DNA of 64,000 nt, from the NCBI GenBank assembly GCA_015660815.1, contig JACSDF010000005.1, forward strand, positions 1 to 64,000, written 5' to 3'. The notes below the pieces were generated by a model. The model saw only the letters and a list, made by a program, of their open reading frames with translations, did no database searches and was not told where the DNA came from. Source of the DNA: Actinomycetota bacterium (GTDB lineage: Bacteria; Actinomycetota; Actinomycetes; Nanopelagicales; Nanopelagicaceae). This document shows positions 1 to 64,000 of this stretch, piece after piece (position 1 is the stretch's first letter; every line of letters begins with the position of its first letter). Both the position numbers and the translations under genes were made by a program.

Positions 1-1
1 T

Positions 2-739
2 GATGAGCTCCATCAAGTCTTTAACTTCGATTTACTCACCGCCCCATTTGACGCAGGATTCTTATTCGATGTAATTAACCGCTCAATCCAACTCAATGCG
101 ACGGTAGATGCATTACCAACGTGGGCGTTGAGCAACCACGACTCACCCCGTGTTGCCTCAAGGATTGGCGAAAATGAGTCTCGAGCACTGGCGTTATTTG
201 TTTTTGCTCTTCCCGGTTCAGCTTATGTATTTGCAGGCCAAGAGTTAGGTCTACCCGATGGCGAACTTCGCGATAGCGATCGAGTGGATCCATCATTTAT
301 TAGAACAAATGGCGCTATAAAGGGACGTGATGGAGCACGGGTACCCCTACCTTGGAGTGGATCGCAACCGCCATTTGGTTTTACAACAGGTAAGCCTTGG
401 CTACCCATGAGCCCATCATGGAAATCAATGACTGTTGAAAGTGAAATCGATGATGCGAAGAGCGTTCTCACTATGTACCGAAGCGCACTGACACTTCGGG
501 CACTTCACTTAACGGGCACTGGTGATATTGCATGGCTCGAGTCGCCATTTCATGGGTCAATGAGAAGTGACCTTCTCATCTTTAAACGGGGTTCCATCAC
601 AGTAGCAATGAATCTCTCAACAAAGGCACAAGAAATTCAACTGCAAGGCGTTCCCATTATCATTAGTTCAGGTGAGTTAGAAAACCATGCAGGCAAAACG
701 CTAATTCCTGCACTCTCATGTGTGTGGAGCCTCAACTAA
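2..739 (+). CDS. alpha-glucosidase, GH13 family (5' truncated by window edge)
   Basis: Frame is open from base 2 (DELHQVFNFDLLTAPFDAGFL...ALSNHDSPRVASRIG), with GH13 NHD motif and C-terminal domain. Confidence 0.88.
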   Translation, partial: DELHQVFNFDLLTAPFDAGFLFDVINRSIQLNATVDALPTWALSNHDSPRVASRIGENESRALALFVFALPGSAYVFAGQELGLPDGELRDSDRVDPSFIRTNGAIKGRDGARVPLPWSGSQPPFGFTTGKPWLPMSPSWKSMTVESEIDDAKSVLTMYRSALTLRALHLTGTGDIAWLESPFHGSMRSDLLIFKRGSITVAMNLSTKAQEIQLQGVPIIISSGELENHAGKTLIPALSCVWSLN

Positions 740-755
740 CTGACACAATACGGCA

Positions 756-1667
756 ATGGAATCTACGCACATTTGGCTTGTCACTCTTGGAGCTCTCTCG
801 GCAGTTATTATTTTTGATTTGATTTTAGCTATTTTACGCCGCAACACGGAGACCACCACAACCGAAGCCACAATCTGGACCGTCGTTTATGTCTCTTCTG
901 CGATCATATTCGGTCTACTAATGCCAAATTGGACCTCCGATCCAAATGCACAAAAAGAATTTTTTGCTGGATGGTTGACCGAATATGCCCTTTCAGTCGA
1001 TAACATATTTGTATTTGTCATAATCTTAAGCCGCCTAAAAGTTGAAAAGAAACGGCAGCAGCTAGTTTTGCTTCTCGGGATTCTCATTGCACTGGTTTTA
1101 CGCGGTGGATTTATTGCTGCAGGCAGCGCCATCATTGGTCGATTCTCATCGGCATTTTTCATTTTCGGGGCTTTCCTTATTTACACCGCATATCGTCTAC
1201 TTCTTGAAGATAAGGGTGAAGAGGAGTGGAAAGAGGATCGAGTTGTCACCTGGATGAGAAAGCGGGGTGCATCAACATTTTTAATCGCCCTAATTTCACT
1301 TGGATTTACCGATTTAGTATTTGCTCTCGATTCCATTCCAGCAATTTTTGGAATTACACGGGATCCATACATCGTTGTCTGCGCAAATATTTTCGCTCTA
1401 ATGGGTCTACGCCAACTCTATTTCTTGCTCCAAAGCTTGCTCAGTCGACTCATTTATCTTTCTAAAGGTCTCTCATTCATTCTGGCCTTCATCGGAGTCA
1501 AAATGGTCATTGAAGCCTTCCATGGAATCGGAGTCCATGAAATTCTAAACATTGGGCTGCCTCACATCACTATCGAGGTCAGTCTGGGTGTAATTATGAT
1601 GACGTTGGCCATTACTGCAGTGGCAAGTTTGACTGCAACTCGGCGCGATGGAAGTTCAGTTGTCTAA
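756..1667 (+). CDS. TerC/Alx family integral membrane protein
   Basis: TerC-like multi-TM protein with EYALSVDNIFVF and GFTDLVFALDSIPA motifs. Confidence 0.9.
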   Translation: MESTHIWLVTLGALSAVIIFDLILAILRRNTETTTTEATIWTVVYVSSAIIFGLLMPNWTSDPNAQKEFFAGWLTEYALSVDNIFVFVIILSRLKVEKKRQQLVLLLGILIALVLRGGFIAAGSAIIGRFSSAFFIFGAFLIYTAYRLLLEDKGEEEWKEDRVVTWMRKRGASTFLIALISLGFTDLVFALDSIPAIFGITRDPYIVVCANIFALMGLRQLYFLLQSLLSRLIYLSKGLSFILAFIGVKMVIEAFHGIGVHEILNIGLPHITIEVSLGVIMMTLAITAVASLTATRRDGSSVV

Positions 1668-2005
1668 ATTGCGTTATTTCTCTTTCTTAAAGTCTCTCGA
1701 TCGTAATCTTTAGTTCGTTCGTGAATTTTTCGAATCTGCAATGCAAAGGCTTTCACCGCCGAATCAAATGCAGCCAAATCGTTAAACTCAGCTGCCTCTG
1801 ACTTTATGAAAGGGCCTGCACCGTGTGAAGTTAAAATTACACGATGTGAGTTTTTCCCTTGGCGAGGGTTGGCTTCATGAAGAACCTCAACCTCTACGCG
1901 TTCAATAGTGATACTGAATCGCTCCATAGAGTTAAGTTTTTCTTCGACAATTTCCCTAAAGTCTTCGGCTAAATCTGCATTGCGTGTATGAATATGAATC
2001 TTCAT
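1664..2005 (-). CDS. short ribosome hibernation promoting factor / RaiA family
   Basis: MKIHIHTRNADLAEDFREIVEEKLNSMERF... HPF-like N-terminal domain only. Confidence 0.75.
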   Translation of the reverse strand: MKIHIHTRNADLAEDFREIVEEKLNSMERFSITIERVEVEVLHEANPRQGKNSHRVILTSHGAGPFIKSEAAEFNDLAAFDSAVKAFALQIRKIHERTKDYDRETLRKRNNAI

Positions 2006-2007
2006 GC

Positions 2008-2391
2008 TTAGAAGGGTAGTACGAAAACCACCATTGTCGCTAGAGCAGCGAGCAGAAAAGATTTCATAAACAACCTGAGTGAGGCTATACGATCTACACG
2101 TATGTTTAGAGGGTCACTAACCCGCGATATATCTCCCAATTTTCCTAAGTTGAAAGTGCCAGCTAATCCATAAGCTAGGCAAAACTTGCTGCGAACTTGA
2201 AAATAACCAATTGAGGCAACCATCAGTGGAAGAAATATTCCTAAACGCGCTCCTCGCGGTGCATTCACCGCCATTAAACCAACGAGAGAACTCAATGAAA
2301 AAAATAGACCAAAAAATCCGACTAACTTACGTTGACGAATCTCACTCCTACCGATATTGCATGTTCCGGGAATATATGTCGTGCTAGACAT
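2008..2391 (-). CDS. small membrane protein of unknown function
   Basis: Start MSSTTYIPGTCNIGRSEI at 2391 preferred over track start 2475, because an upstream 49-aa ORF ends in an ATGTCTAG overlap. Confidence 0.55.
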   Translation of the reverse strand: MSSTTYIPGTCNIGRSEIRQRKLVGFFGLFFSLSSLVGLMAVNAPRGARLGIFLPLMVASIGYFQVRSKFCLAYGLAGTFNLGKLGDISRVSDPLNIRVDRIASLRLFMKSFLLAALATMVVFVLPF

Positions 2392-2533
2392 CTTCAAACT
2401 CTTCTTCATCGATCCAAGCATTAGCTGATGTGTCTTCTTGATTTTCAATCCAAGACAGAAATGATCCGACAGCACGAAAGGCCAATATAGCTACAGTAAT
2501 CGCAGCAAATATCCTGCGGAAAAATTTGACCAT
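2384..2533 (-). CDS. 49-aa single-TM peptide, acidic C-terminus
   Basis: Manual translation MVKFFRRIFAAITVAILAFRAVGSFLSWIENQEDTSANAWIDEEEFEDV*; 8-nt stop/start overlap with next gene; below track length cut-off. Confidence 0.55.
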   Translation of the reverse strand: MVKFFRRIFAAITVAILAFRAVGSFLSWIENQEDTSANAWIDEEEFEDV

Positions 2534-2567
2534 GTGTTAAAAATACTCGCTATTGTGAAAAATTTCT

Positions 2568-3623
2568 TTATGTAGCGGCGAGCGCTTGGTTGATATCATC
2601 CCAAACATCATCAACATGCTCACATCCAACAGATAGTCGGATTAACTGCTCAGGAACTGACAGGCTCTCCATTGGCCACCGGCGGCGGCGTTCCCAGAGA
2701 GATTCGACTCCTCCAAGACTGGTTGCATGAGCTATTAATGCAGATGATTCACAGACTTTTTGTGTCTCTTCGGCCGTGCCATTAACTTCAAAGGAGATGA
2801 TTGCTCCAAAGCCCGGATATCTAACACGAGATATCTTTGGGTGATCTTTCAACCTCTCGACAAGGATTTTTGCGCTTTCCTGTGATTTATTAAAACGCAA
2901 TGGAAATGTCCGGAGCCCTCGAAGAGCCAACCATGTTTCAAAAGGCCCGGGAATTGAACCGTTAAAACTGCGCGAATCCTGCAGCCTTTTAAGAAGCGCT
3001 GGATCGTTTGTTGAGAGTGAGCCCATAAGTACATCGCTATGCCCAGATAAAAACTTAGTGACCGAATGCATAACAATGTCAGCGCCTAATGCCAACGGCC
3101 TTTGCACTAATGGTGTCGCAAAGGTGTTATCGACACCAACACCAATTCCAAGGTTTTTAGCCGCCGAAATGATTGTCGCAAGATCGGCGACATCTAATCC
3201 TGGATTAGTCGGAGATTCGAGCCAGACAAGGGCCGCGCCTTTCATTGCATCGATCACAGATTGTGTGTCAACAACATCAACAAATCGAACTTCTAACCGA
3301 CCACTTTCCTGAAAAGAGTTAAGAAGAGTCATGACGCCGCTGTATCCCTGATTAGATGCAACGACTGGTGCACCAATTGGCAAAATTGAAAATACGGCGC
3401 TAATTGCCGCCATTCCTGATGAAAAGACTAATGTCGAACCACCTTCAAGTGCGCCTATGGCATCTTCAAGCGCTTTCCATGTTTCATTTCCATAACGTCC
3501 GTAACCTATTTCTCCACCAGAGTGAAAAGTTGACGTTAGAACTACTGGTGGATTAAGTGCGGCATCAGGACCAACTTCTGGTCGGCCTGCGCTAATGGCA
3601 ATTGTTTCGGGATGTTGATTCAT
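2568..3623 (-). CDS. cystathionine gamma-synthase-like PLP enzyme
   Basis: Cys/Met metabolism PLP family, HSVTKFLSGHSDVLMG; start MNQHPETIAISAG chosen from the -10 position. Confidence 0.85.
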   Translation of the reverse strand: MNQHPETIAISAGRPEVGPDAALNPPVVLTSTFHSGGEIGYGRYGNETWKALEDAIGALEGGSTLVFSSGMAAISAVFSILPIGAPVVASNQGYSGVMTLLNSFQESGRLEVRFVDVVDTQSVIDAMKGAALVWLESPTNPGLDVADLATIISAAKNLGIGVGVDNTFATPLVQRPLALGADIVMHSVTKFLSGHSDVLMGSLSTNDPALLKRLQDSRSFNGSIPGPFETWLALRGLRTFPLRFNKSQESAKILVERLKDHPKISRVRYPGFGAIISFEVNGTAEETQKVCESSALIAHATSLGGVESLWERRRRWPMESLSVPEQLIRLSVGCEHVDDVWDDINQALAAT

Positions 3624-3632
3624 ATCCATAGC

Positions 3633-5153
3633 CTAAACCTTAGCCAAGATTGCCATTGCCGCATTATGTCCAGGCACGCCACTGACGCCACCGCCGCGAA
3701 TTGCACCTGCGCCGCAGATAAAGATTCGAGAGTCATCTGTCTCTACTCCCCAACTGGGCTCAGTACCGTCCTCACGGAATGGAAAATGTAGATCTCTATG
3801 GAAAATATTTCCCCTAGGTAGGCTAATTTCGGATTCAATATCCAACGGCGTTTTGACTTCAATCCCAACTATTAAACTCTCAATAGGTTCAGCGAGATAG
3901 TGATTAAGTGATGCAAGAGCAGATTTGAGTGCAGTTTCTCGAACTACTTCATTATCTTCATCGAACAGAGAGGCTGGAGTGTGTAGTCCAAATAACGTCA
4001 AAGTCTGATACCCCAATTCTGCAAGCTCAGGGCTAAGAATTGAAGGATCGCTCAGAGTATGACAGTACATTTCAATCGGCATCATCGCCGGAATCGCACC
4101 CTGTTTTGCCTGCTCAAATACGCTCTCGCACTGTGAAAAAGATTCATTGGCATGAAAAGTTCCGGCAAAGGCTAATCGAGGATCTATACCTGATTTAAGT
4201 TCTGGTAAGCGTTTGAGTAAAATATTAATTTTCATCTGTGAGCCATCAAGGCTTTTTGGAGCTATTTTTTCCATTAGTTCTGCAAGTATCTGCGGTGCGG
4301 CATTTGATAATACGTATAGTGAGCGAATTTTCTGACCATCTGCCGTCGTTACCGTGGCACCTTCACTATCACTCTCAACATGTATAACGCGCTGGTTGAG
4401 TTCAATAACTACTCCGGCATCACGTACCACTCTTTCAAGCTCTGAAACTAACGCCCCCATGCCGCCTTTTGGAACTCTCCACTCTCCGGTGCCATTGCCT
4501 ATCAGGTGATAAAGGAAACAAATATTGGCTTGCATCTCAAAAGCTGATGAAAACGTGCCGATAAGAGCATCTGTTAATACAACTCCACGAACTAAATCCT
4601 CTTTAAAGCGCTCTGTTATAACTTCGCCAATTGGTCTTTCAATCAAATAGTTCCACACTGATGGCTTTGCTATTAAGGCTTTTAACTCACTTCTTGTCAT
4701 TAGTGGTTTAAGCAATGTTGGTGCAATGCTTTCGGCGAACTCTGCAATCTCACCATAAAACTTCTGCCAAGCTTTACCTTCATCTCCACTTGGATCCAAG
4801 AGCGTAAAAGAGGCCTGAGTTGCTTCATCCCATTGGCGTGAAACGAATAATCCCTGATTAACACCACGATTTTCATACGGCGTATAGCTAGAAACCGTGC
4901 GAGAAATACACTCAAAGTTAAGACCTAGATCAGAGATAATTGAATCCGGTAAAAGTGAGACCAGATATGAGTATCGTGAAATTCGAGCATCAAAGCCAGG
5001 AAATGCGCGAACACTGGTTGTTGCTCCGCCTATTTCCCCATTGGCCTCTAAAATTCTAACTTTCTTACCTGCTTGTGCCAGATATGCGGCCGCAACTAAG
5101 CCATTATGACCAGCTCCAATAATGGTTACATCGCAATCAATGGTTTTAATCAA
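3633..5153 (-). CDS. phytoene-dehydrogenase-like / PYROXD2-like FAD oxidoreductase
   Basis: N-terminal GAGHNGLVAAAYLAQAGKKVRILE dinucleotide-binding motif; C-terminal RGGGVSGVPGHNAA. Confidence 0.8.
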   Translation of the reverse strand: MIKTIDCDVTIIGAGHNGLVAAAYLAQAGKKVRILEANGEIGGATTSVRAFPGFDARISRYSYLVSLLPDSIISDLGLNFECISRTVSSYTPYENRGVNQGLFVSRQWDEATQASFTLLDPSGDEGKAWQKFYGEIAEFAESIAPTLLKPLMTRSELKALIAKPSVWNYLIERPIGEVITERFKEDLVRGVVLTDALIGTFSSAFEMQANICFLYHLIGNGTGEWRVPKGGMGALVSELERVVRDAGVVIELNQRVIHVESDSEGATVTTADGQKIRSLYVLSNAAPQILAELMEKIAPKSLDGSQMKINILLKRLPELKSGIDPRLAFAGTFHANESFSQCESVFEQAKQGAIPAMMPIEMYCHTLSDPSILSPELAELGYQTLTLFGLHTPASLFDEDNEVVRETALKSALASLNHYLAEPIESLIVGIEVKTPLDIESEISLPRGNIFHRDLHFPFREDGTEPSWGVETDDSRIFICGAGAIRGGGVSGVPGHNAAMAILAKV

Positions 5154-6319
5154 AGCGTATGAAGAATCCGCTCTATCGCCTCTGTAATGATCTCCGGGCT
5201 CGTCGCAAAGTTAAGTCGGACATACTGAGGACACTGCGCTCCATATGAATGTCCTGGATTAAATGCTACGCGCCCCTTTTGGAGCAGGGTCGCACTTGGG
5301 TCATCACCAAGATTCAAGGTGCTCAAATCCAACCACGCAAGATAACCATTGTGGGGAATGTGATATTTAACTGATGGCAATTTGGCGGCAAGTAAGTCAC
5401 GAATTAAATATCGATTGTGGTCTAGTTGCCGAATAACAGAATCGAGCCATATTCCACCGTCAGCAAAAGCTGCAGCAGAGGCGAAGGCGCCCAAAATCGA
5501 GGCTCGGAAATGAACGGCCATCGGGAGCTCGACCAATCTGGCATTGATTGCCTCATTCTGCGAAACAATGATTGCGCATTTGAGGCCAGCAATGTTCCAA
5601 CCTTTTGAAGCCGCGGTCACCGTAATTCCGACTTCTCGTGCCGCATCACTCACGGCAAGAAATGGAGTGAAATCACTTGAGATATATGTCAACGGCGCAT
5701 GGATCTCGTCGCTTATTACTAATACGTTATATTTCTTAGCCATTTCTGCAATACGAGTCAGTTCAGCTTTTGAGAAAATCCTGCCCAATGGGTTGTGTGG
5801 TGAGCACAATAAGTGCACTCTTAAACCATCGGCATAAATCTTCTCCATAGCAACTAAGTCAAGTTGCCAAGGATTGTCTATCCCATCATCAGAGCCGGTG
5901 CGTGTAAAGGGAAGATCTATTTTCTCAAGATGCGTCTCTTGTATCCAATTAAAGAAATTCTGGTAGACCGGTGAATTTATCAAAATCTTGTCGCCCGGTT
6001 TAGTAAACACGCGCAAAACTTCAACTACTGCGACACCCACATCGGCAGCAACCCTGACTTGTGAGGTATCAACCTCCCAGTTCCAACGTACCGCTGCAAA
6101 CTGTGCAAAGCCCTGCCCAAGCTCTGGAACTGATCCTAAGTAGCCAAGATCTGACTTAGCGACCATCTCTTGAAGTACAGTGCGGATTGGATCGGCGATT
6201 GGAAAATCCATCTCTGCCACAGGTAAAGGTAGGACGTCTCGATCAAAACCTCGCCATTTTTCCGAATGATGAGTAAGAAGTTTTTCTAGTGGGGGGGCTT
6301 GAACATTGCTGTCAGACAT
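5150..6319 (-). CDS. MalY/PatB family aminotransferase (cystathionine beta-lyase type)
   Basis: Class I/II PLP aminotransferase; VISDEIHAPLTY and TAASKGWNIAGLKCA motifs. Confidence 0.85.
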   Translation of the reverse strand: MSDSNVQAPPLEKLLTHHSEKWRGFDRDVLPLPVAEMDFPIADPIRTVLQEMVAKSDLGYLGSVPELGQGFAQFAAVRWNWEVDTSQVRVAADVGVAVVEVLRVFTKPGDKILINSPVYQNFFNWIQETHLEKIDLPFTRTGSDDGIDNPWQLDLVAMEKIYADGLRVHLLCSPHNPLGRIFSKAELTRIAEMAKKYNVLVISDEIHAPLTYISSDFTPFLAVSDAAREVGITVTAASKGWNIAGLKCAIIVSQNEAINARLVELPMAVHFRASILGAFASAAAFADGGIWLDSVIRQLDHNRYLIRDLLAAKLPSVKYHIPHNGYLAWLDLSTLNLGDDPSATLLQKGRVAFNPGHSYGAQCPQYVRLNFATSPEIITEAIERILHTL

Positions 6320-6364
6320 CCCAGTAGGTTACCGCGATGCTCACATAATTGAAACTTGACTCTC

Positions 6365-7372
6365 TTAAACCTCTTCTGGGAGCAATCTGCGCGTAGTGTT
6401 TCGTACAACTAATGTGGTCGGAAGAACTAAAGAGGGTGGCAATACGTGCGGCTTTCGCAACCGTTCCATGATTGACCACGCTGCCATTTCACCCATCAAC
6501 GTAACGGGTTGTTCAATAGTCGTTAGTTCAGAGAACTCGGCCATCTCATGACCATCAAAGCCTACAATTGAAATATCATCTGGAGATTTAAGACCGTGTC
6601 GGCGTAACGCTTGAAGTGCACCCATCGCCATCTCATCGGATTCACAAAAAATCGCGGTCGGCCTGTTTGGTCGTGCCAATAAATCATCCATTGCCCGAGA
6701 TGCAGTGTGCATAGTGAAGTCACCATGCACTTCGCGAGACGGTAGCCATTCCAAACCATTCTCAGCTAACACTTGCATAAAGCCTCTGCGTCGATCTTGA
6801 GGGACGCTAAAGTTAAATGGGTCATCAGGTCTTCCAGACATTAAGCCTATTTTTTTATGCCCTTGATTGACTAGATGTTGCGTCGCAGTACGTGCGGCTG
6901 CAACATCATCAATTTTCACGCTCGCACATTGTGCATGATCCATTCCAACTAATGCGATAGGTATTCCAAGAGAAAGGATTGAGTCAAACTCTTCTTCTGT
7001 GGGAGGTAATGAGATAACAATCAATGCATCAACTCGACCCTTCAAAAGTTGATGTTGAAACAAGCGCTCTCTCCCCTTCATCGCACTGAAGTTATAGAGC
7101 AAGAGATCTAAACCTGCCTCTCGTAAAGCTTGTTCTGCTCCACTAATTACTTGAGAGAAATACCAGCGAGAAATATAAGGAGCCACAATACCCACGCTGT
7201 TAGTGCGTCCCGGGGGTGAGTCTGCACGCGTTAATGGATACTCCAATTTTTGGGCTGCGGCGATAATTTTTAGCCGAGTCGATTCATTAACATGCTGTAA
7301 GCCGCGAAGTGCCCGTGAAACAGTTGCAGTTGAGACTCCAGCTTCATCAGCAACTTCTTTTATTCCAGCCAC
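6365..7372 (-). CDS. LacI family transcriptional regulator
   Basis: HTH AGIKEVADEAGVSTATVSRALRG; GTG start at 7372 with upstream GGAG preferred over track start 7525. Confidence 0.88.
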   Translation of the reverse strand: MAGIKEVADEAGVSTATVSRALRGLQHVNESTRLKIIAAAQKLEYPLTRADSPPGRTNSVGIVAPYISRWYFSQVISGAEQALREAGLDLLLYNFSAMKGRERLFQHQLLKGRVDALIVISLPPTEEEFDSILSLGIPIALVGMDHAQCASVKIDDVAAARTATQHLVNQGHKKIGLMSGRPDDPFNFSVPQDRRRGFMQVLAENGLEWLPSREVHGDFTMHTASRAMDDLLARPNRPTAIFCESDEMAMGALQALRRHGLKSPDDISIVGFDGHEMAEFSELTTIEQPVTLMGEMAAWSIMERLRKPHVLPPSLVLPTTLVVRNTTRRLLPEEV

Positions 7373-7523
7373 AGAGACTCCAATGTACGGTTCAGACGTG
7401 CGCAAACCTACAAAACCGGTAAATACCTGCAAATGCCTGTAAAAGCCGCTGCAAGGAGTGTAAAAGTACGGCACAAAGGCCATACATGCAATCAAAGGGT
7501 TGATGGGAAGGTAGTTTCTACCC

Positions 7524-8123
7524 ATGAGCCAACAAATTGAGACCCAGATCGATGTGACTTTAACCGAGCGAAACCGCGTTAGCGCCCTATTTCGAATTAT
7601 CTTAGTTGTGCCTATGGCGATCTTTCTTGCATCATTTTCTCCATCGGATTACTCCTCAACAGATAACCCTAACTTTCTTGCCGTTGGCTTTTTAGCGATG
7701 CCGGTTGCGCTCGCAATTATCGTTCGACAAATCTATCCAAGCTACCTCTTGGCATTTAATGAAGCACTCTTATCCTTACAAACGAGAGTGGACGCTTATG
7801 TTCTATTACTCACCGATGAATATCCCTCTATCGAAAAAAACGACATAGTGAGCGTAGTTTTTCCACCAGTGGATGCGAAGCTTCTCAATCGATGGCTTCC
7901 CCTAGTTAAGTGGTTTTTAGCAATTCCCCTGTATGTAGTTGGACTTTTCTATATTTTATATTCTCTTTTCCTAACTATCTTTGCCTGGTTTAGTGTTATT
8001 TTCACCGGAAAATATCCGGAAAAATGTGCCGAGGTAGTCGTTGGAACTATTGCATATTGGAATCGTGTAGCAGGGTATGCATTGCTCTTAGTTACAGACG
8101 AATATCCAACTTTTTCTCTATAG
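7524..8123 (+). CDS. DUF4389 domain membrane protein
   Basis: Duplicated LLLTDEYPS / LLVTDEYPTF motifs with TM segments. Confidence 0.75.
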   Translation: MSQQIETQIDVTLTERNRVSALFRIILVVPMAIFLASFSPSDYSSTDNPNFLAVGFLAMPVALAIIVRQIYPSYLLAFNEALLSLQTRVDAYVLLLTDEYPSIEKNDIVSVVFPPVDAKLLNRWLPLVKWFLAIPLYVVGLFYILYSLFLTIFAWFSVIFTGKYPEKCAEVVVGTIAYWNRVAGYALLLVTDEYPTFSL

Positions 8124-8126
8124 ACA

Positions 8127-8771
8127 ATGGCGCTTCACTCGACCCAAAAAATGCGACGGATAGTCGCGGAGGTCAGTGAGTTAGATAAAAAGTTTGCTCC
8201 ACTCATCGCACGACGCCCACTCTGCACGATTGGCAGAAACGCTCAAACTGAAACCAATTTTGAATCACTTGTTAGTTCAGTAATCTCACAACAGCTTGCT
8301 ACGAAAGCCGCAGACACTATTCATGCTCGTTTAGTGCTTGCGTGCAAAGGTCAGATCACGCCTCGTAAATTAGTTAAGTTGGAAGATTCGAATCTACGAG
8401 CAATAGGCGTCTCCGGTGCAAAGGCTCGCACCATAAAGGGATTATCGGCAGCGGTTATAGATCGCACCATCCCAATCGAACGTATTGATGAGATACATGA
8501 TGACCAAGAGATTTATGAGGCACTAACATCCCTCTGGGGTATTGGGCGTTGGACCGTAGAAATGTTTATGATGTTTCAATTAGGCCGGCTAGATATTTGG
8601 CCTACAGGAGATTTAGCTGTTCGCCGGGGGTGGGACATTGTTCATAAGAACAGCGAAGAAACGCTTGCTAAAGCGTTGGACTTACACGGTGAAAAGCTGC
8701 ATCCATATCGAAGTGTTGTTGCGTGGTACTGCTATCAAGCTGTGCACGAATCACGCGGTTTAGATTACTAA
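8127..8771 (+). CDS. DNA-3-methyladenine glycosylase (HhH-GPD)
   Basis: SSVISQQLATKAADTIHARL and LWGIGRWTVEMFMMFQLGRLDIWPTGDLAVRRG. Confidence 0.9.
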   Translation: MALHSTQKMRRIVAEVSELDKKFAPLIARRPLCTIGRNAQTETNFESLVSSVISQQLATKAADTIHARLVLACKGQITPRKLVKLEDSNLRAIGVSGAKARTIKGLSAAVIDRTIPIERIDEIHDDQEIYEALTSLWGIGRWTVEMFMMFQLGRLDIWPTGDLAVRRGWDIVHKNSEETLAKALDLHGEKLHPYRSVVAWYCYQAVHESRGLDY

Positions 8772-9181
8772 ATATCCTCGAGGAATAGCGAAACAGAATT
8801 TATACACCACCGCTCATCGCTTGGAACATCATAACCTTCTCCTTTGAATACATGACCTAAGTGAGATCCGCATGCAGCGCAACGCACTTCTGTTCGTACA
8901 CGTGGGAAGAGAGAGCGATCTTCTATGAGTTCTACTGCATCATCACTTGAGGGCGCATAAAAGGATGGCCATCCGCATCCAGAATGAAACTTCGTTTCGC
9001 TTTTAAAAAGTTCCGCACTGCACGCTTTACACTTATAGACACCGATTTTATCTGTATCTGTATATTCACCGGTAAATGGTCGCTCAGTTGCAGCGTTGCG
9101 CAAAACATCATACGACAATGGATCCAGTCTGGATTTGAGCTCCGTTTCGTTAACTTTTACTGGATAGGCCTTCTCGCTCAA
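8768..9181 (-). CDS. msrB: peptide-methionine (R)-S-oxide reductase
   Basis: CxxC zinc sites and HSGCGWPSFY...RWCINSVSL motifs. Confidence 0.95.
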   Translation of the reverse strand: MSEKAYPVKVNETELKSRLDPLSYDVLRNAATERPFTGEYTDTDKIGVYKCKACSAELFKSETKFHSGCGWPSFYAPSSDDAVELIEDRSLFPRVRTEVRCAACGSHLGHVFKGEGYDVPSDERWCINSVSLFLEDI

Positions 9182-9705
9182 ATCGAGATTCCAATCTTTG
9201 GATATGCAACTCCCGTGCTTGAATGACAGTCATAACCAAGTGGATTCTTTTTTAAATACTTTTGGTGATAATCCTCAGCCAGGAAATACTCAACTCCATC
9301 GGCGCTAATAATTTCTGTTGCTATCTCATCTAATCCGTTAGCTGTCAGCACTCCTTGGTACACATCACGCGAAGATACCGCGGTGACATACTGTTCGGGA
9401 GTTGTCGTAAATATAGAGCTGCGGTACTGGGTTCCGATGTCACCACCCTGTTGATTCAACGATGTTGGATCATGCATCGTCCAAAACTCTTCCAATAAAC
9501 GTTGATAAGAAATCTTTGATTCATCAAAGCTTACTTTCACCATTTCGGCATGACCAGTAGTTCCGGTGCAGACTTCTTCATATGAGGGGTTCTTAACTAT
9601 CCCACCCATGTATCCGACAGATGTTTCAGTAACTCCGGGCATCTGCCAGAAACGGCGCTCAGCACCCCAAAAACATCCAGTTCCGAAATATGCGATTGAA
9701 CTCAT
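9178..9705 (-). CDS. msrA: peptide-methionine (S)-S-oxide reductase
   Basis: GTGCFWGAERRF active site; start MSSIAYF. Confidence 0.95.
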   Translation of the reverse strand: MSSIAYFGTGCFWGAERRFWQMPGVTETSVGYMGGIVKNPSYEEVCTGTTGHAEMVKVSFDESKISYQRLLEEFWTMHDPTSLNQQGGDIGTQYRSSIFTTTPEQYVTAVSSRDVYQGVLTANGLDEIATEIISADGVEYFLAEDYHQKYLKKNPLGYDCHSSTGVAYPKIGISI

Positions 9706-9773
9706 AAGCGTAATTCTTACAGTTTCGCAACTAATGTGCACCCGCTGATAACCTTGAAGCACTCACCCCATGA

Positions 9774-9845
9774 GCCCCCGTAGCTCAGGGGATAGAGCAC
9801 CGCCCTCCGGAGGCGGGTGCGCAGGTTCGATTCCTGTCGGGGGCA
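9774..9845 (+). tRNA. tRNA-Arg (anticodon CCG)
   Basis: 7-bp acceptor stem GCCCCCG/CGGGGGC, anticodon loop CTCCGGA flanked by CCGCC/GGCGG, T-loop GGTTCGATTCC; no encoded CCA. Confidence 0.95.
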
Positions 9846-10011
9846 CACGCGATATATATCACGATGTAATCGGAAATCTCTTTGCCTATCTCCTTGTTTA
9901 AAGGAGGAGAAGACGAGAGAATTATCCTCTTGCGCAGAGAATGTGGGCGTATTAACAAAGAAGTGATAGCGAATGAGGCCTCGCCAAAACGGGGCTAGAG
10001 GAGGCACGCAG

Positions 10012-10281
10012 ATGGATTGGCGACATAAATCGGCCTGCCGCGATGAAGATCCAGAACTCTTCTTCCCAGTTGGAAATACGGGACCTGCAATCTCTCAAAT
10101 TGAAGAGGCGAAAAAAGTCTGTAATCGATGCATCGTAAAGGATGCATGTTTGGCCTGGGCGCTTGAGAGCGGACAGGACGCTGGAGTGTGGGGTGGTTTA
10201 TCTGAGGATGAGCGTCGAGCACTTAAACGTCGCGCAGCGCGCAATCGTGCCCGTCTGCAGGAGCAGCAGAACTCTTTCTAA
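10012..10281 (+). CDS. WhiB family Fe-S regulator
   Basis: SACRDEDPELFFP...CNRCIVKDACLAWAL...GVWGGLSEDERR; AGGAGG upstream of internal ATG. Confidence 0.95.
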   Translation: MDWRHKSACRDEDPELFFPVGNTGPAISQIEEAKKVCNRCIVKDACLAWALESGQDAGVWGGLSEDERRALKRRAARNRARLQEQQNSF

Positions 10282-10295
10282 CTCTCATCCGCCCT

Positions 10296-11765
10296 TTACA
10301 GCGGAAAACGCAGTGAAGCAGTAGTGCCAGCATCCGTGGATGATAATCGTAAAACACCTTTGAGTTCATTCTCAGTGAGCGTACGAACAATTTGTAAACC
10401 TAAATGTGCAGAAGTTGCTAAATCAAATCCCTCAGGTAATCCAATTCCATCATCAACGATTGTGATTACGCACTCATTGCTATACCGCGCCAGATTAATG
10501 TATAAAGTCGATCCCTTTTCAGCTAACCCATGTTCTAGAGCATTGTGCATTAATTCAGTGATTACTAATGAGAGAGGAGTTGCAAGCCGTGACTCCAAAG
10601 AACCGAGTTCGCCATTTCGTTCAATTGAAAGTTCGCCCATTCGAGGGCTTAGCTCTAGCGCATGTGTGATTAAACTGGTCAATACCAGGTCAAAGGCTAC
10701 GTCACTCTCACTACTGCTTGAAAGAGTTTCATGCACCAGAGCAATCGATGCGATTCGACGCACGGCCTCATTTAGGGCCGAGGCCGCTCCTGGATCTTCA
10801 ATACGTCGTGCCTGAAGTCGTAAAAGCGCTGAAACAGTTTGAAGATTATTTTTGACTCGGTGATGAATTTCGCGGATTGTTGCATCCTTAGTAACTAGTT
10901 CACGATCACGACGCCGAAGTTCTGTGACATTCTGGAGCAACACAATAGCTCCAATACGATCATCACCGACAAGCAAGGGAAGCACAAGCAAATCGATTGT
11001 CGCACCTTGATTATCAATCTCCACACGACGCAAAACTTTGCCATTTAATCTGGTCTTGATTCCTTCCTCTTGTGCATCAGGGGAATTCTTGAAGACCGCC
11101 TCAGCTACATCTCCAAGTTTGTGGTTTTCAATCTCACTCTTCCAACCCATTCGGCTAAAAGCAGAGCGCGCATTTGGGCTTGCAAAAGAAATTACCCCAT
11201 TTACATCAAGTCGAATTAAGCCATCGCCAACGCGGGGAACTGGCTCAAAGAGAGAGCCCGCATTTCGGTAGGGAAATGATCCCTCTGCAACCATTCGATA
11301 GAGCGAATGAGCAATCTCTCGGTAGTTAAGTTCAAGCGCCCCTGGTGATCTCATTAAATCAGAGTTTCGATGGCGAGAAATCACGGCAATAACCGCCCCA
11401 TCGAAAAATACAGGCACGGTCTCTTCCTTAATCAATACTTCGCCAACTCTTTCAGGCTCAGATGTTCGAATAATTTCGCCGCTTGATAGCGCTTCGTCAA
11501 TCTGACTCCTGCTACCCCATGTCACTTCATTCCCTATCACATCATCCATAAAAACAGTCGCTGCGGTAGTTGGGCGTATATGTGCGACAGCAACATGCCC
11601 GGTCGGCCATAATTTCACATCTTTGCGAATAGGAACCCAGAGGATGAGATCGGCAAAAGAGAGGTCTGAAAGAAGTTGCCAATCTGCAACCAACTCTCGA
11701 AGTCGATGAGCTTGATCGATTGTTATTGAACTTCGACCATGAATGAGAGTTTCAAATTGCTGCAT
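10296..11765 (-). CDS. PdtaS-like sensor histidine kinase (HisKA_2/HATPase)
   Basis: EIHHRVKNNLQTVSALLRLQARR H-box; C-terminal HATPase. Confidence 0.88.
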   Translation of the reverse strand: MQQFETLIHGRSSITIDQAHRLRELVADWQLLSDLSFADLILWVPIRKDVKLWPTGHVAVAHIRPTTAATVFMDDVIGNEVTWGSRSQIDEALSSGEIIRTSEPERVGEVLIKEETVPVFFDGAVIAVISRHRNSDLMRSPGALELNYREIAHSLYRMVAEGSFPYRNAGSLFEPVPRVGDGLIRLDVNGVISFASPNARSAFSRMGWKSEIENHKLGDVAEAVFKNSPDAQEEGIKTRLNGKVLRRVEIDNQGATIDLLVLPLLVGDDRIGAIVLLQNVTELRRRDRELVTKDATIREIHHRVKNNLQTVSALLRLQARRIEDPGAASALNEAVRRIASIALVHETLSSSSESDVAFDLVLTSLITHALELSPRMGELSIERNGELGSLESRLATPLSLVITELMHNALEHGLAEKGSTLYINLARYSNECVITIVDDGIGLPEGFDLATSAHLGLQIVRTLTENELKGVLRLSSTDAGTTASLRFPL

Positions 11766-11767
11766 CG

Positions 11768-12154
11768 TTATAACCAGTTTTGTAACTCTTGAGATATCTC
11801 CTGAGTTGCAAACCACAGTAATTCATCTTCGTCGGCATATGAGATTAAAGCACATTGAACTTGGTTCCATCTAAGTGGAGAATTTAACGTTAAGGATGCT
11901 TCCTGGCTTTCACCACCCTGAGAACTTTCAAGCTCTAGTGCTAAAACAATTCCTGGTGAAGTTTCAGATGTACGAAGGTCAAGCGCTGCCTCTCCGGCCT
12001 TCCATGAAAGGAGATATTCAAGCTCTTCCTCATCACACTCAAGATTCTCACTAACAAAAGACTCTGTAGGTGCAAAAACTATGGCTGCATCAAAACTGCC
12101 CGACTTCAAAAATTCTAAGAGATCGCTATGAAGTATTGGAAGATAAGCGCGCAT
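11768..12154 (-). CDS. DUF6912-like conserved actinobacterial protein
   Basis: Intact ORF between histidine kinase and CpaE-like gene; family call tentative. Confidence 0.5.
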   Translation of the reverse strand: MRAYLPILHSDLLEFLKSGSFDAAIVFAPTESFVSENLECDEEELEYLLSWKAGEAALDLRTSETSPGIVLALELESSQGGESQEASLTLNSPLRWNQVQCALISYADEDELLWFATQEISQELQNWL

Positions 12155-12173
12155 GCACTAATAGTATTAGATA

Positions 12174-13274
12174 TCAGTGCTCTATCTCACTGGCCATCTT
12201 GGCGATAGATTTTCGTAGGTTAGAGCGATCATTTGCCTCAATCAAGGTCGATTTCTGACTTTCTGCCAAATGTACTGCACGGGAATCTCGGGCTATGAAC
12301 CGAACATTTAATGGTCGAAGTGGTGTTGTAATCGCTAAGAATCTAACCTCTTCATCTGTTCCTTTGCGCCCCGGCGAACGCATGTTGAGAGTAAAACTAA
12401 GTCCACTTCTAATTGAGGTTGTTTCGATCAATGCACTGACTTGCTCAAGTCGATGAAACCCTAGGACATCAGGGCGCGCAACAACCATTAGTTCATCTCC
12501 TAGATCGCATGTCCATGTTGTGACTGTCGATGTCCATCGACGGTCTGTCAACCGATTTGATAATCCAGATATCGATCCGAGATCGATAATAATTCTGTCA
12601 AATGAATCAGTCGCACTCTCCATAAGTGCTTGTACTGATGTCACTTGGTCTTGAGTTATTTCAGCGATCGAAAGCATAGGAGCTATGGTTCGCCACCCTG
12701 CCTCGCTCTTAACGTTTCGAAGTGCAAGCAATGCTGCAATGGATGGTGCACGGAAATTTGCATCAATGAGCAGCGTTGATTTTTCGAGAACACTTAGCTC
12801 CATTGCGATGTTGATGGCTAAGGTTGTACAGCCAGTATTACTGCCAGCAGAGCCGATAGCTAGAACGTGTGCTTTTCGCTTCTTATTCTGCATTTGTGTG
12901 CTTTGACGCAGCATGGGAGCACGGACAAATCCTCGAACTAGGCTAACTAAATCAGTATCGCTCTTTGGAAGTCTATGCATCTCCCCCAAGTAAGAATCTT
13001 CACTAGGTGTTTCAGAAAACCCCACGACCTGTTTCACTCGTAAGGTGATTGCATCAATGCGTTCCCGAGTTACTCCCGACAAATCTGGGGCGAAGATTAG
13101 CATGGCAGTCTCAGCACGCTCTGAATTATGGTGAATGAAATTCTCAAGAGAATCGATATCAATTGCCCGAAAAACAACGTTCCAACCTTGCGCAAAGAGA
13201 GTGCTGGCTATAAATCCCTCTGTCGTTGCGCTAGCGATAGCAGTAATCACCGTTGGAAGTTCGAGATCAGACAT
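12174..13274 (-). CDS. CpaE/Ssd-like P-loop ATPase
   Basis: GSAGSNTGCTTLAINIAMELSVLEKSTLLIDANF Walker-type/MinD-like region. Confidence 0.75.
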   Translation of the reverse strand: MSDLELPTVITAIASATTEGFIASTLFAQGWNVVFRAIDIDSLENFIHHNSERAETAMLIFAPDLSGVTRERIDAITLRVKQVVGFSETPSEDSYLGEMHRLPKSDTDLVSLVRGFVRAPMLRQSTQMQNKKRKAHVLAIGSAGSNTGCTTLAINIAMELSVLEKSTLLIDANFRAPSIAALLALRNVKSEAGWRTIAPMLSIAEITQDQVTSVQALMESATDSFDRIIIDLGSISGLSNRLTDRRWTSTVTTWTCDLGDELMVVARPDVLGFHRLEQVSALIETTSIRSGLSFTLNMRSPGRKGTDEEVRFLAITTPLRPLNVRFIARDSRAVHLAESQKSTLIEANDRSNLRKSIAKMASEIEH

Positions 13275-13866
13275 GAGAGCGAACTATAACTAAACGTCCG
13301 TGAGTGGTTGCAGTCAGTAACCGTAAAACTTGTGTCTCCTCAACAGAGACGGTCAAAGCGGCATCGGTACCAAAATTTTTACTACTTTGATCAAAGTTTA
13401 GGAGTATTACTCCACCTAAGATTAGAACTGGCTGCACGGGCAATTCTCCATTTTGACTATCGATTACCCAATAGATATCGAGTGCTTCACCAACTTGAAT
13501 CCCTGCAGCAAGATCTACACTTCGAATGCTCACTGGGACCGCGCTTGCCGCCGGGAGATTACTAGTCGAATTCACATCTTGGTTATTTAGTATTTCGCCA
13601 GCTTCGATCTTCGTAACCACCACTAAACCTCGTGGATCGTCGATAGAACTTAAGTACAGCGAGGCGTTTGAACCCAAATCTAGACGTTCACGATGTATAT
13701 CTCCGGACACAATCTGGTGTCCAGGAGCCATGCTTGCAGTTGCGACCCAGTAGTCACCGCCCCGTTGGGATAGGAAAGTGAGAGCGAATGCAGAAAGGAA
13801 GGATGCTCCGATCAAAGTGAGGGCCAAGGGGGTGCGAGACCTTGAGAAATCTTTTTTATGTGACAT
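13267..13866 (-). CDS. SAF-domain (CpaB-like) protein
   Basis: N-terminal TM followed by SAF-like APGHQIVSGDIHRERLDLG. Confidence 0.65.
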   Translation of the reverse strand: MSHKKDFSRSRTPLALTLIGASFLSAFALTFLSQRGGDYWVATASMAPGHQIVSGDIHRERLDLGSNASLYLSSIDDPRGLVVVTKIEAGEILNNQDVNSTSNLPAASAVPVSIRSVDLAAGIQVGEALDIYWVIDSQNGELPVQPVLILGGVILLNFDQSSKNFGTDAALTVSVEETQVLRLLTATTHGRLVIVRSHV

Positions 13867-13989
13867 AGCGAGAACTCAATGCCATTCCCGTAATACCTAT
13901 CTCACTTTATCCACACTCATCCATATGTATGAGTGAATCTCGACCTATTGGTTGAGGAGATTCCATGCGTAAAGGATGAATCTAGCTCC

Positions 13990-14517
13990 ATGACTACCAA
14001 CCCGAACTTCAACGAGTTACCCACATTCAATGCAATCACACTGACCGCCATTTCCAGTGATGAGAATGAAGATTGGCTACACCCTATCCTTGAAATTTTT
14101 CGGCCCCGCCCGCTTCCAGTGCTTCAAAAAACGAGCAAACTCTATCTAGTACCCAGCAGCTTCGATGATGAATTTGATCCTGATTTTGCGCCTGAACCAA
14201 CCTCTTCTCAAGATCTGCCAGAGTTAAAGGAGTGGTGCACAAATTTCGCTCGGAATGTTCTCGAAATTTATGCTGGACGACGAGCACCTGGGCAGTTAAC
14301 CAAAACTTTTCATCATCGAATCTTTAATGAATTGCTTAAAAATTCCGGCAGCGAAAAGGAAATAGGACACATTAGAAAAGTGCATATTGACGAACCACTA
14401 GATGGTGTCTGTGAAGCGACCGTTACTGTTCGATTCGGTAATCGCTTACGCGCGCTTACCTTCCGATTTGAAGGTGTTGACGGTCGCTGGCTCTGTACTG
14501 CCCTCTCACTGCTTTAA
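13990..14517 (+). CDS. Rv3235-family protein
   Basis: C-terminal [28 protein letters not shown]; location convergent to secA. Confidence 0.7.
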
Positions 14518-17189
14518 GCTGCGCCGTGACAACGCTTAAACTTCTTTCCAGATCCGCAAGGGCATGGTGCATTCCTAGAGACCTGGCCGGTGGTTTTAAC
14601 TCCAGTTTCGTCGGCGGCCGTGTACTGCAAACCTGATGCCGGAAGGGGTTTTGCTTCAAGGCCGACCCCAGAGACCTCATTGCTTGAAGCTTCAACGGTG
14701 ATTTCAATATTGAAAAGAAAACTGGCGATCTCTTCCTTGATTGCATCCATCATCGCGGAAAAAAGTTCATATCCCTCACGTTGATATTCAACCAATGGAT
14801 CGCGTTGAGCCATTGCACGAAGCCCAATTCCCTCTTGAAGATAATCCATTTCATATAAGTGTTCGCGCCACTTTTTGTCTAGAACTGAAAGTAATACCTT
14901 ACGCTCCAACTCGCGCATAACTTCGGCACCAAGATCTTCTTCACGTGAGGCATATGCTTTTTCGCAATCCTCAATGATTCGTGCAGTCAGATAATCTGCA
15001 TCTAGAGCATCACGCGACCCAACCGAAGCGATTAAATCTTCAATGGTAAATGAGATTGGATAAATAGTCTTTAGTGCATTCCAGAGGGTATCTAAGTCCC
15101 ATTCTTCGGCATAGCCATTTGACGTTGCAATCGTTACGTATGCCGTCAAAGTCTCATGAACAAAATCCGCTACCTGCGCTTTAATATCTTGTCCTTCAAT
15201 CACTAACCGGCGCTCACCATATACAACTTGTCTCTGGCGATTCATAACATCGTCGTATTTCAAAACATTCTTTCGCATTTCAAAGTTCTGAGCTTCGACC
15301 TGAGTTTGAGCCGAACGAATTGCATTACTTACCATCTTGGATTCAATAGGTGCATCTTCAGGAATGCCAGCTGCGGTCAAAAATCGCTCAACCATTCCCG
15401 AGTTAAATCGACGCATGAGCTCATCCTGCAAAGAGAGATAGAAGCGAGACTCTCCCGGATCTCCTTGCCGACCTGAACGTCCGCGTAATTGATTGTCGAT
15501 ACGGCGAGATTCGTGACGTTCGGTTCCTAAAACATAGAGGCCGCCCAATGCAATTACATCTTCGTGGCCTTTAGTAACAGCGGCTTTCTGTCGTGCGATT
15601 TCAGATGGCCAAGCAGCTTCATACTCATCTGCATTTTCTACAGGAGAAATTCCGCGACGTTGAAGTTCGAAATCTGCCATGAACTCTGGGTTTCCACCAA
15701 GCATAATGTCAGTACCTCGACCGGCCATATTTGTCGCCACAGTAACTGCGCCTAAAGTTCCAGCGCGGGCAATTATCGCCGCTTCGCGTTCATGATGCTT
15801 AGCATTTAGCACTTCATGAGGTACACCTGATTTGCGGAGAAATGCCGAGAGCTCTTCTGATTTTTCAACACTGACGGTTCCAACCAACACTGGTTGTCCC
15901 TTACGATGTTTTTCGGCAATGTCAGCCGTGACTGCTGCAAATTTACCTTCTTCAGATTTATACACTAAATCAGCTTGATCAATTCGAATCATTTCACGAT
16001 TAGTTGGAATAGGAACGACACCGAGTTTATAAATCTGATAGAACTCTGATGCCTCGGTCATCGCCGTACCGGTCATGCCAGATAATTTGGAATATAGGCG
16101 GAAATAGTTTTGTAAAGTGATCGTCGCTAAGGTCTGATTTTCATCCTTAATTTCAATTCGTTCTTTAGCCTCTAGCGCTTGGTGTAAGCCTTCACTGTAG
16201 CGACGCCCCGCCAACATGCGCCCAGTGTGCTCATCAACAATTAAGAGCTCACCATTCATCACAACATAGTCTTTATCGCGCTTAAATAATTCTTTAGCGC
16301 GCACAGCATTATTTAAGTAGCCAATCATTGGTGTATTCGCTGCTTCATAAAGATTACCAATTTGCAGCAATTCTTCAACTCTCGTAACACCTTCTTCTAG
16401 AATTCCAACAGTCTTCTTCTTTTCATCCACTTCATAGTGCACGTTTCGTTGCAATTTTCCAACATGATTTGCAAATTCGACGTACCACTTGGTCGCTTTA
16501 TCTGCAGGTCCACTGATAATCAAAGGTGTCCGAGCTTCATCAATTAAAATTGAGTCGACCTCATCGACTACGGCAAAGAAGTGATCTCTCTGAACACACT
16601 CTTCGAGTGACCACGCCATATTGTCACGAAGATAATCGAAACCAAACTCATTATTAGTTCCATATGTAATATCGGCTAAGTACGCTTCGCGCCGCTCGGA
16701 AGGTGTCATATTGGCAAGAATTACGCCAACTTTTAATCCTAAGAAACGGTGGATACGGCCCATCCACTCACTATCGCGCTCGGCTAAATAATCGTTTGTT
16801 GTAACAACATGCACACCTCGACCGGCGAGGGCATTTAAATACGACGGTAACGTCGCTACGAGTGTCTTTCCTTCACCTGTGCGCATCTCAGCGATATTGC
16901 CCCTATGAAGCGCGGCACCACCCATTATCTGAACGTCGTAATGGCGTTGGCCTAGAGTCCTCTTGGCCGCCTCGCGAACAACTGCGAAGGCTTCAGGAAG
17001 TAACTCCTCAAGAGTTTCACCATCTGTGAAACGCTTCTGGAGTTCAGGAGTCTGCGCTCGAAGTTGCTCATCTGAGAGTGCGCTGATTCGTGCTTCATGT
17101 CCATTGACAAGATCGACAACTTTGCCGAGTTCACGAAGTAAGCGCCCTTCACCGGCACGCATAATTCTGTCAAAAAACGCTGGCATCAC
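14514..17189 (-). CDS. secA: preprotein translocase ATPase SecA
   Basis: [37 protein letters not shown]-terminal [14 protein letters not shown] zinc motif. Confidence 0.98.
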
Positions 17190-17225
17190 TGGCCCTTTCG
17201 CACAACATAGCTTGAATCAACTCTC

Positions 17226-17861
17226 CTATCGTAGAGGTTGAGCCACACAAGCGGTAACTGAGGCCAGCACATGTAGGCCTTGGAGCCTTAAGACCCTTGC
17301 CGCCTCAGTAAGGGTGGCCCCTGTCGTCACTACGTCATCTATCAGAATCAGATCACCCCGAGGAAATGCACCTCGTTTGAGAGTAAAAGCTCCCTGCATA
17401 TTCTCGGCTCGGGCAGTTGCATCTAAGCCACTCTGATCAACAACCTTTCGGCACAGCTCAAGTGAATCTGAAACAGGAATGCCCAGCTGTCTGCCGATTT
17501 TGGATGTGATATCTACGACAAAACTTCGGCCCCTTCTTCGACGAGCAGATGGCGAAGAGGGAATAGGCACCAACCGAATGTTGTGATCATTAAAGCGCGC
17601 TAGTGACAATACATGAATTATTGAATCAATGACTAGCGTGTCCGCTCCTACGAGGCCATTCTCCTTAGCTGCCAGAATTATCTTGCTTGCTATTGGTGAA
17701 TACATCACTCCAGAATGAACCTGAAGTTTTGCAATGTGGGTAGAGTAAAAATGCGGATGCCACTCGCGGCGACAGTTCGCACAAATGGGTATTCCAATTT
17801 CATTGCACCCGAAACATCGAGTAGGAAAAAGTAGCTGGCCAAACTCTTCAAAACGTCGCAT
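17226..17861 (-). CDS. ComF-like phosphoribosyltransferase
   Basis: CFGCNEIGIPICANC and LILIDDVVTTGATLTEAAR. Confidence 0.9.
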   Translation of the reverse strand: MRRFEEFGQLLFPTRCFGCNEIGIPICANCRREWHPHFYSTHIAKLQVHSGVMYSPIASKIILAAKENGLVGADTLVIDSIIHVLSLARFNDHNIRLVPIPSSPSARRRRGRSFVVDITSKIGRQLGIPVSDSLELCRKVVDQSGLDATARAENMQGAFTLKRGAFPRGDLILIDDVVTTGATLTEAARVLRLQGLHVLASVTACVAQPLR

Positions 17862-17909
17862 TGACTAAGAGTATGAGTTGTCAACCAATCGAAAATTTAT
17901 GTGTGGAAA

Positions 17910-19460
17910 CTAACCATGAAAATCATCTGGCTGAAGTTTGATTAAGCGGGAATTGATATTTGCCGACGCCTGTCGCGGAAGAGTTAGGACAAAGTGTGCA
18001 CCTTTTCCTGGACGGCCCCACGCTTCAAGTTCACCATTATGCAGACGCGCATCTTCAAGAGCAATTGAAAGGCCGAGCCCAGTGCCACCTCGGGTTCGAG
18101 CTCTAGAAGGATCGGCACGCCAGAATCGATCAAAAACTCTTATCAAGTTAGATTCATCTAAACCAATTCCAAAATCACGAACTCCAATAGCCACATCTTC
18201 TTCACTCGCAATAATGGTAATAGCAATTGGTTTCTCTTCGGCATGATCAATTGCATTAGAAAACAAGTTGCGTAAAATACGCTCAACGCGCCTAATATCG
18301 GCCTTTATGTTCACGGTCTCTGAAATTGAGTAAATTCGTAACTCTGTCAATCGTTCTTTAGCTACTAACGCCAAATCATCTGCACATCGTTGGGCGAGCA
18401 GCACGATATCAAAATCTACGACCTCAAGTACTGCGACCTCGGCATCAAAGCGACTGATTTCCAGTAAATCTTCCAGCAACCTCTCGAACCGATCAAGTTG
18501 AGCGATCATGAGTTGAGCACTGCGAGCTACTACGGGGTCGAAATTATCTCTTGCAGTGTTAATTACCTCTGATGCCATACGCAAAGTTGTGAGTGGAGTA
18601 CGTAACTCATGCGAAACATCTGATACGAAACGCTGTTGCACTCGAGATAGGTTTTCTAATCTGGTAAATTGTTTTTCCAAAGACTCTGCCATCTCATTAA
18701 AGGCATCACCGAGCGTAGATATTTCATCTTGGGAGTGAACGTTCATGCGCTGTAAGAAATCACCGGCTGTAAATCTCGTTGCAATTTGAGCAGCCTCACG
18801 AACGGGACGTACAACTTGCCTGACCACAAGCCAAGTGATTAGAGCTATCAGAAGAACTAAAAAAAGCCCGGTTAAAAGAAGGTAGCGATAAATGAGATTT
18901 AAAGTTGTATTTTGACCTGCCAAGGAGAAAATCATGTACATCTCGTACTGCCCAGCGTTCGGAATCAAAACCTTTTGACCGAAGGCAAGACCTGGCACAC
19001 TCTCGCCCCCCACATAGCGAATGGGAATATAGCTCCAAGCGATATCGTCAGTAGCGCGGACCTTTTTGCTTAGAGATTCAGTAATAGATACAGGATCGAT
19101 TAAGTTCGAACTTATCTCATAATTTAGTTCTCTGGTATTTCCATAACTTTTCAAGAAGACTACATCGCGTGCATTTTCATTAGTAGTGAGCGAGGTTGCC
19201 GATGCAATTACATCATCAATAACTTTTCGAACGGCGGCATCTTTTTCGCCAATAGCTATAACTAGTCGATATTGGGCGCTGAAAATAGTTGACCTCGCCT
19301 CAACCGTCGCTGATTCTAGGTTCACTTCCCTTATTCCCTTTGATAACTGCGAATTAAGTGCTGAGCCCGCCACATAAATAACGCCTAGGGAGAGCAAGAC
19401 TGTTGAGATGATGACTTTAAGTACAAGAGAATTACGAAATTTAGAGATGAAGCCATTCAC
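17910..19460 (-). CDS. mtrB: sensor histidine kinase MtrB-like
   Basis: HAMP + FVSDVSHELRTPLTTLRMASEVI + HATPase; adjacent to mtrA. Confidence 0.92.
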   Translation of the reverse strand: MNGFISKFRNSLVLKVIISTVLLSLGVIYVAGSALNSQLSKGIREVNLESATVEARSTIFSAQYRLVIAIGEKDAAVRKVIDDVIASATSLTTNENARDVVFLKSYGNTRELNYEISSNLIDPVSITESLSKKVRATDDIAWSYIPIRYVGGESVPGLAFGQKVLIPNAGQYEMYMIFSLAGQNTTLNLIYRYLLLTGLFLVLLIALITWLVVRQVVRPVREAAQIATRFTAGDFLQRMNVHSQDEISTLGDAFNEMAESLEKQFTRLENLSRVQQRFVSDVSHELRTPLTTLRMASEVINTARDNFDPVVARSAQLMIAQLDRFERLLEDLLEISRFDAEVAVLEVVDFDIVLLAQRCADDLALVAKERLTELRIYSISETVNIKADIRRVERILRNLFSNAIDHAEEKPIAITIIASEEDVAIGVRDFGIGLDESNLIRVFDRFWRADPSRARTRGGTGLGLSIALEDARLHNGELEAWGRPGKGAHFVLTLPRQASANINSRLIKLQPDDFHG

Positions 19461-19462
19461 TA

Positions 19463-20149
19463 TTAGGAACCGCCCAAAACTCCAGCTTTGTATCCAACGC
19501 CACGTATGGTTATTACTATTTCTGGTCGCTCTGCATCATGTTCAATTTTTGCTCGTAATCTTTGCACATGCACATTTACCAAACGGGTATCGGATGAATG
19601 ACGATAACCCCACACTTCACTGAGCAATGCATCGCGAGAAAATACTCGACCTGGCTCTTTTGCCAGCGCCACAAGCAGATCAAACTCAAGTCGAGTGAGT
19701 GCAATTTGTTTGCCGGCACGTAAAACTTGGTGGGCTGCAACGTCGATAGCTAAATCTCCGATAGTCAAAAGACCCAAAATATCGGTGTTTGTACGGCGCA
19801 GGCGAGTGCGAATTCGTGCAACTAGTTCTGAGGGATGCTTGAAGGGTTTAACCATGTAATCATCGGCACCGGCCTCAAGACCCCGCACAACATCGTAGGA
19901 ATCTCCTTTGGCACTTAGCATGATTATCGGCACCATTGACTCAGCCCGAATTAATTTGCAGACTTCTATACCATCAAGACCTGGCAACATAACATCGAGA
20001 AGCACCAAATCCGGTGGATTGTTTCTGAAAACTTCGAGAACTTCATCGCCGCGACTTACTAAGTCAACATCGATTCCTGCTCCGGTTAGAACAATGCCGA
20101 GCATTTCTGATAGGTCTTGATCGTCATCGACGACCATAACCAAAACCAT
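19463..20149 (-). CDS. mtrA: response regulator MtrA-like (OmpR family)
   Basis: Receiver domain with PDLVLLDVMLPGLDGIEVCK plus winged helix. Confidence 0.93.
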   Translation of the reverse strand: MVLVMVVDDDQDLSEMLGIVLTGAGIDVDLVSRGDEVLEVFRNNPPDLVLLDVMLPGLDGIEVCKLIRAESMVPIIMLSAKGDSYDVVRGLEAGADDYMVKPFKHPSELVARIRTRLRRTNTDILGLLTIGDLAIDVAAHQVLRAGKQIALTRLEFDLLVALAKEPGRVFSRDALLSEVWGYRHSSDTRLVNVHVQRLRAKIEHDAERPEIVITIRGVGYKAGVLGGS

Positions 20150-21435
20150 TAGCTACCGTGCTCCCAAGAGTTCAAGTACATATCCTGGGCCGGTGTAAGT
20201 ACATCGATACGTCCACCCATACTTATGAGCTTCAAACTTGCAACTTCCTTATCGATATATGTTGGAACTTCGTGCACTCCTGGCTTTAAGTTCTTAGCCT
20301 CTCTTACCAAGTATTCGGCTGTGAGGGCTTGATCTGAGAATGACATATCCATAACTGAAGCTGGGTGTCCCTCTGCCGCTCCAAGGTTTACTAAACGGCC
20401 TTCTGCTAGCAGTAACAAGCGGCGACCATCAGCCAAAACGTACTCATCAGTCTGGTGACGCATTTTCGAGTTCTTTGTCTTTGAGTTCTGCTCTAGCCAT
20501 GCAACGTCAATTTCAATATCAAAGTGACCAGAGTTGGCCATAATCGCGCCATCTTTCATAAATTGAAAATGCTCTTCGCGCAAGACATCGCGATTTCCAG
20601 TCACTGTAATAAAGACATCTCCAACCTTGGCAGCATCAATCATCGGCATGACACGGAAACCCTGCATCATGGCATCAAGGGCCTTAGTTGGATCGATTTC
20701 AGTAACAATGACATCAGCGCCCATTCCCTTTGCACGTTCTGCAACGCCTTTACCGCAATAACCAAAACCTGCGACAACCACAATGCGTCCAGCAAGTAAG
20801 AAGTTAGTTGAACGGAAAACAGCATCAAGTGTTGATTGACCGGTTCCGTAGCGGTTGTCGAACATGTGCTTGGTGTCAGTGTCGTTAACGGCAATCATTG
20901 GAAATTCAAGTGCCCCATCTTTTGCCATCTGGTTAAGACGGATTACACCAGTTGTAGTCTCTTCACAGCCACCTGCAATATTAGGAATTAACTCTTTTCG
21001 AGTTGTGTGGAGGGTATTTACAAGATCACATCCATCGTCAAAAACTTGGTGAGGAGCGATATCGAGGGCGGCATTGATGTGGACGTAGTAACCCTCTCGA
21101 TCAACTGCATTTCGAGCAAAGACACTGATTCCATATTCATGGACAAGTGCTGCTGCAGTGTCATCTTGAGTTGATAATGGATTTGAAGCACAGAGTGCAA
21201 TATCGGCGCCTCCTGCTTTTAGAACGCGCATGAGGTTTGCAGTTTCAGTTGTGACATGCATGCAAGCCGCGATTCTCACTCCAGCGAAAGGTTGTGACTT
21301 TTCAAAACGCTCACGGATCTGAGCTAGAACCGGCATATTGCGTTCTGCCCACTCGATGCGCTTTCGACCTTGAGATGCAAGAGATGCATCGGCGATGTCA
21401 TGGCGTGGAAGAGTTGCTGTAATAGGTGAGTTCAC
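20149..21435 (-). CDS. ahcY: adenosylhomocysteinase
   Basis: VVAGFGYCGKGVAERAKGMGADVIVTEIDP and GMGG-like C-terminus; GTG start with AAGGAG. Confidence 0.95.
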   Translation of the reverse strand: MNSPITATLPRHDIADASLASQGRKRIEWAERNMPVLAQIRERFEKSQPFAGVRIAACMHVTTETANLMRVLKAGGADIALCASNPLSTQDDTAAALVHEYGISVFARNAVDREGYYVHINAALDIAPHQVFDDGCDLVNTLHTTRKELIPNIAGGCEETTTGVIRLNQMAKDGALEFPMIAVNDTDTKHMFDNRYGTGQSTLDAVFRSTNFLLAGRIVVVAGFGYCGKGVAERAKGMGADVIVTEIDPTKALDAMMQGFRVMPMIDAAKVGDVFITVTGNRDVLREEHFQFMKDGAIMANSGHFDIEIDVAWLEQNSKTKNSKMRHQTDEYVLADGRRLLLLAEGRLVNLGAAEGHPASVMDMSFSDQALTAEYLVREAKNLKPGVHEVPTYIDKEVASLKLISMGGRIDVLTPAQDMYLNSWEHGS

Positions 21436-21511
21436 GAAATGCTCCTTATAGACGAATCTGTAGGTGCTTAGGTTACCGCCTTGCTCCCTAAAGTGAGTAA
21501 TGAGCCTTAGG

Positions 21512-22870
21512 TTAGCCGCGAATCAGCGTGAGAACTTCATCACGTAGTTTGCCCATAGCCCCTGCCGATTTAGCTTCGACATTTAAGCGCAACAATGGCT
21601 CGGTGTTGGACGGTCGAAGGTTGAACCACCATGTATCACCAATAACACTGAGGCCATCCAAGTGGTCAATCTCAACTCCAGATCTCTCTGAGAAAGTTTG
21701 TTCGACGCGCAACACAGCAAATTCTGCATCTGTTACCGTGGAGTTAATCTCCCCACTAGAAACATATCTCTGATATGGCGCCATGATTTTTGACATAGAT
21801 TTTTTAGACTCCCCAAGGGCTGCAATTGCATGAAGCGCAGCGAGAGCACCAGAGTCGGCACGCCAAAACTCTTTAAAGTAAAAGTGGCCTGAATGCTCTC
21901 CTCCAAAAATAGCTCCACTTTCGGCCATCATCGCCTTAATATACGAGTGGCCCACACGACTGCGAAGGCCAATCCCACCGTTTTCTCTGATCACTTCTGG
22001 CACTGCACGTGATGAAATCAGGTTATAAATGATGGTTGAACCGGGATATTTTATGAGTTCACGGTGGGCTATCAAGGAAGTTAAATCTGATGGGTTAATT
22101 GCAATACCATTTTCATCAACTAAAAAACACCTGTCAGCATCGCCATCAAATGCTAAGCCCAAGTCAGCTTTGTGTTTTTTCACTGCTTTTTGCAAGTCAC
22201 GTAAATTTCTCGGATCAATTGGATTAGCTTCGTGATTTGGAAAACTCCCGTCAAGTTCGAAAAATAATGGAATGACAGTGCAATTCAATCGTGCAAAAAT
22301 TGCGGGGGCTGTATACCCAGCCATTCCATTTCCTGCGTCAATCACGATAGTTAGTGGCCGGAGTGAGTTCAAGTTAACCAGTGAAAGTAAGTGCTCTACA
22401 TATTCATTAAGCATTTCTCGCTTTAATTCAGCACCGACTGAACGTATTTCGATTGGTGAGCCTTTACGTACAAAGTTTTCAATTGTTTGCAGACCTGATT
22501 CTTTACCTATTGGGCGGGCGTTACTAAAACACAACTTAATTCCATTGTATGCCGCTGGATTATGGCTTGCTGTAAACATAGCGCCCGGTAAACCTAATTT
22601 CCCTGAGGCGAAATACAACATGTCTGTTGAAGCAAGACCAATTCTCATTACATCCAACCCTGTTGAATTAACACCAGCCGAGAATGCTTGAGCCAATTCT
22701 GAGGAAGACGGGCGCATGTCTTCGGCAACGATTACTGTTGCCGGTTCGCGCTCCAGCTGTAGGAAGCGCGCAAAAGCTAAACCTGTTGCGAAAGAAAAAT
22801 CAGGCGTCATCTCTGTATCTACGAGCCCGCGAATATCGTAAGCCTTAAATATATTTGGAATCTGACTCAT
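21512..22870 (-). CDS. manB: phosphomannomutase/phosphoglucomutase
   Basis: IFKAYDIRGLV, TASHNPAAYNG, FDGDADRCFLVDE; start MSQIPNIF. Confidence 0.93.
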   Translation of the reverse strand: MSQIPNIFKAYDIRGLVDTEMTPDFSFATGLAFARFLQLEREPATVIVAEDMRPSSSELAQAFSAGVNSTGLDVMRIGLASTDMLYFASGKLGLPGAMFTASHNPAAYNGIKLCFSNARPIGKESGLQTIENFVRKGSPIEIRSVGAELKREMLNEYVEHLLSLVNLNSLRPLTIVIDAGNGMAGYTAPAIFARLNCTVIPLFFELDGSFPNHEANPIDPRNLRDLQKAVKKHKADLGLAFDGDADRCFLVDENGIAINPSDLTSLIAHRELIKYPGSTIIYNLISSRAVPEVIRENGGIGLRSRVGHSYIKAMMAESGAIFGGEHSGHFYFKEFWRADSGALAALHAIAALGESKKSMSKIMAPYQRYVSSGEINSTVTDAEFAVLRVEQTFSERSGVEIDHLDGLSVIGDTWWFNLRPSNTEPLLRLNVEAKSAGAMGKLRDEVLTLIRG

Positions 22871-22880
22871 TTCAAATTTT

Positions 22881-23252
22881 TTATGAAGGAACGGCGCGTA
22901 GGTGACCTCTACGGCCAATCTGAGTTTGCTTGCCCTCACTAATTGAATTGTCCAGCGAGTTAATAGGAACCATTGCAACTTCACGAACCGCATCGGCAAT
23001 AGCCATAAGGTCATCTTCAGAAGGTCCGCGCTCTTCTCCGGTTAACTCTTGTTTTAACACACTCCAACCATGTGGAACTTTAAGTCTCTCCCCATGCAAA
23101 AGACATAAGTCATATGCATGCGGCTCGCTAAAAGTCGCAAGTGGACCAACTACAGCCATAGATTCAGCATAGATATAGGTCAAGGTCATAGTAGCCACCG
23201 CGCGACAACCAACGCGCGAGCAACCTCTTCCTAACTTTGCGTGAGAACTCAT
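22881..23252 (-). CDS. DUF3499 protein
   Basis: CSRVGCRAVATMTLTYIYAESMAVVGPL...YDLCLLHGERLKVPHGW. Confidence 0.88.
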   Translation of the reverse strand: MSSHAKLGRGCSRVGCRAVATMTLTYIYAESMAVVGPLATFSEPHAYDLCLLHGERLKVPHGWSVLKQELTGEERGPSEDDLMAIADAVREVAMVPINSLDNSISEGKQTQIGRRGHLRAVPS

Positions 23253-23293
23253 AAACATAAGATTAGTCGGAATGCTTGGTTTTTTTGGGATTG

Positions 23294-24598
23294 TCAAGGA
23301 TTTAAAACGCGAATGTTTGATTGAGGAATTTCGACCTTGGTTAATAGACTTCCTGGAGTGATTGGCACATACCCATAACCATGAATAGATGCGACTAGTG
23401 CGCCGGCATAGGTTTCTCGACCCGCTTCAATTATTGTGATTGAACGCGCAGATTTAGGTACTCGCCACGTTGCGACATCGCTACCTTTGATACTAACAAT
23501 GCTTGTCTTACCATTAACCAGAGCCACCTCGATCTTGACGGCGATTGAATCGGCTGCAAAAGCGATTGTAGGTGAGAGGCCAGTTACCGCCATTTTCATG
23601 GGAGTAAGCGCACTCGTTGGGGTACTCCAAACAAAATCGCTTCGCCCATTAGTAATGTACTTCGAGTAGACAGCAGCAACTATTGGTTCATCTGAAGTTA
23701 TTCGAACTGCGAACGAGCTTGCAACAATCTTTGGCGACAAAACTAACTCGGTCACAACTCCAGCTGTAATGTTACGGGAATTAAAGCCTACTGGAACAAA
23801 ATTTCCGTTTTCAGATATGAGTTCTAGTGTAAAATTTGCATCAACATCTGCAGGTGCAAGAATTCGCAAAATGTGAGCGGCAGAAGGTTTTTGTCCATTT
23901 TTCAAGATTTGATTCGGGATGGCAGGAATCACGAGAGTTTTAGCCGCCGAATTAACTGGATTAACAAAGTCGCCGCCAAGGGCCTTGAGGCCAGCTCCAA
24001 GTTCGTCAATCATAAATGCATTAATTCGCCCCGAACGAGGAACTACTTGCACTGTCAAAGATTTATCACCGGTTGCAAGAGAGTCCAATGAAACGATCTT
24101 TAAACTTTTAGCCGCTACATTAATTGAAACCAGCGGCTGTTTACCATTTTCAGAGTAAACATTTAGGTCAATAATTGCTGCGCTCAATCCACTATTGATT
24201 ACAACTATGCTTCCTCGAGTTCTCACATCGGAACTTCCACCTACGAACCATTGTGAGGATATTGGACCTGTGCACAGCGCGCCACCCGCCCAACTGCCGC
24301 TGCGACTCTGCCAAACGACTGGCGTAGTTCCAAGTGCAGAAATTACCAATGAGTCTTTTATTACCGGATAGCGAAGTACTTTAAATGGAATCGTTTTTGT
24401 ACTTTTAGCTGCAAGGTTCTGGAACGCAGTTTTACCTGAAGCAATTGAGATTTGTGACGATAATCCATTCAACGTTGGTGGACACACAACTTCTGGATAT
24501 GTCTCGGAGAAAACGGAAGATTTAGTTGTTACGGTTAATAATGTCGCTAGAGTAAATGAAAGCGCTACAGCCACGAGCGCGACAAACGATCGTTTCAT
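23294..24598 (-). CDS. DUF5719-like secreted protein
   Basis: Signal-like N-terminus MKRSFVALVAVALSFTLATLL; beta-rich; next to large GT2 gene. Confidence 0.6.
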   Translation of the reverse strand: MKRSFVALVAVALSFTLATLLTVTTKSSVFSETYPEVVCPPTLNGLSSQISIASGKTAFQNLAAKSTKTIPFKVLRYPVIKDSLVISALGTTPVVWQSRSGSWAGGALCTGPISSQWFVGGSSDVRTRGSIVVINSGLSAAIIDLNVYSENGKQPLVSINVAAKSLKIVSLDSLATGDKSLTVQVVPRSGRINAFMIDELGAGLKALGGDFVNPVNSAAKTLVIPAIPNQILKNGQKPSAAHILRILAPADVDANFTLELISENGNFVPVGFNSRNITAGVVTELVLSPKIVASSFAVRITSDEPIVAAVYSKYITNGRSDFVWSTPTSALTPMKMAVTGLSPTIAFAADSIAVKIEVALVNGKTSIVSIKGSDVATWRVPKSARSITIIEAGRETYAGALVASIHGYGYVPITPGSLLTKVEIPQSNIRVLNP

Positions 24599-27500
24599 GC
24601 GAGCTCCTTCTCGGATATTTCGCGCTTTCTTCGTCCGGCTGGTGCGGCGGCAATAATTACGACAATCCAAGCAATTAATTGAAAGGAAAGCCATGCGCGC
24701 CTGATAGTGCCATCATGCAAGAGGGAGATTTCACCTGACTCCGTTGCAGTAAATACAGGTAAGCCAAGTTCGCTTACGCTGCGCTCCAAGCGGTATCCAT
24801 TTTGCAGAACAAGCCATGAACGGTCATAACTCTCTGTGAGCAATACTTCTCCCCGGTGGGTAACTATTACTCGCGCCCCAATCTCACCAGCTTCAAGAAG
24901 TTCTCGCTCTCCGTCTTTTCCTACCAGCACAAGTCGACCGGTCACTCCCGCTACGCGCCAAACCACTCCTGCCGAAGTAGCAGAGGCACGAGTAAATCCA
25001 CCGAGACCGTCAATTGTACGAATAATATTTCTATCAAAAGGGGTTTTTACAAATACATATTTGATTCCGAAATCTGCAAATACCTTACTGCTCGAAATTC
25101 CTGAGCCATCTAATAGCGCCTGTGCTGCGGCGGCTATCGCACTTACCTGAGGTGGCGCTACATCCGGCTCTCCCAGTGAAATATCTTTCCCGCGCGAAAT
25201 ATAATATTGAATACTCTTTGAACTTCCACTCTTTATCTCTCGCAGCACGAGTGTCTTTGTGTCTTTCTCAATACTTAAGAAAGCTGGCATTACAGTTGAA
25301 GTGCTATTTTGAAGAGGTGAGTTCGCTCCCACAGAGACAGACCAACCTAAAGTTAGTATTGAATACACAAGTGAGAAAAGAAGTAGTAACGCTGCCAATA
25401 TATGACGAAAATGAAAATTACTTGTAATCAGAACTGATCTCAACCGATCAAGAATTACTACACCCGCCATACAAGCTGCGCCAGTTGCCCCAACTAAGAA
25501 AATACCTACCCAAACCCTTGAAGGCGCTGAATCTCCGTGTGAAGCTATTGAAAAAGATGAGAAGAAAATAGCGGCAGAAAGGAAACCAGTGCCGAATAAG
25601 GCAATAACTCTGGCCCTACTCGAAGAAAAAAGTGCAACACATAGAATTAGTGGCAAAGGGCTGATTAACCACCATGGCAGAGAACCGATTCCACCTGGGT
25701 TTCCGAGAATTACAAGATGAGCCTGGCCACCGGCAAGTGAAAGTCCAGGTTCGCTGAGGAATTTTGATGGTGCACCTAGTGCCTCGAATGAATATGGTGC
25801 GGTAAGGAGGAATGGCACCATTAGCAGCGTCACGCGCTTTTTAAGACGCTCCAGAAATAGTGGCCTATTTTTATCTCCAGCAAAGCTCTCATAATCCCCA
25901 TACAGTGCAAACAAAGTTAAACCTAAGAGAATCACAAAAACTGAGAGTGTGAACGCAGTTAGCACTGCAACGACTAAAGATATTATGAAAATTCGACGCC
26001 AAGAATGTAACTCTATTTCTTTCCAGTGTATTAAAAGAATTGGAATTTGCGGCGCGATTATGAGGGCGACCACCGTAGCTAGGCGTCCAGAATTAACTGC
26101 CGCTATAGCGACGGGAGAAATAGCATAGATAAAACTGGCCGAGACACTAATCCACATGTTTTGTGTACTCTTTTTAAATAATCTAAGAGATGACCACATC
26201 ATCAATATCGGTGCTACGAGAAAGAAAAGCGTTAAGAAAGCCGATGCCTTCCCAAAAAATATGGTCGCACACAATGCAAGGATGGCAATCCATGGCGGTG
26301 CGGCTTGAGACGTGCCCATTCCAACTTGATGCCAAGATTCAAAGTAGCTTTTCCATAAATCGCGTGCCCCGTCTGGTGACATGGGAAGCGCTCCACCAAT
26401 GAGGGATCCGAGACGCATTCTAGATGCAACAAGGGTAATCAAGGTTAGAAAAATAAACCCTGCAACCTCCGGTTTTTTAAAGAGATTAATCCATTGCACG
26501 CTTTTAGTTGGTACGAGTAAATCTTCATCTTCAACTGAATCTAGTATTGATGTCGAAGCCACACCACTATCTGGAAGTAATCGAGAACGAATAGCCTCAA
26601 AGAAACGTGAAGTCGAAAGACGTAACTGCGACCATCGTGGTGGGATGTATCCAGAAACTATTCGGGAAGATACGAATCGCTTTGCTCTACGATCTTTGCG
26701 AGCTTTAACAATTAATGTTGGTTTAACAATAAGTGATGCCACTGCCAGTAACTCATCACTTGCATATCCCGGAAGTTTTACTAATAAATAACCGACCGAG
26801 CGCACCATCGCCGAGCTGAGAAGTTGAAAGGCAAGCCATGGAATCATCCACCAAGAGGAGTTTGCAAGAAGTACATATGCAGCATTGCGACGGTCAAGCA
26901 AGAGCGGACGATGTAAAAAAGCACCTTCTACATCAACGATTCGTCGCTCGCTTGCAGCTGCCTGAGCATGGAAAACAACTGCCGAAGTAGCTGCAATAAC
27001 CGTGTGTCCAGCCACGCGAGCGCGCCAACCAAAATCGACATCGTCACGAAAGAGTCCTAAATTCTTATCAAAGCCACCGATCTCTTCAAAAATCTCTCGT
27101 CTGATTAATGCACCGGCTGTGCTAACTGAAAGAACATCGTGAATTCCATCGTGTTGTCCTTGGTCGTATTCAAGTGGCTCTAACCCAGTCCACCGAGCAC
27201 CATTGCCCGCAATACTTACTCCTGCTTCGAGCAAGTGAGTGCGATCGTGCCAACCAAGTAGTTTTGGTCCCACCATTGCTACTTGCGGGCGGTCCTCAAC
27301 TGCTTGAAGTAAGAATTCAAGTGCAGTTGGAGAAGGCGCACAGTCATCATGAATTAACCAAATCCATTCGATCGTTTCAGTTTGGACTGGCTTCAAAGAT
27401 TCAACACCCATTGCTACTGCTTCACCAAAACCAGTTGTGCGGTCGGCATCAATTACAGGAATTCGTGCTGACTTAAGAAGTTGTTGCGTAGAATCTTTGG

Positions 27501-27645
27501 ATGCAGTGTCAACCGCAACAATGTAATCGAGTGGTCGAGTCTGGGATGTAAGAGCGGCAACGCTTTCTGGCAACCACGCTTGTCCATCGTGTGAAACGAT
27601 AATCGCGCTAACGCGATGCCGGCCTAGTGCGGCCTTTTCAGCCAT
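24595..27645 (-). CDS. large GT2 glycosyltransferase with multi-TM C-terminal region
   Basis: N-terminal SAIIVSHDGQAWLPESVAALTSQT and IHDDCAPSP GT2 motifs, then many TM segments. Confidence 0.85.
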   Translation of the reverse strand: MAEKAALGRHRVSAIIVSHDGQAWLPESVAALTSQTRPLDYIVAVDTASKDSTQQLLKSARIPVIDADRTTGFGEAVAMGVESLKPVQTETIEWIWLIHDDCAPSPTALEFLLQAVEDRPQVAMVGPKLLGWHDRTHLLEAGVSIAGNGARWTGLEPLEYDQGQHDGIHDVLSVSTAGALIRREIFEEIGGFDKNLGLFRDDVDFGWRARVAGHTVIAATSAVVFHAQAAASERRIVDVEGAFLHRPLLLDRRNAAYVLLANSSWWMIPWLAFQLLSSAMVRSVGYLLVKLPGYASDELLAVASLIVKPTLIVKARKDRRAKRFVSSRIVSGYIPPRWSQLRLSTSRFFEAIRSRLLPDSGVASTSILDSVEDEDLLVPTKSVQWINLFKKPEVAGFIFLTLITLVASRMRLGSLIGGALPMSPDGARDLWKSYFESWHQVGMGTSQAAPPWIAILALCATIFFGKASAFLTLFFLVAPILMMWSSLRLFKKSTQNMWISVSASFIYAISPVAIAAVNSGRLATVVALIIAPQIPILLIHWKEIELHSWRRIFIISLVVAVLTAFTLSVFVILLGLTLFALYGDYESFAGDKNRPLFLERLKKRVTLLMVPFLLTAPYSFEALGAPSKFLSEPGLSLAGGQAHLVILGNPGGIGSLPWWLISPLPLILCVALFSSSRARVIALFGTGFLSAAIFFSSFSIASHGDSAPSRVWVGIFLVGATGAACMAGVVILDRLRSVLITSNFHFRHILAALLLLFSLVYSILTLGWSVSVGANSPLQNSTSTVMPAFLSIEKDTKTLVLREIKSGSSKSIQYYISRGKDISLGEPDVAPPQVSAIAAAAQALLDGSGISSSKVFADFGIKYVFVKTPFDRNIIRTIDGLGGFTRASATSAGVVWRVAGVTGRLVLVGKDGERELLEAGEIGARVIVTHRGEVLLTESYDRSWLVLQNGYRLERSVSELGLPVFTATESGEISLLHDGTIRRAWLSFQLIAWIVVIIAAAPAGRRKREISEKELA

Positions 27646-27672
27646 GACATTGACCCTTGGAAAGCTGCGAGA

Positions 27673-27972
27673 TTACGCAGAACGACGCTTTAAGCGTCGA
27701 CGTTCGCGCTCTGATAATCCGCCCCAAATTCCAAAACGTTCATCATGAGCAAGTGCGTACTCGAGGCACTCTGATCTAACATCGCAGGAGAGACAGACAC
27801 GTTTGGCTTCGCGAGTTGAGCCACCCTTTTCAGGGAAGAAGGCTTCGGGATCAGTTTGGGCGCAGAGCGAGCGCTCTTGCCAAGAGAGCTCAATATTCTC
27901 GCCACTCACCAAGGTAATTTTTGGTCCAGTTGTGGGGACAGGGGAGTTTGTGGCTTCAGGTCGGATCGGCAT
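27673..27972 (-). CDS. WhiB2/WhmD-like Fe-S regulator
   Basis: CAQTDPEAFFPEKGGSTREAKRVCLSCDVRSECLEYALAHDERFGIWGGLSERERR. Confidence 0.95.
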   Translation of the reverse strand: MPIRPEATNSPVPTTGPKITLVSGENIELSWQERSLCAQTDPEAFFPEKGGSTREAKRVCLSCDVRSECLEYALAHDERFGIWGGLSERERRRLKRRSA

Positions 27973-28101
27973 ACCGATTCTCCTTAATAGCTTTTGTGTC
28001 TCATCCCTCGTGGAAAAGACTTACTTAAGAGTGAATTACACGCGTGTAAGTCGAATATGTCAAGCGAAAGTAGAGGGCAGATGCCGCAATTTCAATAAAA
28101 A

Positions 28102-29109
28102 CTACTCTGGAATGGGCAGAATCTCATCCTTGGTCACAAAAGAGGCCTCAATGTGTGAATTTTGACTCACTACTGCACCGCTTGCGATGAATGAATTAAT
28201 CACACGAGCTCCGGCACCGATGGTCACTCCACGATCAATAATCGAACCAGTTATGTGTGTTTGTGCTCCAATACGTGAATCAGCGCCAATACATGAAGCT
28301 CCATCAATGATTGCACTGGAGTCAACTTCTGCAGTAGCCATGATTAGTGAATGTTTATCATGGAAATCAATTTCAGCCATTGAAAATGCAGATGAGTGGC
28401 TTAACCCTTGTACTAAATCACGTGAACCTTGCAATAGGGCTTTTGGTGTACCAATATCTAACCAGTATGAATCATCTATAAAACCAAATACTTTTTTACC
28501 ACTTGAAATGAGCTCTGGGAAAATTTCACGCTCGACACTAATCACTGTGTCCTTAGGAATTGCATTTACTATGCTGGGATTAAAGACATAGCAGCCGGCA
28601 TTTATTGAGTGTGAAATCGGATTCTCCATTTTTTCTAGAAAAGCAGTAACTCGACCAGATTCATCAGTAGGAACGCAGCCATACGCCCGTGCATCTTCAA
28701 CGGTCGTTAAATGAAGTGTTACATCTGCACCATGCTCTTCATGTTGGCGAATTTGCTCTTTCAAATTGTGTGAACTCAAAACATCACCATTAAAAACAAC
28801 AATTGATTCTTGGGTGTTTAACAGCTGTGCAGCATTGGCAATTGCACCTCCAGTACCAAGCGGTACTTTTTCAACTGCATACAGCAGCTTCATTCCCCAT
28901 GCAGATCCATCTCCAAAATATGGAGTGAAAAGTTCAGCTAAGTAAGCAGTTGCTAGGACTACGGTAGTAATACCAGCATCTCTTGCCATAGCTAGTTGAT
29001 GTTCTGTCACTGGCAAACCTGCCACAGTTAGCATTGGTTTAGGAGTGTGCTTTGTTAGTGGCATCAACCGGGTACCAAAACCACCAACTAAGAGAATACC
29101 TACGGCCAT
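28102..29109 (-). CDS. mannose-1-phosphate guanylyltransferase-like nucleotidyltransferase
   Basis: GGFGTRLMPLTKHTPKPMLTVAG; C-terminal left-handed beta-helix. Confidence 0.9.
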   Translation of the reverse strand: MAVGILLVGGFGTRLMPLTKHTPKPMLTVAGLPVTEHQLAMARDAGITTVVLATAYLAELFTPYFGDGSAWGMKLLYAVEKVPLGTGGAIANAAQLLNTQESIVVFNGDVLSSHNLKEQIRQHEEHGADVTLHLTTVEDARAYGCVPTDESGRVTAFLEKMENPISHSINAGCYVFNPSIVNAIPKDTVISVEREIFPELISSGKKVFGFIDDSYWLDIGTPKALLQGSRDLVQGLSHSSAFSMAEIDFHDKHSLIMATAEVDSSAIIDGASCIGADSRIGAQTHITGSIIDRGVTIGAGARVINSFIASGAVVSQNSHIEASFVTKDEILPIPE

Positions 29110-29113
29110 ATAA

Positions 29114-30178
29114 CTATGCTTTCAATCGATGCGCAGCGGATTCAATGTGCTCATCCGTTGCAGTCATAGCTAATCGAATATGACGTGCCCCTGCAAGGCC
29201 ATAAAAACTGCCCGGCGTGGCTAATATGCCTCGATGTGCAAGCCAATCAACGCTCTCCCAAGCATCTTCACCACGAGTACACCACAGATATAAACCTGAG
29301 TTGCTGAATTCGATGTGAAATCCAGCTGCCTCAAGTGCAGGACGCAAAACATCTCGTCGCGAGTTATAACGAGAACGCTGCTCGGCAACATGGTGATCAT
29401 CACCGAGCGCAACAGTCATTGCTTTCTGTACAGGAAGCGGAACCATCATTCCTCCATGTTTACGAAGTTCACGGATTCGGGCGATAAGCACAGAGTCGCC
29501 AATCATGAAAGCGGCGCGATACCCTGCCATGGAAGAGCGCTTAGATAGCGAATGAACAGCAAGAATATTTCTATTATCACCGCCGCTTTGAGATAGGACG
29601 GAGTAAGAAGTTGCAGTGTGATCAAATTCAACATAACACTCATCTGAAACTAGAATTGAATTATTAGTGCGCGCCCATTGGATACAGGCTCTTATTTCTT
29701 CAACACTATGGGTTCGCCCCGTAGGATTAGATGGTGAGTTCATCCATGCCAAATCCGCAGAAGGCCATGTGGAGGCATCTATTTCAACTTCAATTGATTG
29801 TGCCTGCGCAATCAAGGCACCAACGTGATATGTCGGATAAGCAATTTTTGGAATAAGAACTTTTCGTGATTCTAGAATTGTTGGGAGCCATGCCACTAAC
29901 TCTTTCGATCCAATGAGCGGTAGTACATCAAACTCACCGCTTGCACCCAGTCGATGCGTTGCCCATTCCTTAATCGCCACGCGTAGCTCGGGTGTTCCGG
30001 CAGTGACTGGATAACCAGGAGAGTTCGAAGCATCGCGAAATGATTTTTGAATAAATTCTGGGGTTGGATCTACCGGTGTTCCTTGAGATAAATCTATGAT
30101 CCCATCTGGGTGTGAACGTGCGATATCCCCATATGGAGCCAGAGCATCCCAAGGAAAATCTGGGAGTTGTTCACGCAA
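29114..30178 (-). CDS. dapC: succinyldiaminopimelate transaminase
   Basis: PLP aminotransferase; HSLSKRSSMAGYRAAFMIGD; adjacent to ferredoxin as in other actinobacteria. Confidence 0.88.
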   Translation of the reverse strand: MREQLPDFPWDALAPYGDIARSHPDGIIDLSQGTPVDPTPEFIQKSFRDASNSPGYPVTAGTPELRVAIKEWATHRLGASGEFDVLPLIGSKELVAWLPTILESRKVLIPKIAYPTYHVGALIAQAQSIEVEIDASTWPSADLAWMNSPSNPTGRTHSVEEIRACIQWARTNNSILVSDECYVEFDHTATSYSVLSQSGGDNRNILAVHSLSKRSSMAGYRAAFMIGDSVLIARIRELRKHGGMMVPLPVQKAMTVALGDDHHVAEQRSRYNSRRDVLRPALEAAGFHIEFSNSGLYLWCTRGEDAWESVDWLAHRGILATPGSFYGLAGARHIRLAMTATDEHIESAAHRLKA

Positions 30179-30184
30179 GAAGAA

Positions 30185-30505
30185 CTACTCGCTCTTTGGA
30201 GGCAGGGCAGTTACTTGTGCGTGATCACTATTGGTTGGACCCATCTTGGCCGCGCCTCCAGGAGATCCAATTTCAACAAAAAATTCGGTATTGACTTTGC
30301 CAAACTCACTCCATTGGGCTGGAACATCATCTTCATAATAAATCGCCTCTACCGGGCAGACTGGCTCGCATGCACCGCAGTCGACGCACTCATCAGGCTG
30401 GATGTACAACATACGTGAACCTTCATAGATGCAGTCCACAGGGCATTCAGCGATGCATGACTTATCTTTAACATCGACACACGGCTCGGCAATAATATAT
30501 GTCAC
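30185..30505 (-). CDS. fdxA: 7Fe/4Fe-type ferredoxin
   Basis: CVDVKDKSCIAECPVDCIYEG...CVDCGACEPVCPVEAIYYEDDVP. Confidence 0.95.
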   Translation of the reverse strand: MTYIIAEPCVDVKDKSCIAECPVDCIYEGSRMLYIQPDECVDCGACEPVCPVEAIYYEDDVPAQWSEFGKVNTEFFVEIGSPGGAAKMGPTNSDHAQVTALPPKSE

Positions 30506-30601
30506 TCTGTAGCCTCCAGATTAAATGATAATGAACGTGGCTGATTGTAATCGAATAGCCCTATCTCGCGCGATATTGAAGCGAAGGCTTATCGTTGACC
30601 C

Positions 30602-30820
30602 ATGGCGAGCCTGCTCGAACTCCGTTTCGAAGCCCTCATTGGTAGGCGCCTTACAATCCGACTCCACGACCCCGAGGGCGGTTTTCGGGACATTGTTGGA
30701 ATTTTAGAGAGTACACACTCATTGCGAAATAAAGAAAATCTACTAATTGAGTTCTCTCATGATGAGATTTTTATTTGGCGTGAAGTTATTGCCAAACCCG
30801 CAACGGGCATCAAACCTTAA
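30602..30820 (+). CDS. small conserved hypothetical protein
   Basis: 72-aa ORF with TATCGT 6 nt upstream of ATG. Confidence 0.6.
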   Translation: MASLLELRFEALIGRRLTIRLHDPEGGFRDIVGILESTHSLRNKENLLIEFSHDEIFIWREVIAKPATGIKP

Positions 30821-30829
30821 TAAATTGAG

Positions 30830-31171
30830 TTAATTTGGCAATAAAATCGCAATAACTAAGACAAGGAAACCTATATTCATCAGCGCTATTCCAACGGCGC
30901 TGGATGCAATTAAATACTCATCGCTTGCACCGGGATAGCCTGCACGCAAGACAACAACAATCCAGATGAAACTTGCCATCACCTTTAGAGATCGTTTCCC
31001 CCACTTGCGTCCAATGCACCAAATCCCGGTGCCCGTAGCAGCAAGACTCAGCAATAAACCGAATGGTGGTAGAGAGGCATGAATAAAAATTGAGGCAGCA
31101 CCTAAAGCCCCCCCAAAAAATATTGAGTAAAAAAACTTCACTACAAAGTTATTCCCGAAGTCAAATCGCAT
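30830..31171 (-). CDS. small multi-TM protein
   Basis: Hydrophobic 113-aa ORF overlapping mshB-like gene. Confidence 0.6.
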   Translation of the reverse strand: MRFDFGNNFVVKFFYSIFFGGALGAASIFIHASLPPFGLLLSLAATGTGIWCIGRKWGKRSLKVMASFIWIVVVLRAGYPGASDEYLIASSAVGIALMNIGFLVLVIAILLPN

Positions 31172-31995
31172 TCCCGACCATCACTATCAAATGGCGCTGA
31201 TTTTTCGCCGCGCACAAGCGTGTAATACTCATGTCCCCAAATCTGCAAACCTAAGTTGTTTGAGAGCGCAAAGAATGGACCGTCCAATGCAATTTGTGTT
31301 GCGTGTGCTTTCATTGCCGCCATTTTTGCCTCAACAAAATCATTTCCATCAATCAATGTAGTTACAAATGAGTCGTCTTTTGCAAATGGAATGTCATCTA
31401 CATTGTCGGTTCCGAAGAAATCAGAACCAACCGCCTTCATTGCCGCAATACCTGCTGCAATAACTGATTTAGGCATCGTATTCCAATAAATCTTTTGAAT
31501 CTGCCATTGTGAAAGCTCGCTCGCTCGCATAGCCACGAGATGGGTCTTTATGTGATCCGGGTGACCGTACCCACCTATTTCATCATAAGTAATTAAAATA
31601 TGTGGCTGGACTTCATCGATTATTGTTGCGAGTAGCTGCGCCGCCACATTTAAATCTGCTTGCCAGAAAACACTCGCCCCATTATTTGTTTCGCTCCCCA
31701 TCATCCCGCTATCTCGAAAATTACCTAAAAATCGGTAATCACTCACACCAAGAGCAATCATGGCGTTAGCTAGCTCAATCTCACGGTGAGAGCCCAAGGT
31801 GTCATTGTGCGCACTTGCCAAATGCGATAAACCAGGGACAAGAACTTCTCCCTCTTCCCCTCGAGTACATGTCACTAGCGTGACTTGTGCGCCCCGAGCT
31901 GCATATAGCGCCATTGTCGCCCCATTATTAATCGTCTCATCATCAGGATGGGCGTGCACTAATAGAATTCGAAAACCTTCGTATGTATCTTTCAT
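31141..31995 (-). CDS. mshB: PIG-L deacetylase, MshB-like
   Basis: LLVHAHPDDETINNGATMALYAARGAQVTLVTCTRGEEGEV; start MKDTYEG overlapping moeZ stop (TAATG). Confidence 0.88.
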   Translation of the reverse strand: MKDTYEGFRILLVHAHPDDETINNGATMALYAARGAQVTLVTCTRGEEGEVLVPGLSHLASAHNDTLGSHREIELANAMIALGVSDYRFLGNFRDSGMMGSETNNGASVFWQADLNVAAQLLATIIDEVQPHILITYDEIGGYGHPDHIKTHLVAMRASELSQWQIQKIYWNTMPKSVIAAGIAAMKAVGSDFFGTDNVDDIPFAKDDSFVTTLIDGNDFVEAKMAAMKAHATQIALDGPFFALSNNLGLQIWGHEYYTLVRGEKSAPFDSDGRECDLTSGITL

Positions 31996-33146
31996 TAGTA
32001 CACCGTACATGTTGTATCGATGTGTTGGGCCCAAGCAAGAATTCCACCTTCTACATGTGTGACATCCCTGAAGCCAGCGTTTTTAAGTATTGAGAGTGCA
32101 GTCGCAGAGCGTCCTCCCGAATGGCAATGCAAAATTATCTCTTTGTCCTTCGGTAGGCTTTTTAAGGCGCTGCCATCTATGAAATTCCCTAGAGGTATCA
32201 AAACGGATCCAGGGATTCTACGAATTTCAAACTCACTAGCTTCACGTACATCAATAAGTAAAAAATCATCACCTCTATCCATCTTTATTTTCAACTTCTC
32301 AACACTTAAGTGTGTAGCTCCAGCCGGTGAACAAAACTCTTCGTAATTTTTTAACAGCCCTTTCTGTGTCGGATTCTCCCCACATACAACACACTCTGGA
32401 TCTTTCTTGATCTCAATTTTTCGAAAACTCATAGCCAATGCATCATAAATAATTAGTGCGCCAATGAGTGGCTCACCGATTCCAATGATGAGCTTTATTG
32501 CCTCTGTCGCTTGGATTGAAGCTATCGAGGCACACAAAACTCCTAAAACCCCTGCTTCGGCACAATTAGGAACATCCTGCGCCGGAGTTGGGTGAAGGCA
32601 GCGATAGCAGGGTCCATGCTCCGACCAAAATACACTTGCCTGCCCGTCAAAGCGAAGGACGGATCCCCACACATATGGCTTGCCTAAAAGTACACAAGCA
32701 TCGTTAATTAAATAGCGAGTCGCAAAATTGTCTGTGCCGTCAATGATTAAGTCATAATCTTTAAAAATCTCCATCACATTTGTATTATCTAAGCGAACAT
32801 CATGTGTAATCACATTGATGTACGGGTTTATTTCTGCAATCTTTCTCTTGGCACTCTTTGCTTTGCTCGTTCCAATATCACTCTGCCCGTGAATTATCTG
32901 TCGTTGTAGGTTTGACTCTTCGACTACATCGAAATCAACTATTCCGAGGGTTCCAATACCGGCTGCTGCTAAATACATCAAAACTGGGGAGCCTAAACCT
33001 CCTGCACCGACACACAGTACTTTCGCCGCCTTCACTCTTTGTTGGCCAATTATTGATATCTCTGGAACGAGAATATGGCGACTGTATCTTTGATCCTCTA
33101 CGACGCTGAGTGCTGCGCCTTCATCAACTAGGGGTGAAAGTTTCAT
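31995..33146 (-). CDS. moeZ: MoeZ-type ThiF adenylyltransferase/rhodanese fusion
   Basis: RYSRHILVPEISIIGQQRVKAAKVLCVGAGGLGSP plus C-terminal rhodanese HCHSGGRSATA. Confidence 0.92.
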   Translation of the reverse strand: MKLSPLVDEGAALSVVEDQRYSRHILVPEISIIGQQRVKAAKVLCVGAGGLGSPVLMYLAAAGIGTLGIVDFDVVEESNLQRQIIHGQSDIGTSKAKSAKRKIAEINPYINVITHDVRLDNTNVMEIFKDYDLIIDGTDNFATRYLINDACVLLGKPYVWGSVLRFDGQASVFWSEHGPCYRCLHPTPAQDVPNCAEAGVLGVLCASIASIQATEAIKLIIGIGEPLIGALIIYDALAMSFRKIEIKKDPECVVCGENPTQKGLLKNYEEFCSPAGATHLSVEKLKIKMDRGDDFLLIDVREASEFEIRRIPGSVLIPLGNFIDGSALKSLPKDKEIILHCHSGGRSATALSILKNAGFRDVTHVEGGILAWAQHIDTTCTVY

Positions 33147-33241
33147 AGAACTCCAATCCTGCCTTAACTGCTCTATGGTCGCTACTAATTTTGAAGGTAA
33201 GTATTAGCATAAATCATCTAACTCCCTCTACGATTACGCCA

Positions 33242-33853
33242 ATGACCACGGCAGATATATCCAATAAAGCCCGTTTACCTCGAGACGAGCGGCGTGCAAT
33301 TCTGCTTAGAGCAGCCCTCGAAGTATTTACAGTCGCTGGATACCACTCGGCGGCAATGGATGAGATCGCCGAAAGGGCAAATGTAAGTAAGCCGGTCTTG
33401 TATCAACATTTTCCATCAAAACTCGATCTCTATCTTGCGGTTTTAGATTTACACATTGATTCACTTGTTTTCGAAATTCAAAAGGCGATTGCATCTACAC
33501 CTGACAATGCCAACCGAGTGCATGCAACAGTTGATGCTTATTTTGCATTTATTGAGAGGGAGGGCGAAGCCTTTAGATTGCTCTTTGAAAGTGACATGAG
33601 TGTCGAGCCATCCGTGCGTGAGCGCCTCAATCGAATGACATATGACTGTGCTGCTGCAGCAAGTGCAGTAATCTCAATTGACACAGGTCTTCCGAAGGAG
33701 GCTTCTATGTTGCTTGGAGTGGGAATGATTGGATATGCCCAAGTCACTGCGCGCCATTGGTTGGATCGAGATAGCACTCTGACGAGAGAACAAGCAGTTG
33801 AGCTGGTTAACAACCTGATGTGGAGAGGAATTTCTGGTTTTCCACGCAATTAA
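33242..33853 (+). CDS. TetR family regulator
   Basis: AGYHSAAMDEIAERANVSKPVLYQHFPSKLDLYLAV. Confidence 0.92.
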   Translation: MTTADISNKARLPRDERRAILLRAALEVFTVAGYHSAAMDEIAERANVSKPVLYQHFPSKLDLYLAVLDLHIDSLVFEIQKAIASTPDNANRVHATVDAYFAFIEREGEAFRLLFESDMSVEPSVRERLNRMTYDCAAAASAVISIDTGLPKEASMLLGVGMIGYAQVTARHWLDRDSTLTREQAVELVNNLMWRGISGFPRN

Positions 33854-33873
33854 AGGCCGATAGCATTGACCCT

Positions 33874-34131
33874 ATGAACGTTAAGAAAAATGAAGTTGCT
33901 GTCAAATCAGAGGTCCGCATCGCTGTTACTCGCGTTGCCAGTGACTTAGTTTTCGAGAGTGCAATGACCCCAGCTGAAATAAAGAGTGCAGTGACGCAAG
34001 CTCTCACTTCTGGAGCCCCACTGACACTGAGTGACACTAAAGGTCACGAAATTATCGTTCCGGCCGACAAGATTGGTTTCGTCGAAGTAGGCGACCCATC
34101 ACCGCGTCGTGTCGGCTTCGGCGCTGCCTAA
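33874..34131 (+). CDS. DUF3107 protein
   Basis: EVRIAVTRVASDLVFESAMTPAEIKSAV...IIVPADKIGFVEVG...RRVGFG. Confidence 0.9.
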   Translation: MNVKKNEVAVKSEVRIAVTRVASDLVFESAMTPAEIKSAVTQALTSGAPLTLSDTKGHEIIVPADKIGFVEVGDPSPRRVGFGAA

Positions 34132-34132
34132 C

Positions 34133-35485
34133 GTGTCATTGACTTTCGCCCAGCTTCCACTTCGACCACAAACTATCGAGGCGTTGCACGCCCATGGCTT
34201 TATCGCACCTTTTGCAATTCAAGAGATGGTATTGCCTATTGCTCTTGGAGATGGTGACGTCATTGGTCAAGCTAAAACCGGTACAGGGAAAACTCTGGCA
34301 TTTGGAATTCCCATTATCGAAAGAGTCATTGCGCCAGACGATATTGAGTGGGCAGATTTCGCACATAAGGGAATGCCACAGGTTTTAATTGTTGTTCCAA
34401 CTCGCGAACTGTGTACCCAAGTCACTAAAGATATTGAAGAGTTAGCAAGCAACCGTGGAATTCGAACTCTCGCAGTGTATGGGGGCCGTGCCTTTGAACC
34501 ACAAATCGAGGCGCTTAACACTGGAGTTGAAATTGTGGTTGGAACCCCAGGCCGTTTGTTAGATTTATCGCGCCAAGGTCAATTGAAATTAAAAGAAGTC
34601 TCACGACTTGTCCTTGATGAAGCCGATGAAATGCTCGATCTAGGCTTTCTCCCAGATGTAGAGAAGATTTTAGCAAATACACCTAAGCGCACACAGACTA
34701 TGCTTTTTTCGGCCACAATGCCCGGAGATATCATCGCTCTTGCGCGACGTTTCATGAACCAACCTATTCATATTCGTACGCAAGACAGTGAAGATGAGGG
34801 CGCGGTCGTCAGCCGAATTGAACAACATGTGTTGCGTGCACATGCAATGGATAAAATTGAAATGCTTTCCCGTATTTTGCAGGCCGATGGGAGAGGACCA
34901 ACCATTGTCTTTTGCCGGACAAAACGTACCTGCCAAAAAACCGCAGATGATCTCATCGAGCGTGGCTTCAGGGCTGCGACAATTCATGGTGATTTAGGTC
35001 AGAGTGCGCGAGAAAAAGCACTTGGTGATTTTAAAGCAGGAAAGTCGGATGTTCTCGTCGCGACGGATGTTGCAGCTCGTGGCATTGATATTGAGGGAAT
35101 CACACATGTGATTAACTACCAATGTCCAGAGGATGAAAAAACATATGTCCACCGTATCGGCCGAACTGCTCGCGCAGGTGCCGATGGAATCGCAGTAACT
35201 TTTGTCGATTGGGACGAACTAGCTCGTTGGAAAATGATTAACCAAGTTCTTGAACTCGGTTTAGCCGAGCCTGAAGAGACCTACTCATCATCACCACACT
35301 TATTTGAAGTTCTTAATATTCCAACGGGATCGACAGGTCGAATGATTAAAGCCAAGCCAGTCGTCAGAGTTGAAAGTAAAGCAGCATCTGCCCCACGTGG
35401 AGATTCTGGCAGACGCAAAGTTGCAGCTCCACAAGAAAAAGTTGAACGTACTCGAACTAGGACTAAGAAGTTTAAAGAAAGCTAA
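34133..35485 (+). CDS. DEAD/DEAH-box RNA helicase
   Basis: Q motif, AKTGTGKT, VLDEADEMLDLGF, HRIGRTARAG; GTG 34133 preferred over ATG 34109. Confidence 0.95.
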   Translation: MSLTFAQLPLRPQTIEALHAHGFIAPFAIQEMVLPIALGDGDVIGQAKTGTGKTLAFGIPIIERVIAPDDIEWADFAHKGMPQVLIVVPTRELCTQVTKDIEELASNRGIRTLAVYGGRAFEPQIEALNTGVEIVVGTPGRLLDLSRQGQLKLKEVSRLVLDEADEMLDLGFLPDVEKILANTPKRTQTMLFSATMPGDIIALARRFMNQPIHIRTQDSEDEGAVVSRIEQHVLRAHAMDKIEMLSRILQADGRGPTIVFCRTKRTCQKTADDLIERGFRAATIHGDLGQSAREKALGDFKAGKSDVLVATDVAARGIDIEGITHVINYQCPEDEKTYVHRIGRTARAGADGIAVTFVDWDELARWKMINQVLELGLAEPEETYSSSPHLFEVLNIPTGSTGRMIKAKPVVRVESKAASAPRGDSGRRKVAAPQEKVERTRTRTKKFKES

Positions 35486-36102
35486 ACCTCAACAAATACT
35501 CGAATCGCGTCAACGAGCATTTGAACCGCGATTGCCGCCAGAAGTAGACCTGCAATCCGTGCCACCAAAGTGACTCCAGCCTCTTTAATCACCTTCAAAA
35601 TCGTAGTTGAAGCCATTAAAGCCGCTGCGATAGCGATGTGAACTCCAACTACCGCGGCAATTAATCCAAAAACCTTTGGAGTTGTATCGGCGTTTTGCAC
35701 AAAGATCATCGTGGCAACAATTGCACCTGGGCCGGCAAGAAGGGGTGTACCAAGTGGAACGAGTGCAATATTTGCATCGGAACTCTGACTCTTTCCTCCA
35801 CCAGTTCCTCCAGTCAAGAGATCAAGAGAAATAAGCAATAACAAGAGCGCCCCGGCTGCTTGAAGGGATGCCATTGAAATATTTAAATAGCTCAGAATAA
35901 ATCTTCCAAATAATGCAAAAAGGGTAATCACAGAGAATGAAACAGCTGCCGCCTTCATCGCAAGCATGCGGCGCTCTTTAGGATTTTTCTTGGAAACTAG
36001 AGCTAAGAAAATTGGTGTTGCACCTGGTGGATCCATAATTACAAAGAGAGTGACAAAGGACTGAATTGCAAATGTAATCGCACTTACTTGCACTACGTTC
36101 AT
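35482..36102 (-). CDS. MarC family membrane protein
   Basis: FVIMDPPGATPIFLAL and GPGAIVATMI. Confidence 0.9.
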   Translation of the reverse strand: MNVVQVSAITFAIQSFVTLFVIMDPPGATPIFLALVSKKNPKERRMLAMKAAAVSFSVITLFALFGRFILSYLNISMASLQAAGALLLLLISLDLLTGGTGGGKSQSSDANIALVPLGTPLLAGPGAIVATMIFVQNADTTPKVFGLIAAVVGVHIAIAAALMASTTILKVIKEAGVTLVARIAGLLLAAIAVQMLVDAIRVFVEV

Positions 36103-36944
36103 GCTCTTACCACCCTTCGTCGATCTGCCAGTGACTCTAATTTTTCCCATTGCTCAGGTGATGTTTGATACTCCCCTAATGAATTTAGTTTACCGTTGCC
36201 GTGATAATCGCTGGCACCAGTTACGACTAACCCTAGTTCTTTGGCTATAACTCGTAACATCGCACGCTCATCTGGATTTTGATCGCGGTGGTCGACTTCA
36301 ATGCCCTGCATTCCAGCGGTCGCCAACTCCTGAAAGTTCGATGCATCTAAAATTTGACCTCTGAGGGAGGCAAAAGGGTGGGCTATGACCGCAACACCTC
36401 CTGCACTACGAATCATGCGAACCGCCTCAACCGGTGTTGGAGCAGCATGCGAGACATAGAAAATTGAATCATTATTGAGCATCCCTTGAAATGCTTCATC
36501 TCGGGATTTAATAACTCCCTTGTTTACAAGTGCATCGGCTAAGTGTGGTCGCCCAAGGGTTGCTCCCATTGGTCGAGCCGCTTCCACGTCGGCCATTGAA
36601 ATATCAATTCCAGCGGCTTGCATCTTTTCAATCATTTTACGCATGCGAGGTAAGCGACCATCTCGGGTTTCTTCAAGCATTACTTGCATCTCATGGTGCT
36701 CACCATCAAAGAGAAGACCCAACATATGAACACTAATTCCATCCTCAGTAAGACATGAGATCTCACTTCCAAGAGCAAGTGAAATCTCTCCACGTACCGT
36801 CTCAGTAGCCTCTATCCAACCGGCGGTCGTATCATGATCGGTGATTCCTAAAACCTTAATTCCAATGGAAATCGCTTTATTAACTAGTTCACGTGGAGAA
36901 TCTGTCCCATCGCTATTGTTTGTGTGGGTATGTAAATCAATCAT
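36099..36944 (-). CDS. PHP-domain phosphoesterase
   Basis: MIDLHTHTNNSDGTDSP ... GITDHDTTAGW ... GASDYHGNGK. Confidence 0.93.
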   Translation of the reverse strand: MIDLHTHTNNSDGTDSPRELVNKAISIGIKVLGITDHDTTAGWIEATETVRGEISLALGSEISCLTEDGISVHMLGLLFDGEHHEMQVMLEETRDGRLPRMRKMIEKMQAAGIDISMADVEAARPMGATLGRPHLADALVNKGVIKSRDEAFQGMLNNDSIFYVSHAAPTPVEAVRMIRSAGGVAVIAHPFASLRGQILDASNFQELATAGMQGIEVDHRDQNPDERAMLRVIAKELGLVVTGASDYHGNGKLNSLGEYQTSPEQWEKLESLADRRRVVRA

Positions 36945-37864
36945 GGTGTTACCTCCACTTGTGCACTTCTAGTACGGGAAACAACTAAAACACAGCCAAT
37001 TAGGATTAATGCGATTCCGGGCAAAATCCCTAAGGGTGGGCGTTGTGCTATCCACCACATGGCAAGAATTGAGCTAACTGGAACTTCAAAAAAAATTATG
37101 AGTGAAACTATTGCAGGCGATACACGTTTAAGTGCGGAATTAAACATTGTGTGTCCAAGAATTTGCGCACCTAAGATCAATCCAATAACAATCCACCATT
37201 CACGGGCTGTGAAATCAAAGAGCTCAACTCCCGAAAAGATTGCCATAGGTAGTGCGCTCATTGCACAGACAAAGTAGCAAATTGTCGTATACGTCGCGGT
37301 TTCAAGGGTTCTTTGCGCTCTTGAACCAGCAATCATGTATAAAGCGGCAAGGGCCGCTGAAATCAATGCTGACACATCGCCAAGAAATGATTTAAAAGAA
37401 ATATTCAAATCCACTCCTGAAATCAGAAGGACACCAGAAAAACTCACGATCATTCCCAGCCAAGCTTTAGATGGAATGTGACCGCCCCCCATTTTTACAA
37501 ACAGCGCTGCGAAGATTGGCTGTAGTGCAACGAGTGCGGTACCGGCGGCAACGGTTGTCCAGCGCATTGCTAGAAAGAATGCAACGAAGTGAAAGGCTAA
37601 AACAATTCCAGCAATGATTGACCACTTAACACCTTCACGATTAGCTCGGTGACGAATGGCGAAGGGGAGAGTCAATAGCGCTCCACCCAAATTTCTCCAA
37701 AAAATTAAGCTCACGATAGGCATAGCGCTCATAGCAATGAGCGGTCCAGATGTTCCAATTCCAATAATCCCAATACCTAAACGAATCAAATCAGGTTTAG
37801 CCGGAACTGCGGTATGGCTATCGCGGATGTGTTCGCTGTTTTGCAATTGTTCGCCCTTAGCCAT
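36941..37864 (-). CDS. EamA/DMT family transporter
   Basis: Ten-TM EamA-like repeats. Confidence 0.9.
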   Translation of the reverse strand: MAKGEQLQNSEHIRDSHTAVPAKPDLIRLGIGIIGIGTSGPLIAMSAMPIVSLIFWRNLGGALLTLPFAIRHRANREGVKWSIIAGIVLAFHFVAFFLAMRWTTVAAGTALVALQPIFAALFVKMGGGHIPSKAWLGMIVSFSGVLLISGVDLNISFKSFLGDVSALISAALAALYMIAGSRAQRTLETATYTTICYFVCAMSALPMAIFSGVELFDFTAREWWIVIGLILGAQILGHTMFNSALKRVSPAIVSLIIFFEVPVSSILAMWWIAQRPPLGILPGIALILIGCVLVVSRTRSAQVEVTP

Positions 37865-37870
37865 GAGAGA

Positions 37871-37880
37871 AAGGTACCCT
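37871..37880. promoter_or_regulatory. overlapping divergent -10 hexamers (AAGGTACCCT)
   Basis: TACCTT on - (37871-37876) 6 nt from EamA ATG; TACCCT on + (37875-37880) 6 nt from MgtE-like ATG. Confidence 0.55.
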
Positions 37881-37886
37881 TAAGCC

Positions 37887-39158
37887 ATGAGCAGCAATCT
37901 CTTAAAACGAGTATTTCTTGCCCGTCTTACAGGCACCGCGGTTTTTGATCCCAACGGTGATCCAGTCGGAAAGGTCAGGGATGCAGTTGCGACGCTTCGG
38001 ACCAATAATCTTCCTCCGCGAATCTTAGGTCTTGTTGTTGAAGTTCCATTACGACGTCGTGTGTTTGTACCTATTACTCGAATCACTTCAATTGAAAGTG
38101 GAGCCGTAGTTATAACAGGGTTACTCAATATGCGTCGATATGAAACCCGTCCCGGAGAAGTTTTAGTTCTTGGAGACATGCTTGACCGTTCAATCACACT
38201 CATCGCATCGAGTGAAGCGGTCCTTGTGGAAGATATGGGTATGGAGCAAAACCAGACCGGTGATTGGTTAATCACGCGAGTCCATATCATGCGTCCAGGA
38301 CGTGGACTTCGCCGCAAAGGTGCTACTTCGACGGTTGCTTGGGATGAAGTCATCGGCTTTGCTCATCCGGAACAAAACCAAGGAGCGGTTAATTTACTTT
38401 TAACTTTGGCAAATCTACGTGCTGCCGATTTGGCCACTGTATTGCAAGACTTACCTGCCAAGCGTCGTGTAGAAGTTGCAGGAGCGCTGGCAGATGATCG
38501 TTTAGCCGATGTATTAGAAGAAATGAATGAAGATGATCGTGTTTCACTCTTAGCCGAACTTGAAGGTGAGCGTGCGGCAGATGTTCTTGGGGAAATGGAT
38601 CCAGATGATGCCGCAGATTTGCTCCGCGAAATCGGTCAAGAACGTGCCGAAGCTCTGCTAAAGCTAATGGAACCAGATGATGCAGAAGATGTTCTACGGC
38701 TAATGAACTATGAAGATTATTCTGCGGGCGGAATGATGACTACTGAACCGATTGTCATGAGTGCCGATTACTCAGTCGCCGATGCCCTCGCCTCCATTCG
38801 GCACCAAGAGATTTCACCTGCTTTGGCTTCACAGATTTTTATTGCCCGCCAACCATTGGAAACGCCAACGGGTCGTTTCATAGGTACGGTTCATTACCAA
38901 CGCTTACTCAGAGAGCCACCTTCGACGTTGCTTGGATCCATTGTGGATACCGACTCTCGTGGTGTGAGGCCAGAGGCATCTCTGCATGAGGTTTCCTCAC
39001 ACCTGGCTAGTTATAACATGCTCTCTTTGCCGGTTGTAGATGCCAATGATCGACTACTTGGCGCAATTACAGTCGATGATGTGCTCGATCATTTACTTCC
39101 TGAAAACTGGCGAAATGATCATCGGGAAAAATCTCCAGTTTCTTATAAGGAGGGGTAA
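37887..39158 (+). CDS. MgtE N-domain/CBS/PRC-barrel protein without channel domain
   Basis: Repeated LADVLEEMNEDDRVSLL...LGEMDPDDAADLLRE...LMEPDDAEDVLRLM, CBS pair, no TM segments. Confidence 0.88.
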   Translation: MSSNLLKRVFLARLTGTAVFDPNGDPVGKVRDAVATLRTNNLPPRILGLVVEVPLRRRVFVPITRITSIESGAVVITGLLNMRRYETRPGEVLVLGDMLDRSITLIASSEAVLVEDMGMEQNQTGDWLITRVHIMRPGRGLRRKGATSTVAWDEVIGFAHPEQNQGAVNLLLTLANLRAADLATVLQDLPAKRRVEVAGALADDRLADVLEEMNEDDRVSLLAELEGERAADVLGEMDPDDAADLLREIGQERAEALLKLMEPDDAEDVLRLMNYEDYSAGGMMTTEPIVMSADYSVADALASIRHQEISPALASQIFIARQPLETPTGRFIGTVHYQRLLREPPSTLLGSIVDTDSRGVRPEASLHEVSSHLASYNMLSLPVVDANDRLLGAITVDDVLDHLLPENWRNDHREKSPVSYKEG

Positions 39159-39160
39159 AG

Positions 39161-39658
39161 ATGGCACGAAACTTTGGCCTAGATACTCCGCGTGAATCTC
39201 GACGTTCGCTGCGACCTAATTTTGATCCAGAGACTTTTGGGCGCCTTTCTGAGCGCTTTGCCCGATTCTTAGGCACAGCCCGATTCTTGGTCTACATGAC
39301 AGTCTTTGTTTTTAGTTGGGTTGCTTGGAACTTCACTGCTCCTAGAGATTTACGCTTTGACGAGTATCCATTTATTTTCTTAACTTTAATTCTCTCGTTG
39401 CAAGCATCTTATGCCGCACCACTGATCCTGCTTGCACAAAATAGACAGGCTGATCGCGACAGAATTCAGCTCAATGAAGATCGAGCTCGAAACGATCGGA
39501 GTATTGCTGATGCCGAATATCTCACCCGTGAAATTGCTGCACTGAGAATTTCACTCGGTGAAGTTGCAACACGCGATTTCGTGAGAGGCGAATTATCTGA
39601 TCTAAGTAAAGAATTGATTACGGAGCTACGTAGCGATTCCCAATCGAACTCCGAGTAA
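39161..39658 (+). CDS. DUF1003 membrane protein
   Basis: RFLVYMTVFVFSWVAWN...DEYPFIFLTLILSLQASYAAPLILLAQNRQADRDR. Confidence 0.93.
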   Translation: MARNFGLDTPRESRRSLRPNFDPETFGRLSERFARFLGTARFLVYMTVFVFSWVAWNFTAPRDLRFDEYPFIFLTLILSLQASYAAPLILLAQNRQADRDRIQLNEDRARNDRSIADAEYLTREIAALRISLGEVATRDFVRGELSDLSKELITELRSDSQSNSE

Positions 39659-40747
39659 AGATTTACTTCGCTTGATCAATTTTTCAGCTATTTCATACAG
39701 TACTAATGCACTAGCAGAGTTCGGATCAGAGATAACTACTGGCACGCCTGCATCACCGCCCAAGCGAAGATCAACACTAAATGGAATTTTTCCGAGAAGC
39801 GCGACCTCACTGCCTACTAATTGAGATAAACGCTTTGCGGTTTCTTCTCCCCCGCCAGATCCGAAGAGTGAAATCAATGCGCCAGTGGCTGGATCAATGT
39901 ACTCCGACATGTTTTCCACCACTCCAACTATGTGTTGATGAATCTGATGCGCAATTCTTCCAGCACGTTCAGCAACTTCGGCGGCGGCAACTTGAGGAGT
40001 GGTTACTACTAAAATCTCTGAGGTTGGGATTAACTGGCCTAGCGAGATCGCTAAATCACCTGTTCCAGGTGGAAGATCGATGAGCAAAAGATCTAAATCG
40101 CCCCAATAAGCATCCGAGAGAAGTTGTTCTAAAACTCTGTGCAAAAGCGGACCTCGATATGCAACGGCATCGCTACGTTCTGGTTTAAACATCTCCATGG
40201 AAACGCACTTCACCCCAAAAGATTCAAGTGGGATGAACATCTGGTCAATCGCAGTTGGGCGTTGACCCATCAACCCCATTAATCTGGGAATCGAGTGGCC
40301 ATATACATCGGCATCTAAGATTCCAACACGCAGACCTTTCATGGCTGCGGCGGCGGCAAGATTAACTGTTACTGAAGATTTTCCAACGCCGCCTTTTCCC
40401 GAAGCGATACCAATTACTCGTGTCAACGATTCTGGTTGCGCAAATGGAATAAATTTTTCGCGTCCATTACGCATAATTTTCTTTACGTTATCCCGTTGGG
40501 TCTGTGACATAACTCCGAAAGTTAAATGTACGCTTTTAACTCCATCAATATTGGAGACTGCCGATGTTATATCTGTGCGCAGTCTGTCTTGCATCGGACA
40601 ACCCGAGATGGTCAATAAAATCGAAACTGATACATTCCCATCCGACTCATTAACGTCCTCGACCATTCCAAGATCTGTAATAGATCGATGGAGCTCTGGA
40701 TCTTGTACGGCCGTTAAAGCCTCTGCAATGCGCTCTAAAAGATTCAT
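39626..40747 (-). CDS. mrp: Mrp/NBP35 Fe-S carrier ATPase
   Basis: N-terminal DUF59-like domain; GIASGKGGVGKSSVTVNLA. Confidence 0.95.
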   Translation of the reverse strand: MNLLERIAEALTAVQDPELHRSITDLGMVEDVNESDGNVSVSILLTISGCPMQDRLRTDITSAVSNIDGVKSVHLTFGVMSQTQRDNVKKIMRNGREKFIPFAQPESLTRVIGIASGKGGVGKSSVTVNLAAAAAMKGLRVGILDADVYGHSIPRLMGLMGQRPTAIDQMFIPLESFGVKCVSMEMFKPERSDAVAYRGPLLHRVLEQLLSDAYWGDLDLLLIDLPPGTGDLAISLGQLIPTSEILVVTTPQVAAAEVAERAGRIAHQIHQHIVGVVENMSEYIDPATGALISLFGSGGGEETAKRLSQLVGSEVALLGKIPFSVDLRLGGDAGVPVVISDPNSASALVLYEIAEKLIKRSKSLLGVRLGIAT

Positions 40748-41049
40748 ATAAGATCTGGATCGATTCGAGCCTCAGGACGTTTAGTCTTAGTCACTGGTTT
40801 CTCATCCATTAAATCGGCCAGCTGTTTTTTAACAAAAGTCTTTGGGTGCAAGTCTTTCGGTTGCAAATTTTCAAAACCAGGTCCTAAATTCTCTTTAAGT
40901 TCTGCTGTTGCTATCTGCGAAAGATTACGAAGTTTTTTCAACATCTTCGCCGCTTCGGCTGCAACTTTTGGCAGCCGTTCCGGGCCAACTAATATCATCG
41001 CCAAAATTGCAAGGCCCATGAGTTCTCCAGCACCGATATCAAAGAACAT
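40744..41049 (-). CDS. tatB: Sec-independent translocase TatB-like
   Basis: MFFDIGAGELMGLAILAMILVGPERLPKVAAEAAK. Confidence 0.9.
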   Translation of the reverse strand: MFFDIGAGELMGLAILAMILVGPERLPKVAAEAAKMLKKLRNLSQIATAELKENLGPGFENLQPKDLHPKTFVKKQLADLMDEKPVTKTKRPEARIDPDLI

Positions 41050-41076
41050 TCCTATAGCCTATCTAAGAATTAGCTT

Positions 41077-42198
41077 TTAGCCTGGGGCAGCTATTAAAGT
41101 TAAAGTGGCAGAAAACTCTTTTCCGCCACGAATATAGACGAGCGTTATCTCATCTCCAACCTTTTTTGCACGCACGGCAACGATTAACTCTGAGGCAGTA
41201 TTGATCTCTCGATTTTCAAATCCAATGACGAGGTCTCCAGGTTTTAATCCAGCTAATTCTGCCGGTCCTCCAGCCAACAAACCTGATTTTGATTTAGCGA
41301 TGAGGGCACCAAAACCAGTGAAATTCATATCAAGTGAAACGCCAAGTACCGGGTAAGTAGCTTTGCCAGTTTTTATCAGTTGGTCAGCAGTTGTTCGTGC
41401 CTGATTAATTGGTATCGCAAAACCTAAACCAATTGAGCCAGTCTGAGAAGTAGAACCCAAAGATGCGATCGCGGAGTTAACTCCAATAACGGCACCTGTT
41501 GAATCAACAAGTGGACCACCTGAGTTACCAGGGTTAATTGCAGCATCAGTTTGTAATGCATTTATAAATGAATTTTCTTCTGCCGATCCACCGGCGGTGA
41601 CTGGTCGATCTTTAGCGCTAATAATTCCGAGAGTAACTGTTCCTGATAAGCCAAGCGGTGAACCAATTGCGATTACCGCATCTCCTACTTCAACTTTGTC
41701 ACTATCGCCGAATTGCAGTGCAGGGAAGTTGGAACCTGAAATTTTCAAGACCGCTAAATCATAGGATGCATCTCGACCTACCACGCTTGCGTTATAAACA
41801 TCACCATTACTTAATCTGACTCGCAATGTTCCACCATCTTCGGCTGCGGAAGCAATAACGTGATTGTTGGTTAAAATATAACCAGAGCTATCAATGACAA
41901 ATCCCGAGCCAGTTCCGCCTCCACGACTCGATCGAGTCGTAATAGAAACAACTGACGGAAGCACTCGAGCTGCAATTCCAGCGACGGAATCAGGTGCGCG
42001 CTCGATGGTGCTAGTTGATGAAACAATGTTCGCACTTTGAAAAAAAGTTCCGCCCGAAGAATTGACTCCTAAGAAACCACCGAGACTTCCGGCAAGTAAA
42101 GCAATAAGAACGGTAAAACCTCGTGAACTCTTTTTAGGGGTTGGAACCTCCCACCAAGGAGATACGAATTCGCTCGTTTTTTTTCGGGGAAAGATCAT
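41077..42198 (-). CDS. HtrA/DegP-like serine protease with PDZ
   Basis: TNNHVIASA, DLAVLKI, NPGNSGGPLVDSTG, C-terminal PDZ. Confidence 0.93.
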   Translation of the reverse strand: MIFPRKKTSEFVSPWWEVPTPKKSSRGFTVLIALLAGSLGGFLGVNSSGGTFFQSANIVSSTSTIERAPDSVAGIAARVLPSVVSITTRSSRGGGTGSGFVIDSSGYILTNNHVIASAAEDGGTLRVRLSNGDVYNASVVGRDASYDLAVLKISGSNFPALQFGDSDKVEVGDAVIAIGSPLGLSGTVTLGIISAKDRPVTAGGSAEENSFINALQTDAAINPGNSGGPLVDSTGAVIGVNSAIASLGSTSQTGSIGLGFAIPINQARTTADQLIKTGKATYPVLGVSLDMNFTGFGALIAKSKSGLLAGGPAELAGLKPGDLVIGFENREINTASELIVAVRAKKVGDEITLVYIRGGKEFSATLTLIAAPG

Positions 42199-42210
42199 GT
42201 GATTATTCTG

Positions 42211-42855
42211 CTATAACTTAGTGGCAACTAACAAACCATCTCCGACAGGAATCAAGGTACTCACCCAATGCTCTGTGTCATTTTTAATGATTTTCCCAGC
42301 ATCGCGAAGAGAAACCGTCTTTGGATCACGTTGGGCTGGATCACAGACCTTTGAACCTCCAAAGAAATTATCAATTACGAGCGCACCACCGCTTCGTAAA
42401 ATACGGTGAGATTCAGAGATAACAAAGGCTAAATCCTCGGAATTGTGTCGCAGAACAACGAGATCATATGCGCGATCAGTGAGCTTTGAGATGACATCAA
42501 GTACTGGATTAGTGATAAGTCGAACCCTTGTCTGTGCAATTTCTGCATCGCTAAAAGCTAACCTGGCGATTCGAGTGTGTTCCATCTCATCATCAATAGA
42601 TGTCAAAGTTCCGCCAATTCTCATCCCGTCAAGTAACCATAAACTTCCAACGCCTGAGCCAGTACCCACTTCAACAATTGATTGCGCAGACAATGTATAG
42701 GCAAGATGGCGAAGATATGCACCAGCACCTGGAGTTACATCAACTGCACCTAGTTCAAGTCCCCTCGCCCGGGCTTGGGATTTAAAGTGATCTTCGGCAA
42801 TAAAGTTTTCAGCGTAAGAGTGAGGATCTATTTTCACTAAAGGCCCATAATCCAC
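42211..42855 (-). CDS. O-methyltransferase family 3-like
   Basis: SIVEVGTGSGVGSLWLLDGM motif; next to htrA/tatB. Confidence 0.88.
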   Translation of the reverse strand: MDYGPLVKIDPHSYAENFIAEDHFKSQARARGLELGAVDVTPGAGAYLRHLAYTLSAQSIVEVGTGSGVGSLWLLDGMRIGGTLTSIDDEMEHTRIARLAFSDAEIAQTRVRLITNPVLDVISKLTDRAYDLVVLRHNSEDLAFVISESHRILRSGGALVIDNFFGGSKVCDPAQRDPKTVSLRDAGKIIKNDTEHWVSTLIPVGDGLLVATKL

Positions 42856-44324
42856 GTCGTCAGCAAGCGAACACCGAAACCTGTGCCGCCCTTTGGATTT
42901 TCACCTGCATCAACTTCACTTCGCCCGGGACCGGCAATATCTAGATGCAGCCAGCGACGAGATCCTGCGAAATGCTCTAGAAACAGCGCTGCAGTCACTG
43001 AGCCAGCTGAGTAGTCAGCCTTACTTGCTGCATGATTAAAATCTGCGATATCACTTCTCAAAGAGTCCTTATAGTCATCAATGAGTGGCATTCTCCAAAC
43101 ACGATCACCTGAATCTAAACCGGCCTTAACAAAGGAGGAGGCAAGTAGATCATCCCGTGTATACATTGCAGCAAAGGTTCTACCGAGTCCAAGAGTTGCA
43201 GCCCCAGTAAGGGTAGCAATATCAATTAAATAATCGGGATTCAAATTTATATCTGCATAAGCCAAGCCATCTGCAAGAACAAGTCGACCTTCGGCATCGG
43301 TGTTAATTACCTCAACAGTTGTTCCGCCGTAGTGCTTAATAACATCACTGGGTCTTTGGGCGGTAGCCGAGATGGCGTTTTCGGCACACATCATTAGTGC
43401 AGTGACGTGAACATCAGGTTGCAAATCTTCAAGAGCGGTGAGAGTTGCAAGAATTGCCGCGGCCCCTGCCATATCTGACTTCATCGGTATCATTAAATCG
43501 TAAGGACGTTTTAGCGAAACACCGCCGGTATCAAAAGTAATCCCTTTTCCAACGAGAACTACATGAGGAAGTGGTTTCTTTGCTTTCTTTGTGTTTTTTG
43601 GCATATAAGTCACTTCGATAAAGCGCGGTCCTGAGACTTGTGAGGAATTACCAACTGCACGTAATCCACCGAACTCCTTTAACTCTCTACCGGCTAAGAC
43701 ACTGGTTTTTAATCCGTTGGATTGTGCGAATTCTTGCGCCTTTCTAGCCATCCACTCAGGAGTTTTAATATTAGAAGGCGTATGAACCAGATCACGAGCG
43801 CGCGTAATCGCCTTCGCAAAAGCATTAGCAGCATTTATTGTCTCCTTATCATCAGTTGCTACGAGAAATGTTGGAACATCAGCGGGCTTTCCGCTCTTTA
43901 AGCTCCACAAGTAGGCGGCCATCGTAAGTGAAATCGCATGCGCTTGGATATCGATTTTGTTTAAAGCACACGCCGAATAAACGGTGATTTTCTTCCCACG
44001 AACTTTTCGAGCGATTGCAGTTGCGCACGTTCTCAAAGAATTTGTTGAGCCGTCACCAGCAGAGATCAAGAAGATGCGCTCGGTTTGTGTGTTGGCTTCA
44101 CTAACAGGAATCTCAAATATCTCACCCGCTTTACCAGTTGGTGAAAAAAATGAAAGCTCGTCTTGTAAATTTATTGCGAAATGCTTTTCAATATCCTGAA
44201 TCAAACTCCCAGGAGCCTTAAACGAAAACTCATCTTCACGCTCACTCACATATGCCAGGGCTATTGCTTGTGCAGACGAAGCCGCAGATAACTCTATTGG
44301 TGCGCTGGTAAGTATCGAAGACAT
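42837..44324 (-). CDS. pepA: leucyl aminopeptidase
   Basis: VGKGITFDTGGVSLKRP and NTDAEGRLVLADGLAYA. Confidence 0.95.
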   Translation of the reverse strand: MSSILTSAPIELSAASSAQAIALAYVSEREDEFSFKAPGSLIQDIEKHFAINLQDELSFFSPTGKAGEIFEIPVSEANTQTERIFLISAGDGSTNSLRTCATAIARKVRGKKITVYSACALNKIDIQAHAISLTMAAYLWSLKSGKPADVPTFLVATDDKETINAANAFAKAITRARDLVHTPSNIKTPEWMARKAQEFAQSNGLKTSVLAGRELKEFGGLRAVGNSSQVSGPRFIEVTYMPKNTKKAKKPLPHVVLVGKGITFDTGGVSLKRPYDLMIPMKSDMAGAAAILATLTALEDLQPDVHVTALMMCAENAISATAQRPSDVIKHYGGTTVEVINTDAEGRLVLADGLAYADINLNPDYLIDIATLTGAATLGLGRTFAAMYTRDDLLASSFVKAGLDSGDRVWRMPLIDDYKDSLRSDIADFNHAASKADYSAGSVTAALFLEHFAGSRRWLHLDIAGPGRSEVDAGENPKGGTGFGVRLLTTWIMGL

Positions 44325-44352
44325 GCGTTAAAGGCTATCGCCTGCGACGCCT

Positions 44353-44532
44353 TTACTTCTTGACTAAAGAGACCGCGGCATGAAGTGCGGCGCTCAGATT
44401 ATTAGCCTCTTCTGGGTTGAGCTCAACGACCAATCGACCGCCACCTTCCAGAGGAATACGCATGACGAGAGAGCGAGCCTCCTTTGTAACCTCCATTGGA
44501 CCATCACCTGTACGGGGTTTCATGGCTGCCAT
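44353..44532 (-). CDS. DUF3117 protein (59 aa)
   Basis: Manual translation MAAMKPRTGDGPMEVTKEARSLVMRIPLEGGGRLVVELNPEEANNLSAALHAAVSLVKK*; absent from track (length cut-off). Confidence 0.95.
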   Translation of the reverse strand: MAAMKPRTGDGPMEVTKEARSLVMRIPLEGGGRLVVELNPEEANNLSAALHAAVSLVKK

Positions 44533-44539
44533 GTGGAGA

Positions 44540-44575
44540 CTCCTCTTAAAGATTGGTGGTGAACTGCAAGAGGAG
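44540..44575 (-). promoter_or_regulatory. inverted repeat containing DUF3117 Shine-Dalgarno
   Basis: CTCCTCTT (44540-44547) and AAGAGGAG (44568-44575) perfectly complementary, 20-nt loop. Confidence 0.5.
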
Positions 44576-44635
44576 AAGTATCTCGCACATGATGGGTTAG
44601 TGGGAAATCGCCCTAAGGGCTCGTTGCAACTGCCG

Positions 44636-44827
44636 CTAGAAGCCTATGAATCCGCTTAAATGCGCCTTCCCAGCGGCAATTACCGCATCAACAGCCCGTA
44701 CCGGCACGGTTAAGAGCTCAGCAATTTCAATCGCTGACATAGAGCGCAGATAATGCATTGTCAGAATACAGCGCTCCTCCTCAGATAGGGATGCGAGCAG
44801 CTCGGCCAAAGTAGTGGGCTCGCTCAT
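44636..44827 (-). CDS. stand-alone sigma-70 region-4-like HTH protein (63 aa)
   Basis: SLSEEERCILTMHYLRSMSAIEIAELLTVPVRAVDAVIAAGKAHL resembles sigma region 4; TAACCT 7 nt upstream of ATG. Confidence 0.65.
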   Translation of the reverse strand: MSEPTTLAELLASLSEEERCILTMHYLRSMSAIEIAELLTVPVRAVDAVIAAGKAHLSGFIGF

Positions 44828-44883
44828 GGGGATAAGGTTACTAGTCAGGTGTTAAGAGTAAGCCGCTTAAGTTGTCAGTGGAA

Positions 44884-45309
44884 TCAGCGAAATGTTCGTG
44901 CAAAACGCCCTAGTGAAATTCGCACACCTATATATAGGCCGGGGCACATTAAAAGAAATAGTGGACGAGGAGCTATGACCTCTTCCGACCAGTCAAAACG
45001 GGTTTGAGTAGCGTTAATTTCATGTAGTTCAAATTTACCCGTCCCTTTAATAATTGCGCCCGTATGTACAACATCGCACACAAATGGCGGAACCCACGAA
45101 GTTACTTCCATTGTGTCTAAGATGCCTATGGATTTTATTCCGGTAAAAGCGCTTATTTTTGTTCCAATTCCATCCTGAATTGTCGAAGTAACCCAGACCT
45201 TCGTCGCGATCATCCAATCGCCCTGTTTTTCCCAATCTGCCAGGGCATCCCACACTGATTGGATCGGTGCATCTATTACGAGAGAAATTGCTAGGTGGTT
45301 ACTTCTCAT
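44884..45309 (-). CDS. SRPBCC/polyketide cyclase-like protein
   Basis: ISLVIDAPIQSVWDALADWEKQGDWM. Confidence 0.8.
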   Translation of the reverse strand: MRSNHLAISLVIDAPIQSVWDALADWEKQGDWMIATKVWVTSTIQDGIGTKISAFTGIKSIGILDTMEVTSWVPPFVCDVVHTGAIIKGTGKFELHEINATQTRFDWSEEVIAPRPLFLLMCPGLYIGVRISLGRFARTFR

Positions 45310-45839
45310 TGCTTGCACGCTTTCAATGCCTCGTCGACAGTATTGGCCCACGTAATTAACTCACGCATTCCTGGCTTGATAAATCTCTCTTCCTCAAGAT
45401 GGAGAATCAGTTCATGTAATGGTCCAAAAATTCCAAATGGGTCAAGAATTACAATCGGCTTATCATGAAATTTTAAATAGCGGCCAACCCATATTTCAAA
45501 GAACTCTTCAAGTGTGCCGGCTCCACCCGGTAAAGTAATAAAGGCATCGGATATATCTGTAATCATCGCCTTACGCTCACCCATCGTTGTGACAATATGT
45601 AATTCATCATTCTCATGATCAGCAAACTCAATTTCAACTAGCGCTTGTGGAATTACGCCGACAGTGCGACCTTTCACTGCACGCGCACCCCGAGAAACTG
45701 CACCCATCATTGAAATATGGCCGCCTCCCGTTACGAGTTCCCACGATAAAGAGCCAATGCCTTCTCCTAGTTGATAGGCCAAATCCACATATTTTGGATC
45801 GATGCTTGGCGATGAGGAACAAAATACTGCGATACGCAT
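45306..45839 (-). CDS. LOG family (TIGR00730-like) protein
   Basis: VFCSSSP...VTGGGHISMMGAVSRGA...LPGGAGTLEEFFE; start MRIAVF. Confidence 0.93.
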   Translation of the reverse strand: MRIAVFCSSSPSIDPKYVDLAYQLGEGIGSLSWELVTGGGHISMMGAVSRGARAVKGRTVGVIPQALVEIEFADHENDELHIVTTMGERKAMITDISDAFITLPGGAGTLEEFFEIWVGRYLKFHDKPIVILDPFGIFGPLHELILHLEEERFIKPGMRELITWANTVDEALKACKQ

Positions 45840-45846
45840 ATGAGAA

Positions 45847-45863
45847 AGGATAGGGGTTAGGCT
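45847..45863. promoter_or_regulatory. divergent -10 hexamers between LOG and dapD
   Basis: TATCCT on - (45847-45852), 7-nt spacer; TAGGCT on + (45858-45863), 6-nt spacer. Confidence 0.55.
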
Positions 45864-45869
45864 TAGCCC

Positions 45870-46787
45870 ATGAACACCATTGCATCTGGCCACGCAATTA
45901 CGACAATGTCGCATGGAAAGCTTTTGGATGCATGGTTTCCAGCTCCAACACTCGCCCCACTCAATCCAGATGTGCCGAGCGAACTACATGCCTTAGTCGG
46001 CAACGATGATGCACGTGAAGTCAGCCGTGAAATCGCAAGCCTTGAAATTAATCTCTCAGTACCACCAGCCTCGGCACTTGATGTCTATCTTCGCTTACAT
46101 CTTCTCTCTCATCGTTTGGTCAAACCACATGGTCTAAGTCTTGATGGAATCTTTGGTCTTCTCAATAACGTAGTGTGGACTTCGGCTGGTCCGTGTGCGG
46201 TTGAGGGCTTTGAACTCACTCGCGCCCGTCTTGGCGCAAAGAATGGGCATGTAACCATCTTTTCTATCGATAAGTTCCCAAGAATGGTGGACTATGTAGT
46301 TCCAAGTGGAGTGCGCATCGCAGATGCCGATCGGGTTCGATTAGGTGCACACCTAGCAGTCGGAACAACCGTAATGCACGAGGGATTCGTTAACTTTAAT
46401 GCCGGAACTTTAGGTACATCAATGGTTGAAGGAAGAATTTCAGCTGGCGTAGTCGTTGGCGATGGCAGCGATGTTGGCGGTGGAGCTTCAATAATGGGCA
46501 CTTTGAGTGGTGGCGGAAAAGAAGTTGTATCGATTGGAGAGAAAACTCTCCTTGGCGCAAACTCGGGTTGTGGAATTTCACTCGGTGACAACTGCATCAT
46601 TGAGGCTGGCACATACATCACTGCTTCTTCAAAATTGCGATTGCCTGATGGGCAGATTGTTAAAGCCGCCGTATTATCCGGTTCGAATAATTTATTATTC
46701 CGGCGTAACTCTTTAGATGGTGCATTAGAAGTGGTAAGTCGAACTGGTACTTGGGGTGGCCTTAACTCAATTCTGCACGCCAACTAA
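45870..46787 (+). CDS. dapD: 2,3,4,5-tetrahydropyridine-2,6-dicarboxylate N-succinyltransferase
   Basis: Actinobacterial DapD-type with hexapeptide repeats, GTLSGGGKEVVSIGEKTLLGANSGCGI. Confidence 0.92.
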   Translation: MNTIASGHAITTMSHGKLLDAWFPAPTLAPLNPDVPSELHALVGNDDAREVSREIASLEINLSVPPASALDVYLRLHLLSHRLVKPHGLSLDGIFGLLNNVVWTSAGPCAVEGFELTRARLGAKNGHVTIFSIDKFPRMVDYVVPSGVRIADADRVRLGAHLAVGTTVMHEGFVNFNAGTLGTSMVEGRISAGVVVGDGSDVGGGASIMGTLSGGGKEVVSIGEKTLLGANSGCGISLGDNCIIEAGTYITASSKLRLPDGQIVKAAVLSGSNNLLFRRNSLDGALEVVSRTGTWGGLNSILHAN

Positions 46788-48014
46788 GTCGCAGTAAGCC
46801 GACGGGATTTTAGTTCGACTCCGAAAAGTTTCTCCACGAAGTGTAAATTGAAGACCAGAACTTGACGTCGCTCGGATCTGACCAATTGTTCCACTTTCAT
46901 TTCTAGTCAGGATTTCTAGCTGAACGACATCTGGAAGCAAGAATGCTCTGGCAACTACAGCTTGTGAGAGTGTGCGATCCCACGTAACAAATCGCGGATT
47001 TAAGGTGATGTCTAAGCTACCTGGATCATCTACTATTTGTGTAAAGGCTCTTGTACTCCCCCATGCATTTACCGACAATTCCGTTTTCCCGCCTGAGGAT
47101 GAGAAATAGTAAGCGGCAATTGGAAGGCTTGCTTGAGTAACTACTAACCCTGCCGTTTCCGTGACAACGCTTTTCCAGATTGCTCCAAATTTAAGTTCAA
47201 TCTCCTTTGCATATCCCAAAAACTTTTGATCTGAAATCTCTCCGTATAAATCACAATCACAATTCGCTCGATAAATTCCAGCTTTACTCAAAGCATATGA
47301 TCGCGATGCCACTGCCTGTGCCTGCAGGGCAGCGATTGGCCAAAAGGAAGGCATCTCACTAACACCCCATAGATACTCATCTGAAAGACGGACAGCATTA
47401 GTTAGTTCTAACCTAAATCCAAGGGTCTTGTCTTTAACCGCCTTCACGACCATTTGGCCATATCGATATTTCCTAGTTGCACCAAGTTGAGTGACAGATA
47501 TAAGCGCGTCGACCCCTTCCAAATATCTCGTCCCGCTCCATCGAATAGTAAAGCTCCGATTCTTAGCAAAAGCATTTGATTTCTTATCGATAAGAACATT
47601 AGGCACAACGCTGGAGCCGAGAATTGAAAGATTCAGCGAAGCTCCGGCTGAAAATACGGCAATTGGAACAGCGTCTACCTGGCTACCAATATCGCCACTA
47701 AATAGTTGAACTATTGCGCCAGGTGTTTTTGTGGATATTTTCGTACTGCTCAAGAGATGTCCAATATTGACTCTTAAAATCTTTAAATCATCAAGAGGCT
47801 CGACTAATACATCTTTATAAAAATATTGCAGAATTTCCGTTGAACTTTTCCCTGCCAAAGCCATGGACCGAGCACCCATTTGTGACATACCAACGCCGTG
47901 GCCATACCCTGATCCGCGAAAAGTAAATTCTGCAGGAAGTTCTTGAGCTGATGCCGGAGTGGTGAAGGCGGTAAGAAATATAATTGAAACGAGGAATGAC
48001 TTAGACATCCTCAT
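46767..48014 (-). CDS. SpoIID/LytB domain protein
   Basis: FRGSGYGHGVGMSQMGARSMALAGKSSTEILQYFY; VASRSYAL. Confidence 0.9.
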   Translation of the reverse strand: MRMSKSFLVSIIFLTAFTTPASAQELPAEFTFRGSGYGHGVGMSQMGARSMALAGKSSTEILQYFYKDVLVEPLDDLKILRVNIGHLLSSTKISTKTPGAIVQLFSGDIGSQVDAVPIAVFSAGASLNLSILGSSVVPNVLIDKKSNAFAKNRSFTIRWSGTRYLEGVDALISVTQLGATRKYRYGQMVVKAVKDKTLGFRLELTNAVRLSDEYLWGVSEMPSFWPIAALQAQAVASRSYALSKAGIYRANCDCDLYGEISDQKFLGYAKEIELKFGAIWKSVVTETAGLVVTQASLPIAAYYFSSSGGKTELSVNAWGSTRAFTQIVDDPGSLDITLNPRFVTWDRTLSQAVVARAFLLPDVVQLEILTRNESGTIGQIRATSSSGLQFTLRGETFRSRTKIPSAYCDLVGVQN

Positions 48015-48834
48015 CGAGGGCTGCGCTCTTTCCGACCTGTAAAAACTCTTGATAGGCACTGATGGTCTCATTTGGCTTGCCGCGTTGTACTAGCTTTCCT
48101 TTGTGCATCCAGACCACGTCATTGCAGACTTCTCGTAGCGTTGCCATTGCATGGCTTACCAAAATAAGAGCTCGATCATCACTTCTCAACTCTTTCATGC
48201 GATTGAGTGATTTCTCTTTGAATTTTGCATCCCCAGTACTGAGCGCCTCGTCAACTATTAAAATGTCTGGTCGCACTGTTACCGCCACTGAAAATGCCAA
48301 TCTAGAAAACATTCCAGATGAGTATGTGCGCATGGGGGCATCAATTGCCTCTCCTAGCTCAGAGAACTCTGCAATCTCTTGAAAGTGATCTTCAATCTCC
48401 TCACGAGACATTCCCGCAGCAAGCCCACCAAGAAATACATTATCGCGCCCTGACATCGACGGGTTAAAACCGACACCTAAGGCCAGTAGCGTGCTGACAC
48501 TTCCAAAGACCTCTATTCGTCCCTTTGTGGGTGGAATAATTCCTGCGATGACGCGCATCATTGAAGACTTTCCTGCGCCGTTAGTTCCGATAATTCCTAA
48601 AACTTGTCCATACTCAACATCAAGGTTTACATCATCGAGTGCCTGAATAATACGTACATGTTTACTACCGCGACCTAATGATTTGGCGCGCGCCTTTAGA
48701 GTAGGGCGTTTATCAATTGAAGTTTTATAGGTCAGTCCTAGACCGCGAACTGAAACAGCGATCTCATTTGTAGCGTGCGAGTTAGAGGCGGACAGCAAAT
48801 TCGCGCTCCCTTGATAAGAAAAAATAAGTTCCAA
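48001..48834 (-). CDS. polysaccharide ABC transporter ATP-binding protein (Wzt-like)
   Basis: GIIGTNGAGKSSMMRVIAGI, YSSGMFSRLAFSVA, ILIVDEALSTGD. Confidence 0.93.
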   Translation of the reverse strand: MELIFSYQGSANLLSASNSHATNEIAVSVRGLGLTYKTSIDKRPTLKARAKSLGRGSKHVRIIQALDDVNLDVEYGQVLGIIGTNGAGKSSMMRVIAGIIPPTKGRIEVFGSVSTLLALGVGFNPSMSGRDNVFLGGLAAGMSREEIEDHFQEIAEFSELGEAIDAPMRTYSSGMFSRLAFSVAVTVRPDILIVDEALSTGDAKFKEKSLNRMKELRSDDRALILVSHAMATLREVCNDVVWMHKGKLVQRGKPNETISAYQEFLQVGKSAALDEDV

Positions 48835-49609
48835 TGAAAAATACTCCTGCGGCCCATGCTAAACCCGCAAGTAAACTTGAGCCTTGAGGTGCTTGCCCAT
48901 GAACTAAAGTGCGAGACCAACTATCAAGAATTGGAAAGAGTGGGTTAAATGCCTCTATCGCCAAAAGTTCTGGCTTGAGGGCAGATGCTTCATAGAGAAT
49001 CGGCGAGAGATATAAAAGTGTTCGCGTCATATATGGCAAAAAGCTAGATATATCTCGAAAATAGACATTTATACATGAAATCGTGATTGCCAAACCAAGA
49101 GCTAGAAAAATTGTAATTAATAGAATCGGAAAGGCCCAAAGCATTTCCCAAGTAAAAGGCAAACCTAGAACCGTTCGAATGATGAAAAATACCAAGAGAG
49201 TTGGAACGAACTTAGCAATTGCAATTACAACCGCTGAAACTGGCAGCATAATTCGTGGAAATGCCGTGTTTAGTATGAGCCGTTGGCCCGCCGTTATTGA
49301 TTTAACTCCACCAGTAAGCGAGTTGGCCACTAAGTAGAAAAGGAAGAGTGTGGCCGTCAAGTGGGCATATCGGGTTTCATCTGAAGAGCCCTGAATAATG
49401 ATAATCAGAAAGAAATACACCGCGGAAAGTAGGAGCGGGTTTAAAACTAGCCACAACTGACCAAAAAATGAATCAAAGTGTTGCTCACGAAGTTCAGAGC
49501 GCGAATACTCTGCAATAAATCTTCGGCGGGACCAGAGCGATTTCCAGTATCGAATGAGTGGGGGCAGACCGGCCCGAAAAGGCTCATATACCTGCATAGG
49601 TTCACTCAT
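48782..49609 (-). CDS. polysaccharide ABC transporter permease (Wzm-like)
   Basis: ABC-2 type multi-TM, YSRSELREQHFDSFFGQLWLVLNPLL. Confidence 0.9.
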   Translation of the reverse strand: MSEPMQVYEPFRAGLPPLIRYWKSLWSRRRFIAEYSRSELREQHFDSFFGQLWLVLNPLLLSAVYFFLIIIIQGSSDETRYAHLTATLFLFYLVANSLTGGVKSITAGQRLILNTAFPRIMLPVSAVVIAIAKFVPTLLVFFIIRTVLGLPFTWEMLWAFPILLITIFLALGLAITISCINVYFRDISSFLPYMTRTLLYLSPILYEASALKPELLAIEAFNPLFPILDSWSRTLVHGQAPQGSSLLAGLAWAAGVFFIGTYFFLSREREFAVRL

Positions 49610-49624
49610 GGAGGTAAGGCTACC

Positions 49625-50617
49625 TTACGGTGCAAGAGACTTTGGTGAGGTCAGAAAACCTGTTCCCCAGCTTAGGTGCATAGTTAGAAGAATCAGCGGC
49701 AGCGAAAGAATTTCACCTAAAGATTTTCCTATGACTAGCGACGCCAAAAGAATAAAGAGAGCATAAACGAGGATAGGCAGTAGGAAAATCGTTGAAACTA
49801 AAATACTTAGAATCATTGAAAGCGTGGTGACAAGTACAGTAAAAGGTGGCGCTAAATATCTGTAATTAATCGTGCCCTCGTGACGACGAGAAACAACGCG
49901 GCGCCAACGTCCATATTCAAAGTACTGGCGAGCAAGCGCACTAACAGTTGATCTAGGTCGATATGTGACTACTAGCCGTGGATCAAAGTGGATTAACCCA
50001 CCCTTTGCACGCAATCGGAAATTTAGCTCCCAATCTTGTGCTCTAGTGAAACGCTCATCAAAACCACCGATAGCAATGAGAGCCTCTTTTCTAAATGCCC
50101 CTAGATACACCGTATCAACTGAACCAGCAACACCTCCTGTATGAAATCGAGATGCACCGACACCTAATGGACTCCGCATAGCGCGGGCAACCGAGCGCTC
50201 AAATAAATTATTTCCAACTGCTGCCATAACACCGCCAACATTTACTGCACCGCTCTGTTCAAGAATCTCGAGCGCTAAAGTTAAATAATTATGTGGAATC
50301 TCTGAGTGGCCATCAATGCGCACAATATTTGAGTACTGAGAGCGTGCGATTGCAAGGTTTAATCCAGCTGCCGTGCGGCCAGAAGGGTTTTCCACGATAA
50401 CCACACGTTTATCCAGATATGCAATTTCACGTGCAATTTCCATAGTCGAATCATGTGATGGCCCGATAGCCAGAATCACTTCGATCGGCCCTTGAAAATC
50501 CTGAGCCAAAATCGAGCTCACAGAATGCTTTAAGTAAGAGGCTTCGTTGCGAACCGGAAGAATTACCGATATTTCACGCCTCGGTGAGCCATATAACTCA
50601 TTTGCTGATGTCGTCAT
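49625..50617 (-). CDS. GT2 glycosyltransferase
   Basis: ISVILPVRNEASYLKHSVSSIL; RIDGHSEI; C-terminal TMs. Confidence 0.9.
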   Translation of the reverse strand: MTTSANELYGSPRREISVILPVRNEASYLKHSVSSILAQDFQGPIEVILAIGPSHDSTMEIAREIAYLDKRVVIVENPSGRTAAGLNLAIARSQYSNIVRIDGHSEIPHNYLTLALEILEQSGAVNVGGVMAAVGNNLFERSVARAMRSPLGVGASRFHTGGVAGSVDTVYLGAFRKEALIAIGGFDERFTRAQDWELNFRLRAKGGLIHFDPRLVVTYRPRSTVSALARQYFEYGRWRRVVSRRHEGTINYRYLAPPFTVLVTTLSMILSILVSTIFLLPILVYALFILLASLVIGKSLGEILSLPLILLTMHLSWGTGFLTSPKSLAP

Positions 50618-50653
50618 AACCCCACCACCGTATCGCTGAAGTAGTCTTCGCCT

Positions 50654-51769
50654 GTGAAAGCGACGCGACCAATACGGATTATTACATCACTCTCGCTGGC
50701 CGTTGTCGTAATTTCCGCCATTTCCTGGTTGGGGTTGGGACAGATCAGTGGGGCCATTAACCGTGTCGACGTTTTTGGCACCCTTGAAAAGCGCCCAGAA
50801 AAACCAACCACTGCACTTAATTACCTTTTAGTTGGTTCAGATACTCGCGAAGGACTCACCAAGGAACAGTCACGACTTCTACGTGTTGGAACAACTAAAT
50901 CTGCCGCTGGCGCACGTTCGGACACGATGCTCCTTGTTCACATTAGTAAAGCACGCGATAAGGCAACTATTATTTCAATTCCGCGCGATTCGCTTGTAAC
51001 TATTCCAGAACACCCATCATCGCTCTATAAAGATCGAATAATTCCTGCCGCTAACGGCAAGATTAACTCCGCATTTGCATGGGGTGGCGCTCCGCTTTTA
51101 ATTCAAACAATTGAAAATGAAACTGGAGTGAGAATCGACCACTATCTTGAGATCGGTTTTGCAGGGTTCGCGGGGATGGTCGATTCACTCGGAGGTATCG
51201 AGGTCTGCTCAAAGAGAGATATCGATGATCCAAAAAGTCACTTAGTCTTGAGTGCGGGAGTTCATACGTTAAACGGAGTTGAGGCATTGAAATATGTTCG
51301 AACCCGTGACTTTGATGGCATGGGTGATCTTGGACGAATGCAACGTCAACAACAATTCATGAGTGCGATTCTAAGAAAGCTTACTAGTACTGGTGTTTTA
51401 CTCAATCCCGTAAAATTAGTTAGTTTCTTTAATGCCGCAATTGCAACGGTTAAAACTGATTCCCAACTAAATAGTAGTGATTTACTAACTTTGGCTAAGC
51501 AACTCAAAAACCTTTCGGCAAGTAAAGTGCGCACACTCACGATTCCGTTGGGCAATGCAAATGCGCGCGTAGATGGAGTTGGTTCTGTAGTGATTTGGGA
51601 CAAGGAACTTGCACCAGATCTCTTCAATCGAATGCGGTTAGATTTACCGCTGATTGACGAAGTCACGCCTTCACCATCGGCTTCATCAAGTGCAACTCCT
51701 AAGCCTATTCTGGTCGATAAATTTAAAACTCGTACCGCCGCTGAAAATCCATGCGGGGCACTAAAGTAA
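50654..51769 (+). CDS. LytR-CpsA-Psr family protein
   Basis: LLVGSDTREG, RSDTMLLVHI, ISIPRDSLVTIP; GTG start. Confidence 0.92.
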   Translation: MKATRPIRIITSLSLAVVVISAISWLGLGQISGAINRVDVFGTLEKRPEKPTTALNYLLVGSDTREGLTKEQSRLLRVGTTKSAAGARSDTMLLVHISKARDKATIISIPRDSLVTIPEHPSSLYKDRIIPAANGKINSAFAWGGAPLLIQTIENETGVRIDHYLEIGFAGFAGMVDSLGGIEVCSKRDIDDPKSHLVLSAGVHTLNGVEALKYVRTRDFDGMGDLGRMQRQQQFMSAILRKLTSTGVLLNPVKLVSFFNAAIATVKTDSQLNSSDLLTLAKQLKNLSASKVRTLTIPLGNANARVDGVGSVVIWDKELAPDLFNRMRLDLPLIDEVTPSPSASSSATPKPILVDKFKTRTAAENPCGALK

Positions 51770-51773
51770 GGTC

Positions 51774-53090
51774 ATGAGCACTAATTTAACTCTCTCCGTT
51801 ATCGGTTGCGGCTACTTGGGAGCCACACATGCTGCTTGCATGTCTTCGCTTGGTTTCAATGTCATCGGCGTCGATACGGATCCAGAAAAAGTTGAAATGC
51901 TCTCACGTGGCGAGCTCCCTTTCTATGAACCGGGACTCGATACATTATTAGCCCAAGAGATCAAGACCGGCCGTTTAAATTTTACAACTGATTTTTCAGC
52001 CGTTGCTGGAGCTGATGTCCACTTTGTTTGTGTTGGAACTCCTCAAAGTAAGGATGGATTGGCTGCAGATTTAACGTATGTTAAATCTGCAGTTGCTGAA
52101 ATCGCGCCATTTTTAAAAGAAGGTGCACTTGTTGTAGGTAAATCCACGGTTCCTGTCGGCACTGCGCAGGCTCTTCTCGAGCTACTAGTTAAAATCGCGC
52201 CCCAAGCCGACCTGGCTTGGAACCCAGAGTTTTTACGTGAAGGTTTTGCAGTTGAGGATACGTTAACTCCAAATCGACTTGTTGTAGGAGTTGCAAATGA
52301 TCGTGCAGAGCAGATACTGAAAGATGTTTATCAACCAATAATCGATCTTGGAACACCATGGATTCGAGCCGATCTTCCTACGGCAGAGTTAGTTAAAGTC
52401 GCAGCAAATTCCTTCCTTGCAACAAAAATCTCTTTCATTAATGCAATGGCAGAAGTCTGCGAAGCAGCAGGTGGAGATGTAACTATCCTTGCAAAAGCCA
52501 TTGGTTACGATCCGCGTATCGGAAACCGTTTCTTGCAAGCTGGTATTGGTTTCGGCGGAGGTTGCTTACCTAAAGATATTCGCGCATTTATGGCGCGCGC
52601 CGAAGAGCTCGGTGCTAAACAGGCACTTGAATTCTTACGTGAGATCGATGCAATCAACTTGCGCGCACGTCAACGTGTAATCGATGTTGTTCGAAATGAT
52701 CTGTCAGAGGATTTAACTCAATATAAAATCGCGGTTTTAGGTGCGACTTTTAAGCCAGATAGTGACGATGTGCGCGATTCTCCAGCGTTAGATATCGCAG
52801 TACAGCTCCATGCTGCAGGTGCACATGTAGTAATTCACGATCCTAAAGGCATTGAACCGGCCCGAAAGCGTTTCCCAAATCTTACATTTGGCCATGACGT
52901 GCTCGAGTGTATAAAAGGTTCAGACTTAATCCTTCACCTAACAGAGTGGAAAGAGTATCGAGAGTTAGATCCAAAAATTATCGGGGATTTAGTAAAGAGC
53001 AAAATCATAATTGATGGTCGAAATGCCCTAGATCGTGAACTCTGGCGCAATGCTGGATGGAAGTTCCATGCTTTAGGACGCACAGATTAA
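51774..53090 (+). CDS. UDP-glucose 6-dehydrogenase family
   Basis: SVIGCGYLGATHAACMSSLGFNVIGVDTD; GFGGGCLPKDIRAF. Confidence 0.93.
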   Translation: MSTNLTLSVIGCGYLGATHAACMSSLGFNVIGVDTDPEKVEMLSRGELPFYEPGLDTLLAQEIKTGRLNFTTDFSAVAGADVHFVCVGTPQSKDGLAADLTYVKSAVAEIAPFLKEGALVVGKSTVPVGTAQALLELLVKIAPQADLAWNPEFLREGFAVEDTLTPNRLVVGVANDRAEQILKDVYQPIIDLGTPWIRADLPTAELVKVAANSFLATKISFINAMAEVCEAAGGDVTILAKAIGYDPRIGNRFLQAGIGFGGGCLPKDIRAFMARAEELGAKQALEFLREIDAINLRARQRVIDVVRNDLSEDLTQYKIAVLGATFKPDSDDVRDSPALDIAVQLHAAGAHVVIHDPKGIEPARKRFPNLTFGHDVLECIKGSDLILHLTEWKEYRELDPKIIGDLVKSKIIIDGRNALDRELWRNAGWKFHALGRTD

Positions 53091-53121
53091 CGAGAAGGAA
53101 ACCATCGATGCCCTCCTAGCA

Positions 53122-53481
53122 ATGAAGGTGTGGGCGGTAGTTGGATTGGGCAATAATCCTGAACGAGCAGCTTTCGGTGTTTCTAAATTGTTGCTGGACA
53201 AAGGCCATCAAGTTATACCCGTGTATCCGCGGGCAGAAGTTGTTCATGGCCAAACGGGTTATAAAACTTTAAGTGAAATACCTTTTCAAGTCGACGTGGT
53301 TGATTGCTTTGTAAATTCAGCATTGGTTGGAAAAGTTGTCGATGATGCAATTGCAATTGGTGCAAAGGCTGTTTGGCTTCAATTGGATGTAATCGACGAA
53401 GCGGCAATCGCACGGGCCAAGTCAGCAGGTTTGCTAACTGTCATGAATCGTTGTCCAGCAATTGAATATGCAGCGCGTTAG
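53122..53481 (+). CDS. CoA-binding domain protein
   Basis: VGLGNNPERAAFGVSKLLLDKGHQVIPVYPRAE. Confidence 0.88.
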   Translation: MKVWAVVGLGNNPERAAFGVSKLLLDKGHQVIPVYPRAEVVHGQTGYKTLSEIPFQVDVVDCFVNSALVGKVVDDAIAIGAKAVWLQLDVIDEAAIARAKSAGLLTVMNRCPAIEYAAR

Positions 53482-53988
53482 TTAAAACCCAGTCTTTTGA
53501 TTTCGACGAGATATTAAATTTGCACCTTTGGCTTTGGCTTCGGCATTTAAATCAATTAAACCTTGACTCACTTTCGCCGAGATCATGGGGTCTGAAATTC
53601 CTAATATACGTGCAGCAAGAAGTGCGGCATTTTTTGCATTACCAACTCCAACGCTGGCTACGGGAACGCCGGCAGGCATTTGAACGATTGAGAGAAGTGA
53701 ATCCATCCCGTCTAAGTTTTTAAGGGCAATCGGTACACCTATAACTGGCAGGGTTGTAAGTGATGCGACCATGCCTGGTAAGTGCGCTGCGCCACCGGCA
53801 CCGGCAATGATTACCTTAAATCCCTTTGCTGCCGCCTTTTGTGCAAACTCCACCATTTCAAGGGGCATGCGATGAGCAGAGATAACATCGGTTTCAAAAG
53901 AAATCCCCAATGTTTCTAATACTTTAGCGGCATCTTCCATGATGGGCCAATCAGAGTCTGAACCCATGATTATCGCAACATCACTCAT
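53482..53988 (-). CDS. purE: N5-carboxyaminoimidazole ribonucleotide mutase
   Basis: [41 protein letters not shown]. Confidence 0.97.
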
Positions 53989-55093
53989 TAATTTCTCCAC
54001 TCATGTAATCAAGGGCATGCTGAACTTCGTGTGTTAATTCTATGACGTTACTACCCAAAAGAACTACATGGCCAATTTTACGACCTGGGCGGACATCCTT
54101 TTTATAATGATGAAACTTCAGCCCTGGGCATCGTGCCATAAGGTGAAGATACGGTCTATACATATCACTCTTGTCCGATCCCAGAATGTTTCCCATTACT
54201 GCAAAGGGGGCCGACATCGAAGGATCACCTAACGGCAAATCTAAAACTGCACGTAAATGTTGTTCGAACTGTGAGGTGACCGATCCCTCAATCGTCCAGT
54301 GTGCTGAGTTATGCGGACGCATTGCGAGTTCATTGATAAATAACTCATCACCCTTAACAAACATTTCTACTGCCATTACTCCTACAACACCTACTTCTTG
54401 AGCAATCTCTAAAGCCAATTTTTGGGCTTTCGTACTCAGTTCATCACTCATCTGCGGCGCAGGTGTAACCGTTAATGTACAGATTCCATTAACTTGTACG
54501 GTTTGCGTGGGCGCCCATGTAGTTGCCTGCCCATGTGGTGAACGGGCAACCATTACGGCAATTTCATAATCAAACTCTATTAATTCTTCAATTAAGACCT
54601 TGCCGAGCTTTGCAATTACTGCGCTCAATTCACTTTCCGAATCTATTTTCCAGACTCCCCGTCCGTCATATCCGCCAGAAATCGCTTTGGCAATTAGGGG
54701 AAACTCACTTATCCCGGATGCGCTTGTTACAACCCTAGATTTAGGTGCTGGAAATTGGGTTAATTTATTTCGCATCTCCGCTTTATCCTGTGAATAAATG
54801 AATGCGCTTGAACTTGGCCTGACTACAACACCATTGGCTTCAAGGGTTTTTATTACGCTCAATGGGACTAACTCATGCTCAAAAGTTACAACATCACACT
54901 TCTTAGCAAACTCAAGAACGCTAGCCATATCTGCATAATCTCCAATGACATGTTGTGCCACTTGAGCTCCACTGTCATTTGAATCGGCCGCGAATAGGAG
55001 AAGATGAACTCCAAGGGCAGTGGCTGGGCTAACGCTCATTCGGGCGAGTTGCCCTGCGCCAATTATCCCGACTGTAGGAAAAGAATCACTCAC
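53981..55093 (-). CDS. purK: N5-carboxyaminoimidazole ribonucleotide synthase
   Basis: [17 protein letters not shown]-grasp; [13 protein letters not shown]. Confidence 0.96.
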
Positions 55094-55097
55094 TGGA

Positions 55098-55856
55098 TTA
55101 TCGTAGATGAATTATGTCGCCGGCTTGGACATGCCGCCCAGATTCTAAAACTAACTCTCCCCTGTGCGAAATGGAAACCGCCAAACCATTCTCACTATCT
55201 CCATGTGGATACTCCACTCGAACTTCACGCCCAATAGTCGCGCTCAATTTTAAGTAGTCGGCAGAAACCTCATCATTGCCTGCATCCCACGCCAGAAATT
55301 TTTTCTCAAAGTTATTGAGAAATTCAACTAGTAATTGATTGCGAGTCACATCACGTGCTCCCTCAATTAACAAGGAAGTAGCAGTTGGTACCGGAAGCTG
55401 ATGAATCTGCATCCCAACATTTATGCCAACTCCAATTACGATTCCATCATCTGTGGCCTCAGCAATTATGCCTGCAACTTTTTTCTCATGTATGAGGACA
55501 TCATTGGGCCACTTTAACTTTGCTCCAAAATCGGAAAGCACTTGCGCAAGGCTTGTTCCAACTATCAAAGGGATATAACCCCAATCATCAAGAATGCGTT
55601 GTGGTTGTATGTACATAGAAAATAAAAGCGCAGTTCCCTGTGGCGCTTGAAAACTGCGCATTAGGCGGCCGCGCCCAGCGCTTTGATAATCAGCAACAAT
55701 TACATCTCCCGCAGCCGCAGTTCCTGCTCGGGCCAATGTAGCAAGGTCGCTCTGAGTTGATCCAGTGTGAGCAACCACGATTACTCGCCAGTATTGCCCA
55801 ACGGCAGCATTGATAATTGAGGTATCTAATGGCGCGCTTAGCATTTCTGTCTCCAC
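55098..55856 (-). CDS. birA: biotin--[acetyl-CoA-carboxylase] ligase
   Basis: AHTGSTQSDL, QSAGRGRLMRSFQAPQGTAL, KWPNDVLI; GTG 55856 proposed from -10 spacing. Confidence 0.88.
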   Translation of the reverse strand: METEMLSAPLDTSIINAAVGQYWRVIVVAHTGSTQSDLATLARAGTAAAGDVIVADYQSAGRGRLMRSFQAPQGTALLFSMYIQPQRILDDWGYIPLIVGTSLAQVLSDFGAKLKWPNDVLIHEKKVAGIIAEATDDGIVIGVGINVGMQIHQLPVPTATSLLIEGARDVTRNQLLVEFLNNFEKKFLAWDAGNDEVSADYLKLSATIGREVRVEYPHGDSENGLAVSISHRGELVLESGRHVQAGDIIHLR

Positions 55857-55862
55857 GCCTAG

Positions 55863-55869
55863 TACCGTA
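55863..55869. promoter_or_regulatory. candidate symmetric bidirectional -10 (TACCGTA) between birA and pccB
   Basis: TACCGT on + ends 6 nt before pccB ATG; TACGGT on - ends 7 nt before birA GTG. Confidence 0.55.
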
Positions 55870-55874
55870 GGGGT

Positions 55875-57446
55875 ATGAGCCGTGATCTGCATACAACTGC
55901 TGGAAAAATCGAAGATTTACGTGCGCGAGTCGAGGAAGCAGTTCATGCCGGCTCGGCGCGTGCAGTTGAGAAGCAACATGCCAAGGGTAAAAACACTGCC
56001 CGCGAGCGCATTGAGATGCTCGTCGACCACGAGTCATTTACTGAAATCGATGAGTTTGCACGTCACCGTTCAACGCAGTTTGGAATGGAGAAGAATCGAC
56101 CATATGGTGACGGCGTAGTTATTGGCACGGCAACTGTAGATGGCCGCCCTATTGCGCTGTACTCACAGGATTTCACAATTATGGGGGGCTCACTCGGTGA
56201 AGTCCATGCAGAAAAAATCGTAAAGATTGCAGCCTTTGCATTAAAGAGTGGAATCCCCCTTATTGGAATTAATGACTCGGGTGGTGCGCGAATTCAAGAA
56301 GGTGTTGCATCACTATCTGGCTATGGAAAAATCTTTCGACTCAACACTCGCTCTTCAGGTGTAATCCCGCAGATATCGCTAATTCTTGGCCCCTGCGCTG
56401 GCGGCTCGGCATATTCACCTGCCCTAACTGACTTCACTGTCATGGTTAATGAAACCTCACACATGTTTATTACCGGACCTGATGTCATAAAGACGGTCAC
56501 CGGTGAAGAAGTAAATATGGAAGAGCTCGGTGGAGCACGTACACACAACACCAAAACCGGTAACTCTCACTACCTCGCCGAAAACGAGGCCGACGCTATC
56601 GATTATGTAAAAGCACTACTTTCTTATCTGCCCTCGAATAATATGGATAGTGCACCACATCTTCCACCAACTGAATCGTTAGATAAAAAACCTTCAGATT
56701 TCGCGCTCGATTCGTTGATTCCCGATAATACTAATCAACCATATGACATGAAGCTTTTAATTCAAGCACTCGTTGATGAGGCTGAATTTCTCGAAGTCCA
56801 CGCACTTTATGCGCCTAATATAATCGTTGGGTTTGCTCGCATCGAAGGTGAATCAATTGGAATTATTGCTAACCAACCTTCCCAATTAGCAGGCACGCTG
56901 GACATTAACTCAAGTGAAAAGGCTGCGCGCTTCTTGCGTTTCTGCGATGCTTTTAATATTCCCATTCTCACCCTTGTTGATGTCCCGGGGTTTTTACCAG
57001 GAACAGAGCAAGAGTGGGATGGAATCATTCGCCGTGGCGCAAAACTGCTCTATGCCTACGCCGAGGCATCCGTTCCGCTCGTCACGCTGATAACTCGCAA
57101 GGCTTACGGTGGAGCTTTTATCGTCATGGGTTCAAAATATCTTGGCAGTGACATTAACTTTGCCTGGCCTAGTGCAGAAATTGCCGTTATGGGCGCACAA
57201 GGTGCGGTAAATATTCTCTATCGAAAAGAACTGGCCGACTCTAAAGATCCTGTAGGTAAGCGAGCGGAGTTGGTCAATGATTACAACGAATCGCTAGCTA
57301 ATCCATACCTAGCAGCAGAGCGTGGCACAATCGATACTGTAATTGAACCAAATCAATCACGTGCCTACATCACAAAAGCCTTTAGGACTTTGAAAACCAA
57401 GCGAGATACTTTGCCGGCGCGCAAACATGGAAATATTCCACTGTAA
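55875..57446 (+). CDS. pccB: acyl/propionyl-CoA carboxylase beta subunit
   Basis: Carboxyltransferase motifs [32 protein letters not shown]. Confidence 0.95.
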
Positions 57447-57622
57447 TGAAGTACGAAATCGTTAAGGGAGAGCCCACTGTCGATGAGGCAACCGCAATCG
57501 AAATTGCAATGTCTCACCATAAGCGTGAAGAGTTAGAGCCCGTCATTCGAAAGAGTGCATTTGGAGCTCCACAGTTACGGACGCCTTTGAATAAAAATTT
57601 CCGATACGGGAGAGTTAATTAA
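57446..57622 (+). CDS. acyl-CoA carboxylase epsilon subunit-like (58 aa)
   Basis: Manual translation [63 protein letters not shown] overlap with pccB; absent from track. Confidence 0.85.
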   Translation: MKYEIVKGEPTVDEATAIEIAMSHHKREELEPVIRKSAFGAPQLRTPLNKNFRYGRVN

Positions 57623-57629
57623 ATCCTCC

Positions 57630-58232
57630 ATGCCAAAGATCATCCTTGCTTCAGCATCTACTTCGCGTCGGCGTCTATTGGAATCAGCGGGTTTGAAACC
57701 CCTTATTATGATCAGCCACGTTGATGAAGAGAGTGAATTTATTAATGCACTCTCTCCGAGTGATATGGTAATTACTCTAGCAATTACTAAAGCCCACACA
57801 ATTCGTGAGCAAATTGATTTCCCAGCAATTATTATCGGTTGCGATTCAACCTTTGAATTCGATGGAAAATCTCTTGGCAAACCCGGCACTCCTGAAATCG
57901 CTAGAGAACGCGCAAAACGCGTTCAAGGTAACTCAGGACTCTTACATACCGGTCACTGCATAATCGATACAACTAAGGATCGTGAGATTTCTAGCATTGT
58001 TACGACCAAAGTAACTTTTGACACAATGAGTGATGATGAAATCAATGACTACGTCGAAAGTGGTGAACCACTTCATGTTGCCGGCGGTTTTACTCTCGAT
58101 GGTTTCAGTTCACCGTTTATTCCTTCCATCGAAGGTGATTACACAAATGTAGTAGGAATCTCGATGCCATTTCTTCGAAGAGCATTCCTCCAACTCGGAT
58201 ACTCATGGCCTGATGTTAAGGTGATGCAATGA
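57630..58232 (+). CDS. maf: Maf family nucleotide pyrophosphatase
   Basis: [18 protein letters not shown]. Confidence 0.94.
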
Positions 58233-59947
58233 AGCGCGTATTAGTAGCCAACCGAGGTGAAATCGCGGTTCGAGTGATTCGTGCGTGTAAAGATCATGGC
58301 CTTGAAAGCGTTGCCGTTTATTCAGATGAAGATCGCACTGCGATTCATACTGGAATGGCAGACGCGGCCTTTTCCCTTGCCGGAACAACAGCAACTCAAA
58401 CTTATTTAAATATTGAGAAATTAATTGCCGTCGCACTTACTTCTGGTTCTGATGCCGTCCATCCTGGTTATGGATTCCTATCTGAGAATGCGCAGTTTGC
58501 CCAAGCCGTTATTGATGCTGGCTTAATTTGGATTGGGCCTCCACCAGTTGCAATTCGCGCATTGGGTGACAAAGTCTCTGCGCGCAAAATCGCGGCAAAG
58601 GCCGGAGCTCCTTTAGTTGCAGGTACTCAAGATCCCGTTGCCGGGCATGAAGAAGTTACTGCTTTTGCTAAAGAACATGGTCTTCCAGTTGCTATTAAGG
58701 CAGCCCATGGTGGTGGTGGACGGGGTTTGAAAGTTGCGCGAACCATGGAGGAAATTCCAGAGTTATTTGATTCCGCAGTTCGCGAAGCCATCAGTGGATT
58801 TGGTCGGGGTGAGTGTTTTGTAGAGCGCTATTTAGATAAGCCTCGACATGTTGAAACTCAGGTTCTCGTTGATAAACATGGACATGCCGTGGTGATTAGT
58901 ACCCGCGATTGCTCGCTACAGCGCCGCCATCAAAAATTAGTAGAAGAGGCACCTGCACCATTTTTAACCGATGCACAAAATAAAGAGTTGTACCGCGCTA
59001 GCAAAGCAATCATGAAGGAGGCTGGCTATATCGGCGCGGGTACATGCGAATTTCTAGTTGGCCTTGACGGCACAATTTCATTTCTTGAAGTGAATACACG
59101 TCTACAGGTTGAGCATCCCGTCAGTGAAGAAGTCACTGGAATAGATTTAGTACGAGAACAATTTAGAATTGCGATGGGTGAATCATTGGGCTTTGATGAT
59201 CCAATTATTCGAGGCCATTCAATTGAGTTTCGTATCAATGGCGAAGATCCAGGCCGCTCATTTTTGCCAGCCCCTGGGCGAATTACTAAATGGACCACGC
59301 CGAATGGACCCGGAGTGCGCGTGGATGCGGGTTTTAAGAGCGGTGACACAATCGGCGGAAACTTTGACTCACTTCTTGCCAAATTAATTGTTACTGGTGC
59401 AACTCGCATGCAAGCAATTGAACGTGCACGTCGAGCTTTGGCAGAGTTCACAATCGATGGTTTAGCAACGGCCTTGCCGTTTCACCGTGCAATAGTTGAA
59501 GATCCTGCATTTATTGAAGAGTTCAAGATCTACACCAGTTATATTGAAAACGAGTTTGTTAATGATATTCCCGCATTCACCGCAACTGTTGAGCCGTTGC
59601 AAACGCACATGGCCCCTGAACATTTGGTGACTGAGGTAAATGGAAAGCGCTTTGAAATTCTCGTACATGCCCCCAAACCTGTTGTTAAGCGACATCGAGC
59701 CAAGGCAGGCATGTCAGGCGGCTCAAGTGGTTCAGGACTTTCCAGTCCAATGCAGGGCACGGTTGTAAAGATCGCCGTTGAAGTTGGTGCCACGGTTGCA
59801 GCAGGTGATTTGATCATTGTTCTTGAAGCGATGAAGATGGAGCAACCTCTTATGGCCCATAAATCGGGAGTTATCGCTAACCTCACGGCCGTAATCGGAG
59901 CAACGGTTTCAAGTGGCACCACACTCTGTGAGATTATTGACGCATGA
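58229..59947 (+). CDS. acetyl/propionyl-CoA carboxylase alpha (biotin carboxylase-BCCP)
   Basis: [34 protein letters not shown]-terminal biotinyl EAMKMEQPL. Confidence 0.97.
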
Positions 59948-60719
59948 CTTCGAGCGAACTCCTTTATAGCGATCCAATGGCTGCAGCGAACGCAGCTGCC
60001 CAAGAAATTATTGAACGCACAGGCGTTTCCGCTCACAATGTTGCGCTCATCATGGGCTCCGGTTGGGTCAGCGCAGTCGATGCCTTGGGCTCCCCATCCT
60101 TTGAATGTAATGCCGAAGAGTTAACTGGTTTTTTACCTCCAACGGTTGAAGGACATTCTGGAAAAGTTCGTTCGTATGAAATCGAAGCTGGGGGAAAGAA
60201 ACTTCGTGCCCTTGTTTTTCTGGGACGCACACATTTATATGAAGGCAAAGGCGTTGAACCCGTAGTTCATAGCGTCCGCACCGCGGTTAAGGCAGGTTGC
60301 ACAATAATCATTCTGACAAATGCATGCGGTGGAATTAATACAAAGTACAGAGTTGGACAGCCCGTTTTGATTCGTGATCACATTTCATTAACTGCGGTTT
60401 CACCTCTATCGGGTGCGGTTTTTGTAGATCTCACCGACCTTTACAGCAAGCGAATCCGTGAAATTGTGAAGCGTGAGGATGCAACTCTCGATGAAGGTGT
60501 CTATGTTCATTGGCGCGGCCCAACATATGAAACACCTGCGGAAATTCACATGATGCGGACGATGGGCGGGGATTTAGTTGGAATGTCTAACTGGTAACCA
60601 ATGCCGCTGCCGGTGTCACTGGCGAAAAACTCAACCACGAAGAGGTTATTGCCGCTGGCAAAGCGGCCGCTGATCGCATGGGCGCTCTTCTCAAAGGCGT
60701 AATCCCGAAGTTATTCTAA
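59944..60719 (+). pseudogene. purine nucleoside phosphorylase, frameshifted / internally deleted
   Basis: Frame 1 ends ...[10 protein letters not shown] at 60597; C-terminal [42 protein letters not shown] continues in another frame 60591-60719; the segment normally between GMS and LVTN is missing. Confidence 0.85.
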
Positions 60720-60723
60720 GAAC

Positions 60724-62334
60724 ATGGAGCTACGAGAAGAAGTAGAAGCGTGGATTGCCGACGATCCTGATCCAACGACCGCTGCCATGGTGCAGGGTTG
60801 GCTCGATACCAACAATGAAGTAGAACTTCGAAGCTCGTTTTCAGGTTTTCTACAGTTTGGTACTGCAGGTCTTCGTGGCCCAGTCCGACCTGGCCCATCG
60901 GGCATGAACCGCGCTGTTGTTGGTCGTACTGCCGCGGCAATTGCTGCATATATGAAAGAGCGTCAACTAACGTCGGTAGTAATTGGACGCGATGCGCGTC
61001 ACGGATCCGAGGATTTCACGCAGGAGACTGCACAGATTATGAGTGGTGCCGGCATGAAAGTTTTTGTGCTTCCACGCCCACTTCCGACTCCGGTTTTAGC
61101 ATTTGCAACTAATGAATTGAAGTGCGACGTCGGAATCATGGTCACTGCAAGCCACAACCCCCCACAAGATAATGGATACAAAGTTTATTTAGGCGGTACG
61201 GTTGATGGAATTCATTATCGAGGATCTCAAATTGTTTCTCCTACTGATGAATCGATTGCCGCTCACATAGATGCCATAACTTCCTTAGCTAGCCAGCCAC
61301 GCGGCCATGTATGGAGCATCGTCGATGAAGAGATCATAAGTAAGTACATCAGTATCACCGCGGCGATTGCGAACAGACCTGGTGATCTAAAGATTGTCTA
61401 CACCGCAATGCATGGTGTTGGAACGGAAACTTTGTTACATGTATTTCAGAAGGCCGGTTTTCCATCTCCAATTTTAGTTGATGCCCAAGCACAACCTGAT
61501 CCAGATTTTCCTACTGTGGCATTTCCTAATCCAGAAGAGCCCGGCGCCATTGATTTAGCTCTGGAAACCGCACGGGCATGTGAGGCGGATTTAGTTATTG
61601 CAAATGACCCCGATGCCGATAGGTGTGCTGCCGCAGTTAATGACCCAATTTCAGGTTGGCGAATGCTACGTGGAGATGAGTTAGGCGCTATTTTTGGCGA
61701 AACTATTGGGCGTAAGACGGAAAAGGGAATTCTTGCAAATTCAATTGTTTCTTCAACTATTCTGAGCAAAATTGCAGCTCATTACAACTTAGAGTTCAAA
61801 CAGACTCTTACTGGATTTAAATGGTTAGCAAAGATTGATGGACTTACATTTGGATACGAAGAGGCACTTGGATATGCAGTAGATGCCATCACCGTCAATG
61901 ATAAAGATGGCATTTCAGCGGCGATAAAATTAGCCCAGATCGCTAATGATTTGGCGCGCGAGAATAAAACTTTGCTAAATTTATTGGATGAGATTTGGTC
62001 CAGACATGGTTTCCATGCAACAGAACAGATTTCAATTCGATTAACTGATCTATCTCAAGTTGGCCGAATTATGGGTCAATTGCGCTTAAATCCCCCATCG
62101 GCCATCGCTGGCTATCTCGTAACCTCGATCGATGATTTAGCCCAGCCTATCGATGATTTACCACCGACTGATGGATTACGCATTTGGTTAGATGGCGCTA
62201 TCCGAATAATCATTCGCCCAAGCGGAACTGAAGCAAAGATGAAGTGTTACATTGAGGTCATTGCAGAAGATTTGGCACGTGCAAAGATTGTTTTAGATCG
62301 TTTACGAGCGCCATTAAAGGAATTACTATCGTGA
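60724..62334 (+). CDS. phosphoglucomutase/phosphomannomutase
   Basis: FGTAGLRGPVRPGPSGMN; TASHNPPQDNGYKVYLG; NDPDADRCAAAV. Confidence 0.95.
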   Translation: MELREEVEAWIADDPDPTTAAMVQGWLDTNNEVELRSSFSGFLQFGTAGLRGPVRPGPSGMNRAVVGRTAAAIAAYMKERQLTSVVIGRDARHGSEDFTQETAQIMSGAGMKVFVLPRPLPTPVLAFATNELKCDVGIMVTASHNPPQDNGYKVYLGGTVDGIHYRGSQIVSPTDESIAAHIDAITSLASQPRGHVWSIVDEEIISKYISITAAIANRPGDLKIVYTAMHGVGTETLLHVFQKAGFPSPILVDAQAQPDPDFPTVAFPNPEEPGAIDLALETARACEADLVIANDPDADRCAAAVNDPISGWRMLRGDELGAIFGETIGRKTEKGILANSIVSSTILSKIAAHYNLEFKQTLTGFKWLAKIDGLTFGYEEALGYAVDAITVNDKDGISAAIKLAQIANDLARENKTLLNLLDEIWSRHGFHATEQISIRLTDLSQVGRIMGQLRLNPPSAIAGYLVTSIDDLAQPIDDLPPTDGLRIWLDGAIRIIIRPSGTEAKMKCYIEVIAEDLARAKIVLDRLRAPLKELLS

Positions 62335-63278
62335 GTTTTTACGGATTAGTAGATGGTAGTGATTCATCACTCAAGAAGTATCTGGGAGGACTCTCCGGCG
62401 TTGACCAAGTCGGCGCTGATGCGCGTGCATCAATGTTGGCAACCCGAAGTATAAAAACAACCTCAAAACGCTGGGCGATTGATACCGCAATATCTATGGT
62501 GGATTTAACAACGCTCGAAGGTGCCGATACTCCAGGCAAAGTACAAGCTTTGTGCACTAAGGCGGTACGCCCAGATCCTACTGATTCAACCGTGCCCAGC
62601 GTTGGTGCGGTGTGCGTGTACAACGACATGGTCGGAATAGCACGCAAACACCTTGATTTGATTGGCGGCTCACATGTTGGAGTAGCTGCCGTGTCTACAG
62701 CATTCCCATCGGGCCGAGCTTCTATGCCAGTAAAAATTCAGGATACTCAGGATGCGTTGGATGCCGGAGCATCTGAGATAGATATGGTGATCGATCGTGG
62801 GGCATTTCTAAGTGGTGACTACATCACTGTCTTTAACGAGATTGTACAAATTCGCGAACTCTGTGGCGAACGCGCGCATCTGAAGGTTATCTTTGAAACT
62901 GGCGAACTCGTCACCTATGACAATGTAAGAAAAGCATCTTTCCTTGCGATGGCCGCCGGCGCTGATTTCATTAAAACATCTACAGGTAAAGTCGCACCTG
63001 CAGCAACGGCGCCAGTCGTTTTAGTCATGCTTGAAGCTGTACGCGATTTTTACTCCATGACACAAACACGAATCGGAGTAAAACCTGCGGGAGGCATCAG
63101 AAATACTAAAGATGCAATCAAGCAGTTGGTTCTAGTTAATGAGACGGCAGGACCAGAGTGGCTAACACCATCGCTTTTTCGTATCGGTGCTAGCGCCCTG
63201 CTCAATGATTTACTCATGCAACGCATGAAAATGGATGATGGCTACTACGCTAGCCCTGCCTACGTAACGATCGATTAA
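62331..63278 (+). CDS. deoC: deoxyribose-phosphate aldolase
   Basis: VCVYNDMV...AVSTAFPSG...EIDMVIDRG...FIKTSTGK...GVKPAGGIR. Confidence 0.95.
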   Translation: MSFYGLVDGSDSSLKKYLGGLSGVDQVGADARASMLATRSIKTTSKRWAIDTAISMVDLTTLEGADTPGKVQALCTKAVRPDPTDSTVPSVGAVCVYNDMVGIARKHLDLIGGSHVGVAAVSTAFPSGRASMPVKIQDTQDALDAGASEIDMVIDRGAFLSGDYITVFNEIVQIRELCGERAHLKVIFETGELVTYDNVRKASFLAMAAGADFIKTSTGKVAPAATAPVVLVMLEAVRDFYSMTQTRIGVKPAGGIRNTKDAIKQLVLVNETAGPEWLTPSLFRIGASALLNDLLMQRMKMDDGYYASPAYVTID

Positions 63279-63289
63279 TGGAGAGCCCG

Positions 63290-64000
63290 ATGAAATTTGA
63301 CTATGCGCCCGCACCTGAATCGCGCTCCATTGTCTCGATTAAACCCAAATATGGCCACTTTATCGGTGGAAAGTTCGTTGCAGGTCGCAAGCACTTCCCG
63401 ACTATTAATCCGGCAACTGAAGAAGTCCTCAGCCAGATTGCTCTAGCCGGTGTGGCCGAAGTCGATGCTGCGGTTAAGGCAGCACGCAAGGCATACACGA
63501 CAACGTGGTCAAAGATGAGTGGGCGAGAGCGAGGCAAGTACTTATTTCGTATCGCTCGGATTATGCAGGAGCGCTCTCGTGAGTTTGCAGTCCTTGAAAC
63601 TTTAGATAATGGGAAACCAATCCGTGAATCGCGTGATGTAGATGTTCCACTAGCCGCGGCACACTTTTTCTACCACGCTGGTTGGGCCGATAAATTAGAG
63701 TTCGCAGGTCTTGGAACTTCAACTAAGCCACATGGTGTTGCAGGACAAATTATTCCTTGGAACTTTCCATTATTAATGCTCGCGTGGAAAGTTGCACCCG
63801 CACTTGCCGCTGGCAACACAGTCGTTCTAAAACCTGCCGAAAATACTTCTCTTACCGCACTTTTATTTGCTGAAGTTTGCCAGCAGGCAGAGCTTCCTGC
63901 AGGTGTGGTAAATATCGTCACTGGCAATGGATCAACTGGCGCACTAATTGTTAACCATCCTGGAATCGATAAAATTGCATTTACGGGATCAACTGAGGTT
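63290..64000 (+). CDS. aldehyde dehydrogenase (3' truncated by window edge)
   Basis: MKFDYAPAPESRSIV...GQIIPWNFPLLMLAWKVAPALAAGNTVVLKPAE...IAFTGSTEV; not in track because no stop. Confidence 0.95.
   Translation, partial: MKFDYAPAPESRSIVSIKPKYGHFIGGKFVAGRKHFPTINPATEEVLSQIALAGVAEVDAAVKAARKAYTTTWSKMSGRERGKYLFRIARIMQERSREFAVLETLDNGKPIRESRDVDVPLAAAHFFYHAGWADKLEFAGLGTSTKPHGVAGQIIPWNFPLLMLAWKVAPALAAGNTVVLKPAENTSLTALLFAEVCQQAELPAGVVNIVTGNGSTGALIVNHPGIDKIAFTGSTEV

Follow-up and report, generated by a model that had tools for sequence, protein, structure and literature searches.

As the first-pass annotation of this DNA had stated, symmetric -10 elements are known to drive divergent transcription in bacteria. 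In the published bidirectional promoters, -7T and -11A are reciprocally paired, and the two start sites are most often 18 bp apart; other common spacings are 10 and 23 bp (PMC10268837; PMC12825309). In E. coli, a shared -10 leads to mutual exclusion, but basal activity is in many cases too low for one direction to influence the other (PMC12825309). A second comparator is the actinobacterial leaderless gene, for which Zheng 2011 (PMC3160421) and Cortes 2013 (PMC3898074) describe a TANNNT located some 12 nt upstream of the start codon.

The birA/pccB spacer described here would bring together these two known phenomena, the symmetric bidirectional promoter and the leaderless mRNA. It is similar to the Warman/Grainger promoters in having a putative shared symmetric -10, the -7T/-11A pairing, a predicted start spacing of about 18 bp, and two orientations expected to exclude one another. 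It differs in that those promoters have measured start sites in E. coli and Salmonella, whereas the starts proposed here, which coincide with start codons, are predicted from sequence. The start codons imply a spacing of 19 bp (18 bp if leftward transcription begins one base farther upstream), which is within the small variation described for bidirectional promoters (PMC10268837; PMC12825309). Because each start site apparently falls on a start codon, the spacer would be the entire regulatory sequence, with nothing left untranslated. Like the actinobacterial leaderless genes in PMC3160421 and PMC3898074, birA and pccB have TANNNT 6-7 nt before an ATG or GTG, lack a Shine-Dalgarno (SD) sequence, and belong to a setting in which both start codons are used, but those genes are described there one at a time, and here one element is common to two genes. 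The M. tuberculosis prpD (Rv1130) and Rv1129c genes are likewise divergent neighbors, both with leaderless starts that were mapped (PMC3898074), where those of birA and pccB are predicted.

The birA/pccB spacer and its surroundings

The window, which is the whole stretch of 64,000 nucleotides that was analysed, comes from a genome that is Candidatus Planktophila or very near to it, the best named PccB match being 99%. The spacer (GCCTAGTACCGTAGGGGT in the window) is bounded by the minus-strand GTG of birA, read from CAC at 55854-55856, and by the pccB ATG at 55875-55877, and the first-pass annotation had placed it, and named both genes, exactly, as judged by sequence and Pfam. That annotation had also taken TACCGTA for a -10 in both directions, 6 nt from the ATG and 7 nt from the GTG, and the window sequence bears this out (Table 1). 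The TANNNT begins 12 nt before the start codon of pccB and 13 nt before that of birA, in keeping with the roughly 12 nt of actinobacterial leaderless genes, and the single heptamer reads as a -10 on both strands with -7T and -11A reciprocally paired, as in symmetric promoters. TANNNTA occurs at 0.13% of window positions. The promoter may be a weak one, since its central -10 bases depart strongly from TATAAT. The CTAG at 55859-55862 (spacer positions -16 to -13), directly 5' of the forward hexamer, is unusually conserved and is perhaps an extended -10.

Table 1. Features of the birA/pccB region, in window coordinates.
Feature	Position	Strand	Evidence or remark
purK and purE, 3' of birA, same strand	53482..55093	-	
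birA, biotin protein ligase, predicted leaderless GTG start	55098..55856	-	Pfam
Complete birA/pccB intergenic spacer, 18 bp	55857..55874	.	same length in 118/140 distinct anchored loci
Invariant G, position -13, directly 5' of the + hexamer	55862..55862	+	G in 140/140 loci
Putative shared symmetric -10 heptamer TACCGTA (TANNNTA)	55863..55869	.	TANNNTA in 118/118 loci with the birA start at this site
Putative -10 hexamer TACCGT for pccB	55863..55868	+	6 nt (AGGGGT) to ATG
Putative -10 hexamer TACGGT for birA	55864..55869 (55869 to 55864)	-	7 nt (ACTAGGC) to GTG
pccB, acyl-CoA carboxylase carboxyltransferase subunit, predicted leaderless ATG start	55875..57446	+	Pfam
58-aa ORF, one-base overlap with pccB stop	57446..57622	+	epsilon-subunit-like by position only
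Maf-like protein	57630..58232	+	
Biotin carboxylase with C-terminal biotin-carrier domain	58229..59947	+	PF02786, PF02785, PF00364

The birA product matches BPL_LplA_LipB and BPL_C alone in Pfam, and this search found no N-terminal helix-turn-helix of the kind that marks a BirA repressor (group II). PccB matches Carboxyl_trans with an E-value of 8.5e-195, and the 58-aa ORF that follows has no Pfam match. The first-pass annotation had presented the pccB product as the carboxylase substrate of the biotin ligase, and this point needs correction, as PccB is the carboxyltransferase subunit, which is not biotinylated. The biotin-carrier domain is instead on the biotin carboxylase further along, which would be the biotinylation target of BirA and whose gene, in the same plus-strand run, apparently shares an operon with pccB.

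Leaderless genes are, on the strength of their promoter signature, routine in this genus. Gene calls in stretches of a complete relative came from a simple ORF and codon-usage script, with start codons as candidates, and TANNNT peaks 12-13 nt before the candidate starts of unit-first genes, with 35 and 20 occurrences versus about 4 at most other offsets; an ATNNNA control is flat across offsets. The leaderless signature is carried by 34/259 tandem internal genes versus 44/75 and 36/75 of the genes on the two sides of divergent pairs. At the birA/pccB spacer, an SD-like sequence was found on neither side in any of 118 loci, and this absence, together with the peak at 12-13 nt, agrees with the actinobacterial data in PMC3160421 and PMC3898074.

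Conservation of the spacer in the Nanopelagicaceae

Searches with PccB covered 101 genomes at the level of the genus, 121 at that of the family, 61 at that of the order (where every genome returned was again from this family), and 59 at that of the class. After flanks had been retrieved, named relatives added, and duplicates removed, a TANNNT placed exactly 6 nt ahead of the pccB start served to anchor 140 distinct Nanopelagicaceae loci. Conservation of the spacer and loss of its symmetry in relatives had both been proposed as checks in the first-pass annotation, and both come out in favor of its reading: birA has an ATG or GTG exactly 18 bp from pccB in 118/140 loci, and all 118 keep TANNNTA, across 35 different spacers in which the central three bases vary (CCG, CCT, CGG). 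In the other 22 loci the birA start is elsewhere, and the five losses of symmetry among the 140 all belong to these 22, as TAAAGTG four times and TACCGTT once, which amount to two events on the tree of related loci. The symmetric heptamer is still present in 17 of the 22, and so it is not strictly tied to a leaderless birA. We conclude from these patterns that the TANNNTA symmetry between birA and pccB is not due to chance.

The base that is most informative about direction is A55869 (-6), as A(-11) and T(-7) are common to both hexamers and this is the sole hexamer base specific to the birA direction. On the tree of the 140 loci, the -6 A changes 2 times, only where the birA start has moved, which, once kinship is considered, gives two independent losses in total. 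The -13 G changes 0 times, other spacer positions outside the fixed bases of the hexamer change 3-23 times, and third codon positions of pccB change 40.6 times on average; the absence of any change at -12, -11, and -7 follows from the anchoring of the loci on TANNNT. A collection of 65 leaderless promoters of the genus, taken from the window and 400 kb of a relative, shows T in 58% and A in 15% directly after the hexamer, and an A is therefore not part of the forward consensus. The retained -6 A is thus the strongest argument that the sequence offers for a functional reverse promoter.

Several relatives depart from the common arrangement. Four loci with TAAAGTG, L204, L205, L206, and L211, have lost the symmetry where the birA start has moved and are natural mutants of the putative reverse -10. 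In L183, L184, and L186, from one genus, the distance between birA and pccB has grown, and a separate TANNNT precedes the start of each gene. In L201, L202, and L203, from one other genus of the family, birA is still predicted to be leaderless at a shared TACCGTA, and in the pccB direction a 14-codon ORF (MNREKSRIGEIEGA) comes after the -10, with a stop that overlaps the start of pccB as ATGA, which suggests a translationally coupled leader peptide. A deep ancestry for the 18-bp spacer was considered and rejected: no equivalent was seen outside the family in the class sample, where birA, when detected, is 84-359 nt from pccB.

The birA start and competing explanations

The reading that we favor, with a probability of roughly 80%, is that the spacer carries one symmetric -10 that would drive two leaderless mRNAs outward, both the starts and the bidirectional binding being predicted. 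It is preferred because of the spacing, the symmetry, the conservation of the start codons, the absence of an SD-like sequence on either side, and a symmetry that is lost only in loci with a moved birA start, and these features uphold the same proposal in the first-pass annotation. The literature searched yielded no mapped 5' ends for this organism. Much depends on which codon starts birA, and that annotation had named ATG 55844 and ATG 55892 as starts that would count against it. The codon at 55856 is GTG in 86 and ATG in 32 of the 118 distinct relatives, the two codons interchanging, so that a start codon is there in 118/118. The 55844 site has ATG or GTG in 44/118 loci and the 55892 site in 109/118, the latter being a His codon of pccB. 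A birA start at GTG 55856 is accordingly supported by the comparison of loci.

An improbable alternative is that the -10 serves pccB only, with a birA promoter inside pccB, translation from ATG 55892 or 55844, and a symmetry that is incidental. The high frequency of ATG/GTG at 55892 would suit it, as would the GGAG about 6 nt upstream of ATG 55844 in the window, but the His codon explains the former and the minority occurrence of the latter codon weakens its case. It also leaves aside that relatives retain an ATG or GTG at 55856, at a distance of exactly 7 nt from the reverse hexamer, that GTG-for-ATG swaps there are the behavior of a start codon, and that the -6 A is retained though atypical of one-way leaderless promoters here. 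In a variant that we regard as quite unlikely, pccB is leaderless and the shared promoter also gives the birA mRNA, whose main translation start would be ATG 55844 after a leader of about 12 nt. The window does have GGAGACAGAA-ATG downstream of the same start site, yet most relatives are missing this ATG, and all 118 loci have the start codon at 55856.

The conserved block could also be a transcription-factor operator between two ordinary promoters, and its core, CTAGTACCGTA, is indeed longer than a -10, with positions -16 to -14 also fairly conserved. Against this, the three center bases vary, and invariance or near-invariance is confined to -13, -12, -11, -7, and -6, a pattern that is typical of a -10; there is no space for two further promoters that would yield these starts, and the BirA encoded here is without a DNA-binding domain detectable by Pfam. 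We consider this the least credible of the explanations, with very little probability.

According to the preferred reading of one shared -10, the spacer would act as a minimal promoter of the housekeeping-sigma type that works in both directions. RNA polymerase would bind TANNNTA in either orientation, because A(-11) and T(-7) pair with each other's counterparts on the opposite strand, and transcription would begin rightward at the A of the pccB ATG and leftward at the first G of the GTG of birA. Both mRNAs would be leaderless and translated straight from the 5'-terminal start codon. The two polymerase orientations would be mutually exclusive, and therefore both genes would be initiated from one shared site. 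The coupling of birA and pccB that the first-pass annotation had proposed would be no more than a possible consequence of this sharing.

Other compact divergent pairs

The 1.59 Mb window genome has 8 occurrences of start-TANNNTA-start in the birA/pccB register, a raw count that is not above the controls (11 for the reversed pattern and 17 for ATNNNAT), but 4/8 are between two divergent long ORFs (at least 60 aa) versus 0/17 of the ATNNNAT controls. The four pairs are birA/pccB, crp/nth, nucleoside hydrolase/ribokinase-family kinase, and mobA-like/phosphoesterase-like, where crp, nth, the hydrolase, and the kinase were named by Pfam and the last pair by eye only. The same four share the register in the relative G082, and crp/nth has the exact register in 23/30 genomes of the genus, with a 19-bp version in several others. 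The sequence features of the extreme minimal leaderless-leaderless case, as the first-pass annotation had called it, hold, but birA/pccB is not unique: three other divergent pairs have its register, and other registers recur too.

Of the 75 divergent pairs in 800 kb of G082, 20 have an apparently leaderless gene on each side within 60 nt, versus 0-1 with ten control motifs, and at other pairs the -10s overlap by a TA dinucleotide, with a start spacing of 22-24, or sit side by side. The spacings of 22-24 nt at other pairs in the genus fit the 23-bp class of bidirectional promoters. For example, the divergent pair at 37862-37889 of the window (CATGAGAGAAAGGTACCCTTAAGCCATG), apparently leaderless on both sides, has hexamers TACCTT and TACCCT that overlap by TA and a start spacing of 22 nt, and another at 45837-45872, also apparently leaderless on both sides, has side-by-side -10s (TATCCT/TAGGCT) and a spacing of 30 nt. 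A special pairing of leaderless genes was rejected, with 24 pairs leaderless on both sides versus 21 expected from the marginals. As the two sides thus look independent, most such pairs are explained by compaction together with a high proportion of leaderless genes, and it is the recurring shared register that stands out.

It is a tentative proposal, held at somewhat less than even odds, that the Nanopelagicaceae have a recurring class of divergent pairs in which start codons are transcription start sites and polymerase competition links the two genes. The entire intergenic DNA of such a pair would consist of two discriminators and a single -10 that is either symmetric or overlapping, and each start codon would also be part of the opposite promoter. 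If so, the output of biotin ligase would be tied to the carboxylase operon at birA/pccB. If the start sites are confirmed, this would be near the smallest possible divergent regulatory region, with one -10 for two genes, no untranslated sequence, and conservation throughout a family of abundant freshwater bacteria, and the natural pairs, including the lineages that have lost the symmetry, would be suited to asking whether sharing a -10 couples genes or saves space in a streamlined genome.
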